From positions 1-35,210 of the IMG/VR virus record IMGVR_UViG_3300005607_000032: a stretch of DNA of 35,210 bases. The stretch is one strand, 5' to 3'. Source of the DNA: a virus. The first letter of the stretch is position 1. The number at the start of each line of letters is the position of its first letter. Positions 1-35,210 of this stretch are shown here, piece after piece. The position numbers were made by a program, and so were the translations under genes. Under the pieces are notes generated by a model, which was not told the DNA's origin, searched no databases, and worked only from the letters and a program-made list of their open reading frames with translations.

Positions 1-15
1 CGGCCTTCTAAGCCG
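1..15. repeat. attL core (direct repeat with 35196-35210)
   Basis: The 15 bases CGGCCTTCTAAGCCG occur at both window ends (1-15 and 35196-35210) and cover the tRNA anticodon arm. With an integrase gene at the right end, this is the expected attachment core of a tRNA-integrating prophage. The true core may be longer, because both copies touch the window edges: the A at 35195 also fits the tRNA stem, and the left partner base is outside. Confidence 0.88.
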
Positions 16-49
16 TAGGTTGCAGGTTCGATCCCTGCCTCGCCTACCA
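1..49 (+). tRNA. 3' half of tRNA-Arg(UCU), restored at attL
   Basis: Bases 1-16 form most of an anticodon arm: loop CTTCTAA at 5-11 with anticodon TCT at 7-9, and 3' stem strand GCCGT at 12-16. A 5-base variable region follows. The T-arm is GCAGG (22-26), loop TTCGATC (27-33), CCTGC (34-38). Then come seven acceptor bases (39-45), discriminator A46 and an encoded CCA (47-49). The 5' half must lie just left of the window. The arrangement matches argU-type tRNA-Arg, a common phage integration site. I infer that the phage supplies the 3' half here so the tRNA stays functional after integration. Confidence 0.88.
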
Positions 50-61
50 GACCATGGAACG

Positions 62-80
62 CTCCTTGCAAACAAAGGAG
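62..80 (+). promoter_or_regulatory. Hairpin covering the ribosome binding site of the first gene
   Basis: CTCCTT (62-67) pairs perfectly with AAGGAG (75-80) across a 7-base loop. The 3' arm is the Shine-Dalgarno sequence of the GTG start at 89, so the hairpin would hide it. This suggests translational control of the first phage gene, but it rests on sequence complementarity only. Confidence 0.45.
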
Positions 81-88
81 ATAATTCC

Positions 89-631
89 GTGGATACATCT
101 CGCAGTGTCCTTCAGCCAACGGCTGAACTGTCCAAAATCGGACAGTTTTCCCTTGACCAGCAACGAATCATCATTCACATCCTTTTCGCCGCGCGCAATC
201 TGGTTGATGTCCAGTTTGCGCGTTCGGCGGGCCGCGTGATTTGCACTGAATGTCTTACAGAGCAAATTTCAGATCGCAAGCTTGAGCACGCCGACTGGTG
301 CCGGACCGGACGCATGAAGAGGCTGCTCGCAGAACTCCTCGATGTACCAAATCCAACAGAAAGGAAAAACGCACAAGCAGAAAAATCCTGTGAACCTGTG
401 GACGCGGCTGTTGAGGAGCAGCCGCGCTCGCGGAATGTTCCTTTTTATGAGCCGTGGACGGTAGATGCGGGGCTGATCAAAGATGCGCAGGGCGCAATCA
501 TGGTAGATCCGCTTGGCAGCGACCTTTCTGTTGCCGATGAGTGGATGGTCATGCGCCGCATTGTAGCGTGTGTGAATGCATGCACCGGAATTTCGACTTA
601 TGAGTTGGAGCGCAAAGGCGGTGTGCAATGA
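89..631 (+). CDS. Unknown protein with Cys/His cluster, first gene of the prophage
   Basis: The protein has 180 residues from a GTG start at 89, chosen because AAGGAG sits 8 bases upstream. The in-frame TTG at 20 lies inside the tRNA and is unlikely. I do not recognise the family. The middle carries a possible zinc site: CTEC followed by HADWC about 14 residues later, in a basic helical region. The rest looks helical and soluble, and no membrane segment is visible. The stop overlaps the next start (ATGA at 628), so it begins a run of four coupled small genes. In the circular phage it would be the first gene downstream of the promoter at 35082. Confidence 0.75.
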   Translation: MDTSRSVLQPTAELSKIGQFSLDQQRIIIHILFAARNLVDVQFARSAGRVICTECLTEQISDRKLEHADWCRTGRMKRLLAELLDVPNPTERKNAQAEKSCEPVDAAVEEQPRSRNVPFYEPWTVDAGLIKDAQGAIMVDPLGSDLSVADEWMVMRRIVACVNACTGISTYELERKGGVQ

Positions 632-1155
632 ACACTCGCGCACTCGTAATCTTTATTGTGCTGGCAGCAGTAGCCGCCCATGCTGAAATTCCTGATGCTC
701 CACGACCTGCACAGAATCAAGATGCACTTCTCCGCGCTGTGGGCATGAAGCCGATTGTTAAGTCCTCTCCGCAGGATAGAGCGATAAATGGCGCGCTGTG
801 GTCCGGCGTTGCCATCACGCGTTTTCTTGATTGGACCTCGACAGAACAATGCCTGCGCCGTCCTTATGCGCAGTGCCATGAGGCACTCTTGCCTGGTGCA
901 TTGGTGCGAAGCAAAACCGGATTTGCATTTTTTGAAGTGGGCATGACTGCGGCAAGCATCGAAGGCCAGCGTTTACTGGAGCAGCACCATCATGCGCGAT
1001 TTGCCCGCATTGCGCAGATGGTGGATGTCGCTTCGATGTCCTATACCGTTATTCGCAATTACCAGCGTTGTGGTTCGACTCCAAAATCTGGTGCACAGAC
1101 GCAGTCGCAGACATTGAGTCCTCCGCTGCACATCACGTTCGGAGGTGGGAAATGA
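628..1155 (+). CDS. Secreted protein of unknown function
   Basis: This protein has 175 residues. The N-terminus is a clear signal peptide: basic start, hydrophobic stretch to about residue 17, and AHA as a likely signal peptidase I site before EIPDAPRPA. The mature part is small and mixed, with a second hydrophobic stretch around residues 50-58 that could be a membrane helix. The 'IPDAP' beginning of the mature part is a style often seen in acidobacterial exported proteins. The start overlaps the previous stop and the end overlaps the next start, so it is translated as part of the early operon. An exported product in an early operon could act on the envelope or be a lysogenic-conversion gene; no function can be assigned. 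Confidence 0.72.
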   Translation: MNTRALVIFIVLAAVAAHAEIPDAPRPAQNQDALLRAVGMKPIVKSSPQDRAINGALWSGVAITRFLDWTSTEQCLRRPYAQCHEALLPGALVRSKTGFAFFEVGMTAASIEGQRLLEQHHHARFARIAQMVDVASMSYTVIRNYQRCGSTPKSGAQTQSQTLSPPLHITFGGGK

Positions 1156-1409
1156 ATTCCCCCACTCCGGGCACCTGCCGGTTCTGCGGCTGCAATGGTG
1201 ATTCGTGCAATCTTCCTTCGGGCGATAAGTGCATGTGGCTTGGTCCGTCGCGCACGGTCTGTACGAACCCGGCTTGCATGAGTGCGCATTTTGCTGAGGT
1301 AGCGCGCAAGAAGGCTGAAATAAGAAAGCTGACCAGGCGTCCAAATTCCGCGCAGATCCATGAATTGATCCGCAGGAAAAAGCGCGGCAAGAAAGGACGT
1401 GCGGCATGA
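1152..1409 (+). CDS. Small Cys-rich zinc-binding phage protein
   Basis: The protein has 85 residues, starting at ATG 1152 with GGAGG just upstream and an ATGA overlap with the previous gene. Residues 8-42 hold CRFCGC, a Cys in DSC, KCMW, and CTNPAC. This order (CxxCGC ... C ... CxW ... CxxxC) is the signature of a small zinc-binding protein widespread in phage and plasmid early regions. The second half is strongly basic (RRKKRGKKGR at the end), which suggests nucleic-acid contact. No function is known to me. The same family is usually found near replication genes, which fits this place. Confidence 0.75.
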   Translation: MNSPTPGTCRFCGCNGDSCNLPSGDKCMWLGPSRTVCTNPACMSAHFAEVARKKAEIRKLTRRPNSAQIHELIRRKKRGKKGRAA

Positions 1410-1735
1410 TTGCAGAAATTCCTGATGGTCTGCGCATCTGTCCAGGCTGCAATGAACTTACATCGGGTGCCGATGAGTACTGCTTTTCCTGTGCGCGATA
1501 CGAGGAATTTTATGAGAGCCGGCAAGCCAGAGGGATACACGCAATCACCGACGTGCAACCGCGTGTTGTGGTTCCTGTTTCGCCTTTGTGCGAAGACGAT
1601 CATTTTGGCGGCTGCATTCCTGGCCTGATGCGCATGATGGTGGTCATGTCTGCGCTTGGTGCATTCATTGTGTTTTTGCCCATGTTGGTACGCATGGCTT
1701 TTTGGCTGGAAAGGATGGTGGGCTTATGGCCGTAG
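1406..1735 (+). CDS. Zinc-ribbon protein with a C-terminal membrane segment
   Basis: This protein has 109 residues, with its start coupled to the previous stop by an ATGA overlap. Residues 12-30 carry CPGC and CFSC, a classical zinc ribbon. The C-terminal third (about residues 75-105) is strongly hydrophobic and looks like one or two membrane helices. A cytosolic zinc knuckle tethered to the membrane is the simplest reading. I do not recognise the family. It overlaps the next gene by 10 bases. Confidence 0.68.
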   Translation: MIAEIPDGLRICPGCNELTSGADEYCFSCARYEEFYESRQARGIHAITDVQPRVVVPVSPLCEDDHFGGCIPGLMRMMVVMSALGAFIVFLPMLVRMAFWLERMVGLWP

Positions 1736-2106
1736 ATGTCGAACTGGTCCCGATCAATATCGGCAATATCAATGATGGCGCGATGATTGACGGATTTGAC
1801 ATTGAGTTGCGTCGCGCGTTGGCAAATATCGCTGACCCTAACACGCCGGCGACCGCCACGCGCGTCATCAAGTTGGAACTCATTCTTAAGCCGCACTCTG
1901 ATCGCGTGACGATTGAGACTGAATTCAAGTGCTCATCGAAGCTGGCTGCCATCGAAACGCACAAGTCGAAATGCTTCCTGGGCAAGGCTGAAGATGGTGC
2001 GCTGGTTGCCTTTGCGAATGACCCGCGTCAGATGCCGCTTTGGAGTGCGCCAAAGCCGAAGGAAGTTCCTGTCATCGCTTTCGATGGAAGCGGTGCGATG
2101 AAATAA
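1726..2106 (+). CDS. Phage 'replication terminator'-family protein
   Basis: The protein has 126 residues, starting at ATG 1726. The layout is very like the family annotated as replication terminator protein in many phages: an opening 'INIGNINDGA', a helix with 'ANIADPNTPATATR', then a beta-rich half ('IKLELILKPHSDRVTIETEFKC' split over 50-75) and a closing segment with 'LVAFANDPRQ'. The biochemical role of this family is not established; the name comes from annotation tradition. It is followed by a DUF2303-like gene, the usual partner order in phages. Confidence 0.72.
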   Translation: MAVDVELVPINIGNINDGAMIDGFDIELRRALANIADPNTPATATRVIKLELILKPHSDRVTIETEFKCSSKLAAIETHKSKCFLGKAEDGALVAFANDPRQMPLWSAPKPKEVPVIAFDGSGAMK

Positions 2107-2146
2107 CGTTTCTGCGCACCGCGCAGAGCAAAAAAGGAGAGAGCAA

Positions 2147-2896
2147 ATGTGGGAAGACGTGAAAGATTTTACTGGTTTCCTTTTTGAGAAACTCCAGCGA
2201 CGCTCCGCCGTTGAAGTCGTCAACGGTCAGCCGTATGCACTCAGGGAAGATGGAACGCTCGGTGCGCCAGTGCGCGATCTGGCGCCGCAGTGGACCAAGC
2301 CAACGCTCGAAGTAAGCACTCTGGCAGGATTTGTCGCGGCATATCAGGCGAAGATGGATGACAGGCCGGACAAGGTTGCTATTCGCATTGTGGGCCATCG
2401 CGTCGTTGAGCTTGTGTCGCAGACTGCTGATGACTACGGACGCAGACATGTGTGGCTGCGTGCCAGGTATGTGGATGAAGTGCCGTTCAAGTTTGATTCT
2501 TACTATGAGCCGGAGAAGTTCTTGATTGATTTCCGCTCCAGTTTTTACTTTAACGACAACGCAGTCAAAGTCCAGCAACTCTGCTCGACACTCTCTGCGG
2601 AGAATTCCGTGGCGGTGGCCGATGATGGTATGAGTCAGGTTGTAACGGTCAAGACGGGCACGGTGGTGAAGAATACTGTCACTCTGCCTGCCGATGGCGT
2701 TCCGCTCATTCCCTGGCGTACATTCCGCGACGCTGCTCCGGTTGAGTCGAAATTTTTGCTGCGCATGAAGAGCGTCAAAGATTCGCTTCCGCTTGTGGCG
2801 CTCATTGACATTGACGCAAAGTGGGAGCTCGACACTATGGGATCTATTAAGAAGTATCTGAGCGATGCGCTGCCTGATGCAGTGATTATCGCTTAA
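2147..2896 (+). CDS. DUF2303/YfdQ-like protein
   Basis: This protein has 249 residues, with AAAAGGAGAG a short distance before ATG 2147. The pattern fits DUF2303 (E. coli YfdQ type): an early 'LEVSTLAGFVAAY' segment, a central 'FKFDSYYEPEKFLIDFRSSF' region, then 'SVAVADDGMSQVVTVKTG', a 'PWRTFRDAAPVESKFLLRMK' region and an end 'DALPDAVIIA'. The molecular function of the family is unknown. It occurs in phage early regions near recombination and replication genes. The protein looks soluble, with alternating beta strands, and has no visible catalytic motif. The downstream 440 bases carry no gene. Confidence 0.7.
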   Translation: MWEDVKDFTGFLFEKLQRRSAVEVVNGQPYALREDGTLGAPVRDLAPQWTKPTLEVSTLAGFVAAYQAKMDDRPDKVAIRIVGHRVVELVSQTADDYGRRHVWLRARYVDEVPFKFDSYYEPEKFLIDFRSSFYFNDNAVKVQQLCSTLSAENSVAVADDGMSQVVTVKTGTVVKNTVTLPADGVPLIPWRTFRDAAPVESKFLLRMKSVKDSLPLVALIDIDAKWELDTMGSIKKYLSDALPDAVIIA

Positions 2897-3337
2897 CAAG
2901 CAGCGCCTGAGCATGGTGCTACGCGAGATGCGTAGACGGCCAGTTCGTGGCTCTTGAAACACTCAGGCGTGCAGATTTCGAGATTCGCACAAACAGAGAA
3001 AGCCGGTGGGCTGAGAGAGGCAGCGAGTGCCAGTCCGGGGAGCTACGGGGAATCCGGACCTTGTACCGAGCCAGCGGGTGCTGAAAGTAGTAGCGCAGGA
3101 TGGGCCAAGCGTAGCGCCTCCAACTCACATCGGAGTACATGCCGGCATGGAAGTAAAACGGGCAGAACTGGCATCTGCCCGCAGATATTGATGATGTTTC
3201 CTGCGTGAGCGAGACATGCAGGGACAACATGCAGCGGCTTCGAGCGTTGCTGCTTGCTATCCGCGAGTACGCGCGAACGCTTAATGCCGCTGCATGTTCC
3301 ACGTTACACGTTTTGTTCCACGGTCTTTTTGTTTTCA
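2897..3337 (+). ncRNA. Candidate structured non-coding RNA (inverted-repeat-rich gap)
   Basis: This gap between two plus-strand genes has no convincing coding frame but many exact pairings. CGCCTGAG (2904-2911) pairs with CTCAGGCG (2962-2969) and encloses two hairpins, CTACGC/GCGTAG (2919-2924/2930-2935) and GGCCA/TGGCT (2938-2942/2948-2952). A second possible junction, closed by GGCT/AGCC (3009-3012/3069-3072), encloses GGCA/TGCC (3019-3022/3028-3031) and GTCCGG/CCGGAC (3033-3038/3054-3059). Next are a 12-base palindrome (3138-3149), an 8-bp hairpin CGGGCAGA/TCTGCCCG (3159-3166/3174-3181) and a 13-bp perfect inverted repeat (3226-3238/3286-3298) with an inner 6-bp stem (3243-3248/3276-3281). 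TGTTCCACG is repeated at 3295 and 3314. I recognise no known RNA family. Confidence 0.5.
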
Positions 3338-3505
3338 ATGAAATGGCGTGAGAAAAAGACGAAATGCAACTGCGGCAGGCAATTGCGTCCTGGACAGCGT
3401 ACATGCCGAAAGTGCCATGCGCGATACATGCGTGAGTGGCGCGCGCAGCGTGTCTTTGTATTGAAGAAAGACGTAGAGACGAAGAAATGGTCGGGACGCG
3501 ATTGA
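3338..3505 (+). CDS. Small zinc-ribbon protein
   Basis: The protein has 55 residues from ATG 3338. It carries CNCG followed 9 residues later by CRKCH, then a basic helix 'RYMREWRAQR', a layout common in tiny phage zinc-ribbon or HNH-derived proteins. No good ribosome binding site is visible before the start, so the exact N-terminus is uncertain. Its stop overlaps the methyltransferase start (TGATG), which argues that it is translated. Function unknown; nucleic-acid binding is plausible from the basic helix and zinc site. Confidence 0.6.
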   Translation: MKWREKKTKCNCGRQLRPGQRTCRKCHARYMREWRAQRVFVLKKDVETKKWSGRD

Positions 3506-4545
3506 TGATGAAAGATTGGCGCATTTTGCAAGGCGATGTGCTGGAGCGATTACGGGAGCTTCCAGATGATTCCGTGCATTGTGTCGTTACGAGCCCACCA
3601 TATTGGAGACTGCGCAATTACGGAGTTGTTGGACAGATTGGCGTGGAAAATACTCCCCATGAGTATTTAGAAAAGATGCTTTCTGTTTTTCGTGAAATAC
3701 GTCGCGTGCTGCGCAAGGATGGAACTGCATGGGTAAACATAGGTGATTGTTATGCAGGATCAGGTTGCGGTGGTGGCGGAAGTTATGAATCAGAGCGTCG
3801 TGGCTGGCAGCAGTGCGTAACCAGGCGTGTGCCTCACTTAAAGCGCAAAGATTTAGTGGGAATGCCGTGGCGGTTAGCTTTTGCTTTGCAGGCTGATGGA
3901 TGGTGGTTGCGACAAGACATTGTTTGGTCCAAGCCGAATCCGATGCCTCTCTCTGTTACCGACCGCTGTACGACATCGCATGAGTATATTTTTCTATTGA
4001 CCAAGCGGCCGAAATATTACTTCGACGCTGCTGCTATACGGATTAGGGCCGCTCCTTCATCGGTCCAGCGGTGGCAACAGGATATTGACTCTCAAACTGG
4101 AAGTCTGAGAGCAAATGGTGGTGCAAAGGCCAATGGAACCATGAAGGCTGTTGGCGGACGTCCTACCACGGAATGCCGCGACAAACAGCGTGGACACTCA
4201 CGGCGTCATGCCGGATTCAATGAGCGTTGGGACCATATGACGCATGCAGAGCAGCGAGCATTTGGTGCGAATCGCCGGTCCGTGTGGGAAATTGCGACGC
4301 AAGGGTTTTCCGGAATGCACTTCGCCACGTTCCCGGAGGAAATTCCGCGACTGTGCATCATGGCCGGATGTCCCGAAGGAGGAACCGTGCTTGATCCATT
4401 CAGTGGAGCGGGCACTACTGGCGTAGTTGCTCTGCGTCTTGGCCGCAAATATGTAGGCATCGAAATAAATCCTGAATACGTTGAAATGTCAAAACGCAGG
4501 ATAGAGAATGATGCACCTTTGCTGAACAAAATATCGGGTGATTAA
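3505..4545 (+). CDS. Site-specific DNA methyltransferase (N4-cytosine/N6-adenine, beta order)
   Basis: The protein has 346 residues. It transfers a methyl group from S-adenosylmethionine to the exocyclic amine of a base in DNA. The catalytic motif TSPPYW is at about residue 29, preceded by 'LQGDVLERLRELPDDSV', and the SAM-binding motif DPFSGAGTTG is near residue 296. This is the beta-class order (motif IV before motif I). SPPY is typical of m4C enzymes, but m6A cannot be excluded. The middle (residues 200-260) is an unremarkable target-recognition stretch. Start choice: ATG 3505 overlaps the preceding stop; ATG 3508 and 3487 are alternatives. No restriction gene is beside it, so it is an orphan enzyme, likely protecting phage DNA or marking it for regulation. 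Confidence 0.92.
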   Translation: MMKDWRILQGDVLERLRELPDDSVHCVVTSPPYWRLRNYGVVGQIGVENTPHEYLEKMLSVFREIRRVLRKDGTAWVNIGDCYAGSGCGGGGSYESERRGWQQCVTRRVPHLKRKDLVGMPWRLAFALQADGWWLRQDIVWSKPNPMPLSVTDRCTTSHEYIFLLTKRPKYYFDAAAIRIRAAPSSVQRWQQDIDSQTGSLRANGGAKANGTMKAVGGRPTTECRDKQRGHSRRHAGFNERWDHMTHAEQRAFGANRRSVWEIATQGFSGMHFATFPEEIPRLCIMAGCPEGGTVLDPFSGAGTTGVVALRLGRKYVGIEINPEYVEMSKRRIENDAPLLNKISGD

Positions 4546-4801
4546 CGTGGTTGATGTCACAAAAAATGTGAAGTGCATCTGCGGGCTGGAGCAGCCGCTG
4601 GCGCAGAAGTGCTGCGGGTGCGGCCGCTACTTTATCACTCCGCTCGAAGAAATGGAGCGCAAAGCGATTGTGCGCGCCATTGTGCTGGCTGGGAAAGTGG
4701 CACTTGCCGCGCGCTATCTCGGTGTGAGCAAGACGCTCGTGTATCGCAAGATTCATGCATATGGATTGACTGTCCAGGAGATTCAGAGAGGCAAGCGATG
4801 A
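4538..4801 (+). CDS. Zn-ribbon plus Fis-type HTH protein
   Basis: The protein has 87 residues, with GTG 4538 overlapping the methyltransferase stop (GTG 4547 is also possible). Residues about 13-30 hold CICG and CCGCG, a zinc ribbon. Residues about 45-80 ('AIVRAIVLAGKVALAARYLG' then 'VSKTLVYRKIHAYGL') match the Fis/NtrC C-terminal helix-turn-helix, where the second helix reads DNA. A free-standing Fis HTH with a zinc knuckle is a plausible phage transcription regulator, perhaps of the genes downstream, with which it overlaps. This is inferred from the fold only. Confidence 0.72.
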   Translation: MINVVDVTKNVKCICGLEQPLAQKCCGCGRYFITPLEEMERKAIVRAIVLAGKVALAARYLGVSKTLVYRKIHAYGLTVQEIQRGKR

Positions 4802-5043
4802 CAGCATTATTGACGGCACTCATCGAAAGCGAGACCAAAGAGTCGCTGGCCGCGATGGTCTGCGAATTGCGTGAAGAGAGCAGCACGGCTTCAGGTCTGA
4901 GGAAAGCGCACGAAATCGTCGCAGAATTTCTTGGCGAGCTTGAGAAGGCAGAAACGTGCGCAGGCATGGATACTACAGCGGAACAGGCCGCTGTTCTTGC
5001 TGTGGACAAGCGCATTCTGGATGCGCTGGAGGCCGCGCGATGA
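4798..5043 (+). CDS. Small helical protein of unknown function
   Basis: The protein has 81 residues, with ATG 4798 overlapping the previous stop. It is predicted to be all-helical by pattern (heptad-like Leu/Ala/Glu), acidic, and has two isolated cysteines with no zinc motif. The stop overlaps the DUF5131 start (ATGA at 5040), so it is translated in a chain with the methyltransferase and the HTH protein. I do not recognise the family. Confidence 0.62.
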   Translation: MTALLTALIESETKESLAAMVCELREESSTASGLRKAHEIVAEFLGELEKAETCAGMDTTAEQAAVLAVDKRILDALEAAR

Positions 5044-6032
5044 ACAAGACAAGCATCGAATGGACGGACGCAACATGGAACCCGATACGGGGATGCTCGC
5101 GTGTGAGTGAAGGCTGCCGCAACTGCTATGCCGAGCGTGTTGCTCGTCGCTTCGGCGGCAAAGGTCAGCCCTATGAAGGACTCGTGCGCATCAATAACTC
5201 AGGCGAGCGAATGCCGCAATGGAATGGTGAAGTACGTCTCATCGAAGAACATCTGCTCGACCCGCTGAAGTGGAAGAAGTCACGGCGAATCTTTGTTAAT
5301 TCGATGTCCGACCTGTTCCACGAGAACATGCCGGATGAGTGGATTGACCGCATCTTCGCCGTGATGGCGCTGTGTCCGCAGCACACGTTCCAGGTGCTGA
5401 CCAAGCGTCCTGAGCGGATGTTGAAGTATTTTTACCTGAGTACAGACAATCGTGAAGAGGCCATTGGCTCTCAGGCGCTTGATATTTCCGCAGGTAAGCA
5501 TTCTGGGATTCTGGAGTTGCCCTTGCCGAATGTCTGGCCGGGCGTGAGCGTCGAGAACCAGAAGACAGCCGATGAGCGCATACCGCTGCTGCTACAGACG
5601 CCTGCTGCTGTATGGTTCATCAGCGCAGAGCCACTGCTGGAAATGATTGATATTTACCAATACCTTGGCGGAGCGAGAAATCCTATCCGTGGACTCAACT
5701 GGGTGATTGTCGGCGGTGAAAGCGGGCCAAAGGCACGGCCCATGCATCCGGACTGGGTGCGCAGCCTGCGCGATCAGTGTCAGGCTGCGGGAGTTTCGTT
5801 CTTCTTCAAGCAATGGGGCGAATGGGAACCGCGTCTCTGGATGAACCAGCACGGTGCGCCATGTCTAAAAATCAGCGTTCCGAATCAGACACACTTTAAG
5901 CCTCGTGACAAGGAAATAATCTTCACCTGCACCGATGATTCGAGTATCAACATGGTGCGCGTCGGAAAGAAAGCCGCAGGCGCTATGCTGGATGGCCGGG
6001 AATGGCGGGAATTTCCGGAGGTCCGCGCGTGA
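5040..6032 (+). CDS. DUF5131 (phage Gp37/Gp68) family protein
   Basis: The protein has 330 residues and shows the full family signature. It opens with 'TSIEWTDATWNPIRGC' and a three-cysteine motif, CSRVSEGCRNCYAERVA (Cys-x6-Cys-x2-Cys). Then come 'RIFVNSMSDLFHE', 'VLTKRPERM', 'WPGVSVENQ', 'FISAEPLLE', 'WVIVGGESGPKARPM' and 'FFFKQWGEW'. The repeated strand-helix pattern suggests a TIM-barrel-like fold. The Cys triad near the N-terminus resembles a metal or Fe-S site, and a radical-SAM-like role has been proposed for such proteins; I treat that as unproven. Relatives often sit beside a 'three-Cys-motif partner' (TcmP) gene, but none is visible here. The gene sits in an overlapping operon with an orphan methyltransferase. 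Confidence 0.85.
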   Translation: MNKTSIEWTDATWNPIRGCSRVSEGCRNCYAERVARRFGGKGQPYEGLVRINNSGERMPQWNGEVRLIEEHLLDPLKWKKSRRIFVNSMSDLFHENMPDEWIDRIFAVMALCPQHTFQVLTKRPERMLKYFYLSTDNREEAIGSQALDISAGKHSGILELPLPNVWPGVSVENQKTADERIPLLLQTPAAVWFISAEPLLEMIDIYQYLGGARNPIRGLNWVIVGGESGPKARPMHPDWVRSLRDQCQAAGVSFFFKQWGEWEPRLWMNQHGAPCLKISVPNQTHFKPRDKEIIFTCTDDSSINMVRVGKKAAGAMLDGREWREFPEVRA

Positions 6033-6234
6033 AGCGAAAGAAGATACTCGCGAGAAGATTATCGGACAAGGAGTAACAGTTGATCGTCAGCCGCTTGCGA
6101 TGTTGCGATATCTCATGATTCGCGGCGAATTGCGCAACCAAATTCATGAACTACGCGGCAAGAACCTTGCTTGCTGGTGTCCGCTAAATCAGCCGTGTCA
6201 CGCAGATGTATTGCTGGAACTGGCGAATCGCTGA
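5992..6234 (+). CDS. DUF4326 C-terminal fragment
   Basis: The last 44 residues ('LRNQIHELRGKNLACWC', then 'PCHADVLLELANR') are the conserved end of DUF4326, with the CWC...CHxDVL motif intact. The N-terminal part of that family, with its 'GRPSKWGNPF'-type motif, is missing, and the reading frame runs back into the end of the DUF5131 gene. ATG 5992 gives 80 residues; ATG 6100 gives 44 and is equally possible. No good ribosome binding site precedes either. It is either a naturally short version or a remnant truncated when the upstream gene arrived. Confidence 0.5.
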   Translation: MAGNGGNFRRSAREAKEDTREKIIGQGVTVDRQPLAMLRYLMIRGELRNQIHELRGKNLACWCPLNQPCHADVLLELANR

Positions 6235-6256
6235 GTGGAGTTGTGCCTTGGGGAAC

Positions 6257-7177
6257 ATGGAAGACATTAAGCTGAGAGATAAGCGCAAGCCGGGGCATTG
6301 CTGGCAGGATAACGAGCTGTATGATGCTTTCCAGCCGATTGTGGGGCCACATGCCGTTTTGGTATACGTGCATCTCACGCGGGAATCCTATTCCGCGACG
6401 GTGAGCTATAGCTTGCGCAAGCTGGCCGATGCGACAGGAATCAGTCGCTCGGCAGTCTGGCGTAACCTTGCTGTCCTCGAATACGTCGGCATTTTGCGAT
6501 TGCAGCGCGGGGAAGGTTCTGCGCAGAGCACATGCGTGTTGCTTGACCTGAAGGAAGCCGCAGAGCGTCTTGGTGCGGTCTACAATCGCAAGCGATCCTC
6601 GTATGTATTCACTGACGTAGCAATAGCCAAACTGCGCGCGGAAGTTACTGCCCTTCGTAAGCGTCTGCATCAGTCAAAAGCGAACGAAATTTGTGTCTCC
6701 CTGGGGGACACAAAATCTGAGGAAAACTTTTGCGCGCCTGTTTCCCAAGGAGACGCTAGTGTCTCCCTGCGGGGGGATTTGTGTCTCCCTGAAGGGGGTC
6801 CGCATCAATATTGTGAACAAAACACAATACACAATACAAACCCACCCCCTACCCCCTCCCTACTGGAGGGGGGTGTGCTCGAAGACGCGCTTGAGTACGT
6901 GATGCGCGAGTGCGGCTTCACCAGTGAACGCATTAAGCGCGCGTTGCGTAAGCAACTGGCCCTCTGGAAAGCTCGCAACACCGGAAAAGCCTATGACGCT
7001 GCTGATGAATTTATCTCCTCGTGGCACGAGTACTGCAAAGTCACGCCATTTCTGCGCATTCAGTGGGGCCCGTGGAAGTTCATCGCGGAGGGACATTGGC
7101 TGAGGCCTGACAGTTGGCCTCTTGACCAGCAGGCACTGGCTCGTTGGCGTGAATCGAGAGTGGGAGTGAGGCAATGA
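6257..7177 (+). CDS. HTH replication-initiator-like protein (lambda O analogue)
   Basis: The protein has 306 residues from ATG 6257. The N-terminal part is a winged helix ('YSLRKLADATGISRSAVWRN' followed by 'LAVLEYVGILRLQRGEG'), as in phage and plasmid initiators. The middle (residues about 145-206) is a low-complexity linker encoded by repeated DNA (separate entry). The C-terminal part is helical ('GFTSERIKRALRKQLALWK') with a Trp-rich end, similar to domains that contact host replication factors. The position at the end of the early operon and the repeats inside the gene fit an O-type initiator that binds an origin within its own gene. No helicase or helicase loader is visible nearby. It is translationally coupled to the next gene. 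Confidence 0.7.
   Translation: MEDIKLRDKRKPGHCWQDNELYDAFQPIVGPHAVLVYVHLTRESYSATVSYSLRKLADATGISRSAVWRNLAVLEYVGILRLQRGEGSAQSTCVLLDLKEAAERLGAVYNRKRSSYVFTDVAIAKLRAEVTALRKRLHQSKANEICVSLGDTKSEENFCAPVSQGDASVSLRGDLCLPEGGPHQYCEQNTIHNTNPPPTPSLLEGGVLEDALEYVMRECGFTSERIKRALRKQLALWKARNTGKAYDAADEFISSWHEYCKVTPFLRIQWGPWKFIAEGHWLRPDSWPLDQQALARWRESRVGVRQ
6690..6873. other. Putative replication origin: iterons, AT-rich tract and hairpin
   Basis: GTGTCTCCCTG occurs exactly at 6693, 6759 and 6781. Copy 1 is the left half of a palindrome, TTTGTGTC (6690-6697)/GACACAAA (6707-6714). Copy 2 is preceded by an inverted partial copy, GGAGAC (6749-6754)/GTCTCC (6761-6766). An AT-rich stretch with CACAATA repeats follows (about 6806-6840), then a C-rich tract and the hairpin CCCCCTCC/GGAGGGGG (6852-6859/6865-6872). 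Copies 1 and 2 are read in one codon frame and copy 3 in another, so the conservation is at DNA level. The layout (iterons followed by an easily melted tract inside an initiator gene) resembles lambdoid origins. Confidence 0.6.
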
Positions 7178-7569
7178 AACCGCGAAAATTTTTACTGCTG
7201 ATGTCGAAGAATGAAACGGTATGCGGGTGCAAGAAGTTCTTGCTGGAGACGCGCGGGCACTATCGCGTGCTGGAAGCGCGCGATCCGGATGCAATGCATA
7301 CGCTGCTCGCAACTCAAGATGTTTCTCTCGTGCTGATTGACCTGGATACGAATGCCAGCCACGTTGCGCAGAATGTGAAGGAATTCAGTGCATCTCTTCC
7401 GGTCGTTCTGTTCAGCAGCCTGCTCTCCAGCAATGAATATGACATCGGGAATGCAGATGCTTTGTTGACGCGGGATTCTACGACGGTGGAGCTTCTGGAG
7501 TGTGTCGCAATTCTGACTATGCGGTCCGAAAAAATGCAACAACGTTGCAGAATGCAACACAAACAGTAA
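7174..7569 (+). CDS. Degenerate response-regulator receiver domain protein
   Basis: The protein has 131 residues and starts at the ATGA overlap at 7174. The whole length reads as a single receiver domain: beta1 'RKFLLLMS', helix, 'GHYRVLEARDPDAMHTLL', beta3 'VSLVLIDLD', 'LPVVLFSS', and 'ADALLTRDST'. The usual acceptor Asp is present in 'VLID' (residue 56) and the Ser/Thr switch residue in 'LFSS'. The acidic pair that binds magnesium after beta1 is replaced by 'SKNE', and the conserved Lys is an Arg. It is therefore probably a non-phosphorylated, pseudo-receiver protein working through protein contacts. Its coupling to the initiator gene suggests a role in controlling replication. There is no output domain. 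Confidence 0.62.
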   Translation: MKPRKFLLLMSKNETVCGCKKFLLETRGHYRVLEARDPDAMHTLLATQDVSLVLIDLDTNASHVAQNVKEFSASLPVVLFSSLLSSNEYDIGNADALLTRDSTTVELLECVAILTMRSEKMQQRCRMQHKQ

Positions 7570-7792
7570 CGAAATAGGACTTTTGAAAAGAAATGTGTTG
7601 TCGGACGCCTGATTTGTTCTTATTCTGCATTTAGGATTTTTTTGGCAGACTCCTCAACTGCCGTAGAAAATAACGATCTACCGCGCCAGCATAGCTCTGG
7701 ATGGCACTGCGTAGTGGGCCTTATAGATTGCCTCGACTGAGGTGTCTCTTCCGTTCACATGACTTTTCTGCTGCGCTTTTGAAAATAAAGCC

Positions 7793-8245
7793 GTGGCAAA
7801 GTTCCGCAAGAGAGAAACCAATCAGGAATTCCTGGTCTTTTCGGACAATACATCGCTTGGCTGGCGTATTATTCGCCGCACCAGTTTCTCCGCGGGCGAG
7901 TCGAGAGTAGAGAAAGGCATCTGGCGCAGAGTGTATGACGATATGAGCAATCATATCGGCTATCAGCCATTTGGTGCTGGTCCCACTGACAAAGAGATTC
8001 CATCGCGATCCTCGAATCCTTCCATTTCACTAAGAGAGATGGAGGCATTTGCGGGTACTGCGTTCGCGCGTGGAAAATCGCGGACTGCACATCTGTCAGA
8101 GTCGAGACGAATGGAGAGGATAGCGCGCAAATTCGCGCCGGAAGATTTCATCGAGCGCACGGCAGAAAAAGTCCGGCTATGGAAGCGGCTTGCGCCGCGA
8201 CGTGAAGATCCGCTGTGCGTGAAGGTGTCACCATGTCAATCCTGA
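7793..8245 (+). CDS. Unknown basic protein
   Basis: The protein has 150 residues from GTG 7793, preceded by a 223-base gap (7570-7792) that shows no clear gene. It is strongly basic with many Arg/Ser, no membrane segment and no motif I recognise; the second half ('RRMERIARKFAPEDFIERTA') looks helical. The start is uncertain because no good ribosome binding site is visible. It overlaps the next small gene by 13 bases. It begins the second block of plus-strand genes leading into lysis. Confidence 0.5.
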   Translation: MAKFRKRETNQEFLVFSDNTSLGWRIIRRTSFSAGESRVEKGIWRRVYDDMSNHIGYQPFGAGPTDKEIPSRSSNPSISLREMEAFAGTAFARGKSRTAHLSESRRMERIARKFAPEDFIERTAEKVRLWKRLAPRREDPLCVKVSPCQS

Positions 8246-8418
8246 ATGGACCTACGAACCAGACGCTGGACTTCAACCTGGTGGCAGCTACGCCGGGCAT
8301 TGGTAAAACTATGGAGCCTAAATTATGCGAGTTCTGTGGCCGTCAGTTTTTTCGTGAAGTTCCGGAGCGCACCGAAGAAGGAAGAAAATATTGCGGGCGC
8401 TGTAACTGCCAGCGTTGA
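8233..8418 (+). CDS. Small zinc-ribbon protein
   Basis: The protein has 61 residues from ATG 8233, with GAAGG about 10 bases upstream. The C-terminal half carries CEFCGRQFFRE and CGRCNC, a two-knuckle zinc ribbon; the N-terminal half is probably disordered. Function unknown. It is one of several very small zinc-ribbon proteins scattered through this prophage. Confidence 0.55.
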   Translation: MSILNGPTNQTLDFNLVAATPGIGKTMEPKLCEFCGRQFFREVPERTEEGRKYCGRCNCQR

Positions 8419-8448
8419 ATCTGCCAACAATAGTGCGGGAGAGAAGCT

Positions 8449-8832
8449 TTGGATGAAGCCGTGCTGGAAGAGAAGATTGATGCGCTTCGAGATGATCTGC
8501 GCCGCGAAGTAGGAGAAAAGTATGACATCCTGCGACGCGAATTAGACGATAAGCATACACAAAACCGCAAGGACATTCACGATCTGCGTAATGGTCAGCA
8601 GAACATGCAGGACCGCGTGCTGCTCAAAGTGGAAGCCATCAACACAATGCTTCAGGACATGCGGATCAAACAGGCAGAAAGTACCGGGCTGCGGGAAATG
8701 GTAAGCAGTCTGGCGCAAAAGGTTGATGCGCTTACATCGGGCCAATCGCGACAAGGCGGGGTTTGGGAATTTTTGAAAGTGATTGTGCCGTGGCTGATTG
8801 CCGCTGGCGCAATGTTATGGAAGCACTCATGA
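8449..8832 (+). CDS. XhlA-like coiled-coil membrane protein (putative holin accessory)
   Basis: The protein has 127 residues from TTG 8449, with GGGAGAGAAG upstream. Residues 1-95 form a long charged coiled coil, and the C-terminus (about 105-125) is a single membrane helix, 'FLKVIVPWLIAAGAMLW', ending in KHS. This is the plan of XhlA-type proteins, which sit beside endolysin genes and help holins. The gene overlaps the muramidase-like gene at ATGA (8829), supporting a lysis role. No enzymatic motif is seen. Confidence 0.62.
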   Translation: MDEAVLEEKIDALRDDLRREVGEKYDILRRELDDKHTQNRKDIHDLRNGQQNMQDRVLLKVEAINTMLQDMRIKQAESTGLREMVSSLAQKVDALTSGQSRQGGVWEFLKVIVPWLIAAGAMLWKHS

Positions 8833-9176
8833 TGAGTTTTATTCATGCGATTGCGCGGCAGGAAGGCTGGTCGGTCATTGGCGCACGTTGTCGGCGCAAT
8901 AACAATCCAGGCAATATTCGCTTTGGATCGTTTGCGTATCGGCTTGGAGCGCGTGAGCAAGACGATGCAGGCTTCGCCATTTTTCCGAGCGAAGCGCAAG
9001 GCTGGCAGGCCCTCCGCGAACTGCTGGAAGCCAATTACAAGGGCCTCACTATTGCGCAGGCAATTGGAAGATATGCTCCATCCGGCGAAAACAACACGCA
9101 AGCTTACATTGCTCATGTATGCGCGTGGACAGGTCTCAGCCCAGATCATGTGCTGGTAGATCTCGATTTCAATTAG
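8829..9176 (+). CDS. GNIR-motif peptidoglycan hydrolase (putative endolysin)
   Basis: The protein has 115 residues. It opens with 'FIHAIARQEGW', where the Glu is a candidate catalytic acid, then 'RRNNNPGNIRFG', 'GFAIFPSEAQGWQAL' and 'YAPSGENNTQAYI', followed by a short end. This series defines the small lysozyme/transglycosylase-like domain found in phage endolysins and virion proteins with the NNPGNIR motif. It likely cuts the glycan backbone of peptidoglycan. There is no signal peptide, so export depends on the neighbouring membrane proteins. ATG 8829 was chosen for its overlap with the previous stop. Confidence 0.75.
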   Translation: MMSFIHAIARQEGWSVIGARCRRNNNPGNIRFGSFAYRLGAREQDDAGFAIFPSEAQGWQALRELLEANYKGLTIAQAIGRYAPSGENNTQAYIAHVCAWTGLSPDHVLVDLDFN

Positions 9177-9186
9177 GAGTTGAGTA

Positions 9187-9360
9187 ATGGAAAAGCTGCG
9201 TGGGAATCGAACCACATGGATCGGGATTCTGACAATTGCCGGCGCGTTGATCCAGGCGGGCATAGCAGTGCTGCAACATCAGCATGTGGACTGGACGATG
9301 TTGTATAGCTCAGTGTCCACCGGGCTGGTTGCGATCCATGCGGCCGATGCAAAGCAATAG
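9187..9360 (+). CDS. Small membrane protein, putative holin
   Basis: The protein has 57 residues from ATG 9187, with AGGAG (9175-9179) well placed. After a short basic start ('MEKLRGNRTTWIG') there is a hydrophobic stretch, 'ILTIAGALIQAGIAVL', a polar turn with 'HQHVDW', then a weaker second hydrophobic stretch ending in 'AADAKQ'. This plan, directly after an endolysin gene, is typical of small phage holin-like proteins. The similarity is of layout only. Confidence 0.6.
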   Translation: MEKLRGNRTTWIGILTIAGALIQAGIAVLQHQHVDWTMLYSSVSTGLVAIHAADAKQ

Positions 9361-9379
9361 GTGAATTTGGAGAGAATGA

Positions 9380-9658
9380 ATGGCTAACATACTTGTGAAC
9401 ATCGAAAAAGGTATCGAGGTGGCTGCTGAGGATATTTTGGGATTCTTCAGCAAAGCAGAAAAAGCTGCGCCTGGAGCGGTGGCAGCGCTGGCAGTGCTCT
9501 TAGGCGCAGCAAGCAAAGTCGTCAGCGATATTTCTATGGATGCGCATAATCCGGCGCAACTGCTCAGCGTATCGCTGACTCAGCAGCAGTGGGCCGACAT
9601 CAAAAGCGTGTGGCCTGATATTGTTCACTTCGCGGCCGAGCTGGGGATCAAACTTTAG
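9380..9658 (+). CDS. Small helical protein in the lysis region
   Basis: The protein has 92 residues from ATG 9380, with GGAGAG upstream. It has an amphipathic N-terminal helix, 'NIEKGIEVAAEDILGFFSKA', a small-residue hydrophobic stretch, 'GAVAALAVLLGAASKVV', and a C-terminal 'LTQQQWADIKSVWPDIVHF' segment. It may associate with the membrane. I do not recognise the family; holin or lysis accessory is a guess from the neighbours. Confidence 0.58.
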   Translation: MANILVNIEKGIEVAAEDILGFFSKAEKAAPGAVAALAVLLGAASKVVSDISMDAHNPAQLLSVSLTQQQWADIKSVWPDIVHFAAELGIKL

Positions 9659-9659
9659 C

Positions 9660-9800
9660 GTGCCATCCATGCGGAAGGAAGAGCGAATACAGTTGCGTCT
9701 GGTGCGCAAAGCAATTGCTGAAATTGAGCAGCGGCGCAAAACGCTCACGGCGCAACTGAAATTCCTTCGTGCAAAACAAAAAGTTCTGGTGCGGCAATGA
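9660..9800 (+). CDS. Very small basic coiled-coil protein
   Basis: The protein has 46 residues from GTG 9660, or 43 from ATG 9669. It is one long basic helix with heptad spacing ('IAEIEQRRKTLTAQLKFLRA'). The stop overlaps the next start (ATGA at 9797). The coupling and the tight packing between genes support translation. Function unknown. Confidence 0.5.
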   Translation: MPSMRKEERIQLRLVRKAIAEIEQRRKTLTAQLKFLRAKQKVLVRQ

Positions 9801-10069
9801 CAGAGATGCATGCCATTCAGCAATTCACTCCTTTTACTCCTGTGAATTGGGAAACATTGAAAGCGGCAGTAAAGGAAAAGACTGGCATTGATATTACGTC
9901 AGATGCTGGCCTCGCAAGTTCGCGCGGGATAACGCTGCGCTGGGCTTACGACGCACAGGCGCAAACGCTCGAAGTGCAATTGATGGATCGCAAATGGTAT
10001 GACCCAGATGAACCAGCGATTGATCAGATGATTCATGATCTCGCTGAATCCGTCATGAACAGTAAATAG
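9797..10069 (+). CDS. Small unknown phage protein
   Basis: The protein has 90 residues, with ATG 9797 overlapping the previous stop. A helix, 'WETLKAAVKEKTGIDI', is followed by beta strands ('GITLRWAYDAQAQTLEVQLM') and a C-terminal helix, in the manner of a small alpha-beta domain. There are no cysteines and no membrane segment. I do not recognise it. It sits just before the HNH gene at the edge of the packaging module. Confidence 0.58.
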   Translation: MTEMHAIQQFTPFTPVNWETLKAAVKEKTGIDITSDAGLASSRGITLRWAYDAQAQTLEVQLMDRKWYDPDEPAIDQMIHDLAESVMNSK

Positions 10070-10070
10070 A

Positions 10071-10475
10071 ATGCCAAGTGCCGCGAAGGTGCCATGCCGT
10101 ACACAAGGCTGCGCCAATCTTGTAGAGGTTGGATATTGCGACCGCTGTCGGGCAAGCGGAAAAGGGCGCGACCGCCGACAAACGGCTGCGCAGCGCGGAT
10201 ACGGCTATCGCTGGCAGCGTGCGAGCAAAGCATATTTGCTGGCGCATCCATTTTGTGCAGATCCATATGGGTTGCATGAAGGATTGCCGGTTCGCGCAAC
10301 GTGCGTGGATCATATCGTGCCACATAAAGGTGCATACTGGCTTTTCTGGGATGCAGCGAATTGGCAACCGCTCTGCGATAGCTGCCACTCGCGTAAGACT
10401 GCTTCGGAGGACGGTGGTTTTGGCCGAGGGGGTGGGGGTCTATATTCCACGAAGGCGACCGCCCATAGACCGTGA
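10071..10475 (+). CDS. HNH endonuclease (packaging-associated)
   Basis: The protein has 134 residues. The N-terminus has a zinc site (CRTQGC ... CDRC), then a basic helix, 'GYGYRWQRASKAYL'. The HNH core is 'CVDHIVPHKG' (the first His pair) and 'NWQPLCDSCHSRKTASED', with the Asn and the CxxCH motif. HNH proteins placed directly before the terminase genes work with the terminase in HK97-type cos phages to nick or cut during DNA packaging; I infer the same here. The extreme C-terminus is Gly-rich and probably flexible. Confidence 0.88.
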   Translation: MPSAAKVPCRTQGCANLVEVGYCDRCRASGKGRDRRQTAAQRGYGYRWQRASKAYLLAHPFCADPYGLHEGLPVRATCVDHIVPHKGAYWLFWDAANWQPLCDSCHSRKTASEDGGFGRGGGGLYSTKATAHRP

Positions 10476-10490
10476 GCCAATCAAATTTTT

Positions 10491-10520
10491 GCATCTCCAA
10501 AATTGGAGAATTGGGGATGC
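10491..10520 (+). other. Hairpin between HNH and small terminase (possible cos/packaging signal)
   Basis: GCATCTCC (10491-10498) can pair with GGGGATGC (10513-10520) over 8 bp with one G-U. The alternative pairing CTCCAA/TTGGAG (10495-10500/10503-10508) competes with it. The gap 10476-10634 has no clear gene other than a possible 20-codon frame at 10618. In HK97-like phages the packaging start lies next to the small terminase gene, so this is the place to look for cos, but there is no direct proof. Confidence 0.3.
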
Positions 10521-10634
10521 TGACAACACTCGGACGATCGGATAGCGACATAGGAAATGGCTTATTGAGCGAGATGCAGCCATTGACGCATTAACTCAGA
10601 TGTAGGAGAGCGCCGCGATGGTGCAATTGCTTAT

Positions 10635-11090
10635 ATGGGCAAAGGAAGACCAAGAAAGCCAACCGCACTTCATGAGTTAAGCGGAACTTTCGATAGGCAT
10701 CCAGAGCGGAAAAAGGAGCGTGCGAATGAGCCAAAGCCGGACGGCCCGCTCGGTCCTCCGCCAGCTAGCTTCTTAAGTGAATATTCGCCTACGGCCAAGG
10801 CGCTGTTGCAGATATGGAATGAGTTAGTCGAGCAAGTTCCACCTGGAGTACTTACATCAGCCGACCGCTGGCATGTAGAGTTGGCTTGCCGCCTGATGTA
10901 TCGCGTTCGCAATGATCGAGCAAAAGCAGGTGATTATTCGCGACTGGATGTTTTGCTGGGAAAGATGGGAATGAATCCGGCAGACCGGTCAAAGGTGAAT
11001 GTAGTGCCTACTGCTCCGGTGCACGCACCTACGAATCCATTTATTGATCTGGTAAATGAAGAAAGCGAAGAAGTCGGCAAGCCAAATTAG
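10635..11090 (+). CDS. Small terminase subunit, P27 family
   Basis: The protein has 151 residues from ATG 10635. The opening 'GKGRPRKPTALHELSGTFDRHPERK' region (residues 2-27) is diagnostic of the P27 family: GRPPKPT...L.G....R...R. A helical core follows with 'LTSADRWHVELACRLMYR' and 'LGKMGMNPADRSKV', also typical. The subunit binds the packaging site and loads the large subunit onto phage DNA. The best ribosome binding site (TAGGAG at 10603) actually faces an ATG at 10618 of a short frame that overlaps this start, which may couple translation. It overlaps the large subunit gene by 35 bases. Confidence 0.9.
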   Translation: MGKGRPRKPTALHELSGTFDRHPERKKERANEPKPDGPLGPPPASFLSEYSPTAKALLQIWNELVEQVPPGVLTSADRWHVELACRLMYRVRNDRAKAGDYSRLDVLLGKMGMNPADRSKVNVVPTAPVHAPTNPFIDLVNEESEEVGKPN

Positions 11091-12774
11091 CTATGCCGAG
11101 CGTGCCGAATCTTACGCGCGCGATGTTGTAGATGGAACAACAATCGCATGCAAATGGGTAAGGCTTGCTTGTAAGCGCCATCTGGATGACCTGAGGTTGA
11201 GCCGACTCGATACGTATCGCTGGCGCTTTGACGCTGCAAAGGCCAATCGTTTCTGCCGATTTTTCGAGGGCCTGCCGCATGTCAAAGATGATTTCCGCGG
11301 AAACGCGGCGCGTGGTCAGTTATTCAAACTGGAGGGATGGCAAATTTTTGGTTTGTGCAGTATCTTCGGCTGGGTTGACAAGAAGCACGGCTACCGAAGA
11401 TTTACGGAAGCATATTGGGAAGTGCCGCGCAAGAATGGAAAGACTCCGATTGCAGCCGGCATTGGGCTTTACATGCTATGCGCTGATGGGGAATATGGCG
11501 CAGAGATATTTGCCGGCGCAACATCAAAGGAGCAGGCTGGAGAAGTATTTGGTGCTGCTCGGAACATGGCTTTGGCATCGTCGCAGTTACGCGAGGCCTT
11601 CGGAATATGGTGCAATGCCGCCAGCATTGTAATTCCAACGAAGAACAGCGCGTTTAAGCCGCTCAAAGGTAATCCAGGTGACGGACCATCTCCTTCGTGC
11701 GTGCTCGTTGATGAGTATCACGAACACAAAACAAATTCCCTGGTAGATTGGGCGCGGACTGGAATGCAGGCACGGCGTCAGCCGCTGTTGTTTGAGATCA
11801 CTACAGCGGGCAGCGATATGAGTTCTCCGTGCTTCGACAAACATCTTGAGGTGCAGGAAGTCCTGGAAGGGCATCGCGAAAATGATCGGCTGTTTGGGAT
11901 CATCTTCACGGTAGATGAAGGAATCGGATGGACTACGAAAAAAGCCGTCCAGATGGCAAACCCAAATCTCGGTGTATCAGTCAATCCGGAACAGATATTT
12001 CACGATCAGAAGCAGGCAGCGCAAAGCGCACGGCAGCAGAACCAGTTTAAGACGAAGAACCTGAACATTTGGGTAAATGCAGATGTTGCCTGGATGAACA
12101 TGGAGAAGTGGAACCAGTGCGCCGCGCCTCTCAGGATTGAGGATTTCGCGGGTGATATGTGCATTGAGTCCTGCGATCTGGCATCACGAATTGACACGGT
12201 TTCCAGTGTGCGGCTTTTCAAGCGAGAACAGGATGATGGTGATCACTACTACTGCTTCAGCCGTCACTATCTGAATCAGGTTGCAGTCGAGGACGAGAAA
12301 AACACGCACTTCCGCGCATGGCGGGACCGTGGATATCTCATCCAGACGCCTGGAGATGTGACGCATTACAGCCGCGTGATTGAAGACCTGGCAGCGGATT
12401 CTCGGACCCTCAACTTACGCGAGATTGTTTTCGATCCATTCCATGCCGCGGGCCTGATACAGTTCCTTCGCGAGCGTGAAGATTGGAACCAAAGTGTAGA
12501 GTGTGTTGAGATCAAGCAGACCATTGAGAATATGTCGGCGCCAATGAAAGAACTGGAAGCCATTGTGTTGAGCGGACGTTTTCACTTTGATGGTAATCCG
12601 GTCCTTAGCTGGATGATATCGAACACTGTTTGTCACCGGGACCGGAAGGAGAACATCTTCCCGGTCCGCAATCGCGTGCAGAACAAAATTGACGGGACCG
12701 TTGCTCTGATTATGGCGCTTAGTCGCGCTATGGTGCTTTCACCTGCAACCGCAGGAACGATCGAGGTCTGGTAA
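11056..12774 (+). CDS. Large terminase subunit
   Basis: The protein has 572 residues. This is the packaging motor and nuclease. The N-terminal ATPase has a Walker A-like 'RKNGKT' after 'YWEVP' (about residue 120) and Walker B 'CVLVDEYHEH' (about residue 216), then 'LLFEITTAGSD' as coupling motif III. The C-terminal half carries acidic residues of an RNase H-like nuclease ('CIESCDLASRID', 'REIVFDPFHA'), and the very end is 'TIEVW'. The length and motif order fit the Terminase_1/HK97 group. The start at ATG 11056 lies inside the small-subunit gene, as is common. Confidence 0.93.
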   Translation: MKKAKKSASQISYAERAESYARDVVDGTTIACKWVRLACKRHLDDLRLSRLDTYRWRFDAAKANRFCRFFEGLPHVKDDFRGNAARGQLFKLEGWQIFGLCSIFGWVDKKHGYRRFTEAYWEVPRKNGKTPIAAGIGLYMLCADGEYGAEIFAGATSKEQAGEVFGAARNMALASSQLREAFGIWCNAASIVIPTKNSAFKPLKGNPGDGPSPSCVLVDEYHEHKTNSLVDWARTGMQARRQPLLFEITTAGSDMSSPCFDKHLEVQEVLEGHRENDRLFGIIFTVDEGIGWTTKKAVQMANPNLGVSVNPEQIFHDQKQAAQSARQQNQFKTKNLNIWVNADVAWMNMEKWNQCAAPLRIEDFAGDMCIESCDLASRIDTVSSVRLFKREQDDGDHYYCFSRHYLNQVAVEDEKNTHFRAWRDRGYLIQTPGDVTHYSRVIEDLAADSRTLNLREIVFDPFHAAGLIQFLREREDWNQSVECVEIKQTIENMSAPMKELEAIVLSGRFHFDGNPVLSWMISNTVCHRDRKENIFPVRNRVQNKIDGTVALIMALSRAMVLSPATAGTIEVW

Positions 12775-12781
12775 AAACCGG

Positions 12782-14554
12782 ATGGAACTACAGACAGGCA
12801 TATTCAGCGAGCTGCTAACGGACCTCCGCGAAAAGCGAAGCAGCCTTGAGAATCCGCAGACTCCGCTTAGCTATCCGGCAGAGTGGCTGCTCGATATCTT
12901 TAACGGCGGCCGCACCGATTCCGGCATTCGAGTCAGCGAGCTGACGGCCTTCCAGGCGGTCATCTTCCTGGCTTGCGTTGATTTGATTGCAGGGACTATT
13001 GCTTCACTGCCATTGCATATTTATGAGCGAAGCATTGTGGGCAATGGCCGGGCTTCGCATCGTATTGCTTTTGAGCATGACCTGTATGACATCATCCATA
13101 TCGAGCCAAATCCAGAAATGTCGCGCCATACCTTTCTCAAGGCATACATGGCGCATTCGCTCGCATGGGGAAATGCATATGCAGAATTGCAGCGAGATGC
13201 TGGCAATCAAATCATTGGAATCTGGCCGCGCAATCCATACAAAACGCGGCCCCATCGCCTGAGTTCTCCTATGCGTCTGGAACCGGAGCCATGGCGGCCT
13301 TTTCCGGTAAACTTGCCCGCCGGATCGTTGGTGTATCGTACGACCGACGGGATTGACGATGCAGATCGCAGCGACGTGGATGCGGAGACTGCACGCGCTG
13401 GACGGTTCATTCCTGCTGAGGACATGCTTCATGTTCCGGGCCTGACGTTCGATGGGCGTATAGGACAATCTGTTGTCTGGCTTGCACGCCAGACGCTGGG
13501 TCTTGCCCTTGCAACAGATAAATTCGGCGCAAAGTACTTCGCCAACTTCGCGCGTCCAAGCGGAATACTTGAAATGCCGGCGGCCATGACGCCAGAAGCA
13601 AAAGAGCAGGCGCGGCGTTCATGGATGGAAGCGCAAGGGGGAGAAAACAGTCATCGCGTGGCGGTCCTTCCGCCTGGCTTCAATTTCAAGCCCATCAGCA
13701 ACAAGCCGGAGGAGTCGCAGATGGTCGAAACAAAAGACCGCCTGCGAAGTGAGATTTGTGCCGTATTCCATGTGCCTCCGCATATGGTCGGTGATGTAAA
13801 TAAGAGCACGCGGTCCAGCACCGAACAAATGGCACAGGAATTTTTCCAGTACACTCTTTCGCCATGGATGAATGCGATCAAGCTTGAGTGGAAGCGAAAA
13901 ATGTTCCCTTCAATCGGCATTGGACGCACGCCAAAGAGCCGTTTCTACATTGACTTCGATATTACTGACATGCTGCGTCCTGATGCTGCCAGCCGCGAAA
14001 AATTCTATGGAACTGGCCGCCAGTGGGGCTTTTTGAATACGAATGACATACGCGCGTTTGAAAAACTCAATCCTATTGATGAGAAGTGGGCGGAAGACTA
14101 CTGGATGCCTATCAACATGACGCTCACTGAGACGCCGCTGGATCCAAACCATCAGGATGGTGCTGGTGTTGGTGACAAGCCGGACGATCAGCGTATGCGT
14201 CCATTTTCACGAATATTTCGTGATGCGTTTGGGCGCATTATCACGCGACAGCAGCGGGATTTAAAAGCTATTCAAATGGCTTTTGGTCCTGTTCTTTTCA
14301 GTATTCGTGATGCATGGTTTGATGTGGCAGCACAATCACTGCAACTGGACGCACAGCCTGGATTGGAAAGCGGAAAATTTGTCGAGGAATATCTCGCAGC
14401 CATGCAAAAGCGTGCTGCCGAATGGACCGCCGAAAGTGCTGAAGAAACGGTCAGTCAGGAATTACAGCGCGCGGTCCGTGCATTGCGCATTGCCGCATAC
14501 AGAGAGGCGGCAAGCCTCAAGGCAAAGGAAGGAGAAACACATGCCGCAAATTGA
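12782..14554 (+). CDS. Portal protein, HK97 family
   Basis: The protein has 590 residues. It forms the dodecameric ring through which DNA enters the head. Landmarks are 'VSELTAFQAVIFLACVDLIA', 'IASLPLHIYER', 'LAWGNAYAELQRD', 'VPGLTFDGRIGQS', 'GILEMP' and 'FHVPPHMVGDVNKSTRSS', followed by 'EFFQYTLSPWMNAIK' in the HK97 portal order. It is longer than most in the family: the C-terminal 130 residues (from about 460) are a helical extension rich in Gln, Ala and Glu, probably reaching into the capsid. It overlaps the protease gene by 14 bases. Confidence 0.92.
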   Translation: MELQTGIFSELLTDLREKRSSLENPQTPLSYPAEWLLDIFNGGRTDSGIRVSELTAFQAVIFLACVDLIAGTIASLPLHIYERSIVGNGRASHRIAFEHDLYDIIHIEPNPEMSRHTFLKAYMAHSLAWGNAYAELQRDAGNQIIGIWPRNPYKTRPHRLSSPMRLEPEPWRPFPVNLPAGSLVYRTTDGIDDADRSDVDAETARAGRFIPAEDMLHVPGLTFDGRIGQSVVWLARQTLGLALATDKFGAKYFANFARPSGILEMPAAMTPEAKEQARRSWMEAQGGENSHRVAVLPPGFNFKPISNKPEESQMVETKDRLRSEICAVFHVPPHMVGDVNKSTRSSTEQMAQEFFQYTLSPWMNAIKLEWKRKMFPSIGIGRTPKSRFYIDFDITDMLRPDAASREKFYGTGRQWGFLNTNDIRAFEKLNPIDEKWAEDYWMPINMTLTETPLDPNHQDGAGVGDKPDDQRMRPFSRIFRDAFGRIITRQQRDLKAIQMAFGPVLFSIRDAWFDVAAQSLQLDAQPGLESGKFVEEYLAAMQKRAAEWTAESAEETVSQELQRAVRALRIAAYREAASLKAKEGETHAAN

Positions 14555-15557
14555 ACGGCGGTTCATTCGTGGTGGTCAGCTTCGCGCGAAGAGTGGAGAT
14601 AAACCGGGCATTGAAGGCTATGCCGCAGTCTACAATCAGAAATTTGACAATGGCTGGTTTTTCGAGAGTATCAAGCCTGGGGCCTTCAGTCGCGCACTGA
14701 AAGAGAAGCAGGATGTGCGGTGTTTGTTCAATCACAATCCTGACAACCTTCTCGGCAGGACAAAGTCCAATACGCTGCGCATGACAGAAGATGATACTGG
14801 ACTGCATTACGAATGTGATACAGATCCTGAAATCCGCATCGCCGCGGATGTACAAGGCATGGTGGAGCGCGGCGATATTGATGGTTGCAGTTTTGCCTTT
14901 GTGGCAACAAAGCAAACTTGGCATGAAGAAACAGATGCGGATGGTCACATTATTCAGCATCGTGAGATCGAAGATGTGGACTTGTATGACGTTGGTCCAG
15001 TCACATATCCCGCCTATGAAGGCACAAGCGTAAACGCCCGGGCATTGTGGCCGCAGGGCATCCCTGCAGAGGTGCGCAGCCATGTTCCTTCACTTCGCAC
15101 TGAAGACAAAAAGACCAAGCGCGTGGATGGAGAAGATTTGACTGCCGACTGCTTCCTGATCGTCGGCAACCCGGATGACACCTCTACTTGGAAACTGCCG
15201 TGGAAATTCTCTACCGATGAGAAGACAAAGGGTCATCTGCGCAACGCCTTGGCCCGCTTCGATCAACTCAAGGGTGTAAGCGAAGAGGAAAAGAAAAAGG
15301 CATGGAAAAAGCTGCTCCGCTTGTGTGAAGAATACGGCATTGATGTCAGCGAAGAAGACAAGCAGAAGTTCAGCCGTCGCGATGTAGAAGATGGCGATGG
15401 TGATTGCACTTGTCCATGCGGTTCCTGCCAATCTGGCGAATGCGAAAACTGCGATTGCGATGGCTGTGGTTCGGAAACCTGTGGCAACAGCAATTGCAAC
15501 TGCGGCGAAGAGCGCATGCGACTGAAGAAGCGCGCCCATCTGGTGCAGATGAATTAA
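14541..15557 (+). CDS. HK97 prohead protease with helical and Cys-rich extensions
   Basis: The protein has 338 residues from ATG 14541, with AAGGAAGGAG upstream. Residues 1-175 are the protease: 'IEGYAAVYNQKFD', 'ESIKPGAFSRAL', the catalytic His in 'LFNHNPDNLLGRT', then 'GDIDGCSFAFVA', where the Ser is the nucleophile, and 'DVDLYDVGPVTYPAYEGTS'. It cleaves capsid delta domains during maturation. Residues 190-275 form a helical domain with 'HLRNALARFDQLKGVSEEEK', seen as an accessory domain in other phage proteins. The tail has 11 Cys in 33 residues (CTCPCGSC ... CNC), flanked by acidic and then basic residues. The tail is unusual for this family and may bind metal. Confidence 0.9.
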   Translation: MPQIERRFIRGGQLRAKSGDKPGIEGYAAVYNQKFDNGWFFESIKPGAFSRALKEKQDVRCLFNHNPDNLLGRTKSNTLRMTEDDTGLHYECDTDPEIRIAADVQGMVERGDIDGCSFAFVATKQTWHEETDADGHIIQHREIEDVDLYDVGPVTYPAYEGTSVNARALWPQGIPAEVRSHVPSLRTEDKKTKRVDGEDLTADCFLIVGNPDDTSTWKLPWKFSTDEKTKGHLRNALARFDQLKGVSEEEKKKAWKKLLRLCEEYGIDVSEEDKQKFSRRDVEDGDGDCTCPCGSCQSGECENCDCDGCGSETCGNSNCNCGEERMRLKKRAHLVQMN

Positions 15558-15685
15558 CAGCAAAAGTTTCGCTGGCTGGTTCGTGCGGGATGCCGCTGTC
15601 TTGGATGACGAGCGTTCTGGCCGGAATGTGAGCACATGCGCGGCGCGCATGGCGCGACACAAATTCAATTACGCGAGAAGAAACA

Positions 15686-16990
15686 ATGCCAATACAGGGA
15701 AGTTACGCAAAGGCCCGCGAACTGCGTGAAAAGCGGTTCAAGCTTGCCAAGGATGCCAATGATATCCTTGACAACCAATCTCTCAACAAGGAAGAGCGCA
15801 ACGCCAAGGCGAGGCAGATGCTCGACGAATGCGATGCGCTTAAGGCCGAAATTGACGTTCTGGAGCGTGCGGCTGTTGCAGATGAGGAGACGCGCCAAAC
15901 CGGCGCACCTCCGGCAGGCAGGGTCGGTGTTGATGCTGGTGTTACAGACAAAGAGAAGCAGGAACGCTACCGCAAAGTATGGGCGCGCTCAATGAAGTAC
16001 GACGGTCCCCGGGAATATGGATTCCGCGGTGCCAACCTGACCGATGAAGAGCGCGCGTTGCTGCGTGAGTTCCGTGATATGGGCACTGGCGGTGGCAACG
16101 CTCTGCAGGGGACAGGGGGCGGATATTTCGTGCCCGTCGGTTTTGTGAACGAGGTAGAAAACGCCCTCAAATATTACGGCGACATGCTCAACACTTCAAC
16201 CATCATGGAGACTTCTACAGGTCAATCGTTACCTTATCCTACAAACAACGATACGGGGACCACTGGCGAGCTGATTGGCGAAGGTCAGCAGGTAAGTGAA
16301 GGTGATCTTAGTCTCGGAAACGTGGTGTTTGGGGCCTACAAATATTCAACCAAGATGGTGAAAGTGTCCATCGAGCTGCTACAGGATTCCGCTTTCGACC
16401 TGGAATCTTTCCTGAAGGACCAGTTTGCGATTCGGATAGGACGCATTCTCAACAATCATTTCACAGTTGGGACTGGCACCAATCAGCCCAAGGGAATTCT
16501 CGTTGCCGCGACCGCAGGCCCAGTTGCGGGCGGGTCCTCGGGTAACGATGGTGGTTCGGAAACCGGCGGGACCTCGATTGGATCGGATGACCTGATTGAG
16601 CTGGAACACTCGATTGATCCACTCTATCGCCGTGGTGCGAAATACATGATGCACGACTCCACGCTGAAGCAGATCAAGAAGCTCAAGGACAAATATGGGC
16701 GTCCTCTCTGGCTCCCTGGTCTGGCTGTGAATGATCCGGACACGATCAACGGCTATGGTTACAGCATCAACAATGATCTGCCTGCCATCGCTGTAAATGC
16801 GAAGACTGTGCTGTTCGGCAAGCTGGACAAATACATCATTCGTCGTGTGAAAGAACTGTCCGTATTGCGGCTGGTCGAGCGCTATGCAGACTATGGACAG
16901 GTTGCCTTCATCGGTTTTGCACGCTATGACGGTAACCTGCTCGATGCAGGCACGCATCCGGTGAAGTATCTGACACAGGCGGCCGCCTGA
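15686..16990 (+). CDS. Major capsid protein, HK97 fold
   Basis: The protein has 434 residues from ATG 15686. Residues 1-75 are a charged coiled coil (the scaffolding delta domain removed by the protease). The shell part begins near residue 130 with 'GTGGGYFVPVGFVNEVENAL', then 'LPYPTNNDTGTTGELIGEGQ', 'KYSTKMVKVSIELLQDSAFD', 'GTGTNQPKGIL', 'YMMHDSTLKQIKKLKDKYG', and an end 'RYADYGQVAFIGFARYDGNL'. This is the usual HK97 order. The preceding gap (15558-15685) has no gene but a CATGCGC/GCGCATG inverted repeat at 15635-15651. A strong terminator follows the stop. Confidence 0.94.
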   Translation: MPIQGSYAKARELREKRFKLAKDANDILDNQSLNKEERNAKARQMLDECDALKAEIDVLERAAVADEETRQTGAPPAGRVGVDAGVTDKEKQERYRKVWARSMKYDGPREYGFRGANLTDEERALLREFRDMGTGGGNALQGTGGGYFVPVGFVNEVENALKYYGDMLNTSTIMETSTGQSLPYPTNNDTGTTGELIGEGQQVSEGDLSLGNVVFGAYKYSTKMVKVSIELLQDSAFDLESFLKDQFAIRIGRILNNHFTVGTGTNQPKGILVAATAGPVAGGSSGNDGGSETGGTSIGSDDLIELEHSIDPLYRRGAKYMMHDSTLKQIKKLKDKYGRPLWLPGLAVNDPDTINGYGYSINNDLPAIAVNAKTVLFGKLDKYIIRRVKELSVLRLVERYADYGQVAFIGFARYDGNLLDAGTHPVKYLTQAAA

Positions 16991-17010
16991 TAACGATTCA
17001 ATTTGGGGAG

Positions 17011-17052
17011 TTGGGCCTTAGTAGGGAAATCCGAAAAGGCCCAATCTTTTTA
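17011..17052 (+). terminator. Rho-independent terminator after the capsid gene
   Basis: TTGGGCCTT (17011-17019) pairs perfectly with AAGGCCCAA (17036-17044), followed by TCTTTTTT. It lies between the capsid stop and the next gene start at 17055. It would trim transcription after the most abundant structural gene, with partial read-through to the connector genes. Confidence 0.8.
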
Positions 17053-17054
17053 AG

Positions 17055-17285
17055 ATGTCTGATCAGCTATCATCCATTCCGCCTCGCCTGCGTGTAGAAG
17101 ACATATGCGACTATTGCCGCCGTCAATTTGTTCGCGCGCGCGGCATTGCTGCCATTTGTCCTAGCTGCGGGCTGGAAAACGAACGCATGCAACCTGAGTC
17201 ATCTATGCTGGTCCCGGCTGCTGAGAAAGCCATCAAGCCGCAGCCTGTTCCCAAACCACGCAAGCCCAGGAAGAGCACGAAATAA
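17055..17285 (+). CDS. Small zinc-ribbon protein in the head module
   Basis: The protein has 76 residues from ATG 17055. Residues 18-41 hold CDYCRRQF and CPSCG, a zinc ribbon. The C-terminus is a Pro/Lys-rich tail ('PVPKPRKPRKSTK') likely to bind nucleic acid or acidic surfaces. The role is unknown. It follows the capsid terminator directly and its stop is 1 base before the connector start. Confidence 0.62.
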   Translation: MSDQLSSIPPRLRVEDICDYCRRQFVRARGIAAICPSCGLENERMQPESSMLVPAAEKAIKPQPVPKPRKPRKSTK

Positions 17286-17286
17286 C

Positions 17287-18021
17287 GTGGGATACGTCCG
17301 TCAAACTTCGCTGCCACAGGCAGAGCCGGTGACGCTTGCTGAAATGAAGAATTTTCTTCGGATTGGCAATACATTCACTGACGATGACCAGCTCATCGCT
17401 GGACTCATCCAGGCAGCACGCGAGCACGCGGAAAAAATAACAGGGCGGGCCATTGCGCAGCGCACCTTCCGTATGGTGCTCGACTCGCACCCTTATTACA
17501 CGGACACCATCCAGAGTCAGCTTGCTTATCCGCCAAGCTATTATTCGTTGCCGCGCTATTCAACTACACTGTGGAACTATTCGCAGATGATTAAGCTGCC
17601 GTTTCCGCCCGTCATCAGCGTCCAGCAGATGCGATACATAGACCCAACCGGCAATGCGCAAATCATGCGGCAAGACGTGGATTTTGTGCTGGACCGCATG
17701 ACGGAACCAGCGCGCATTTTTCCAGTGCCTGGGCAATATTGGCCTGCTGATCTTTATGTGGCAAACGCGGTCGAAATTGACTTCACGGCAGGCTATGATC
17801 CCAATCCTGCTGCCGCGCCTGATACGCACAACGTTGCGTTGAATCCACCGATGCAGCAACCCGATTCGACCATTGTGACTGCGGTCCCACAGTCGCTTCG
17901 GCGCACGATCATGTTGCTGGTTTCGAACTGGTACGACAATCGCTGGCAGGAAGTCCCGCCGGAAATTGACATGATGCTCTACAACGATGCGGTGATTGAC
18001 TTTGCTCCAACGCGTGGTTAA
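17287..18021 (+). CDS. Head-tail connector protein (HK97 gp6-like)
   Basis: The protein has 244 residues from GTG 17287, chosen because the family begins right before 'AEPVTLAEMKNFLRI'. The features fit gp6/gp15-type connectors: 'DDDQLIAGLIQAAREHAEKI', 'TGRAIAQRTFRMVLD', 'VISVQQMRYIDPTGNAQIM', 'VEIDFTAGYD', and an end with 'LRRTIMLLVSNWYDNR'. The protein forms the ring below the portal. It is longer than typical gp6 because of an inserted loop around residues 70-100 rich in Tyr and Ser. Confidence 0.85.
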   Translation: MGYVRQTSLPQAEPVTLAEMKNFLRIGNTFTDDDQLIAGLIQAAREHAEKITGRAIAQRTFRMVLDSHPYYTDTIQSQLAYPPSYYSLPRYSTTLWNYSQMIKLPFPPVISVQQMRYIDPTGNAQIMRQDVDFVLDRMTEPARIFPVPGQYWPADLYVANAVEIDFTAGYDPNPAAAPDTHNVALNPPMQQPDSTIVTAVPQSLRRTIMLLVSNWYDNRWQEVPPEIDMMLYNDAVIDFAPTRG

Positions 18022-18040
18022 CCGGCCAAGGCCTTCGCCT

Positions 18041-18388
18041 TTGGCCATCAATTCTGGCGAACTGCGGCATCCGATCACGATTCAGGCGCCGGCAAATGCA
18101 GTCCAGTCTGGATCGTTCGGTGCGTCGGTAACGCCGTCGTCCTGGACCGTGGTGCGTTCAGATATGGCGTCAATCTATACCGCCGGAGGACGCGAGACAT
18201 CGCAGGCCTCGCAGCTTGTGTCTGAGGTATCGCACGTCGTCAAGATTCGCTGGACGTCAGATGTGCTGAAGGCCGGGTATCAGATCGTATTCGGTGCACG
18301 GATATTCACTGTGTTGTACATCGAGAACGTGCAGGAGCGCAATCTGGTGCTCCTGCTCTATTGCAAAGAAGTGGATGGCGCACAGTGA
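18041..18388 (+). CDS. Head-tail adaptor / head closure protein
   Basis: The protein has about 115 residues from TTG 18041 ('AINSGELRHPITIQAP'), the usual opening of the SPP1 gp16-like head-tail adaptor family. An in-frame TTG at 17996 would add 15 residues and overlap the connector gene. Family features are 'GELRHPITIQ', 'WTVVRSDMASIYTAGGRE', 'HVVKIRWTSDV' and 'IFTVLYIENVQERNLVLLLY'. It closes the portal channel. The stop overlaps the next start (GTGA at 18385). Confidence 0.8.
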   Translation: MAINSGELRHPITIQAPANAVQSGSFGASVTPSSWTVVRSDMASIYTAGGRETSQASQLVSEVSHVVKIRWTSDVLKAGYQIVFGARIFTVLYIENVQERNLVLLLYCKEVDGAQ

Positions 18389-18795
18389 TTGATCAGGGGC
18401 TGGTAAGCATTCTTGCCGCAGATGCTGGTGTTACGGCGTTGCTGGCTACCGGCGATGCGCGGTCTATATTCCAGATGGTGGTCCCGGAAGACGAATCTGC
18501 TTATCCGTGCATCGGCTACCAGTTTGTCGGTGGATCCAGCGCGCCAACGTTTGACACGTCGGGTCTCCAGCGGTCTCGGGTGCAGATTGACTGCTGGGCA
18601 GTAACGCCAGAAGGCGCGAAGAACCTAGCTGAAGCTGTGCGCAAGGCGCTCAATGGATTTCATGGCTACCTGAGCGACGGCACGGTACTGTCGAACGCAA
18701 TGATGCTGCATCCAGGCATTGACTTCTTCAGCGCTGATTCGCGGTTTTTCCGCCGGATGCTTGAGTTCTATTTGTTGTACACCTTCAATTCTTAG
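18385..18795 (+). CDS. DUF3168-type tail completion/terminator protein
   Basis: The protein has 136 residues from GTG 18385. It matches DUF3168: 'GLVSILAADAGVTALL' at the start, 'DESAYPCIGYQFVGG', 'TSGLQRSRVQIDCWAVTPEG', then 'NLAEAVRKALNGFHG', and an end 'MLEFYLLYTF'. This family caps the tail tube and joins it to the head. The place between the adaptor and the tail tube is the usual one. Confidence 0.82.
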   Translation: MIDQGLVSILAADAGVTALLATGDARSIFQMVVPEDESAYPCIGYQFVGGSSAPTFDTSGLQRSRVQIDCWAVTPEGAKNLAEAVRKALNGFHGYLSDGTVLSNAMMLHPGIDFFSADSRFFRRMLEFYLLYTFNS

Positions 18796-18804
18796 GAGAA
18801 AACA

Positions 18805-19269
18805 ATGGCATATACGGGCAGCAAAGCGCAGGCGGGACGCGGCAGTGTGCTCTCGATTGGCGGCGTCAAGGGGGCTGGCGGAACAGAAACGTTCACTCCG
18901 ATTGGCGAAGTAAAAACCAGTGGCATCAGCGGTGCCAAATGGAATACCGTTGACGTGACAAATTTCAATTCCGGAGCAGACCAGGAGTTCATCACCACGA
19001 TCCGCGACAACGGAAGTCTGAAGCTCTCCGGCAACCGGGTGTCCAGCGACGCAGGACAGCTTGTCGTCGAGCAGGCGTTCGCAAGCGGGGCAGTCTACGA
19101 TTTTAAACTCGTGCTTCCGCTGGCTGCCGGGCAGAATACAACAGGCGATACCTATTCATTCAGTGCGATTGTTGAATCGCGCGAATTTGATGTGGACGTA
19201 ACAAAGGAAATCTCCTGGACAGTCGGCCTCAAGATTTCTGGACCGGTGACGCTCACGGCTGGCAGTTAA
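18805..19269 (+). CDS. Major tail tube protein
   Basis: The protein has 154 residues from ATG 18805, with TAGGAGAAAACA upstream. The beta-rich sequence has 'FTPIGEVKTSGISGAKWNTV', 'DVTNFNSGADQEFITTIRDN', 'GSLKLSGNRV' and 'FSAIVESREFDVDVTKEISW'. This is the pattern of lambda gpV/HK97-type tube proteins, which polymerise as hexamer rings on the tape measure. The gene sits between the tail terminator and the tail chaperones, as expected. Confidence 0.88.
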   Translation: MAYTGSKAQAGRGSVLSIGGVKGAGGTETFTPIGEVKTSGISGAKWNTVDVTNFNSGADQEFITTIRDNGSLKLSGNRVSSDAGQLVVEQAFASGAVYDFKLVLPLAAGQNTTGDTYSFSAIVESREFDVDVTKEISWTVGLKISGPVTLTAGS

Positions 19270-19289
19270 AATCCACAAGGAACATAAAC

Positions 19290-19652
19290 ATGTCGAAAAA
19301 GAAAACTCCTGTTGATCCTGTAAATCCTCCCGTTGAGTTAAACCTCGACGGAAAAGTATATAAACTGTGCTTTGATTTTGCTGCGCTTGCTGAAGCAGAA
19401 TCGCATTTCATTCGAGCAGGGCACCATATTAATCTGTTGGCCGCGCTGCCGAAGCTTAACCTGTCATCCATCCAGATGATTTTCCCCTGCGCGCTGCATA
19501 GGCATCATCCGGAGATCGGTTTTGTGGAAGCGCAAGAGATGGTGAACATCTCTAATGTCTTTGGCATTGCCAGCGCCATCGCGGAAGCGTGGCAGAAGGC
19601 CATGCCAGAGGCAAAGCCAGACCCTACCGGGGCCGTGGACGCAGACGCTTAA
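19290..19652 (+). CDS. Tail assembly chaperone, short form (gpG-like)
   Basis: The protein has 120 residues. 'VELNLDGKVYKLCFDFAALA' then 'EAESHFIRAGHHINLLAALP' is the normal opening of a tail chaperone that binds the tape measure. The end is low-complexity ('AKPDPTGAVDADA'), as in gpG-type proteins. The next frame (19589-19999) continues with the matching gpT-like domain, so a fusion product by minus-one frameshifting is likely. Position between the tube and tape measure genes supports this. Confidence 0.8.
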   Translation: MSKKKTPVDPVNPPVELNLDGKVYKLCFDFAALAEAESHFIRAGHHINLLAALPKLNLSSIQMIFPCALHRHHPEIGFVEAQEMVNISNVFGIASAIAEAWQKAMPEAKPDPTGAVDADA

Positions 19653-19999
19653 AAGCGCCCACGGAGCCGCCGGAGAAGCAGTGGCTCAGGATTTGGTCAA
19701 TTGCAAGATATGACCTCGGCCTTTCTGATGGCGAGTTCTACGCGCTTACGCCAAAGCAGTTTGATGCGCTGGTGAAGCGGCGTGAACATGAGACAGAACA
19801 CCATGAATTTATGCTGGCCCAGATCGCCTGTTACCTGGTTAATTTCAGTATGTGCCGCCCTGAGAAGTCGGTGGAAGTCAAGGACTTCATGCCTTCGGAG
19901 TGGATGAAAGCGAAAACGGAGCGGCAGCCGGTTCGTCGCCGCAGACGTCAGGCCATCGCTCAGGAAATAAGGCTGGTAATGCAGCATTTCATAAGATAA
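19589..19999 (+). CDS. Tail assembly chaperone extension (gpT-like)
   Basis: This frame is minus one relative to the preceding gene and overlaps its end. The meaningful part begins about 19655 with 'QWLRIWSIARYDLGLSDGEF' and 'YALTPKQFDALVKRREHETE', a typical gpT-like domain. The overlapping part is Arg-rich and looks like non-native coding, which favours a frameshift fusion over an independent start at GTG 19589. A classical slippery heptamer is not obvious; GGCAAAG at 19610-19616 is the nearest candidate. Confidence 0.72.
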   Translation: MAEGHARGKARPYRGRGRRRLKAPTEPPEKQWLRIWSIARYDLGLSDGEFYALTPKQFDALVKRREHETEHHEFMLAQIACYLVNFSMCRPEKSVEVKDFMPSEWMKAKTERQPVRRRRRQAIAQEIRLVMQHFIR

Positions 20000-20010
20000 A
20001 CTATGACGGC

Positions 20011-20364
20011 ATGAAAAAGGCCGCCATCGTGATTGCTGTTGTCATAGCCTTGAGCGGAGTAGGGCTGTATATTGCCTCCGTGGCTAAACACGCGGAAGCC
20101 GCTCCAGTTGCTATTCAGCAGGGATTTGACCAGGCCAATGCGCAGATTGAGGCTGAGAACCGTGACCTCCGCATCCGGAATACTGAAAAAGAGATGCAGA
20201 TTATTGATATCGAACGAAAAATAGGGATTTCATCTGATACGAAAAAAAATCTATCTCAGTACGTGTCAGATTTAGAGTGGGCGAAAACTCAGTTTTCTGA
20301 TGCAAATATTCAAGAGCAGCTCGATCGAGATATTGACTGGTGCAAAAGAAAGATGAACCGATGA
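20011..20364 (+). CDS. Membrane-anchored coiled-coil protein (moron gene 1)
   Basis: The protein has 117 residues from ATG 20011. The N-terminus 'MKKAAIVIAVVIALSGVGLY' is an uncleaved-looking membrane anchor. The rest is a charged coiled coil ('ENRDLRIRNTEKEMQIIDIE') that would face the periplasm. The layout is like an inner-membrane spanin, but the place inside the tail module and the coupling to a second exported protein suggest a lysogenic-conversion cassette. The DNA is AT-richer than its neighbours, with A-runs around 20241. The stop overlaps the next start. Confidence 0.62.
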   Translation: MKKAAIVIAVVIALSGVGLYIASVAKHAEAAPVAIQQGFDQANAQIEAENRDLRIRNTEKEMQIIDIERKIGISSDTKKNLSQYVSDLEWAKTQFSDANIQEQLDRDIDWCKRKMNR

Positions 20365-21227
20365 AAATATGGGTACCTATATTATTATGCTTGACATGCT
20401 CTTTTGGTTTTGCCCAAACGAAAACCGTCTATGATGGTCCAGATTACAATGGCAGTGGTCGTCTGACGGTTACAAAGACGGACAACTCCGCCACTGCGGC
20501 TGCGGTTGGAAATGGTGTAGCAGTTGGAACAGGTGCGGGACTCACATATTTCCTGATCATCAGGCCTCGTCTTCAGGAGATGCACAACAACAAAATCAAT
20601 CGAATTGAAGGGCAATTCACTCCTGTTTATGGATTGCTGGATGAGTTGGTTGCGAGTCCGATACCTGTAAGAGCGCAGCAAGCTGCTTCTGATATTCCGA
20701 CGGTAGAAGGCCATCGTCTTGGCGAGTCCTGGAACGATTTTGTTGCGCGCGCTCCATATCTACAAAAGCGTATTGCGCAATGCGCATCGGAGAAACGCCC
20801 TGCTTCTGGAAAGCACATGAAGAAATATGTTTTCAATCCATGTGCTGATCTTTGGATGATGGCAGATAAACCTGATTCTGATCTGACGCTGGACTGTCTT
20901 CGACTCGGACTGGGTGCCAGCAAGGACATGGTTTGTCAGGACTTCAGCGGTGAAGTTAGCTTCCATGATAATAAGTTAGTATCTCTGAAGCTGATTCTTG
21001 AGGGCATGGATTGGAAGGGCGCATTTCCCGCACTAGTAGAAAAGTTTGGACAGCCTGATGGAAGGGACCAGGCGGCCACGCTCGGAGTATGGAGTACTGC
21101 TGAATATCATCTCGTGGCTGCGCAGGTGAACAATGATGTTGCCTTAGCATGGATGACTCCAGAGCGCTATCGCACCACGGTAGCAGCCGTTCGTTCAGCG
21201 CGGGAAGTTGGAGCAGATTCGTTCTGA
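20361..21227 (+). CDS. Exported protein of unknown function (moron gene 2)
   Basis: The protein has 288 residues from ATG 20361 (overlap ATGA). The signal peptide 'MKIWVPILLCLTCSFGFA' is followed by QTKTV. Residues 40-70 hold a small-residue/hydrophobic stretch ('AVGNGVAVGTGAGLTYFLII') that may be a membrane helix. The mature domain has four Cys (about residues 138-195), which could form disulfides, and a 'DWKGAFPALVEKFGQPDG' region like a host envelope protein. It is not a known phage structural family. A terminator follows at once, so with the gene before it this forms a self-contained cassette inserted into the tail genes. Confidence 0.68.
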   Translation: MKIWVPILLCLTCSFGFAQTKTVYDGPDYNGSGRLTVTKTDNSATAAAVGNGVAVGTGAGLTYFLIIRPRLQEMHNNKINRIEGQFTPVYGLLDELVASPIPVRAQQAASDIPTVEGHRLGESWNDFVARAPYLQKRIAQCASEKRPASGKHMKKYVFNPCADLWMMADKPDSDLTLDCLRLGLGASKDMVCQDFSGEVSFHDNKLVSLKLILEGMDWKGAFPALVEKFGQPDGRDQAATLGVWSTAEYHLVAAQVNNDVALAWMTPERYRTTVAAVRSAREVGADSF

Positions 21228-21250
21228 TCGAATTTCAATAGGTTATAAAC

Positions 21251-21283
21251 AAATGCCGCCTGAAACTGGGCGGCATTTTTATT
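21251..21283 (+). terminator. Terminator closing the moron cassette
   Basis: AAATGCCGCC (21251-21260) pairs with GGCGGCATTT (21269-21278), a 10-bp stem with an 8-base loop, followed by TTATT. It lies directly between the exported protein gene and the gp10-like tail gene. Read-through or antitermination must occur for the tail genes downstream to be expressed. Confidence 0.82.
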
Positions 21284-21291
21284 GAACAAAA

Positions 21292-21831
21292 ATGGCAGAT
21301 CAATTTTCCATGGCACTCGATAGCAAGGCGCTGGAAGAGCGGTTGAACTCGCTCAAGGCAGAAAAGCAGCAGCAGATTCTTGCATCTGCTTTTCGCAAAG
21401 GTGCCGTGGTCTATCAGGCTGCTGTGATTTCGTCGGCTCCGGAGCGGCCTGAGCTTCCATCTGGTACTGCTTTGCCTCCGGGTGCGCTAAAGTCAGATGT
21501 CATCGTCCAGAAAGCAAAGAGTACGGGCGGACCTATCTACGTTGTGAAGTTTGGCAAGCTAACGAGCCATGTTGCTCGCTGGGTGGAATATGGACACCGT
21601 TTGGTGCGAGGTGGTTATTCGCGTGTCTTGAAAAATGGAAAAACACGCGGACCTGGCATGGTTGTCGGCAACGTGCCTGCGCATCCATTTTTTCGCAATG
21701 CATTTGAGTCCGCTACTCCGGAAGCCATCCAGCAAATATCCGACTCGCTGTTTAAGGGCGTGAACAGGGCATATAAAGGCCAGATGGCGGAAGAGTGGAT
21801 GGAAGAGCAAAGCTCTGTGGAGATGTATTAA
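21292..21831 (+). CDS. HK97 gp10-like tail/head-joining protein
   Basis: The protein has 179 residues from ATG 21292. The family signature is clear: 'ASAFRKGAVVYQAAVISSAP', 'SHVARWVEYGHRLVRGGYS', then 'VVGNVPAHPFFRNAFESATP'. HK97 gp10-like proteins help assemble the tail end that joins the head. They normally lie between the adaptor and DUF3168 genes; here the gene lies after the chaperones and the moron. It directly abuts the tape measure gene. Confidence 0.85.
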   Translation: MADQFSMALDSKALEERLNSLKAEKQQQILASAFRKGAVVYQAAVISSAPERPELPSGTALPPGALKSDVIVQKAKSTGGPIYVVKFGKLTSHVARWVEYGHRLVRGGYSRVLKNGKTRGPGMVVGNVPAHPFFRNAFESATPEAIQQISDSLFKGVNRAYKGQMAEEWMEEQSSVEMY

Positions 21832-24195
21832 ATGGCAGATGAAAATACACTGACAATTATCATCAAAGGTGATGCTGCGCAGTTCACTCGCACCATCGCG
21901 ATGGTAGAGGCAGGAATCAAGCGCGCCAACCAGGCAACGCGCGAATTCGGGCATACGGGAGTCACGAGCATGCAGGCGGCTTCCGCATCCATTCGTCTGC
22001 TTGAGGGCGACATCACACGCAATGTGCGCGCGGTAGAGCGGTTCCTGACAATGCTTCCAGGTGTTGGTACAGCTCTCAAGGCTGCCTTTCCAGTCGTCGG
22101 TGCGCTCGCGCTGGGCGGTGTGATCTATCGTCTCAGCGAGGAAGTATATAAATTCATTGATGGCGTCCTGAAGGTTCCAAAGGCCTTACAGGATGGTTTC
22201 CGCGACCTAAACCTCAGTGCGCAGCTTGCCAACGATCAGCTCGCCGTCACGAATGATCGGCTGGCCATGCAGATAGCTAAGTTGGAGCACCGGCCACAAA
22301 ATGGTTTGGCCCTTGCTTTGGATGAGGCTCGTGTTCGCGCTGATGAGCTTGCGAAAGCTCTACTTAACGATGTGAAGATCATCAATGATCTTCTTGAAAA
22401 GCAGAAGATAGGAATCGTTGGCGAATTTTTGGGCAAAGGCGGAACCGGAGATGTGTCGAGGTTTGCTCAGGATATTAACGACCAAATCACTCGGCTTGCG
22501 GACCGCATGACTGAGGCTTCGTTCCAGCATGACGAGCAAGGCATGAGTAAAGCGCGTCAGGAATTGGCATCTTTTATTCAAACCAGCATAGAGAAAACCA
22601 AATCCCAACTTGCATCTCTGCCAACCGCGCAGCCTGAACTGGATCAATTTGGTCGCCCAATTCCCGGTACGTCGCTACCGTTAGACAACACAGCCAATCA
22701 GACAATACTGCAAGGTCTAATCCGAAACCTGGAAAACCGAGCAATTTACTTGCAGGAGATGTCTCAAAACGAAGGCTTAGAGAAGCAGCTTGGTTCTGAC
22801 CAGGCGCGTCAGCAGAAACTTGAGGATGCGAGACGCGCGGCCGAGGAACTTCACAAAGTCCAGCAGCAGATCATCAAGAATGATGAGGATGCACTGGAAG
22901 CCCTGAAGGCATCCGAGGATGTAACAAAGCAACGGGAGATCCAGTTCTGGATGGACCGGGTGCTGATTGAGCGCTCTGGATCAGAGTCGTTTCTTCATGC
23001 CGTCAATGAGGCAAATAAGGTGTTGGCGTCCGTGCGTGCGGAAAACGTGCGTTCTCAGGCTGAATTCGAGAAAACGGCTTCTAGCCCGGTGAATCAGACT
23101 GATCTTGCAAAAACGGACCAGGCGTGGCTGCAACAGCAAGGAAAAGCGGCCGCGGACCTGATAAAAAACATCAACGAATACAATGCTATCCAGCGAGGCA
23201 ATGCAGATGCCATCGCACAGTTCACGCTGCAAATGGAAGTGGCAACTGGCAGGATGTCGCGCTTGGACGCAGCGCAGATGAAGGCGCGCCTTCACGCGCA
23301 GGAGTATGCAGAATCTGTCGCGCAACTTCACGCAGTTCTGCAACAGCTTTCATCGGACCCAACACTCTCGATCATTGAAAAATCCGCCAAGATTGCAGAA
23401 GTCAACAATCAGCTAGCGCAGTTAGAAGGCCAGCGGCAAATTCAAATCATGCAGGACAACGCATCCATCTACGCTACTGGATCGAGCGCGATGGTGGGTG
23501 TTAAAGATGCGCTGAATGACTTTATCGCTGCTACGAGGGATGCTGCTGGACAGATGCGGCAAATTGCGGAGAGTACGCTGCGAAACATAAACGACCAACT
23601 CCTGAATGCCATGACAGGCAAGCGTACGGGTTTTGCCGGAGTTGGCGAGCAGCTATTCCGCGCAGTCGCTGGATTCAGTCTCGAAAAAGCAGAAGGCTCT
23701 ATTCTCTCAGCCTTCGGTCTCGGGCCGAAGACAAAGCCGGACGGCACACAGTCCAATCCTTTCTGGGTGAAGAGCGCTGACCAACAGAGTGCGGCTGGTG
23801 GTATTTCATCCTTGCTTGGTGGAATGCTTGGTATCGGAGGCGGTGAGGCGGGAGGGGAAGCTGCCGGCGGCTTCTCTTTTGGAGATATCATTTCCTCTCT
23901 GCCGTTTTTTGCGGATGGTGGGCCCATACCTTCCAATCTGCCAGCCATTGTTGGTGAGCGTGGTCCGGAGCTTTTTATTCCGCGCTCGGCAGGCACGATA
24001 GTGCCGAATGACATGCTCGGCAATGGCGGCGGACACACATTTCACTTCAATGTGGATGCGCGCGGCGCAACAGATCCTGCGGGAGTACGCGCCCAGGTGA
24101 TGGCGGGCATCCGCGAAATGACGCCCCACATCATTGGGGCATCTGTAGCAGCACAGCAGGATATGAAGCGTCGCTATCCGACAACAAAGAAGTAG
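21832..24195 (+). CDS. Tape measure protein
   Basis: The protein has 787 residues from ATG 21832. It sets tail length and is packed inside the tube. The start ('TLTIIIKGDAAQFTRTIAMV') is typical, and a hydrophobic segment follows ('LPGVGTALKAAFPVVGALAL'). Long coiled-coil stretches fill residues 170-590, and the C-terminus has the recurring 'FADGGPIPSNLPAIVGERGP' then 'ELFIPRSAGTIVPNDM' segment. By the usual 0.15 nm per residue this would give a tail of about 120 nm, so a siphovirus. The gene is followed by a terminator. Confidence 0.92.
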   Translation: MADENTLTIIIKGDAAQFTRTIAMVEAGIKRANQATREFGHTGVTSMQAASASIRLLEGDITRNVRAVERFLTMLPGVGTALKAAFPVVGALALGGVIYRLSEEVYKFIDGVLKVPKALQDGFRDLNLSAQLANDQLAVTNDRLAMQIAKLEHRPQNGLALALDEARVRADELAKALLNDVKIINDLLEKQKIGIVGEFLGKGGTGDVSRFAQDINDQITRLADRMTEASFQHDEQGMSKARQELASFIQTSIEKTKSQLASLPTAQPELDQFGRPIPGTSLPLDNTANQTILQGLIRNLENRAIYLQEMSQNEGLEKQLGSDQARQQKLEDARRAAEELHKVQQQIIKNDEDALEALKASEDVTKQREIQFWMDRVLIERSGSESFLHAVNEANKVLASVRAENVRSQAEFEKTASSPVNQTDLAKTDQAWLQQQGKAAADLIKNINEYNAIQRGNADAIAQFTLQMEVATGRMSRLDAAQMKARLHAQEYAESVAQLHAVLQQLSSDPTLSIIEKSAKIAEVNNQLAQLEGQRQIQIMQDNASIYATGSSAMVGVKDALNDFIAATRDAAGQMRQIAESTLRNINDQLLNAMTGKRTGFAGVGEQLFRAVAGFSLEKAEGSILSAFGLGPKTKPDGTQSNPFWVKSADQQSAAGGISSLLGGMLGIGGGEAGGEAAGGFSFGDIISSLPFFADGGPIPSNLPAIVGERGPELFIPRSAGTIVPNDMLGNGGGHTFHFNVDARGATDPAGVRAQVMAGIREMTPHIIGASVAAQQDMKRRYPTTKK

Positions 24196-24215
24196 CGACT
24201 AAACAATTTGATACG

Positions 24216-24238
24216 AGGCCGCCTTCGCGCGGCCTTTT
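24216..24238 (+). terminator. Terminator after the tape measure gene
   Basis: AGGCCGC (24216-24222) pairs with GCGGCCT (24229-24235) across a 6-base loop containing TTCG, followed by TTT. It separates the tape measure gene from the fibre genes. Confidence 0.7.
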
Positions 24239-24253
24239 CATTTGGGAGAAACC

Positions 24254-26635
24254 ATGGGCTACACCACCGTCTCTGGCAGCAACCTCACCGACGCCAGCGG
24301 CAATAAGATCAGCAACGCGACGATCAGCTTTCAACCCTGCAATTCCAGCGGCACGCCGCTCTCTTTTCAGGTGGACGGAAGCGGGCAGGCGATTGATACT
24401 CCGGTCACAGCGCAAGTCAGCAACGGAGCATTCTCTGTCCAGCTTGCCGATACATCGCTCACCAATCCCGCAAATATCGCCTACAAAGTCACCGTCATAG
24501 ACAACAGCAGCGGCAATAATCTGCTGGGACCCGGCTATCTGATTCAGCCCACCGGTTCTGCGTGGAGCTTCGATAACTTCATTCCCAATCTGCCCGCTCT
24601 GCCTACGCTGATGGCAGTTCCGAGGCCTCAGAATCGCGGCAACTGGGCACCGAACACTCTCTACAACCAGCTCGATTATTTCTTCTACCAGGGCAGCAGT
24701 TATATCGTGAACCAGTCTTATCAGAGCGGAAGCACGTTCGGCTCTGTAGACACTGCGAACACAAGCGTGTGGGCCGCCGGCGGGACTCTTTCAGGAACGC
24801 TTTCTGCTCCGCTGGTAGCACCGCAGGGTGCGACGATCACCGGTGGTCTGACGACTGACACGCTCACAACATCGAGCCGGAAGCAGTACGCGATTGCCGG
24901 AAACACGCAGCGCATTGGTTGGGTAGCTACTGTTGTTGATTCAGCGAAAAAGATTCTTTCCGGAATTGACGGCGCTGGCATCCAGCATTTCTTCTCCAAG
25001 ATCACGCTTCATCGCTCCGCTACCTTTCAGCAGGGCGCGACGATCACGAGTGGTCTGACGACTGACGCGCTGACAACATCGAGCCGCAAGCAATACACAG
25101 TGCCGGGAGACGCGCGGCGCATTGGCTGGATCGCAGCCGTTCTCGATTCGGCAAAGAAGGTCCTTTCCGGAATGGATGGCGCTGGCATCCAGCACTTCTT
25201 CTCGAAGGTCACGTTTCATCGCGCTGCGACGTTTCAGCAAGGCGCAACTATCACCGGAGGACTCACCATCACGCAGGTCACCTATGGCGATCAGCCGGGG
25301 CAATATCTTTCCGGCTATGGACGCAGCGGTTGGCTCACTGCAATCGTAGACGCTTCGCGCAAGATCGTCTTTGGCATTAAAAAAGATGGCAGCGTCTGGC
25401 TGGGAAGCAAGCAGGTTGCCACGGTCAGCGGTCTGTCCGGCGTGCAGCAATCATTCGCTGACGCCGCAAATTATTCCGCGTTCACCATCACGGATACGAG
25501 CGGAAAATTTCAGGTCTGCTCGCGCGACAAAGCTGGCGCAGGCGGAACAAAGCAGGTAACATCTTCCGGCAGCAATAACTTCAACCCGCGTTTTACATCC
25601 GACGGCGCGAAGGTAATTTTCAACACAGATCGCAATCTCAATCCTCCGCTTGTGCGCGGACTGATGTATGTTCCTGCTTCCGGAGGGACCGAGTACCCGG
25701 TGTTTCCCATCAGTCCTGGCACGGCGGTTTGCTGGGGTGACAGCCTCACGCAAGGCGGCGAAGACGGCACGGGAGTAACCTACGAGACTGTGCTCGCAAC
25801 TCTGGCTCCTCTCACGCTGACCAACAACGGCATTGGCGGACAGACCAGCACCATGATTGCCGCTCGGCAGGGTGCATATGTTCCGCAGCTCACCGTAAGT
25901 GGGAATGCGATTCCTGCCGCGCCCGGCTCAGTGCAGGTCACAGCGATTGATGGCAACACGATTCATGGCTGGTCACAAGAATTTGCTCTGTTTCTTTCGA
26001 GCGGTGCCGAGAATTACACTCACACCGTAAAGGGGACGTTAGCGGGCATTCACGGCACTCTCACACGCACTGCAACAGGCGGCCCGCCATCCACAACCGA
26101 GACGTACACTTTCACTCCCGATGCTGGTACAACAGGCGCAGCTTGCCCGGCCAATACTCCGTGGATCGCAGACCCGCAAGGCACAGACCAGCAATGGCAA
26201 TTCATCTGGGTAGGCCGCAACGATATTCAAACGGGCAGCGCGGCAGAAATTCAGACGGTGCAGAACAACATCACCGCGATGATCAACTTTCTCAAGCCGC
26301 TGAACAAGAAAATCTGCCTGGTGTCTGTCACAAATAAGCGCGATGGAACAGAGAATTCAGGATCAACAAAATGGACTGCCATCACGAACCTCAATAACTG
26401 GATGCGCACAACCTACCCGCAATATTTTGTCGTGGACGCGCAGGGGCGCGATGTGCGCCAGCGCCTGGTGGCAAGCTACAACCCTAACAATTCGCAGGAT
26501 GTGACGGACTTCAACAATGATGTACCGCCGTCATCGCTGATGTTTGATGTGACCCATCCGAACCAATACGGATTCACAGTGGTCGCGCAGATTCTCAATG
26601 AATTCATCACCGCACGAAACTTGCTCATCTCTTAA
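24254..26635 (+). CDS. Tail fibre with C-terminal SGNH/GDSL esterase domain
   Basis: The protein has 793 residues from ATG 24254, with GGGAG upstream. Residues 1-130 are a beta-rich carboxypeptidase-like/attachment domain ('ATISFQPCNSSGTPLSF'). Residues about 190-380 are tandem 69-residue repeats with 'QGATITGGLT' and 'IGW..A..DSAKK..SG.DG'. From about 485 comes an SGNH hydrolase: GDSLTQGG (Ser497 nucleophile), 'NNGIGGQTS', 'FIWVGRNDI' and 'FDVTHPNQYG' (Asp765, His768). The full set of blocks is present, so the enzyme should be active and likely removes acyl groups from surface polysaccharide during adsorption. A domain of about 60 residues with 'VCSRDKAGAGGTKQVTSSGS' lies just before it and resembles a WD/TolB-type propeller fragment. 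Confidence 0.85.
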   Translation: MGYTTVSGSNLTDASGNKISNATISFQPCNSSGTPLSFQVDGSGQAIDTPVTAQVSNGAFSVQLADTSLTNPANIAYKVTVIDNSSGNNLLGPGYLIQPTGSAWSFDNFIPNLPALPTLMAVPRPQNRGNWAPNTLYNQLDYFFYQGSSYIVNQSYQSGSTFGSVDTANTSVWAAGGTLSGTLSAPLVAPQGATITGGLTTDTLTTSSRKQYAIAGNTQRIGWVATVVDSAKKILSGIDGAGIQHFFSKITLHRSATFQQGATITSGLTTDALTTSSRKQYTVPGDARRIGWIAAVLDSAKKVLSGMDGAGIQHFFSKVTFHRAATFQQGATITGGLTITQVTYGDQPGQYLSGYGRSGWLTAIVDASRKIVFGIKKDGSVWLGSKQVATVSGLSGVQQSFADAANYSAFTITDTSGKFQVCSRDKAGAGGTKQVTSSGSNNFNPRFTSDGAKVIFNTDRNLNPPLVRGLMYVPASGGTEYPVFPISPGTAVCWGDSLTQGGEDGTGVTYETVLATLAPLTLTNNGIGGQTSTMIAARQGAYVPQLTVSGNAIPAAPGSVQVTAIDGNTIHGWSQEFALFLSSGAENYTHTVKGTLAGIHGTLTRTATGGPPSTTETYTFTPDAGTTGAACPANTPWIADPQGTDQQWQFIWVGRNDIQTGSAAEIQTVQNNITAMINFLKPLNKKICLVSVTNKRDGTENSGSTKWTAITNLNNWMRTTYPQYFVVDAQGRDVRQRLVASYNPNNSQDVTDFNNDVPPSSLMFDVTHPNQYGFTVVAQILNEFITARNLLIS
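24824..25380 (+). repeat. 207-bp tandem repeats in the fibre gene
   Basis: Units begin at 24824, 25031 and 25238, with CAGGGTGCGACG, CAGGGCGCGACG and CAAGGCGCAACT respectively. The spacing is exactly 207 bp, or 69 codons. Units 1 and 2 are near-identical and unit 3 is diverged and changes into the next domain. Such repeats allow expansion or shortening of the fibre shaft by recombination. Confidence 0.85.
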
Positions 26636-26646
26636 AGGAGAACCAC

Positions 26647-27453
26647 ATGGCTGATATTTTGCAGTACACAAACTACACCAGCAGCGATGCCACGCTTCCG
26701 ACTTTGTACGCCGACGCCGCAGTTGACGGAGGCACAATTGTCTGCGCCGATTTTCTTGATCCTGCCGGATATCCCAACGGCTCATTGCCGGCGGCACCAA
26801 TCGCGGCAGGTCAGCAGTTCTTCAATTATGTGGACCAGTCATTCAGCGATCTGTCGCTGGCAGGCGCAGGCAGTTCCGCCGGAATAGGAACGACCGGGCT
26901 GACGTTCGACACTCTCGGCGAGCATGTTTCATTGCCTGCGTCCTGCAAATTAGCAGCATCAGCTACGCACTGGATGGTAGGCGGATGGGTGAAAGTCGGA
27001 GCAACGCAACCCGGCTCAGGAATCCCTTGCGGGGCCGCGTGCGCTGACACTTCGTATTATCAGTGGGTCTGGATGCAGTCGAACGGCGGAGGTCTGCAAT
27101 ACAACTTCCGTGCCGGAAATTCCACCGTGAGCTATACGTTCCCGGCAGCCGGATTGTATCAGGTGTTTGCTGAATACATTGTCAGTGGAGGAAACATCAC
27201 CACGAATGTGTACGTTGGCACGCCGACTGCTGCGCCGGTGCTCGTAGGCACAACCACCGCGGCGGTGCCAAGCGGAGGCCTGCCTGTCCCTACGTCAGCC
27301 CCGATTATCAATCCCAGTTCGCCATATGGGGGTTCATTCCAGGGCCAGCTCGGACGTTTCATCTTCGAGGACCTGAGCAAGCCGGGAGCCGCCAGCAGCG
27401 CCCTCGCATTTGTGCAGAACGACTATAACTTCAACAACGGACGGTTTAGTTAA
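26647..27453 (+). CDS. LamG/concanavalin-like virion protein (probable adhesin)
   Basis: The protein has 268 residues from ATG 26647, with AAAGGAG upstream. It is Ala/Gly/Ser/Thr-rich and beta-structured. The segments 'GLTFDTLGEHVSLPASCKLA', 'HWMVGGWVKVGA', 'GQLGRFIFEDLSKPG' are like the LamG/concanavalin-like sandwich used by phages to bind sugars. It lies directly after the fibre gene, so it is probably a second receptor-binding or decoration protein. Exact family not certain. Confidence 0.65.
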   Translation: MADILQYTNYTSSDATLPTLYADAAVDGGTIVCADFLDPAGYPNGSLPAAPIAAGQQFFNYVDQSFSDLSLAGAGSSAGIGTTGLTFDTLGEHVSLPASCKLAASATHWMVGGWVKVGATQPGSGIPCGAACADTSYYQWVWMQSNGGGLQYNFRAGNSTVSYTFPAAGLYQVFAEYIVSGGNITTNVYVGTPTAAPVLVGTTTAAVPSGGLPVPTSAPIINPSSPYGGSFQGQLGRFIFEDLSKPGAASSALAFVQNDYNFNNGRFS

Positions 27454-27462
27454 TTATCCGCG

Positions 27463-28113
27463 ATGACGACAATCACAATCGGCAGCAACAGCTACAATCT
27501 CGTTGCGCTACCCGCTGCGCCTGGATTCGTTGAGGTGTCATTTTCGATGAATGACACCGTAGCGGAAGTGCTGTCGCCATTCTCGCGGCAGTCTCCGCAA
27601 GTCCAGGCGTGGCCCGGGGCGGACTGGTGGGAAGCGCAGGCTACGCTTCCGCCTATGCCGCGAGCACAGGCTGCTGCATGGCAGGCGTTTCTCGCGGAGA
27701 TGCGGGGAAAATCCAATGTCGTTCAACTCGGCGATCCACTCGGAGTGCATCCACAAGGAGCTCCTCTGGGTGTTCCTGTGGTGGATGGTTCAAATTCTGC
27801 GAACAATATGCCTGGAGCAACCACACTCTACACGAAAGGGTGGAAGACGAGCACATTCCGGCTGTTGCTGCCCGGGGACTACATCCAGATAGGCTACCGG
27901 TTGCACGTTGCTTGCGAGGCCGTAAACTCTGATGCAAATGGCAACGCGCAAGTCCAGATATGGCCTTCACTACGAGAGCAGCCTGCGGACTCCAGTCCAT
28001 TGGTGCTGAATGGCCCGAAGGGGATATTTCGGCTGGCTGATAACAAGCGTGGATGGCATAGTTCTGTAGCGCAGTTGACATCTTTGTCGTTTTCGCTTGT
28101 GGAGGCGCGATGA
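27463..28113 (+). CDS. Distal tail/tail assembly protein
   Basis: The protein has 216 residues from ATG 27463. It has the pattern of a family that sits just before tail-tip genes: 'AAPGFVEVSFSMNDTVAEVL' then 'SPFSRQSPQVQAWPGADWWE', followed by 'LPPMPRAQAAAWQAFLAEMR' and 'NVVQLGDPLGVHPQG'. The C-terminal half is beta-rich. It is probably part of the baseplate or distal tail ring. It overlaps the next gene by four bases. Confidence 0.7.
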   Translation: MTTITIGSNSYNLVALPAAPGFVEVSFSMNDTVAEVLSPFSRQSPQVQAWPGADWWEAQATLPPMPRAQAAAWQAFLAEMRGKSNVVQLGDPLGVHPQGAPLGVPVVDGSNSANNMPGATTLYTKGWKTSTFRLLLPGDYIQIGYRLHVACEAVNSDANGNAQVQIWPSLREQPADSSPLVLNGPKGIFRLADNKRGWHSSVAQLTSLSFSLVEAR

Positions 28114-28664
28114 GGAACCTGTCATCGCCAATGGTGCAGGCGATCCAGTCCGACTACATCCGCCCTGCATTTTTGGCCATGCTTAACTTTACGACGGGCA
28201 TCCAGTATGTATGGACCGGACCCGGGCCTTTGGTATGGAACGGGAATACATACACGGGCGTTGGCTCTTTGGGTCAGGTTGGGACCATCAGTGAGGCCAC
28301 GGAGGTGCGCGCCGACGGCACCACGGTCACGTTGTCAGGCATTGATCCAGCACTCATGGGGGATTGTCTCAACGACGTGAGGGTTGGCGCGCCAGCCGTC
28401 ATCTATTTCGCGCTTGTTGATCAGTCTGGTGCCCTGATTGGGACGCCGTATCCTTTGTTCTCCGGCACGGTGGACAAGCCTGTTGTAAGCGTGGGCCCGG
28501 ATTCGATCTCTATTTCGCTTGCGCTCGAAAGCCGCCTCACCAATCTTCAGCGCGCTACGCAGCGGCGCTACACTGCCGCGGACCAGCACATCAAATATCC
28601 CGATGACACTGGATTTAACTGGGTGGAAATTTTGAACGATATCGCACTCAGGTGGGGAAGCTGA
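28110..28664 (+). CDS. Tail tip/baseplate protein
   Basis: The protein has 184 residues from the ATGA overlap at 28110. The order is 'FLAMLNFTTGIQYVWTGPGP', 'LVWNGNTYTGVGSLGQVGTI', 'EVRADGTTVTLSGID', 'LFSGTVDKPVVSV', and an end 'ATQRRYTAADQHIKYPDDTG'. I recognise this from tail-tip operons of siphophages, directly upstream of peptidase and tip-attachment genes. Similar proteins are annotated as DUF2163-like or as hub proteins, but the exact family should be searched. Confidence 0.7.
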   Translation: MRNLSSPMVQAIQSDYIRPAFLAMLNFTTGIQYVWTGPGPLVWNGNTYTGVGSLGQVGTISEATEVRADGTTVTLSGIDPALMGDCLNDVRVGAPAVIYFALVDQSGALIGTPYPLFSGTVDKPVVSVGPDSISISLALESRLTNLQRATQRRYTAADQHIKYPDDTGFNWVEILNDIALRWGS

Positions 28665-28867
28665 TGGCATTTCCGAAGACGCTGGAAGAGATGAAGTCTT
28701 TCGGTTATCGCTTTGAAGGCCACGGCAATTGCAGCTCGTGTGGCGCGGAAATTGAGTGGTGGACCACGCCGCATGGGAAAAAACTTCCTGTAAATCTTAT
28801 GGACAAACCTTCTGATCTGGTTAAGCCGCACTGGGCAATCTCCTGCAATGAGTCACGTCTTTTCTAG
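28664..28867 (+). CDS. Small zinc-binding protein in the tail-tip operon
   Basis: The protein has 67 residues from ATG 28664, overlapping the previous stop by a single base. The centre has CSSCGAEIEWW then 'TPHGKKLPVNLM' and a closing 'VKPHWAISC', a pattern found in small zinc-finger proteins that occur in many phages and bacteria. Its role in a tail operon is not known to me. Confidence 0.65.
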   Translation: MAFPKTLEEMKSFGYRFEGHGNCSSCGAEIEWWTTPHGKKLPVNLMDKPSDLVKPHWAISCNESRLF

Positions 28868-28869
28868 CT

Positions 28870-29307
28870 ATGCTCACGCGTAAAAAACACTGGGACACCC
28901 GCGCGTTTCACGACTTTCTGATGTCACGCGCCGCTACTCCATTCCAATGGGGAGTGCACGATTGCGCGCTGTTTGCTGCCGATGGCATCCAGGCGATCAC
29001 TGATGTAGATATTGCCGCAGATTTTCGAGGCAAGTACACAGATGAGGCCGGAGCATTTGCCGCAATTAAGAGCATCGCCGGCGGCGCTACTGTAGCAGAT
29101 GCAGCCGCGTATTGTATGCATAAACGCGGCATTCCAGAATTGCAGCATCCGCTCATGGCGCAGCGCGGGGACCTCGTTGTCGTCAATGAATCTGGGCGTC
29201 TCATCGCTGGCCTTGTCCACCTGAGTGGGCGGCACATCGTGGTGGCTGGAGAAGATGGACTCAAGCGGCTTCCAATCACTTCTATCGTGAGGGCGTGGCA
29301 TGTCTAA
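28870..29307 (+). CDS. DUF6950/NlpC-P60-like tail protein
   Basis: The protein has 145 residues from ATG 28870. 'TPFQWGVHDCALFAADGIQA' contains the Cys expected of the papain-like peptidase fold, and 'DIAADFRGKYTDEAGA' with 'AQRGDLVVVN' follows as in DUF6950 proteins. A possible His lies in 'LVHLSGRHIVV'. In many siphophages a peptidase at this place cuts peptidoglycan or helps tip maturation. The family sits just before the tip-attachment gene, with which it overlaps by 8 bases. Confidence 0.75.
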   Translation: MLTRKKHWDTRAFHDFLMSRAATPFQWGVHDCALFAADGIQAITDVDIAADFRGKYTDEAGAFAAIKSIAGGATVADAAAYCMHKRGIPELQHPLMAQRGDLVVVNESGRLIAGLVHLSGRHIVVAGEDGLKRLPITSIVRAWHV

Positions 29308-32083
29308 GGCGATTGAAGGCGCGGCGATGCTTGGCGGCGCTGTTGTGCTGGGTGCGGCCGCATTTCTTGATCCCGCGCTTGTAGCCACTGGCTGGTGGGA
29401 AAAAGCGATGGCGTCGCTCGTCATGGGCGGCATCTCCATGGAAGCTGGCGCGATTGCAGAGGCGCTCACGCAGAACCGCGGCATGAATATCACCACGCGC
29501 CAGCCTGCTTCCTTCCGGCAGATCGTCTATGGCGAGCAGCGCGTGGGCGGTGTTGTGGTCTATCGCAGCACCACTGGAAGCCATCATGACCAATACAACT
29601 ATGTCATCGTTCTTGCTGGGCACCAGATTGACAGCATAGTCAATTTATATCTCGATGGGCGACAAGTATTTTGGCAGCAAGGCAGTGTTGGCAATGTAAC
29701 GCGCAACGGTGTGAACTTCGGCGGAAGCGCCGATGGCAACGACCATATCGGTCCGAACGGACAGCACTACAATTTCGGCACTCTTGTCTACTGCGAAGCG
29801 CGATTTGGCGACCAGGCGTCCGGGGACGTGATCGGCGGACTCACTGCGAATGATCCGAACTGGGCTGCATCGTCGCAAGGTTCTCCGTATCTTGGTGGCT
29901 GCGCTTATGTATATCTCAAAGTTGAGCACGATAACACGATGTTCCCGGGTGAGCCGGAAATTCGCTTTACTATACGCGGGAAAAACAACATTTATGATCC
30001 GCGCACGGGCACAACAGGATACAGCAGTAATTGGGCACTATGTGTTGCCGATGTTCTTACTGATACGGAATTCGGGCTGGGCGATACGGGCAGCGTGAAC
30101 CAGGCACAATTGATCGCGGCTGCGAATGTGTGCGATGAGCAGGTGCAGCTTGCCAGCGGTCAGACCGAAGCGAGATACGCGCTGCACTACCACTACGACA
30201 CTTCGGTTGCTCCCGGAGATGTGTTGCAGCAGATGATGTCGGCGGCCGCCGGACGCCTGAGCCGTATTGGAGGCGAGTGGTACATCTGGCCAGCATATTG
30301 GCAGGGGCCATCCTTCGCATTTAATCAGGATGCACTGGTAGACAAAATCTCGTGGATGCCAAAGCGTGCGTTCTCTGAGCTTTTCAATCGCGTCACAGGC
30401 ACCTATATTGCGCCAAATTTCCCGTATAACATCGCTGGCAACTTATACGACAGCAATGGATGGTATGCAGGCCAGATACAGAACAATTTTCCCTTTGCTT
30501 TCCAGCCTACAAATTATCCGCAGTACGCGTGCGATACGCTGCACGGCTATGCCGCGGACCAATATCTCGCGGAAGATGGCGGCATTCCTCTGCCGAAAGA
30601 GATCACGCAGAGCTGCGTGCTGTCGGTATCTCAGGCGCAGCGTTGCGCAAAGATTTACCTGATGCGCAATCGGCAGCAGGGCCGGGGAACATTACCAATG
30701 TCGCTGCTTGGCTGGCAGGCCCAGCCTACGGATGTGATTGCTTTCAGCTTTCCCGTCATGGGTTGGAATAGCAAAGTGTTGGAGGTTGACGCTGTACGCT
30801 TCAAGGCTGATAAGCAAGGTGAGAATTCTTCGCCACGACTCTACGTTGAGTTGGACGTAATCGAGACGGATCCATCCGTCTATGAATGGTCCGCTGCGGA
30901 AGAGCTTACCGTCTACGACGTTCCTGCGTCGCCGCAGCAGGCCCCTTACACTCCAGCTCCGCCAACAAATATGACGCTTGATTCTGGCGCGGACACAGCG
31001 CTGGTGAGTGTGGATGGAATTGTTACGCCGCGTGTGTTGGTAAGCTGGACGGCACCGCTCGATGTGCTCGTTACGCAGATACAGATTCAGTACCGTCCAA
31101 GCGGAACAACCACCTGGGTTGATGCGGGGCAGGCTGACGTAGCCAATTTTCAGGCATACGTGTCTGGTGGACTGATAGCGAACCAGAATTACGATTTTCG
31201 TATTCGCTCTCTGCGCGCGAACGGAGCAGCGTCCGTTTGGGTTGAAATTGATGGCTACAAAGTAAGCACTATAGCTTCTGATATTGCGTCCTCTACGATG
31301 TTCAACGGGCTTGGCTGGACCGTCGTACAAGGCGTCATCATCAACTACACATTTACGAATAGCAGCGTGCAATTCACATGGGACGCACAAAGCCTGCTGC
31401 TGGCCGATGGAACGAGTATCAATCTACCAGCCGGCTCGCTTTCCTACACGGACCTTTCGCCATCCACGACTTACTACACTTACTGGTGTGAAGGTCTGAC
31501 CATGACGAGGCAGGGCCTCGTGACTCACGTATTCCCGAATCTTTTCGTCACGAATCCTGACCCGCCGCCAACGTCTCCGAACGCAACAATGGCAGCGCAG
31601 ATGGCCCTGGATGGCCGCGTACCCATCGGTGTAATTTCCTTCACTACGCTCGCTTCTTCAAATTCAGGAAGCGGCAGCGGGACCGGCGGAGGTGGAAACG
31701 TCTGCCCCGAGGCTGCTGAGCGCGTGGACGTGCGCGGGAAAGGCGCTACGCTCGCGGGGGATGTACTGCCCGGCGATTATTTGCGCGGCTATTCGTTCAG
31801 GACGGGCATGGATGTCTATCGCAGGGTCATTCAAGTCCGCAGGGTCTCCTGCTCAACCTGGCGCATCGTGGACGGGCATCGTGTCAGTCCGTGCGAGCCG
31901 GTCTATCAAAATGGAAAATGGATTCCGGCCTATCGGGCGGACGGTGCAAAGCTTGACACGATGGCTGGGATAAAGATTTTTATCTCCATCGAGTCAGACG
32001 AATATGATGAACAGAATTTCTGGCTCGTGGATGGTCCTCCGCTTCTGATTCACAACTACAACATCATGCCTAACCCCTGCTGA
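29300..32083 (+). CDS. Tail tip attachment protein (J-like) with C-terminal Hint domain
   Basis: The protein has 927 residues. A membrane-active-looking N-terminus (residues 1-60) precedes 'PASFRQIVYGEQRVGGVVVY', 'ADVLTDTEFGLG' and 'SAAAGRLSRIGGEWYIWPAY', all tip-attachment features. A fibronectin-type-III-like stretch follows ('VLVSWTAPLDVLVTQIQIQY'). After a Gly/Ser linker, Cys802 opens a 126-residue domain with 'GDYLRGYSFRTG', 'STWRIVDGHRVSPCEPVY' and an end 'FWLVDGPPLLIHNYNIMPNP' plus Cys927. The Cys start, the mid-domain His and the His918-Asn919 pair near the end are the marks of Hint (hedgehog/intein-like) domains. It may cleave or attach the tip protein to a partner. Confidence 0.85.
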   Translation: MSKAIEGAAMLGGAVVLGAAAFLDPALVATGWWEKAMASLVMGGISMEAGAIAEALTQNRGMNITTRQPASFRQIVYGEQRVGGVVVYRSTTGSHHDQYNYVIVLAGHQIDSIVNLYLDGRQVFWQQGSVGNVTRNGVNFGGSADGNDHIGPNGQHYNFGTLVYCEARFGDQASGDVIGGLTANDPNWAASSQGSPYLGGCAYVYLKVEHDNTMFPGEPEIRFTIRGKNNIYDPRTGTTGYSSNWALCVADVLTDTEFGLGDTGSVNQAQLIAAANVCDEQVQLASGQTEARYALHYHYDTSVAPGDVLQQMMSAAAGRLSRIGGEWYIWPAYWQGPSFAFNQDALVDKISWMPKRAFSELFNRVTGTYIAPNFPYNIAGNLYDSNGWYAGQIQNNFPFAFQPTNYPQYACDTLHGYAADQYLAEDGGIPLPKEITQSCVLSVSQAQRCAKIYLMRNRQQGRGTLPMSLLGWQAQPTDVIAFSFPVMGWNSKVLEVDAVRFKADKQGENSSPRLYVELDVIETDPSVYEWSAAEELTVYDVPASPQQAPYTPAPPTNMTLDSGADTALVSVDGIVTPRVLVSWTAPLDVLVTQIQIQYRPSGTTTWVDAGQADVANFQAYVSGGLIANQNYDFRIRSLRANGAASVWVEIDGYKVSTIASDIASSTMFNGLGWTVVQGVIINYTFTNSSVQFTWDAQSLLLADGTSINLPAGSLSYTDLSPSTTYYTYWCEGLTMTRQGLVTHVFPNLFVTNPDPPPTSPNATMAAQMALDGRVPIGVISFTTLASSNSGSGSGTGGGGNVCPEAAERVDVRGKGATLAGDVLPGDYLRGYSFRTGMDVYRRVIQVRRVSCSTWRIVDGHRVSPCEPVYQNGKWIPAYRADGAKLDTMAGIKIFISIESDEYDEQNFWLVDGPPLLIHNYNIMPNPC

Positions 32084-32097
32084 GTGGAGCTAAAAAA

Positions 32098-32436
32098 ATG
32101 CAGCCCCGATGGATTTTGTCACAGTTCTATCGCGATTCAGCCAATCGCCTGGTGCCTGTCGTCGCGGATTATGGTGGGAACTATCTTGTCCCCACGAATC
32201 CTGCAGCCGACAGCGGGTCCGCTTTGGTTTTGATCAACATTGATTCACACCAGATTGACGCAGCAAAGCAGGACCCGCGTCTGGTTGTGTGTCCTTTGGT
32301 CTTCGATCCTTCGCCAGCGCCAGCCGCCGTCATCTCTGCCTATGCTTCTATGGGAGCCGTAAGTGGGATGAGCATGGGTGCGCTGCTTGCAACCCTTGCC
32401 GCTGCCGAGCCAGTGTTTGGCGTGCAATATCTGTAG
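32098..32436 (+). CDS. Small unknown protein, last gene of the tail operon
   Basis: The protein has 112 residues from ATG 32098, 14 bases after the tip gene stop, with GGAG upstream. The first half has mixed beta strands ('NRLVPVVADYGGNYLVP' then 'SALVLINIDSHQID'). The end is Ala/Met-rich and hydrophobic ('AYASMGAVSGMSMGALLATL'), possibly a membrane or surface-buried helix. I do not recognise it. It is followed by the strong terminator. Confidence 0.6.
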   Translation: MQPRWILSQFYRDSANRLVPVVADYGGNYLVPTNPAADSGSALVLINIDSHQIDAAKQDPRLVVCPLVFDPSPAPAAVISAYASMGAVSGMSMGALLATLAAAEPVFGVQYL

Positions 32437-32456
32437 CAGTTCTGGGTTACACAAAA

Positions 32457-32491
32457 GGGCCGACGGATTCAATTCCGTCGGCCCCTTTTTT
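32457..32491. terminator. Strong bidirectional terminator between convergent operons
   Basis: GGGCCGACGGA (32457-32467) pairs with TCCGTCGGCCC (32474-32484), an 11-bp stem with a 6-base loop. AAAA lies on the left and TTTTTT on the right, so it works for both strands. It lies between the plus-strand tail operon and the minus-strand genes. Confidence 0.88.
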
Positions 32492-32499
32492 CTGTTTGG

Positions 32500-32703
32500 C
32501 TAGTCTTTTCGCTTTGGACAAAGTGGTCTGTGCTTCACCATCTCGCGAACGCCAAATTCTTTTCCGCACCATTCGCATGGAGTCAGTTTGGCAGGACGTC
32601 CTCCCTTGTGCTCTTTGCGCCTGGCGACCATGCGGCGTCCATGTTCGCTCATCCATGCGTCATCAGGGATGGTCGTGAGGTCCCAATTTTTGTGGTATTT
32701 CAT
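32500..32703 (-). CDS. Zinc-finger protein
   Basis: The protein has 67 residues on the minus strand. The C-terminus has CEWCGKEFGVREMVKHRPLC, a CxxC...HxxxxC zinc knuckle; the preceding region is basic ('RRMVARRKEHKGGRPAK'). This looks like a nucleic-acid-binding protein of a kind seen in many phages. It is the last gene of the minus-strand group, next to the bidirectional terminator. Confidence 0.65.
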   Translation of the reverse strand: MKYHKNWDLTTIPDDAWMSEHGRRMVARRKEHKGGRPAKLTPCEWCGKEFGVREMVKHRPLCPKRKD

Positions 32704-32786
32704 GGCTGGTAAGTAGCGGGGTTACGTACCCGCCCCTGCTACCACGCAGGACGCTCTGCTTACGCTAGAGTGACGCACGGCAGAGG

Positions 32787-32987
32787 TTAAGAATGCGGAT
32801 ACGCAGCTAGTTCATCGAGTCCCAACTGTTTCGCTTGATGCGCTTTCGCTGCTGGCACGGGAATGGATGAATCAAAGGTTATCCGGAGATTTCCTTTTTC
32901 AGTTTCATCCCACTCGATCACGCGCGGGTTGACATTGCAGTGATATTCACGCAGTGATGTAGGTTTTACAAAGATTGTCTTTTTCAT
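32787..32987 (-). CDS. Small unknown protein
   Basis: The protein has 66 residues on the minus strand, with CAGGAAA directly before the start and a second AGGAGA further up. It has a single possible beta-rich domain ('RVIEWDETEKGNLRITFDSS') and an Ala-rich end. I do not recognise it. Two hairpins (33004-33041) lie in its 5' leader. Confidence 0.55.
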   Translation of the reverse strand: MKKTIFVKPTSLREYHCNVNPRVIEWDETEKGNLRITFDSSIPVPAAKAHQAKQLGLDELAAYPHS

Positions 32988-33003
32988 TTTCCTGTATTCT
33001 CCT

Positions 33004-33041
33004 GCCGCTGGTAGCGGCTGCCGGAGATTTCGCGCTCCGGC
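33004..33041 (-). promoter_or_regulatory. Twin hairpins in the leader of the 32787-32987 gene
   Basis: GCCGCT/AGCGGC (33004-33009/33013-33018) and GCCGGAG/CTCCGGC (33020-33026/33035-33041) are exact and lie side by side between two minus-strand genes. No T-run follows on the minus strand, so they are not a simple terminator. They could protect or process the mRNA. Confidence 0.4.
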
Positions 33042-33053
33042 TCCGCGATGAAA

Positions 33054-33245
33054 CTACTTATTGTCTTCGAGATGGCTGATGCGATGTTCGTGGACCTCGG
33101 CAACACGTGCCAAGCGTGCGATGCTCACCATCATGTCATCCATCAGGATGCGCATTCTGTTGATGTCGTGAGTCAGCGACTCGACGCTCAATGTCAGCGA
33201 TTCGTGTCTTTCCGTCAAGCGCTCCAACCGCTCATCAATTGTCAT
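33054..33245 (-). CDS. Small coiled-coil protein
   Basis: The protein has 63 residues on the minus strand, with a strong GAGGAGAAGAAA before the start. The whole protein is a heptad-patterned helix ('LTLSVESLTHDINRMRILMD' then 'DMMVSIARLARVAEVHEHRI'). Function unknown; small helical proteins of this kind are common in early operons. A promoter-like sequence lies upstream (33283-33312). Confidence 0.62.
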   Translation of the reverse strand: MTIDERLERLTERHESLTLSVESLTHDINRMRILMDDMMVSIARLARVAEVHEHRISHLEDNK

Positions 33246-33282
33246 TTTCTTCTCCTCTATGAGGCTGGTTGCCTCTGTTCTC

Positions 33283-33312
33283 TATATTCCCAAACATCTA
33301 GTTATTTGTCAA
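33283..33312 (-). promoter_or_regulatory. Promoter-like sequence for the minus-strand operon
   Basis: On the minus strand, TTGACA (plus-strand 33307-33312) is a perfect -35. About 17-20 bases downstream lies GAATATAGA, a weak -10. The downstream gene is the 33054-33245 coiled coil, about 40 bases further on. Confidence 0.5.
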
Positions 33313-33321
33313 TAGAAAAAT

Positions 33322-33513
33322 TCAGGAAATTTTTATGCCTTGCTCCAGCATCTGGGCAATCGCAAGCTGGATCAGGCTGTTTCGTGTGATTCCCTTCTTT
33401 TCCGCGAGCTGGTCCAGGGCCTCCATTTGTTTTAGCTGCAACCGAATGCTGAAGGCCCGGGACTCTGGCTTTTTTCGCTTCTTTTGGTGGGTAGCTTTTC
33501 TCATCCCTTGCAT
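33322..33513 (-). CDS. Ribbon-helix-helix (CopG-like) protein
   Basis: The protein has 63 residues on the minus strand. The basic N-terminus ('ATHQKKRKKPESR') precedes 'AFSIRLQLKQMEALDQLAEK', a ribbon strand, then 'KGITRNSLIQLAIAQMLEQG', the RHH helix pair. RHH dimers bind operators with the beta strand. The start could be at 33513 or 33504; a longer in-frame start at 33546 is less likely. Possibly a regulator of its own operon. Confidence 0.65.
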   Translation of the reverse strand: MQGMRKATHQKKRKKPESRAFSIRLQLKQMEALDQLAEKKGITRNSLIQLAIAQMLEQGIKIS

Positions 33514-33605
33514 TTTCACGTCATAATGGACTGTTTTGCAACACAAAAATCATCTCTTTTCTTCAAATTAGGTTACAAATAATACCGATTGTGTTACAAA
33601 CATGG

Positions 33606-33818
33606 TTAGCCGCGTTTTTCCTGCGCTATGCCTTCCATGTCGGCAACGCGGGAAAGGCAATAACGCAAGGTGTTGGTGCGGTCAAGGCCGAGCTTCTCGG
33701 CCAGTTTGTCAAGCCGGCGCAGTTGTGCAGGAGTGAGATTGAGAGGCACGCGTTTCAGGGCCATGGATTGGATGCTATAGCGTTTATCATGAACACTTTG
33801 GGCGCTTTTTATGTGCAT
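33606..33818 (-). CDS. Second ribbon-helix-helix protein
   Basis: The protein has 70 residues on the minus strand if started at 33818, or 52 from the internal ATG at 33764. 'RVPLNLTPAQLRRLDKLAEKL' provides the ribbon and first helix, and 'GLDRTNTLRYCLSRVADM' the second. It looks like a CopG/Arc-type DNA-binding protein. Its upstream start codon overlaps the perfect inverted repeat at 33808-33843, which argues for autoregulation. Divergent from the integrase gene. Confidence 0.62.
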   Translation of the reverse strand: MHIKSAQSVHDKRYSIQSMALKRVPLNLTPAQLRRLDKLAEKLGLDRTNTLRYCLSRVADMEGIAQEKRG

Positions 33819-33843
33819 AATAGGAACTCAATATGCACATAAA
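33808..33843. promoter_or_regulatory. Perfect 12-bp inverted repeat between RHH and integrase genes (operator)
   Basis: TTTATGTGCATA (33808-33819) and TATGCACATAAA (33832-33843) are exact inverted arms with a 12-base spacer. It sits in the divergent region between the minus-strand RHH gene and the plus-strand integrase, at a place suited to control both. It overlaps the upstream ATG of the RHH gene. Confidence 0.6.
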
Positions 33844-33878
33844 ATCCACAACTTTGTCGCAGAAAAGAGCATGTCAAT

Positions 33879-35063
33879 ATGACGAAAGTTACTGACACAT
33901 TCCATTTTGGGAATGTAAGTTGTGCGAAGAACCACACGGCTGGACATCAAAACTGTTCAGCGTGTGCAGAGTCGAACAACATGCTGACCGTAGTGGATGC
34001 TGATTTTTCTGTTCTGACGTTTTCGGAAGTGGTGCCGCTGTGGAGACAGCTTCGTAAGCAGCGGCCAAGCCTTAAGCAATATACGCATGCAGCTACCGAT
34101 GGATATCTGCGTGGGCTGGAGCTTTTCTTTGGAAGCATTCGACTATCTGAGATTACGGCAGGTCATCTGCGCGAGTACCAGATCGCGCGCGGTAGCAATC
34201 GCATGATAGTGGATGGCGTCGAAACGCACCCCTGGAGCCGTGCGGCAAGCAACTCCTATATTAACCATGAGCTGAGTGTCCTGGGGCAGATATTGAAGCA
34301 CGCAAAACTATGGGCGAAGATTCGGCCTTACTACAATCCGTTGCCTGTGCCGAAGTGGTCTCCGCGCGAAGTGCTTTCGGAAGATGAAGAGGAATCACTG
34401 TTCCGTATCGCTGCCGGCGATCCGGAGATTGCGCTGGTTTACTGGGTTGCCTGCATCACGAACAACACAACTGCCGCAGGATGCGAGCTGCGCGGCCTGC
34501 GTCTCAGGCATATCTTTCTGCGTGAGCCTGTTTTCGATAAATGGGGCAATGATCTCAATCCATCCGAGATTTACATTCCTTCCGACGCGGTGAAGAATGA
34601 GAGTCGCCCACGAAAAATTGCATTGAACACCACGGCAAAATGGGCAATCGAGCAGTGCTATCAGCGTGCGCTTCGCCTGGGCGCATGCCAGCCCGATCAC
34701 TATCTCTTCCCTTTTCGGGTCAAGCGGAACCAATACGATCCAACACGGCGCGCCTCGAAATGGTGGCTACGCAATAGCTGGAACAAGCTGCGCGCGAAGA
34801 CCGGCTTCCGCAATCTGAATCCACATGATCTGAGGCATCTGTGCATTACGAGGATGCTGGAAAATGGAGTGGATCCAGAGACGGTGCGCGCGATTGCGGG
34901 ACATGTAACAGATGAGATGATGCATTACTATTCGCACATTCGTCGGCAGGCAAAATATGCCGCTGTGATGGCGATAGATCCACGCGCAAAAAAGCCAGTG
35001 CAATCTGTGCGGCCGCTATCGCTGCAACGCTTCGCAGTCATGCATGGGAATCAACAAAGTTAA
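33879..35063 (+). CDS. Tyrosine integrase
   Basis: The protein has 394 residues from ATG 33879. It catalyses site-specific recombination between attP and the tRNA-Arg attB. The N-terminal core-binding part is at about 40-160 ('YTHAATDGYLRGLELFFGS'). The catalytic part shows 'DAVKN' with Lys239, 'PHDLRH' with His316 and Arg319, 'IAGH' with His342, and 'HYYSH', with Tyr351 the likely nucleophile. At the place of box I ('NTTAAGCELRGLR') the usual Arg is not in its standard position; Arg205, two residues after the conserved Glu, may serve. The first 35 residues are Cys/His-rich ('SCAKNHTAGHQNCSACA'). Confidence 0.93.
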   Translation: MTKVTDTFHFGNVSCAKNHTAGHQNCSACAESNNMLTVVDADFSVLTFSEVVPLWRQLRKQRPSLKQYTHAATDGYLRGLELFFGSIRLSEITAGHLREYQIARGSNRMIVDGVETHPWSRAASNSYINHELSVLGQILKHAKLWAKIRPYYNPLPVPKWSPREVLSEDEEESLFRIAAGDPEIALVYWVACITNNTTAAGCELRGLRLRHIFLREPVFDKWGNDLNPSEIYIPSDAVKNESRPRKIALNTTAKWAIEQCYQRALRLGACQPDHYLFPFRVKRNQYDPTRRASKWWLRNSWNKLRAKTGFRNLNPHDLRHLCITRMLENGVDPETVRAIAGHVTDEMMHYYSHIRRQAKYAAVMAIDPRAKKPVQSVRPLSLQRFAVMHGNQQS

Positions 35064-35195
35064 TCTGTTGAAAACTTTTTCTTGACATCGTTCATCCGGT
35101 GGTCTAACGTCACAACAGTTTCAATTTGCGACGAACGTTCTTTCGTCTGCAATGGATGAGACAGATTCGGCCAACCGCCGAAATTCTGTAACCCA
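35064..35195 (+). other. Right-end phage attachment flank
   Basis: No gene is visible between the integrase stop and the attR core. The stretch holds the promoter at 35082, and an inverted repeat GACGAA/TTCGTC (35130-35135/35142-35147) around AACGTT, which could be an integrase arm site. It is on the phage side of the core. Confidence 0.5.
35082..35110 (+). promoter_or_regulatory. Consensus-like promoter reading across the attachment site
   Basis: TTGACA (35082-35087), a 17-base spacer and TAACGT (35105-35110) form a sigma70-like promoter pointing at attR. In the circular phage genome it would drive the operon that starts at 89; in the prophage it faces host DNA and the displaced 3' part of the tRNA. 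Confidence 0.55.
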
Positions 35196-35210
35196 CGGCC
35201 TTCTAAGCCG
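35196..35210. repeat. attR core (direct repeat with 1-15)
   Basis: Identical to bases 1-15. Preceded by ACCCA, which provides one further base matching the anticodon stem. Host DNA, starting with the original tRNA 3' part, should continue right of the window. Confidence 0.88.

Follow-up and report, generated by a model that had tools for sequence, protein, structure and literature searches.

In this study, we asked what is encoded in the block at positions 2897-3337 of a viral contig, which lies between phrog_1029, a gene whose function is unknown, and a gene for an N6/N4 DNA methyltransferase. The window, by which we mean the whole of the 35,210-base contig, carries a prophage-like gene set with an integrase, terminase, portal, head and tail genes, and it is an acidobacterial prophage. 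In an earlier note on this DNA the downstream gene had been correctly taken for a methyltransferase; the upstream gene had been called DUF2303-like, a label that found no backing in a Pfam search, where no match was obtained at E 0.001. Part of a tRNA (RF00005 in an Rfam search) is located at the left end of the window. The same 15 bases, CGGCCTTCTAAGCCG, occur at 1-15 and 35196-35210, that is, at both contig ends, and fall in the anticodon region of this partial tRNA, with the integrase gene at 33879-35063; this repeat is probably a prophage att core, or else the contig is circular.

Separate elements within the block

It has been proposed in the earlier note that the block folds as a single multi-branched phage RNA of about 440 bases. 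The inverted repeats on which this proposal was built were all recovered (2904-2911/2962-2969, 3159-3166/3174-3181 and 3226-3248/3276-3298), and a branched phage RNA is indeed present, with covariation and no counterpart in Rfam; however, it is confined to an RNA of 80 bases, here called RNA A (2896-2977), and the block is made up of this RNA, an independent RNA B (approximately 2984-3150), which also occurs without RNA A, and two hairpins, all of them separate elements. The comparison with shuffled sequences that had been suggested gave a mixed outcome. It favoured the long hairpin at 3226-3298 (z -7.3) and the first junction (2902-2971, z -2.7, with 2 of 200 shuffles folding equally well), while for the block as a whole the signal was mild on the plus strand (z -1.9; minus strand, z -2.8) and the second-junction region (3004-3141) gave none (z +0.25). 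The first three-way junction (2904-2969) is real, though the deciding evidence is covariation rather than folding energy.

Searches with the DNA of the block in phage and plasmid collections gave no match, and relatives were therefore sought in genomes and by DNA patterns. Among 300 genomes of the same family, one (G141, locus L002) matched over most of the block at 79% and likewise carries the match 3′ of a phrog_1029-like gene, a second (G030, locus L003) matched in the second region only and a third (G169, locus L004) gave a short match. In L010, an IMG/VR relative of the upstream gene, the first junction is present in diverged form.

RNA B, on the plus strand, holds the second-junction region and is known from three loci in all: the window at 2984-3150, L002 at 476-702 (approximately 79% identity) and L003 at 1465-1675 on the minus strand (approximately 78%), the last of which has no RNA A. 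In the three sequences, 12 predicted pairs differ on both sides, and RNA B would probably be a branched RNA of approximately 170 nt, the fold of which is uncertain. As regards the second junction proposed previously, the hairpin at 3033-3059 is conserved and shows one compensatory change in the three sequences, but the hairpin at 3019-3031 is disrupted in L003, and only with G-U pairs allowed does the 4-bp closing stem persist. Pattern scans of viral contigs for RNA B returned either nothing or just L159-L162, which look like coding DNA, and L158 was rejected as a short match of chance appearance.

An 8-bp hairpin with exact arms and no T run is located 3′ of RNA B (3159-3181, plus strand; arms 3159-3166/3174-3181), and a hairpin of different sequence occupies the equivalent place in L002 and L003. 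The long imperfect hairpin (3226-3298, plus strand) has 23-nt arms (3226-3248/3276-3298) that are 87% complementary, and it is a separate element with a very high predicted stability. L002 has, at approximately 1130-1180, a shorter hairpin the arms of which are similar (CATGCAGCGG...CCGCTGCATG), and L007 contains a 33-base match to the foot of the long hairpin at 1501-1533. Strong hairpins are also found directly 3′ of most phrog_1029-like genes that lack RNA A (L009, L011, L012 and L014-L017), often as a tandem pair and with, for example, GTGCGGCGG...CCGCCGCAC as the arms.

RNA A is a structured RNA family of tailed phages

RNA A in the window, with its 8-nt flanks (2896-2977, plus strand), is matched by the family covariance model R1 with 64.6 bits and an E value of 1.2e-17, a score that is not independent as the window sequence is one of the 22 from which R1 was built. 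The outer stem P1 is formed by an exact 8-bp inverted repeat (2904-2911 with 2962-2969, both arms on the plus strand), in which seven of the eight pairs change on both sides in relatives, with covariation at the 3′ arm as at the 5′ arm. It is followed by the core strand GCAUGGUG (2911-2918), which is near-invariant apart from a C-G to A-U double change in a second subtype, and three bases of which (C2912-A2913-U2914) pair with 2954-2956 as a 3-bp inner stem. The P2 hairpin (2919-2935) has 6 bp, all six of which change on both sides in relatives, and a GAGAU loop at 2925-2929; across copies this loop is kept as GAGAN, where N is any base, with GGGAT in one copy as the sole exception. An AC linker (2936-2937) leads to the P3 hairpin (2938-2942/2948-2952; linker and hairpin together 2936-2952), the length of which varies and in which covariation is weaker but present, and the junction is completed by the near-invariant core strand UUGAAACAC (2954-2962) with its AAACA bulge (2957-2961). 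Thus RNA A is a compact three-way junction in which an outer stem and a 3-bp inner stem, the latter offset by the conserved AAACA bulge, carry two hairpins, one capped by GAGAN and the other variable. A line-up by eye of the first relatives gave the core order GCATGGTG, GAGAT-loop hairpin, ACGG, hairpin, TGAAACAC and closing stem. The family is recognized by invariant GCAUGGUG and UGAAACAC strands, a GAGAN-capped P2 and a closing P1, all of which are present in the window at 2904-2969.

The strands GCAUGGUG and AUGAAACAC remain near-invariant while the outer stem, P2 and P3 vary by compensation. When 22 sequences were aligned with plain MAFFT, the structure proved to be 89.5% paired, and the covariation score was 0.704, compared with 0.204 for shuffled alignments (0 of 500) and at most 0.201 for slid structures; the tested structure had been named after the sequences were viewed, which makes the slid control somewhat generous, but the margin is large. 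The covariation in homologues that the earlier note had asked for is therefore found in the stems of RNA A. Model R1, built from this alignment, matched approximately 60 distinct phage loci (68 places in a search of 74 loci), and among 64 distinct rows of an alignment fitted to R1, 18 of the 22 pairs are changed on both sides. The alignment contains 30 G-U and only 5 A-C cells, and the flanking long ORFs are both on the strand of RNA A in 23 loci and both on the opposite strand in three, which indicates that the structure is strand-specific and tracks transcription, as expected of an RNA. RNA A is almost certainly a structured phage RNA, and its family has been selected as a fold on this strand.

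A scan of viral contigs for the core pattern yielded 25 contigs, in most of which the stems match, and a scan that left the loop free retrieved copies nearly all of which have a GAGAN loop. Two odd second copies hinted at a change of C2912-G2956 to A-U together with G2915 to A, and when this subtype 2 (GAAUAGUG...UUUAAACAC) was then scanned for, L167-L170 were found with intact stems, these four loci being close relatives of one another. Pattern matches without proper stems (L021, L026, L031, L082, L084, L085, L086 and L171) were set aside as apparent chance matches, and L096 and L097 from the genome scan have no more than weak model scores.

The earlier note had recognized no known RNA family, and the Rfam search it recommended agrees, as Rfam 15 gives no match for the block. 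Likewise, for RNA A no family matched better than chance, whether the sequence searched was that of the window, of 15 related loci or of the copy with the best score; the matches below threshold were to microRNA and snoRNA models and chance-like. No description of RNA A was obtained from openly licensed papers, which were searched for the letters of its motifs as well as by topic. RNA A thus appears to be a new and uncatalogued family, a novelty that is judged at the level of RNA families and, on the literature side, from openly licensed papers. The closest system in context is that of the theta ribozymes, which are HDV-like, associated with phage tRNAs and folded as a nested double pseudoknot; they have a catalytic C and are cleaved at the 3′ end of the tRNA (PMC10879173). 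Like RNA A, these are small structured RNAs of tailed phages, often located beside tRNA genes and otherwise between co-oriented genes, and rare in bacterial genomes (PMC10879173); however, the fold differs, and RNA A is a plain three-way junction that can precede or follow a tRNA and persists within coding genes. A direct test for a theta- or HDV-like identity failed, with no HDV match in Rfam, which perhaps does not hold every theta variant, and a covarying structure that is a plain three-way junction. The RNA C and RNA D of phage T4 are also small non-tRNA RNAs in a phage tRNA cluster, but they are 139 and 119 nt long, and identity with RNA A was rejected as R1 matched neither rnaC nor rnaD, even with filters off.

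Genomic placement and copies within terminase genes

The fold is kept in dozens of otherwise unrelated phages. By model, RNA A is present in five of 396 genomes of the phylum of the window, and the strict core pattern is found in just seven stretches among 84,980 genomes, two of them weak by model; RNA A is therefore no copy of a common host RNA of the same sequence. The bacterial records with RNA A include Terriglobus, Streptomyces, Amycolatopsis and two Planctomycetota MAGs. Most contigs have one RNA A, and in L067, L056 and L095 neighbouring copies occur, of which the second is diverged or of subtype 2. One carrier (L027) has three RNA A copies and, on the other strand, a group I intron at 2454-4276 that lies a few hundred bases away from the first copy, and another (L038) also has a pistol ribozyme at 6052-6115 on the minus strand.

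The genes beside 58 loci have almost nothing in common and include those for portal, DNA polymerase, helicases, primases, HNH nucleases, integrase and methyltransferase, which argues against a fixed cis target. The regulatory role for the flanking genes suggested in the earlier note is thus not upheld, as relatives of RNA A adjoin quite different genes and even sit inside coding sequence. In five loci (L019, L028, L029, L032 and L083) tRNAs adjoin RNA A, and in L076 the neighbouring tRNA is on the opposite strand.

The large-terminase gene of L025, L030 and their relatives contains RNA A in frame. A full-length match is present in 15 of 55 terminase relatives; others (such as L116-L123) have a shorter version of the same loop without RNA A, in L112 the copy looks decayed and has lost P2, and in L111 and L115 the core is altered. 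RNA A also occurs in frame in another ORF (L062) and in a second terminase (L073), where the reading phase differs. Among the coding copies, covariation persists with 30 double-change cells and a score of 0.302 versus 0.137 (0 of 500). A protein reading was rejected: the core is read in different phases (as 'MVSEE' in L025 and L062 and as 'GHGAPGE' in L073) and the stems vary by compensation, so that the encoded peptide is not the reason for its conservation. The persistence of a covarying RNA A in frame within terminase also argues against efficient self-cleavage and against the control of one particular gene.

Possible roles of RNA A

Judging from its placement and from the lack of a common neighbour, we tentatively prefer, at somewhat less than an even chance, that RNA A works independently of position, its target probably being a host or phage factor reached in trans. 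RNA A would be transcribed as part of the operon, tRNA cluster or gene in which it lies, and would be active within the carrier transcript or once trimmed out of it, as a folded module recognized by a putative host or phage factor; for example, a nuclease or an RNA-binding protein of the infected host might be sequestered or inhibited by it. RNA anti-CRISPRs are phage-encoded mimics of CRISPR repeats. They would share with the proposed RNA A the action of a phage RNA in trans on a host factor, but they imitate host CRISPR repeats, whereas the core of RNA A has no common counterpart in bacterial genomes. The trans reading is drawn from placement, and an element that serves in cis whatever transcript it is part of would look much the same. 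Such an element, which might shield the carrier transcript from exonucleases, guide processing between genes and tRNAs or modify the polymerase, is a possible though less probable explanation: the neighbours of RNA A are co-oriented genes and tRNAs, with the flanking stop or start codon at times just a few bases away, and RNA A acts on the transcribed strand and occurs in coding RNA too, but its position relative to genes is not constant. Antitermination in particular gains no support, as a link to intrinsic terminators was looked for and not supported, with four in 45.8 kb downstream and two in 43.6 kb upstream.

The small size of the junction, the near-invariance of its joining strands, the variety of its gene contexts and its adjacency to tRNAs, as in theta and other small phage ribozymes, might also be expected of a new ribozyme, self-cleaving or with some other catalytic activity, that acts in the processing of tRNA precursors and phage transcripts. 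We consider this unlikely, given that the in-frame copies in the large terminase, and that in the second terminase of L073, are intact and compensated where cleavage would destroy the message, that the tRNA in L076 lies on the other strand, and that none of the hammerhead, HDV, pistol or other ribozyme models in Rfam matches RNA A. The compact fold and invariant core would suit a ligand-sensing, riboswitch-like cis-regulator of adjacent genes as well, but the downstream genes are of no common class and RNA A, instead of occupying leaders, is found in the middle of operons, amid tRNAs and within genes, making this quite improbable. Least credible of all is that a Ro60 (TROVE) protein binds RNA A as it would a Y RNA. 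Like Y RNAs, RNA A is short with paired ends and a bulged stem, and a TROVE domain is encoded in three of 26 RNA A phage contigs (two above the cut-off); in one 138-kb contig (L164), which has two RNA A copies that differ in subtype, a phage TROVE (Ro60-like) gene at 951-2570 on the minus strand lies approximately 3.3 kb from these copies and on the same strand as RNA A. However, RNA A has no Y RNA match in Rfam, and no TROVE gene is present in 23 further viral contigs, in five genomes behind such loci or in the genome of the window itself; none is present in 32 control contigs either, but these are mostly smaller. TROVE was therefore rejected as a general partner of RNA A, and its absence from most carriers also counts against the trans reading in so far as TROVE is a candidate partner there.

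Returning to an action in trans, a bolder and more doubtful version takes RNA A for an RNA device used throughout phages and without a likeness among catalogued RNAs. Phages of several host phyla would carry it almost anywhere in the transcribed genome, even in frame in terminase, and its junction core may serve to disarm or recruit a host factor that is conserved, with the two subtypes working as a pair in some phages. A fold that is compensated in dozens of unrelated phages, absent from Rfam and nearly absent from bacterial genomes points to an unrecognized step of phage infection, and the covariance model and the two subtypes make RNA A directly searchable and testable. The filled, decaying and empty sites in related terminase genes are a natural experiment on its purpose. 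One of these terminases, L111, has a long GC-rich inverted repeat (GTCCGTCCGGTCCCCCCC...GGGGGGGTGGACCGGACGGAC) at approximately 2200-2270, in frame and in the same loop as its decaying RNA A.
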